The translations under genes and the position numbers were made by a program. 5,822 nucleotides of DNA from Chloroflexota bacterium (GTDB taxonomy: Bacteria > Chloroflexota > Anaerolineae > Promineifilales > Promineifilaceae). Shown in pieces: positions 1-5,822 of the stretch; position 1 is the stretch's first letter, and every line of letters starts with the position of its first letter. The stretch spans positions 1 to 5,822 of the forward strand of contig QQUD01000154.1 in NCBI GenBank assembly GCA_008501785.1, read 5' to 3'. Under the pieces are notes generated by a model, which ran no database searches, had not been told where the DNA came from, and worked only from the letters and a program-made list of their open reading frames with translations.

Positions 1-416
1 GGCCCAGAGAGAACCAAATTCAGCCCAATCATGTTGCCTAGTTTTGCAGTCCCTTCAGCAAAAGCTTCGCCGAGCGTTGCCTCTTCACCAGCATCAATGC
101 GTGCGGCTGAGCTAATCAAACCAGTTTGGCCAACTAAACTAACCAGCCAAAAGACAATACCCAAGATAACAAAAAAGCAAACAAGGGCAATCAATACACC
201 GGCAAATTCTGCCCAGTATTGTTCTATATTTGCCGCAAATTCGGGAGGTAAATTAAATTCATCACCACCAGAACTGGATGGCGAAAAGTTGGTGCCGCTA
301 TTGCCACCACCACTGCCACCACCGCTACCGAGTGCTGCTAAAAACCCGAGTACAAACATGAACTTATTATTCCAAACAATATGCCATGATCGTTTTAGTA
401 AATCACCGTAATCCAT
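1..416 (-). CDS. Membrane protein with Gly/Ser-rich loop, C-terminally truncated by window edge
   Basis: This open frame starts at the ATG complementary to 414-416 and runs off the window after 138 codons, so the C-terminus is missing. The start is supported by a strong AAGGAGGG ribosome binding site at 424-431, seven bases upstream. The protein begins MDYGDLLKRSWHIVWNNK and has a hydrophobic segment at about residues 19-29. A Gly/Ser/Asn-rich low-complexity stretch follows at residues 30-51, then an acidic/aromatic patch, and a clear transmembrane helix at about residues 71-96. An amphipathic stretch containing ARIDAGEEATLGEAF comes next. It looks like the multi-pass integral membrane proteins of unknown function that are common in Chloroflexota, but I do not recognise a named family. 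It lies downstream of guaA on the same strand with a 138-bp gap, so co-transcription is possible but unproven. The coding call is fairly sure; the function is unknown. Confidence 0.82.
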   Translation of the reverse strand, partial: MDYGDLLKRSWHIVWNNKFMFVLGFLAALGSGGGSGGGNSGTNFSPSSSGGDEFNLPPEFAANIEQYWAEFAGVLIALVCFFVILGIVFWLVSLVGQTGLISSAARIDAGEEATLGEAFAEGTAKLGNMIGLNLVLSG

Positions 417-420
417 TGCG

Positions 421-437
421 TTTCCCTCCTTGGGAAA
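421..437 (-). promoter_or_regulatory. Ribosome binding site of the membrane protein, in a small hairpin
   Basis: Read on the minus strand, AAGGAGGG (431-424) is a near-perfect Shine-Dalgarno sequence seven bases before the ATG at 416. It is flanked by a perfect 6-bp inverted repeat, TTTCCC (421-426) and GGGAAA (432-437). The AAGGA core therefore forms the five-base loop of a short hairpin, and the last three G of the site lie in the stem. The site fixes the start codon. Any regulatory effect of the hairpin is inference. Confidence 0.6.
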
Positions 438-440
438 GGG

Positions 441-489
441 CTTTCAGCTTTTAGCTGCTAGGTTTCAGCTTTCAGGTTTCAGCTTTCAG
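441..489. repeat. Seven tandem 7-bp repeats (consensus CTTTCAG)
   Basis: Seven consecutive heptamers read ctttcag, cttttag, ctgctag, gtttcag, ctttcag, gtttcag, ctttcag with no spacer. The two terminal units are identical, and the third (ctgctag) is the most diverged. The array occupies much of the 138-bp gap between guaA and the membrane-protein gene. On the minus strand it would be transcribed as CTGAAAG/CTGAAAC units in that gene's leader. It resembles the short tandemly repeated repetitive (STRR) heptamers described in cyanobacterial genomes. Its function is unknown. Confidence 0.8.
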
Positions 490-554
490 CCAGTTATTAT
501 CATTGAAAATATATACGGAAATATTTTATGGGAGTTGCGGTAAAGTTTTTATGG

Positions 555-2123
555 TTATTCCCATTCGATTGTTCCTGGTGGTTTTGACGTGATGTCAAGG
601 ACGACGCGATTCACACCGTTTACTTCGTTGACGATACGACGGCTGACCTTGGCCAGCAAATCATAAGGCAAACGTGCCCAATCGGCCGTCATGAAGTCTT
701 CGGTAGTGACAGCACGCAGTGCAATGACTTCTTGATAGGTACGGCCGTCACCCATCACACCCACACTCTTCACCGGCAGCAGCACCGCAAATGATTGCTG
801 TGTGCCTTGCTTCAGCATATCCGCCTGCCGCAGCTCTGACACAAAAATATCATCTGCCAGCCGCAAATGCTCAAGCCGTTCCCAAGTGATATTGCCCAAA
901 CAGCGAATCGCCAGCCCCGGACCAGGGAATGGTTGTCGCCAAATAATGCTATCTGGCAATCCCAGCCTGGAACCAATCAGACGAACCTCATCTTTAAACA
1001 GTTCGCGCAGCGGTTCAACCAGCTCAAAATCCATGTCATCAGGAAGTCCACCTACATTATGATGAGTTTTAATGACATGGGCTTCTTTTTTGTCCTTCCC
1101 GGCACTCTCAATTACGTCAGGGTATATGGTTCCTTGCGCTAAAAAGTCAATCTGACCCAATTTCAGCGCTTCTCGCTCAAAAATGCGTACAAATTTTTCA
1201 CCAATAATGCGCCGCTTTTCTTCAGGCTCAGTAATGCCATCCAATGCTTCCATGTACTCTTCAACAGCATTAACGGCAATCAAGTTCATGCCCTGCTCTT
1301 TTTCAAAGGTTTCGATAACTTGCAAAGCCTCGCCTTGGCGCAACATGCCATGATCGACAAAGATGCAGATGAGTTGTTCGTCGATGGCTTTGTGGATCAG
1401 CGCCGCAGCTACGGCCGAATCAACACCGCCGCTTAAACCGAGCACAACACGGCCGTTTCCCACCTGCCCCCGAATACCTGCTACCTGCTCATCGATAAAA
1501 TTCGCAGGCGTCCAGTCAGGCATACAGCCACAAATCGACTGTACAAAGTTTTTGAGCAACAATGAACCTTGCGACGTATGCACTACTTCTGGATGAAACT
1601 GTACGGTGTAGCAACCTCGATCCACATCAGCGGCAGCGGCAAAGGGCGAGTTTCCCGAACGCGCCAACGGCACAAACCCATTTGGCAAGCCTTCCACTTT
1701 GTCGCCATGACTCATCCACACTTGCTGCAAGTTTGTCGTTTCAGACGATTCTGCTTGCCAATTTTGAAACAGCGGGTTGTCAGTGGCTTCAATTTCTAAA
1801 GAAGCCGGTCCATATTCACGTTTTTGGCTTTTGGCGACACGGCCACCAAATTTGCGCGTCAATAGCTGCATACCATAACAGATACCCAGCACGGGCACGC
1901 CGCTCTCCAACACATAATCAGGCAATGCGGGTGCGCCTTTGTCATAAACACTGTTGGGGCCTCCACTCAAAATGAAACCTTTGGGACTGAGGGCCAGCAC
2001 GTCAGCGGCTGGTGTACGCCAGGAGATGAGGCGGCTGTACACATTCGCCTCTCGGACTCGCCGCGCAATCAGTTGGGAATATTGGGAACCGTAATCTAAG
2101 ATGACTATTGTATCGTGAGGCAT
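555..2123 (-). CDS. guaA: GMP synthase (glutamine-hydrolysing)
   Basis: This enzyme catalyses the last step of GMP synthesis: XMP + ATP + glutamine + H2O to GMP + AMP + PPi + glutamate, in the cytosol. At 522 residues it has the normal full length. The N-terminal class I glutamine amidotransferase domain (about residues 5-195) has the nucleophile Cys82 in GICYGMQ and the His177/Glu179 pair in QFHPEV. The ATP-pyrophosphatase domain carries the P-loop SGGVDS at residues 231-236. The C-terminal dimerisation and XMP-binding part includes [20 protein letters not shown] and the conserved terminal KPPGTIEWE. All catalytic motifs are intact. The ATG at 2123 has AGGAAG five bases upstream. The gene follows xpt on the same strand with an 86-bp gap holding a long inverted repeat, so the two are probably co-transcribed and act consecutively on XMP. 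No clear intrinsic terminator follows its stop. Confidence 0.98.
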
Positions 2124-2128
2124 TTCTG

Positions 2129-2146
2129 CTTCCTTTTCAACAAGGA
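2129..2146 (-). promoter_or_regulatory. guaA ribosome binding site with possible sequestering hairpin
   Basis: On the minus strand AAGGAAG (2135-2129) lies five bases before the guaA ATG and is its Shine-Dalgarno sequence. The five bases UCCUU (2146-2142), which are the last bases of the long inverted repeat upstream, are perfectly complementary to AAGGA (2135-2131), with a six-base loop between them. The RNA can therefore pair UCCUU either with the far arm of the long stem or with the ribosome binding site. The binding site itself is well supported; the switching idea is inference. Confidence 0.5.
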
Positions 2147-2201
2147 GTAGAGGCTTCAGCCGGAACGGACGTGATAGACCCGGCTAAAGCCTCCACTCCT
2201 T
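2142..2201 (-). repeat. Long imperfect inverted repeat (22-bp stem) between xpt and guaA
   Basis: Arms 2142-2163 and 2180-2201 are complementary over 22 positions, with a 16-base loop (2164-2179). There are only two mismatches, 2149/2194 and 2157/2186. In the minus-strand RNA, the sense direction of xpt and guaA, both become G-U wobbles and the whole stem is paired. In the plus-strand RNA both are A-C mismatches. No run of U follows the stem in the minus direction, so it is not a canonical terminator. Its size, GC-rich arms and intergenic position suggest a dispersed REP- or MITE-like palindrome. It may also act in RNA processing or stability within the xpt-guaA transcript. That it is a multicopy family is inference from form only. 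Confidence 0.75.
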
Positions 2202-2209
2202 AAAAATTT

Positions 2210-2782
2210 TTATGCAACGACAATACGGCCGTTACTCATATCCGTAATCGTCGCCATCGCCACAATCGGCACGTTCCATTGCTCCAATAGTTCGCGCCCA
2301 CCTTCAAAACTCTTTTCAACAACAGCAGCTATCCCCAACAGTTCCGCACCAGCACATTTGATGATACGTACTAAAGCATCAATCGTTTTACCAGAAGCCA
2401 GGAAATCATCTACAATCAAAATCCGATCAGATGCATCCAAAAATTCCGGGGATACCATCAAAGCAACTTCATTTCCTTTTGTATGACTGGGAGCTGTTTC
2501 TATATAAACTGGCTCTTTCATCGTAATTGGCTTACGCTTACGTGCATAGACAACTGGGATATTCCCCATTGCTTTACCCACCATCGCTGCCGGAATTAAA
2601 CCACTGACTTCTGCTGTTAAAATTCTGCTTGGCCTTTTATCGGCAAAAATGCGGCTGATTTCCTCACCGACCTGCTCCATCAACAGTGCATCAATCTGAT
2701 GATTTAAAAAGCTGTCAATCTTTAAAATGCCTCCCCCCAAGTTTTGACCATCTTCGACAATTCTCTTTTTTAACGCTTCCAT
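2210..2782 (-). CDS. xpt: Xanthine phosphoribosyltransferase
   Basis: This purine-salvage enzyme transfers the phosphoribosyl group of PRPP to xanthine, giving XMP in the cytosol. At 190 residues it has about the usual length for Xpt. The N-terminus MEALKKRIVEDG followed by ILKIDSFLNHQID closely matches the Bacillus-type Xpt signature as I recall it. The PRPP-binding loop ILIVDDFLASGKT lies at residues 121-133 with Asp125-Asp126. The ARKRKP segment (80-85) and VVEKSF (154-159) match the conserved ARKHK and EKSF regions of Xpt. The ATG at 2782 has AGGAG twelve bases upstream, a somewhat long spacing. The next gene, guaA, uses the XMP product, which supports the call. Adenine phosphoribosyltransferase is the main alternative, but the Xpt-specific N-terminus argues against it. 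No purine riboswitch is visible upstream, unlike in many Firmicutes. Confidence 0.93.
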   Translation of the reverse strand: MEALKKRIVEDGQNLGGGILKIDSFLNHQIDALLMEQVGEEISRIFADKRPSRILTAEVSGLIPAAMVGKAMGNIPVVYARKRKPITMKEPVYIETAPSHTKGNEVALMVSPEFLDASDRILIVDDFLASGKTIDALVRIIKCAGAELLGIAAVVEKSFEGGRELLEQWNVPIVAMATITDMSNGRIVVA

Positions 2783-2840
2783 ACTGTTACCAGGCTCCTA
2801 TTTTCTTTTTCTCATTGCAAAACATCTATTTTTTACTATG

Positions 2841-2868
2841 ATTATGATCAAAATGACGTTTTGTTTAA
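2841..2868 (-). promoter_or_regulatory. Weak candidate promoter for xpt-guaA
   Basis: On the minus strand CATAAT (2846-2841), one mismatch from the sigma70 -10 consensus, is preceded at 16 bp by TTAAAC (2868-2863), a poor -35 box. An inverted repeat TGACG (2854-2858) / CGTCA (2874-2878) with a 15-bp spacer overlaps the -35 region and could be an operator. The surrounding DNA is AT-rich, as is typical for promoters. The evidence is weak, and other placements within 2800-2970 are possible. Confidence 0.3.
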
Positions 2869-2973
2869 TTATGCGTCACAGGTAACGTATTGGGCAAACA
2901 TATTGGGAAGGTAAATTTCTTTAAAGTGGGATGAGACCACACGGTCCTAATTGCTATTTCTTTCACAAATTGC

Positions 2974-3002
2974 TTGACGGTGGGTAGGGACTATTCTATA
3001 AT
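2974..3002 (+). promoter_or_regulatory. Near-consensus sigma70-type promoter for polyprenyl synthase
   Basis: TTGACG at 2974-2979 (5 of 6 matches to the -35 consensus) is followed by exactly 17 bp and then a perfect TATAAT at 2997-3002. Transcription would start near 3009, about 43 bases before the ATG at 3052. The -35 box itself supplies a TTG that opens the longest reading frame, so that upstream start cannot be used on a transcript from this promoter. The promoter points only towards the synthase gene. Confidence 0.85.
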
Positions 3003-3051
3003 TCAACAAAACGTTCAAAAAAAATTGAAAGTTGTGAACGAGGCATATCAT

Positions 3052-3990
3052 ATGAATAATTTAACCGTTGCAGAGGCGCTAACGGCCGTTGAAAATAAGC
3101 TTGAATCTATTGTTGACAGCGAAGTTGAACTACTGGGGGATGCCGGACGGCACATCATTTCGTCAGGTGGCAAACGCATTCGCCCGCACCTGGCAATTCT
3201 GGCTTTTTTGGCCACCGGTGGCCACCCAATTGAAGCAGTCGTACCAATGGCGGCAGCGGTTGAAATGGTTCACACCGCAACGCTCGTACACGACGACATT
3301 AACGATCACAGCTCCACGCGTCGTGGCAAAATTACAGTCCATGAAAAATGGGGAAAAACATTTGCGCTGCTAACCGGCGATTATCTGTTTGCCAAAGTGT
3401 ATGAGCTGATGGCCCCTTATGGCACAAATTTCAACGTCATTATGGCAGATGCGTGTATTCGCCTGGTTGAAGGGGAAACATTGCAAGCCGCCGCCGCAAA
3501 ATCGGGCCAAATGGGACGCGAAACATACAAACGTATCATTGCATTGAAAACGGCCAGCCTTTTTGAGGCAGCGGCCCGAATGGGTGCAATGATTAGCAAA
3601 GCCAGTGAAGCGATGGTCAATGCAGCTGCTGACTACGCCTACAACTTAGGACTTGCTTTCCAAATTGTAGATGACATTCTCGACATCATTGGCGATCCAG
3701 AAACACTGGGTAAACCGGTTGGCACTGATGTAGCGCAAAATCGGGGCGTAATGGCTACGCGAAATGGCGGATTTGCACCGGTGATGGAAGAGGTAACGGC
3801 CGTTGCCGAAGCCGACCCAATCGAACAAATGATGAGTAAATTGCGGGAATCAGGGGCAGTGGAAATCGCCCGGTTGCAAGCTATTGAAGTGGCAGAAAGA
3901 GCACGAACTGCACTTTATAAAATCCCATCTTCCACCTACCGCGACGAAATGGAATCACTGATTGATTTGGTACTTGACAGACAAAATTAA
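3052..3990 (+). CDS. Trans-polyprenyl diphosphate synthase (probably long-chain)
   Basis: This cytosolic or peripheral enzyme adds isopentenyl diphosphate units to an allylic primer; products of the family feed quinone side chains and carrier lipids. The 312 residues from the ATG at 3052 fit the family. They contain GGKRIRP (39-45), the first Asp-rich motif DDIND (81-85) followed by RRG (90-92), LLTGDYLFA, and the second Asp-rich motif DDILD (207-211). The fifth residue before the first motif is Ala76; small residues there are typical of long-chain synthases such as IspB and heptaprenyl synthase. ATG 3052 is chosen because GAGG (3040-3043) precedes it by 8 bases and the promoter ends at 3002; an in-frame TTG at 2974 lies inside the -35 box. 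The segment after the second motif (GTDVAQNRGVMATRNGG, 224-240) departs from the usual Lys/Thr-containing G-K-x-T-like pattern. Chain length and pathway are not certain. Confidence 0.93.
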   Translation: MNNLTVAEALTAVENKLESIVDSEVELLGDAGRHIISSGGKRIRPHLAILAFLATGGHPIEAVVPMAAAVEMVHTATLVHDDINDHSSTRRGKITVHEKWGKTFALLTGDYLFAKVYELMAPYGTNFNVIMADACIRLVEGETLQAAAAKSGQMGRETYKRIIALKTASLFEAAARMGAMISKASEAMVNAAADYAYNLGLAFQIVDDILDIIGDPETLGKPVGTDVAQNRGVMATRNGGFAPVMEEVTAVAEADPIEQMMSKLRESGAVEIARLQAIEVAERARTALYKIPSSTYRDEMESLIDLVLDRQN

Positions 3991-4018
3991 GCAATTCCTG
4001 ACATCTTTTTTCGGATCA

Positions 4019-5230
4019 CTAAACGGGAATTTGTTCACCCACAACGGGCAGCTGCATAATAAATGTGCTGCCCGTTTTGTATGTGCCATCGCTTTCTACC
4101 CAAATACGGCCGTTATGCGCCTCCACCACCAATTTGCAATAAGGTAACCCCAACCCCGTGCCACGGCGCTGCCTGCGCTGCCGTCGATCATGACGAAACT
4201 TTTTAAAAATTTGACGATGCAAGTCAGGTCTAATGCCAGGTCCATTGTCACTGATGCCAATCAGCATGGTTGGTTTTTCGTTTGATACAAAATCCATGCG
4301 AGACCAGAGACGAATACGGCCGTTATCTGGCGCATATTTCACGGCATTATCCAATAAATTTATCACAGCACGTTTCAAATACCCCACATCAACCGTCAGC
4401 AACGGCAAATCCGGTTCCAAATCGATCTCAATATCAATCCCCGCATCTTCAGCCAAAGGCTCAAGCTGCGTTTTCGCTTCCGTTAACAACATAGAAATAG
4501 GAATTGGTTCTGGAACCAGGTCTAATTCACCACTTTCCAATTTGTACATATCTAACAAATCATTAAGCAAGCCAAGTAGGCGCTGTCCACTGGATCGTGC
4601 AATCTCGAACAGCCTGTCTGTTTCATCCAGGCGATTATTTTCGAGCCAAACCTGTGCGGTCTCAATGCTGCCTAACATCACTGCCAAAGGCGATCTCAAA
4701 TCATGTACGAGCATATGCGTCATATCTTCACGCATTTGCGCCAGGGCATGCGCTTCGGTCACATCATGCAGCATCAGCAGCCAACCGGTCAGTTTTTCGT
4801 GATCAAATACCGGGCACAATGTTCGTTCAAAATAGTCGTCAGGCGGCCCATAAATCGTGATCGTTTCTTTCTGTCGATTTGCACCAGACGCCATTGAATC
4901 GCAAGCATTTTGAAAAAAATTCAAATCAAAATTTAATCGAGACAGAATAGAGGGTGTGTTTTCTGGCCAAGAAACGGCCGTTTTCCCCACCATCTCCCCT
5001 AAACACAAGTTTACAACCTCAGCAAATGCTTTGTTTGTCGTCACGACCTTAAAGTCTGTGTCAAGTAACAAGATGCCATCTTCATTGAGCGCCATGACAG
5101 GATTTAATTCTGTTACTTGCCTCGCCAACGCCTGATTCTTTCTGGATATGGCCTGATTGCGAAAAGTAAGTGCTATGATTAGAACGATGGTGATACAGAG
5201 TGCGATGATTAGCCAGAAATTGATGCTCAT
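4019..5230 (-). CDS. Membrane-anchored PAS-domain sensor histidine kinase
   Basis: This protein senses a signal and autophosphorylates on histidine for transfer to a response regulator. One N-terminal transmembrane helix (about residues 5-22) is followed by a short basic linker that may be coiled, and then a PAS domain (about 44-160, ending WLLMLHDVTEAHA). The HisKA H-box HDLRSPL has the phospho-acceptor His176. The HATPase_c domain has N-box Asn291/Asn295 (NLLDNAVKYAP), G1 SDNGPGI (327-333), F-box IFKKF (341-345) and G2 GTGLGL (357-362). There is almost no periplasmic part, so the signal is probably cytoplasmic or in the membrane. The ATP lid is unusually basic (RRQRRQRR, 349-356). The ATG at 5230 has only a weak purine-rich AGAAG upstream. 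No response regulator gene is adjacent, so the kinase looks orphan within this window. The gene is convergent with the polyprenyl synthase, with 28 bp between stops. Ligand and partner are unknown. Confidence 0.95.
   Translation of the reverse strand: MSINFWLIIALCITIVLIIALTFRNQAISRKNQALARQVTELNPVMALNEDGILLLDTDFKVVTTNKAFAEVVNLCLGEMVGKTAVSWPENTPSILSRLNFDLNFFQNACDSMASGANRQKETITIYGPPDDYFERTLCPVFDHEKLTGWLLMLHDVTEAHALAQMREDMTHMLVHDLRSPLAVMLGSIETAQVWLENNRLDETDRLFEIARSSGQRLLGLLNDLLDMYKLESGELDLVPEPIPISMLLTEAKTQLEPLAEDAGIDIEIDLEPDLPLLTVDVGYLKRAVINLLDNAVKYAPDNGRIRLWSRMDFVSNEKPTMLIGISDNGPGIRPDLHRQIFKKFRHDRRQRRQRRGTGLGLPYCKLVVEAHNGRIWVESDGTYKTGSTFIMQLPVVGEQIPV
4043..4080 (+). terminator. Terminator-like hairpin for polyprenyl synthase, inside the kinase 3' end
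   Basis: A perfect 10-bp stem, AACGGGCAGC (4043-4052) with GCTGCCCGTT (4067-4076), has a 14-base loop and is followed by TTGT on the plus strand. The last stem bases and tail together give TTTTGT. It lies 53 bases after the synthase stop, in the orientation expected for an intrinsic terminator. It overlaps the last coding codons of the convergent histidine kinase, so the same DNA both encodes protein and probably ends the opposing transcript. The U-tract is short, so strength is uncertain. Confidence 0.6.
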
Positions 5231-5256
5231 AAATTTTTCTTTACTTCTTAGGAAAC

Positions 5257-5272
5257 GGGATTAGGAAATCCC
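5257..5272. repeat. Small perfect hairpin in histidine kinase leader
   Basis: GGGATT (5257-5262) and AATCCC (5267-5272) form a perfect 6-bp inverted repeat with a 4-base loop, 27-42 bases upstream of the kinase start. Two direct copies of TTAGGAAA (5248-5255 and 5261-5268), 13 bp apart, overlap it. This could be an operator or a leader hairpin. Both are short enough to arise by chance in AT-rich DNA. Confidence 0.35.
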
Positions 5273-5326
5273 TCAAAACTTTGAAAAAATAAAACTGTCA
5301 ATCAGTAGGGCAAAAAACCTTTCAAT

Positions 5327-5355
5327 ATAGTAATCAGATCAGCACCCGGTTTCAA
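5327..5355 (-). promoter_or_regulatory. Candidate sigma70-type promoter for the histidine kinase
   Basis: On the minus strand TTGAAA (5355-5350; 5 of 6 matches) is followed after exactly 17 bp by TACTAT (5332-5327; 4 of 6 matches). This would give a leader of roughly 90 bases that contains the 5257-5272 hairpin. A perfect TTGACA (5301-5296) also occurs closer to the gene but lacks a convincing -10 box at 16-18 bp. No equally good promoter was found on the plus strand for the divergent Clp-like gene. Confidence 0.4.
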
Positions 5356-5442
5356 CTAAATTATGACAAAACACCCATTACCAAATTCCTATATACGCTA
5401 AAATTGTGGCATATCCGGGTCGAGCGTTGTACCATATTTAAC

Positions 5443-5822
5443 ATGAGCAATTTAAACCCAAACATCCCGTCTACAGAACTTTCACGGCTAATGACAACGG
5501 CCGTTTCCCGTCAAAAAGAGTTTCAGCTCAAACTACTCACGCCACAGCTATTGCTGCGCGTTATCCTCGACGAAAAAGAGGCAGCCGCGCATAAAATATT
5601 GCAACAGCTGCAAAAACAGCGCGGGTTTGATTGGAACGATTTAGAGCGTCGTGTCGATTTAATGACGCACCACACCAAAGGCCAAGACGCAAAATTCTAT
5701 TTCACAGACGATTTTGGCAAGGACACGCCCTTAGCAAACGAAATGCTGGTTGTGATCGATGAAGGGCGAACAATTGCTCAGGCCCGTGAAGAGCTAAAAG
5801 GAGGCAGTTGTCACGCGCTGGC
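5443..5822 (+). CDS. Clp N-domain protein (ClpC/ClpB-like), C-terminally truncated by window edge
   Basis: The open frame starts at ATG 5443 and leaves the window after 126 codons. The visible part looks like the double Clp_N repeat that heads ClpA/ClpB/ClpC ATPases and binds substrates or adaptors. The first repeat is about residues 11-57 (SRLMTTAVSRQKEF, LLTPQLLLRVILDEKEAAAHKILQQL). The second is about residues 95-126 (TPLANEMLVVIDEGRTIAQA, ending GGSCHALA), which matches the usual TP-x-x-x-x-VL-x-x-A and G-x-x-HLL layout. No AAA+ module is in view, so a full Clp ATPase and a stand-alone Clp_N protein cannot be told apart. No clear Shine-Dalgarno sequence precedes the ATG, and an in-frame TTG at 5404 is a possible but less attractive start. 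The gene is divergent from the histidine kinase with a 212-bp gap. A role in protein quality control is inferred from the domain only. Confidence 0.8.
   Translation, partial: MSNLNPNIPSTELSRLMTTAVSRQKEFQLKLLTPQLLLRVILDEKEAAAHKILQQLQKQRGFDWNDLERRVDLMTHHTKGQDAKFYFTDDFGKDTPLANEMLVVIDEGRTIAQAREELKGGSCHAL

Follow-up and report, generated by a model that had tools for sequence, protein, structure and literature searches.

An octameric palindrome of one Chloroflexota lineage resembles the cyanobacterial HIP1 in behaviour but has a different core

The main finding of this work is that the octamer ACGGCCGT is a genuine highly iterated palindrome, similar to HIP1 in its behaviour and different from it in core and phylum. 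The puzzle it poses has so far been met chiefly in cyanobacteria, and the present case is independent of those. HIP1, which like the octamer reported here is mostly coding, was described in 1995 and its purpose has been debated ever since. With a second phylum, several dialects and some viral DNA dense in the word, comparison can now separate the rival ideas of methyl-directed repair, uptake, recombination and self-marking. HIP1 (GCGATCGC) and the alternate HIPs are cyanobacterial octameric palindromes with ~500-2500 copies per Mb; one-base variants of HIP1 mostly affect its two terminal bases, and other palindromes replace it in some relatives (Elhai, 2015; excerpt of PMC4390886). The Chloroflexota word is likewise a GC-rich octameric palindrome with an abundance in this range (one genome, G023, lies below it), mainly outermost one-base variants and alternate palindromes in some relatives. 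Gross octamer over-representation, first- and last-base deviations and alternate palindromes in relatives make it a HIP in Elhai's sense, although it is not HIP1 proper, that is, GCGATCGC in cyanobacteria. Unlike HIP1, its core is CGGCCG and not CGATCG, its outer base varies among the Chloroflexota relatives and one of these has a TGCCGGCA core. The tripeptide excess and viral carriage reported below are not described for HIP1 in the excerpt of PMC4390886, from which the term phage is absent.

The window, by which we mean the whole stretch of 5,822 bp that was analysed, contains nine exact copies of ACGGCCGT (Table 1) against 0.07 expected, and none of 200 dinucleotide shuffles reached nine. 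The first-pass annotation had described these copies as far beyond chance, all coding, spread over five unrelated genes on both strands and in four cases extended to AACGGCCGTT, and each of these points was confirmed: nine of nine lie inside called genes, and the five ORFs carry Pfam families with one exception. The gaps between neighbouring copies, recomputed as 708, 776, 857, 714, 310, 210, 658 and 523 bp, reproduced the range of 210-857 bp given earlier. The encoded tripeptides are NGR (four copies), TAV (four) and DGR (one), corresponding to two codon phases.

Table 1. Octamer copies in the window and the genes that carry them
Feature	Position	Strand	Remarks
ACGGCCGT copy 1	741..748		exact match; within guaA
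ACGGCCGT copy 2	1449..1456		exact match; within guaA
ACGGCCGT copy 3	2225..2232		exact match; within phosphoribosyltransferase gene
ACGGCCGT copy 4, as AACGGCCGTT	3082..3089		within polyprenyl synthetase gene
ACGGCCGT copy 5, as AACGGCCGTT	3796..3803		within polyprenyl synthetase gene
ACGGCCGT copy 6	4106..4113		exact match; within histidine kinase gene
ACGGCCGT copy 7	4316..4323		exact match; within histidine kinase gene
ACGGCCGT copy 8, as AACGGCCGTT	4974..4981		within histidine kinase gene
ACGGCCGT copy 9, as AACGGCCGTT	5497..5504		within partial ORF, window end
GMP synthase (guaA), copies 1-2	555..2123	-	Pfam GATase, GMP_synt_C
Phosphoribosyltransferase, copy 3	2210..2782	-	Pfam Pribosyltran; presumably xanthine type
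Polyprenyl synthetase, copies 4-5	2974..3990	+	Pfam polyprenyl_synt
PAS histidine kinase, copies 6-8	4019..5230	-	Pfam PAS_4, HisKA, HATPase_c
Partial ORF, copy 9	5443..5822	+	no Pfam family (5443-5820 scanned)

Relatives were retrieved using the polyprenyl synthetase of the window as query; most of their records bear MAG titles, and parts of these genomes may be missing. ACGGCCGT is the single dominant octamer in 24 of the 45 related genomes, where it has 2,887-15,176 copies (0.4-2.1 per kb); the reversed word has 40-459. Other relatives use the dialects GCGGCCGC, WTCGGCCGAW, bare CGGCCG (the hexamer class) or, in one genome, the different core TGCCGGCA, the outer base being A, T or G (A..T, T..A and G..C dialects). 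The octamer class comprises 28 of 56 genomes of the order, leaving out the hexamer-class G036 (2,982 copies). Expressed per Mb, 21 of the 24 A..T genomes have ~1,100-2,100 copies, G007 and G011 ~990 and G023 ~440. When 8-mers counted 40 times or more in 639,850 bp are ranked, the octamer shows the highest observed/expected ratio, the runner-up palindrome reaching 1.5. The genome-wide signal comparable to HIP1 that had been proposed from the window is therefore upheld in its relatives, where the genome-wide count greatly exceeds that of the control word. Since these relatives share both the genes of the window and the octamer, the conclusion that the window copies belong to a genome-wide palindrome is supported.

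Codon-pair preference, named by the first-pass annotation as what could refute it, or a composition artefact would fit the window, where all nine copies are coding and occupy two codon phases. This explanation is hardly credible for the relatives, in which the octamer uses all three reading phases (94, 50 and 25 sites in G002) as well as noncoding DNA, exceeds synonymous shuffles 10-14x in five octamer genomes, and imposes tripeptides that follow the DNA word, relatives with another dialect being enriched instead for Ala-Ala-Ala or Ser-Ala-Glu with their own word. The restriction to two frames consequently stands for the window (TAV, NGR/DGR) and not beyond it. In the G002 sample, Thr-Ala-Val was observed 96 times against 12 expected and was octamer-coded in 98% of cases; with this eightfold over-abundance, the DNA word overrides protein sequence genome-wide. 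Conservation between relatives also goes beyond codon expectation, as conserved Thr-Ala-Val in ortholog pairs had the octamer on both sides in 226 of 245 cases and on neither side in 0 (pairs not independent), against 14-56% matching, by divergence bin, for other conserved 4-fold codon pairs.

We hypothesize, with about even confidence for and against, that ACGGCCGT is a true HIP of one Chloroflexota lineage whose sites are used by a cellular protein that binds or modifies DNA in a sequence-specific manner. Such use would result in a site every ~0.5-2 kb, and selection or biased repair would keep the sites strongly enough to alter proteins. The mark would most likely be a methyl group placed on the CGGCCG core, or else on the outer A, by a conserved orphan DUF1156-like methyltransferase; it may serve DNA maintenance or self-recognition, with resident phages adapted to it. 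Which enzyme writes the mark is the least secure part of this explanation. The relatives of the window do display genome-wide excess, codon independence and a core without accumulating one-base variants, together with outer-base dialects, and certain viral or mobile sequences share the word.

The methyltransferase families PF00145, PF01555 and PF02086 were searched for a writer. The orphan DUF1156-like methyltransferase (690 aa) is present in 25 of 26 octamer genomes, G021 being the one where it was not found, and was found in none of five hexamer genomes (Fisher p 3.5e-5, kinship ignored); kinship alone could be the source of this association. It is also present in 9 of the 54 genomes in which no octamer dominates. 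The orphan methylase anticipated earlier has a candidate in this enzyme, though not one confined to octamer genomes. Site density at its loci is 1.33x that of the genome; m5C loci have 0.69x and other PF01555 loci 0.80x. By association, this enzyme is the best candidate for the octamer's writer, and a role of the octamer as modification target is plausible. It carries a DPPY motif, which is commoner in m6A enzymes; the GCGGCCGC dialect contains no A. Its predicted structure (pLDDT 84.9, 658 residues) best matched Trm11 and CcrM, over 152-189 columns with TM 0.12-0.16, matches too short and weak for its specificity to be read from them. The m5C methyltransferases (PF00145) were rejected as common writer, being matched in only 19 of 45 genomes and not in the octamer genomes G001, G002, G003, G006, G007, G008, G009, G010, G014, G023 and G038. 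Among the matches listed, no other PF01555 enzyme is common to all octamer genomes, because the one hit of G023 and the two hits of G015 are the 690-aa protein itself. PF02086 matched 41 of 50 genomes; among the octamer genomes, G003 and G007 had no match and G014 had weak matches only; the 30 loci examined (second copies left out), which we take to be Dam-like from their KWAGGK- and DPPYxPL-type motifs, occur with and without the octamer. A trace of m5C deamination was also sought, and C-to-T changes showed no marked excess (1.29x, 0.91x and 1.50x). In the CL500-11 Anaerolineae, the methylome motifs given in the excerpt of PMC6329791 are GANTC, TTAA and GCWGC, and the excerpt of PMC12772301 assigns no methylation motif to its Chloroflexota host.

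In the model that Elhai put forward for HIP1, mismatch repair is guided by a methylated core and converts near-matches into the octamer, which would itself be functionless. We consider such a mutational drive possible but somewhat unlikely here. MutL_C was found in 42 of 46 genomes, and one-base variants cluster on the outer bases as in HIP1 (PMC4390886, excerpt): in A..T hosts, core changes amount to 0.37-1.50 of expectation and outer ones to 2.0-8.8, and the clustering at first and last base is clear in A..T and weaker in G..C and T..A, with small counts. The drive would also affect DNA replicating in the cell and, as it predicts, 7 of 10 viral loci have a higher site density in their noncoding than in their coding DNA; in the hosts, however, coding DNA is the denser in 7 of 8 sampled genomes, G032 being slightly reversed. 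Moreover, the model needs a G beside the methylated C (PMC4390886, excerpt), which the A..T and T..A dialects lack if the outer C is methylated, although a methylated inner C (GGC) would supply it. Octamer Thr-Ala-Val positions show below-average conservation (identity 0.40 vs 0.61), a point counted against the drive that either drive or selection could produce.

The octamer might also be a DNA uptake sequence, favoured by the transformation machinery and spread by recombination, a reading that we find rather improbable. The USS and DUS of Pasteurellaceae and Neisseriaceae occur roughly once per kb, near the 0.4-2.1 per kb of the octamer, and have lineage dialects as it does. Unlike these, the octamer is palindromic (we know of no palindromic uptake word) and dense in some phage contigs; an uptake word should be enriched in the host and not in phage, yet viral loci, selected by the pattern, carry it and some exceed host averages. 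Certain viral or mobile contigs, themselves selected by the pattern, reach 3-3.7 octamers per kb. Six loci of T..A phages have 3-7 copies each, none being clearly saturated, and none of 49 pattern-matched viral stretches encodes a relative of the 690-aa methyltransferase.

A further reading, which we regard as unlikely, is that the palindrome acts as a password for the whole genome, so that DNA bearing enough marked sites counts as self and other DNA is attacked or lost. Because non-marked DNA would be attacked, resident phages and plasmids would load the octamer beyond host density. If true, an arms race would lead to dialect switches (A..T, T..A, G..C, TGCCGGCA), each of which would exchange about ten thousand sites along with many amino acids. 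The letters of the core and of the GCGGCCGC dialect are identical to the EagI (CGGCCG) and NotI sites. Restriction-modification sites are usually avoided, whereas CGGCCG-based words are enriched here, and a target of that kind, avoided in genome and phages, was rejected. By comparison, 17 other Anaerolineae, most of them picked for low octamer counts, do avoid CGGCCG (13-226 copies vs 164-6,096 of GCCGGC).

A binding site for a nucleoid, segregation or recombination protein, with no modification involved, appears rather improbable to us. In some dialects the site extends past eight bases (WTCGGCCGAW holds for 182/200 and 64/67 sites) and G is weakly preferred at -3 and -4 in A..T hosts, both in favour of such binding, but copies are spaced almost at random and no signal appeared at periods of 10, 10.5 and 11 bp in stretches of octamer genomes. 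With a spacing CV of 0.83-1.01 in seven stretches of six octamer genomes, the even spacing noted in the window (CV 0.36, n=9 only) does not extend to the relatives as a general trait; G032 and G038 are slightly more even than random. The strand-averaged flank preference is weak, reaches -4, includes noncoding sites and is absent in the hexamer class. In the pooled A..T hosts, no flanking position up to ten bases away carries more than 0.21 bit of information; at -1 the value is 0.53 in G002 and up to 0.96 in T..A. An interspersed, REP-like repeat family was dismissed since there is no long common flank in the pooled A..T hosts. Conversion of sites in place between dialects was also rejected, ACGGCCGT being found at 0 of 91 aligned octamers of a G..C genome and 0 of 83 of a T..A genome. 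Sites therefore mostly turn over; GCGGCCGC stood at 7 of the 91 in the G..C genome, at least five of these being one methyltransferase-gene site in several pairs.

The octamer ACGGCCGT, an 8-bp palindrome with a CGGCCG core, was seen nine times in the window against 0.07 expected, and re-checking confirmed the copy positions, spacing and four AACGGCCGTT extensions reported in the first-pass annotation, as well as the five genes hit (guaA, a phosphoribosyltransferase, a polyprenyl synthetase, a PAS histidine kinase and an unassigned partial ORF). The suggestion that these copies belong to a highly iterated palindrome (HIP) proved real and broader than first claimed: judged by sequence, ACGGCCGT in these Chloroflexota works like a HIP and has the sequence features of one; its function and its link to an enzyme are unproven. 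The genome-wide evidence comes from relatives' genomes, not from that of the window. Searching with the window's polyprenyl synthetase recovered 80 loci, 78 of them titled Chloroflexota of some kind; ACGGCCGT was the commonest 8-base palindrome in 22 of the first 30, and the 39 most distant (L042-L080) held four copies altogether. In a tree (quick search, support 83) the window's synthetase grouped amid octamer genomes. Contigs titled Pleurocapsa minor (L064) and Saprospiraceae (L030), probably mislabelled bins, carry synthetases 50% and 58% identical to it.

As predicted, over-representation extends across whole genomes: 24 of 45 contained 2,887-15,176 copies (0.4-2.1 per kb, one dominant octamer), against 40-459 copies of the same word reversed. 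Of 199 genomes sampled from the class, only G001, G002, G021 and G038 held more than 5,000 octamers, followed by G193 with 1,727, and the order of G002 showed at least 2,887 copies in 28 of 56 genomes, plus G036, a bare-CGGCCG (hexamer) genome with 2,982. This order is probably Promineifilales, since two proteins labelled Candidatus Leptofilum, placed there by NCBI, are 85-86% identical to the G002 methyltransferase. The even spacing in the window does not generalize: relatives are near random, slightly more even in G032 and G038, and it is therefore chance or local.

Relatives use different versions of the word. G019 prefers GCGGCCGC (12,040 among 13,814 CGGCCG) and G032 prefers TCGGCCGA (7,668 among 9,713), with ACGGCCGT scarce in both (83 and 85 copies, respectively); G239 likewise relies on TCGGCCGA (67 in 64.7 kb, partly masked). 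In G240, of the same order, the leading palindrome is TGCCGGCA, with a GCCGGC core (41 in 40.6 kb at loci L400-L403; 3,665 genome-wide). The hexamer class (G027, G031, G034, G036 and G193) has 19,809-25,568 CGGCCG with no dominant outer base, versus 132-7,284 GCCGGC. The T..A site is effectively ten bases, WTCGGCCGAW (182/200 in G032, 64/67 in G239). Around A..T sites, averaging both strands, G is preferred at -3 and -4 and, when pooled, A at -1, also at noncoding sites; G005 is an exception, with C at -1. No more than 0.03 bit of flank signal was seen for 570 sites of the hexamer class or for two control words with 233 and 261 sites; a third control with only 22 sites gave noisy flanks, up to 0.16 bit. 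G019, the genome of the G..C dialect, strongly avoids GCCGGC (just 51 occurrences in 8 Mb) and has only two copies of CGCCGGCG. In 17 of 80 Anaerolineae genomes (e.g., G041, G042, G044, G045, G064, G096 and G167) CGGCCG is nearly absent (13-226 copies), and GGCC is almost missing too at the G041 and G042 loci (2 in 19.4 kb and 1 in 10.1 kb), as if under restriction pressure.

Codon preference, the rival that the first-pass annotation itself raised, does not account for the word. In samples of 60-100 kb from five octamer genomes, sites occupied noncoding DNA and all three codon phases, so that the two-frame limit noted in the window is not general, and exceeded synonymous-codon shuffles 10-14 times (6-8 times in three hexamer samples). 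Coding density exceeded noncoding in seven of eight host samples, G032 being slightly reversed. The encoded tripeptides are themselves in excess: Thr-Ala-Val in G002 (96 vs 12 expected, 94 octamer-coded), Ala-Ala-Ala in G019 (86 vs 21) and Ser-Ala-Glu in G032 (61 vs 9). The Thr-Ala-Val excess was small in two hexamer samples (9 vs 5 and 8 vs 4) and absent in distant genomes (41 vs 67). Where this tripeptide is conserved between octamer genomes (245 pairs), the octamer stood in both members in 226, in one in 19 and in neither in 0; for Asn/Asp/His/Tyr-Gly-Arg the counts were 243, 51 and 1, the pairs sharing genes and thus not being independent. Octamer-encoded Thr-Ala-Val matched site-free homologs at 0.40 and Gly-Arg contexts at 0.67, versus 0.61 for other T, A, V, N, D, G and R residues, and the word therefore appears both to have picked codons and to have altered amino acids.

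At aligned positions, octamer genomes had 1,189 of 2,615 sites in common (median protein identity 72%), and aligned octamers were kept in 0/91 cases in the G..C genome and 0/83 in the T..A genome. One-base changes within CGGCCG stood at 0.37-1.50 of expectation in A..T hosts and outer-A changes at 2.0-8.8 times expectation; in the other two dialects, counts were small and values scattered.

Octamer-saturated viral or mobile elements also exist. IMG/VR scans for three close octamers and for octamer pairs gave 14 and at least 120 loci, respectively; at least 1 per kb and at least five copies were found in 31 of 137 counted (six from a T..A scan), which, being selected by octamer pattern, show existence and not frequency. 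One 65.5-kb contig is represented by two pieces, L270 with 48 copies (3.5 per kb) and L321 with 47 (3.6 per kb); genes for major head, head morphogenesis, portal and terminase proteins lie on L270. L264, part of a 100-kb contig that bears ParA and FtsK-like genes, has 49 copies in 13.2 kb, 18 of them within 2.6 kb of noncoding DNA. Opposite to hosts, noncoding DNA was the denser in 7 of 10 such loci. The octamer was absent from a 3.2-kb prophage-like piece of G001.

Elhai's survey of 97 cyanobacteria (PMC4390886) describes a HIP1 that resembles this octamer in density, outer-base variation and sporadic replacement by other palindromes. Its repair model, as given there, requires a G adjoining the methylated C; if the outer C carried the methyl group, that G would be missing from the A..T and T..A dialects. 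A search of that paper's text found none of CGGCCG, Chloroflex or phage, and no report of a Chloroflexota HIP stood among the open-licence papers listed.

There is a candidate for the orphan methylase that the first-pass annotation proposed looking for. Among the matches listed for families PF00145, PF01555 and PF02086, the only protein spread over octamer genomes and tied to them was a 690-aa PF01555/DUF1156-like one with permuted motifs (DPMMGGGTT ahead of DPPY), a putative writer of an octamer mark whose role is unproven. The octamer genomes number 26 (24 A..T genomes, G019 and G032); at >50% identity the protein is present in 25 of them, G021 being the one in which it was not found, but also in 9 of 54 others, among which the five hexamer genomes had none. 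Kinship alone could lie behind this link, and the enzyme occurs without a strong octamer in a GC-rich clade (G012, G020, G028 and G033; its locus L020 is titled Promineifilum). Several gene copies are truncated where a contig stops short or are interrupted by stops or frameshifts. Five loci read showed no evident endonuclease among the neighbours, which we take to be a P450-like gene, a MoxR-type ATPase and a PucR-like regulator. Octamer density relative to the genome was 1.33x at these loci and 1.28x at Dam-like loci, versus 0.69x at m5C and 0.80x at other PF01555 loci; such site-rich surroundings fit an old resident enzyme, but kinship by itself could yield this pattern too. Weak PF01555 matches in hexamer genomes (L150 in G034, L151 in G031) are presumably, by their look, RlmL/Trm11-type RNA methyltransferases and not DNA enzymes. 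Many of these genomes also encode Dam-like methyltransferases (L233-L262), which bring to mind the GATC enzyme found alongside cyanobacterial HIP1.
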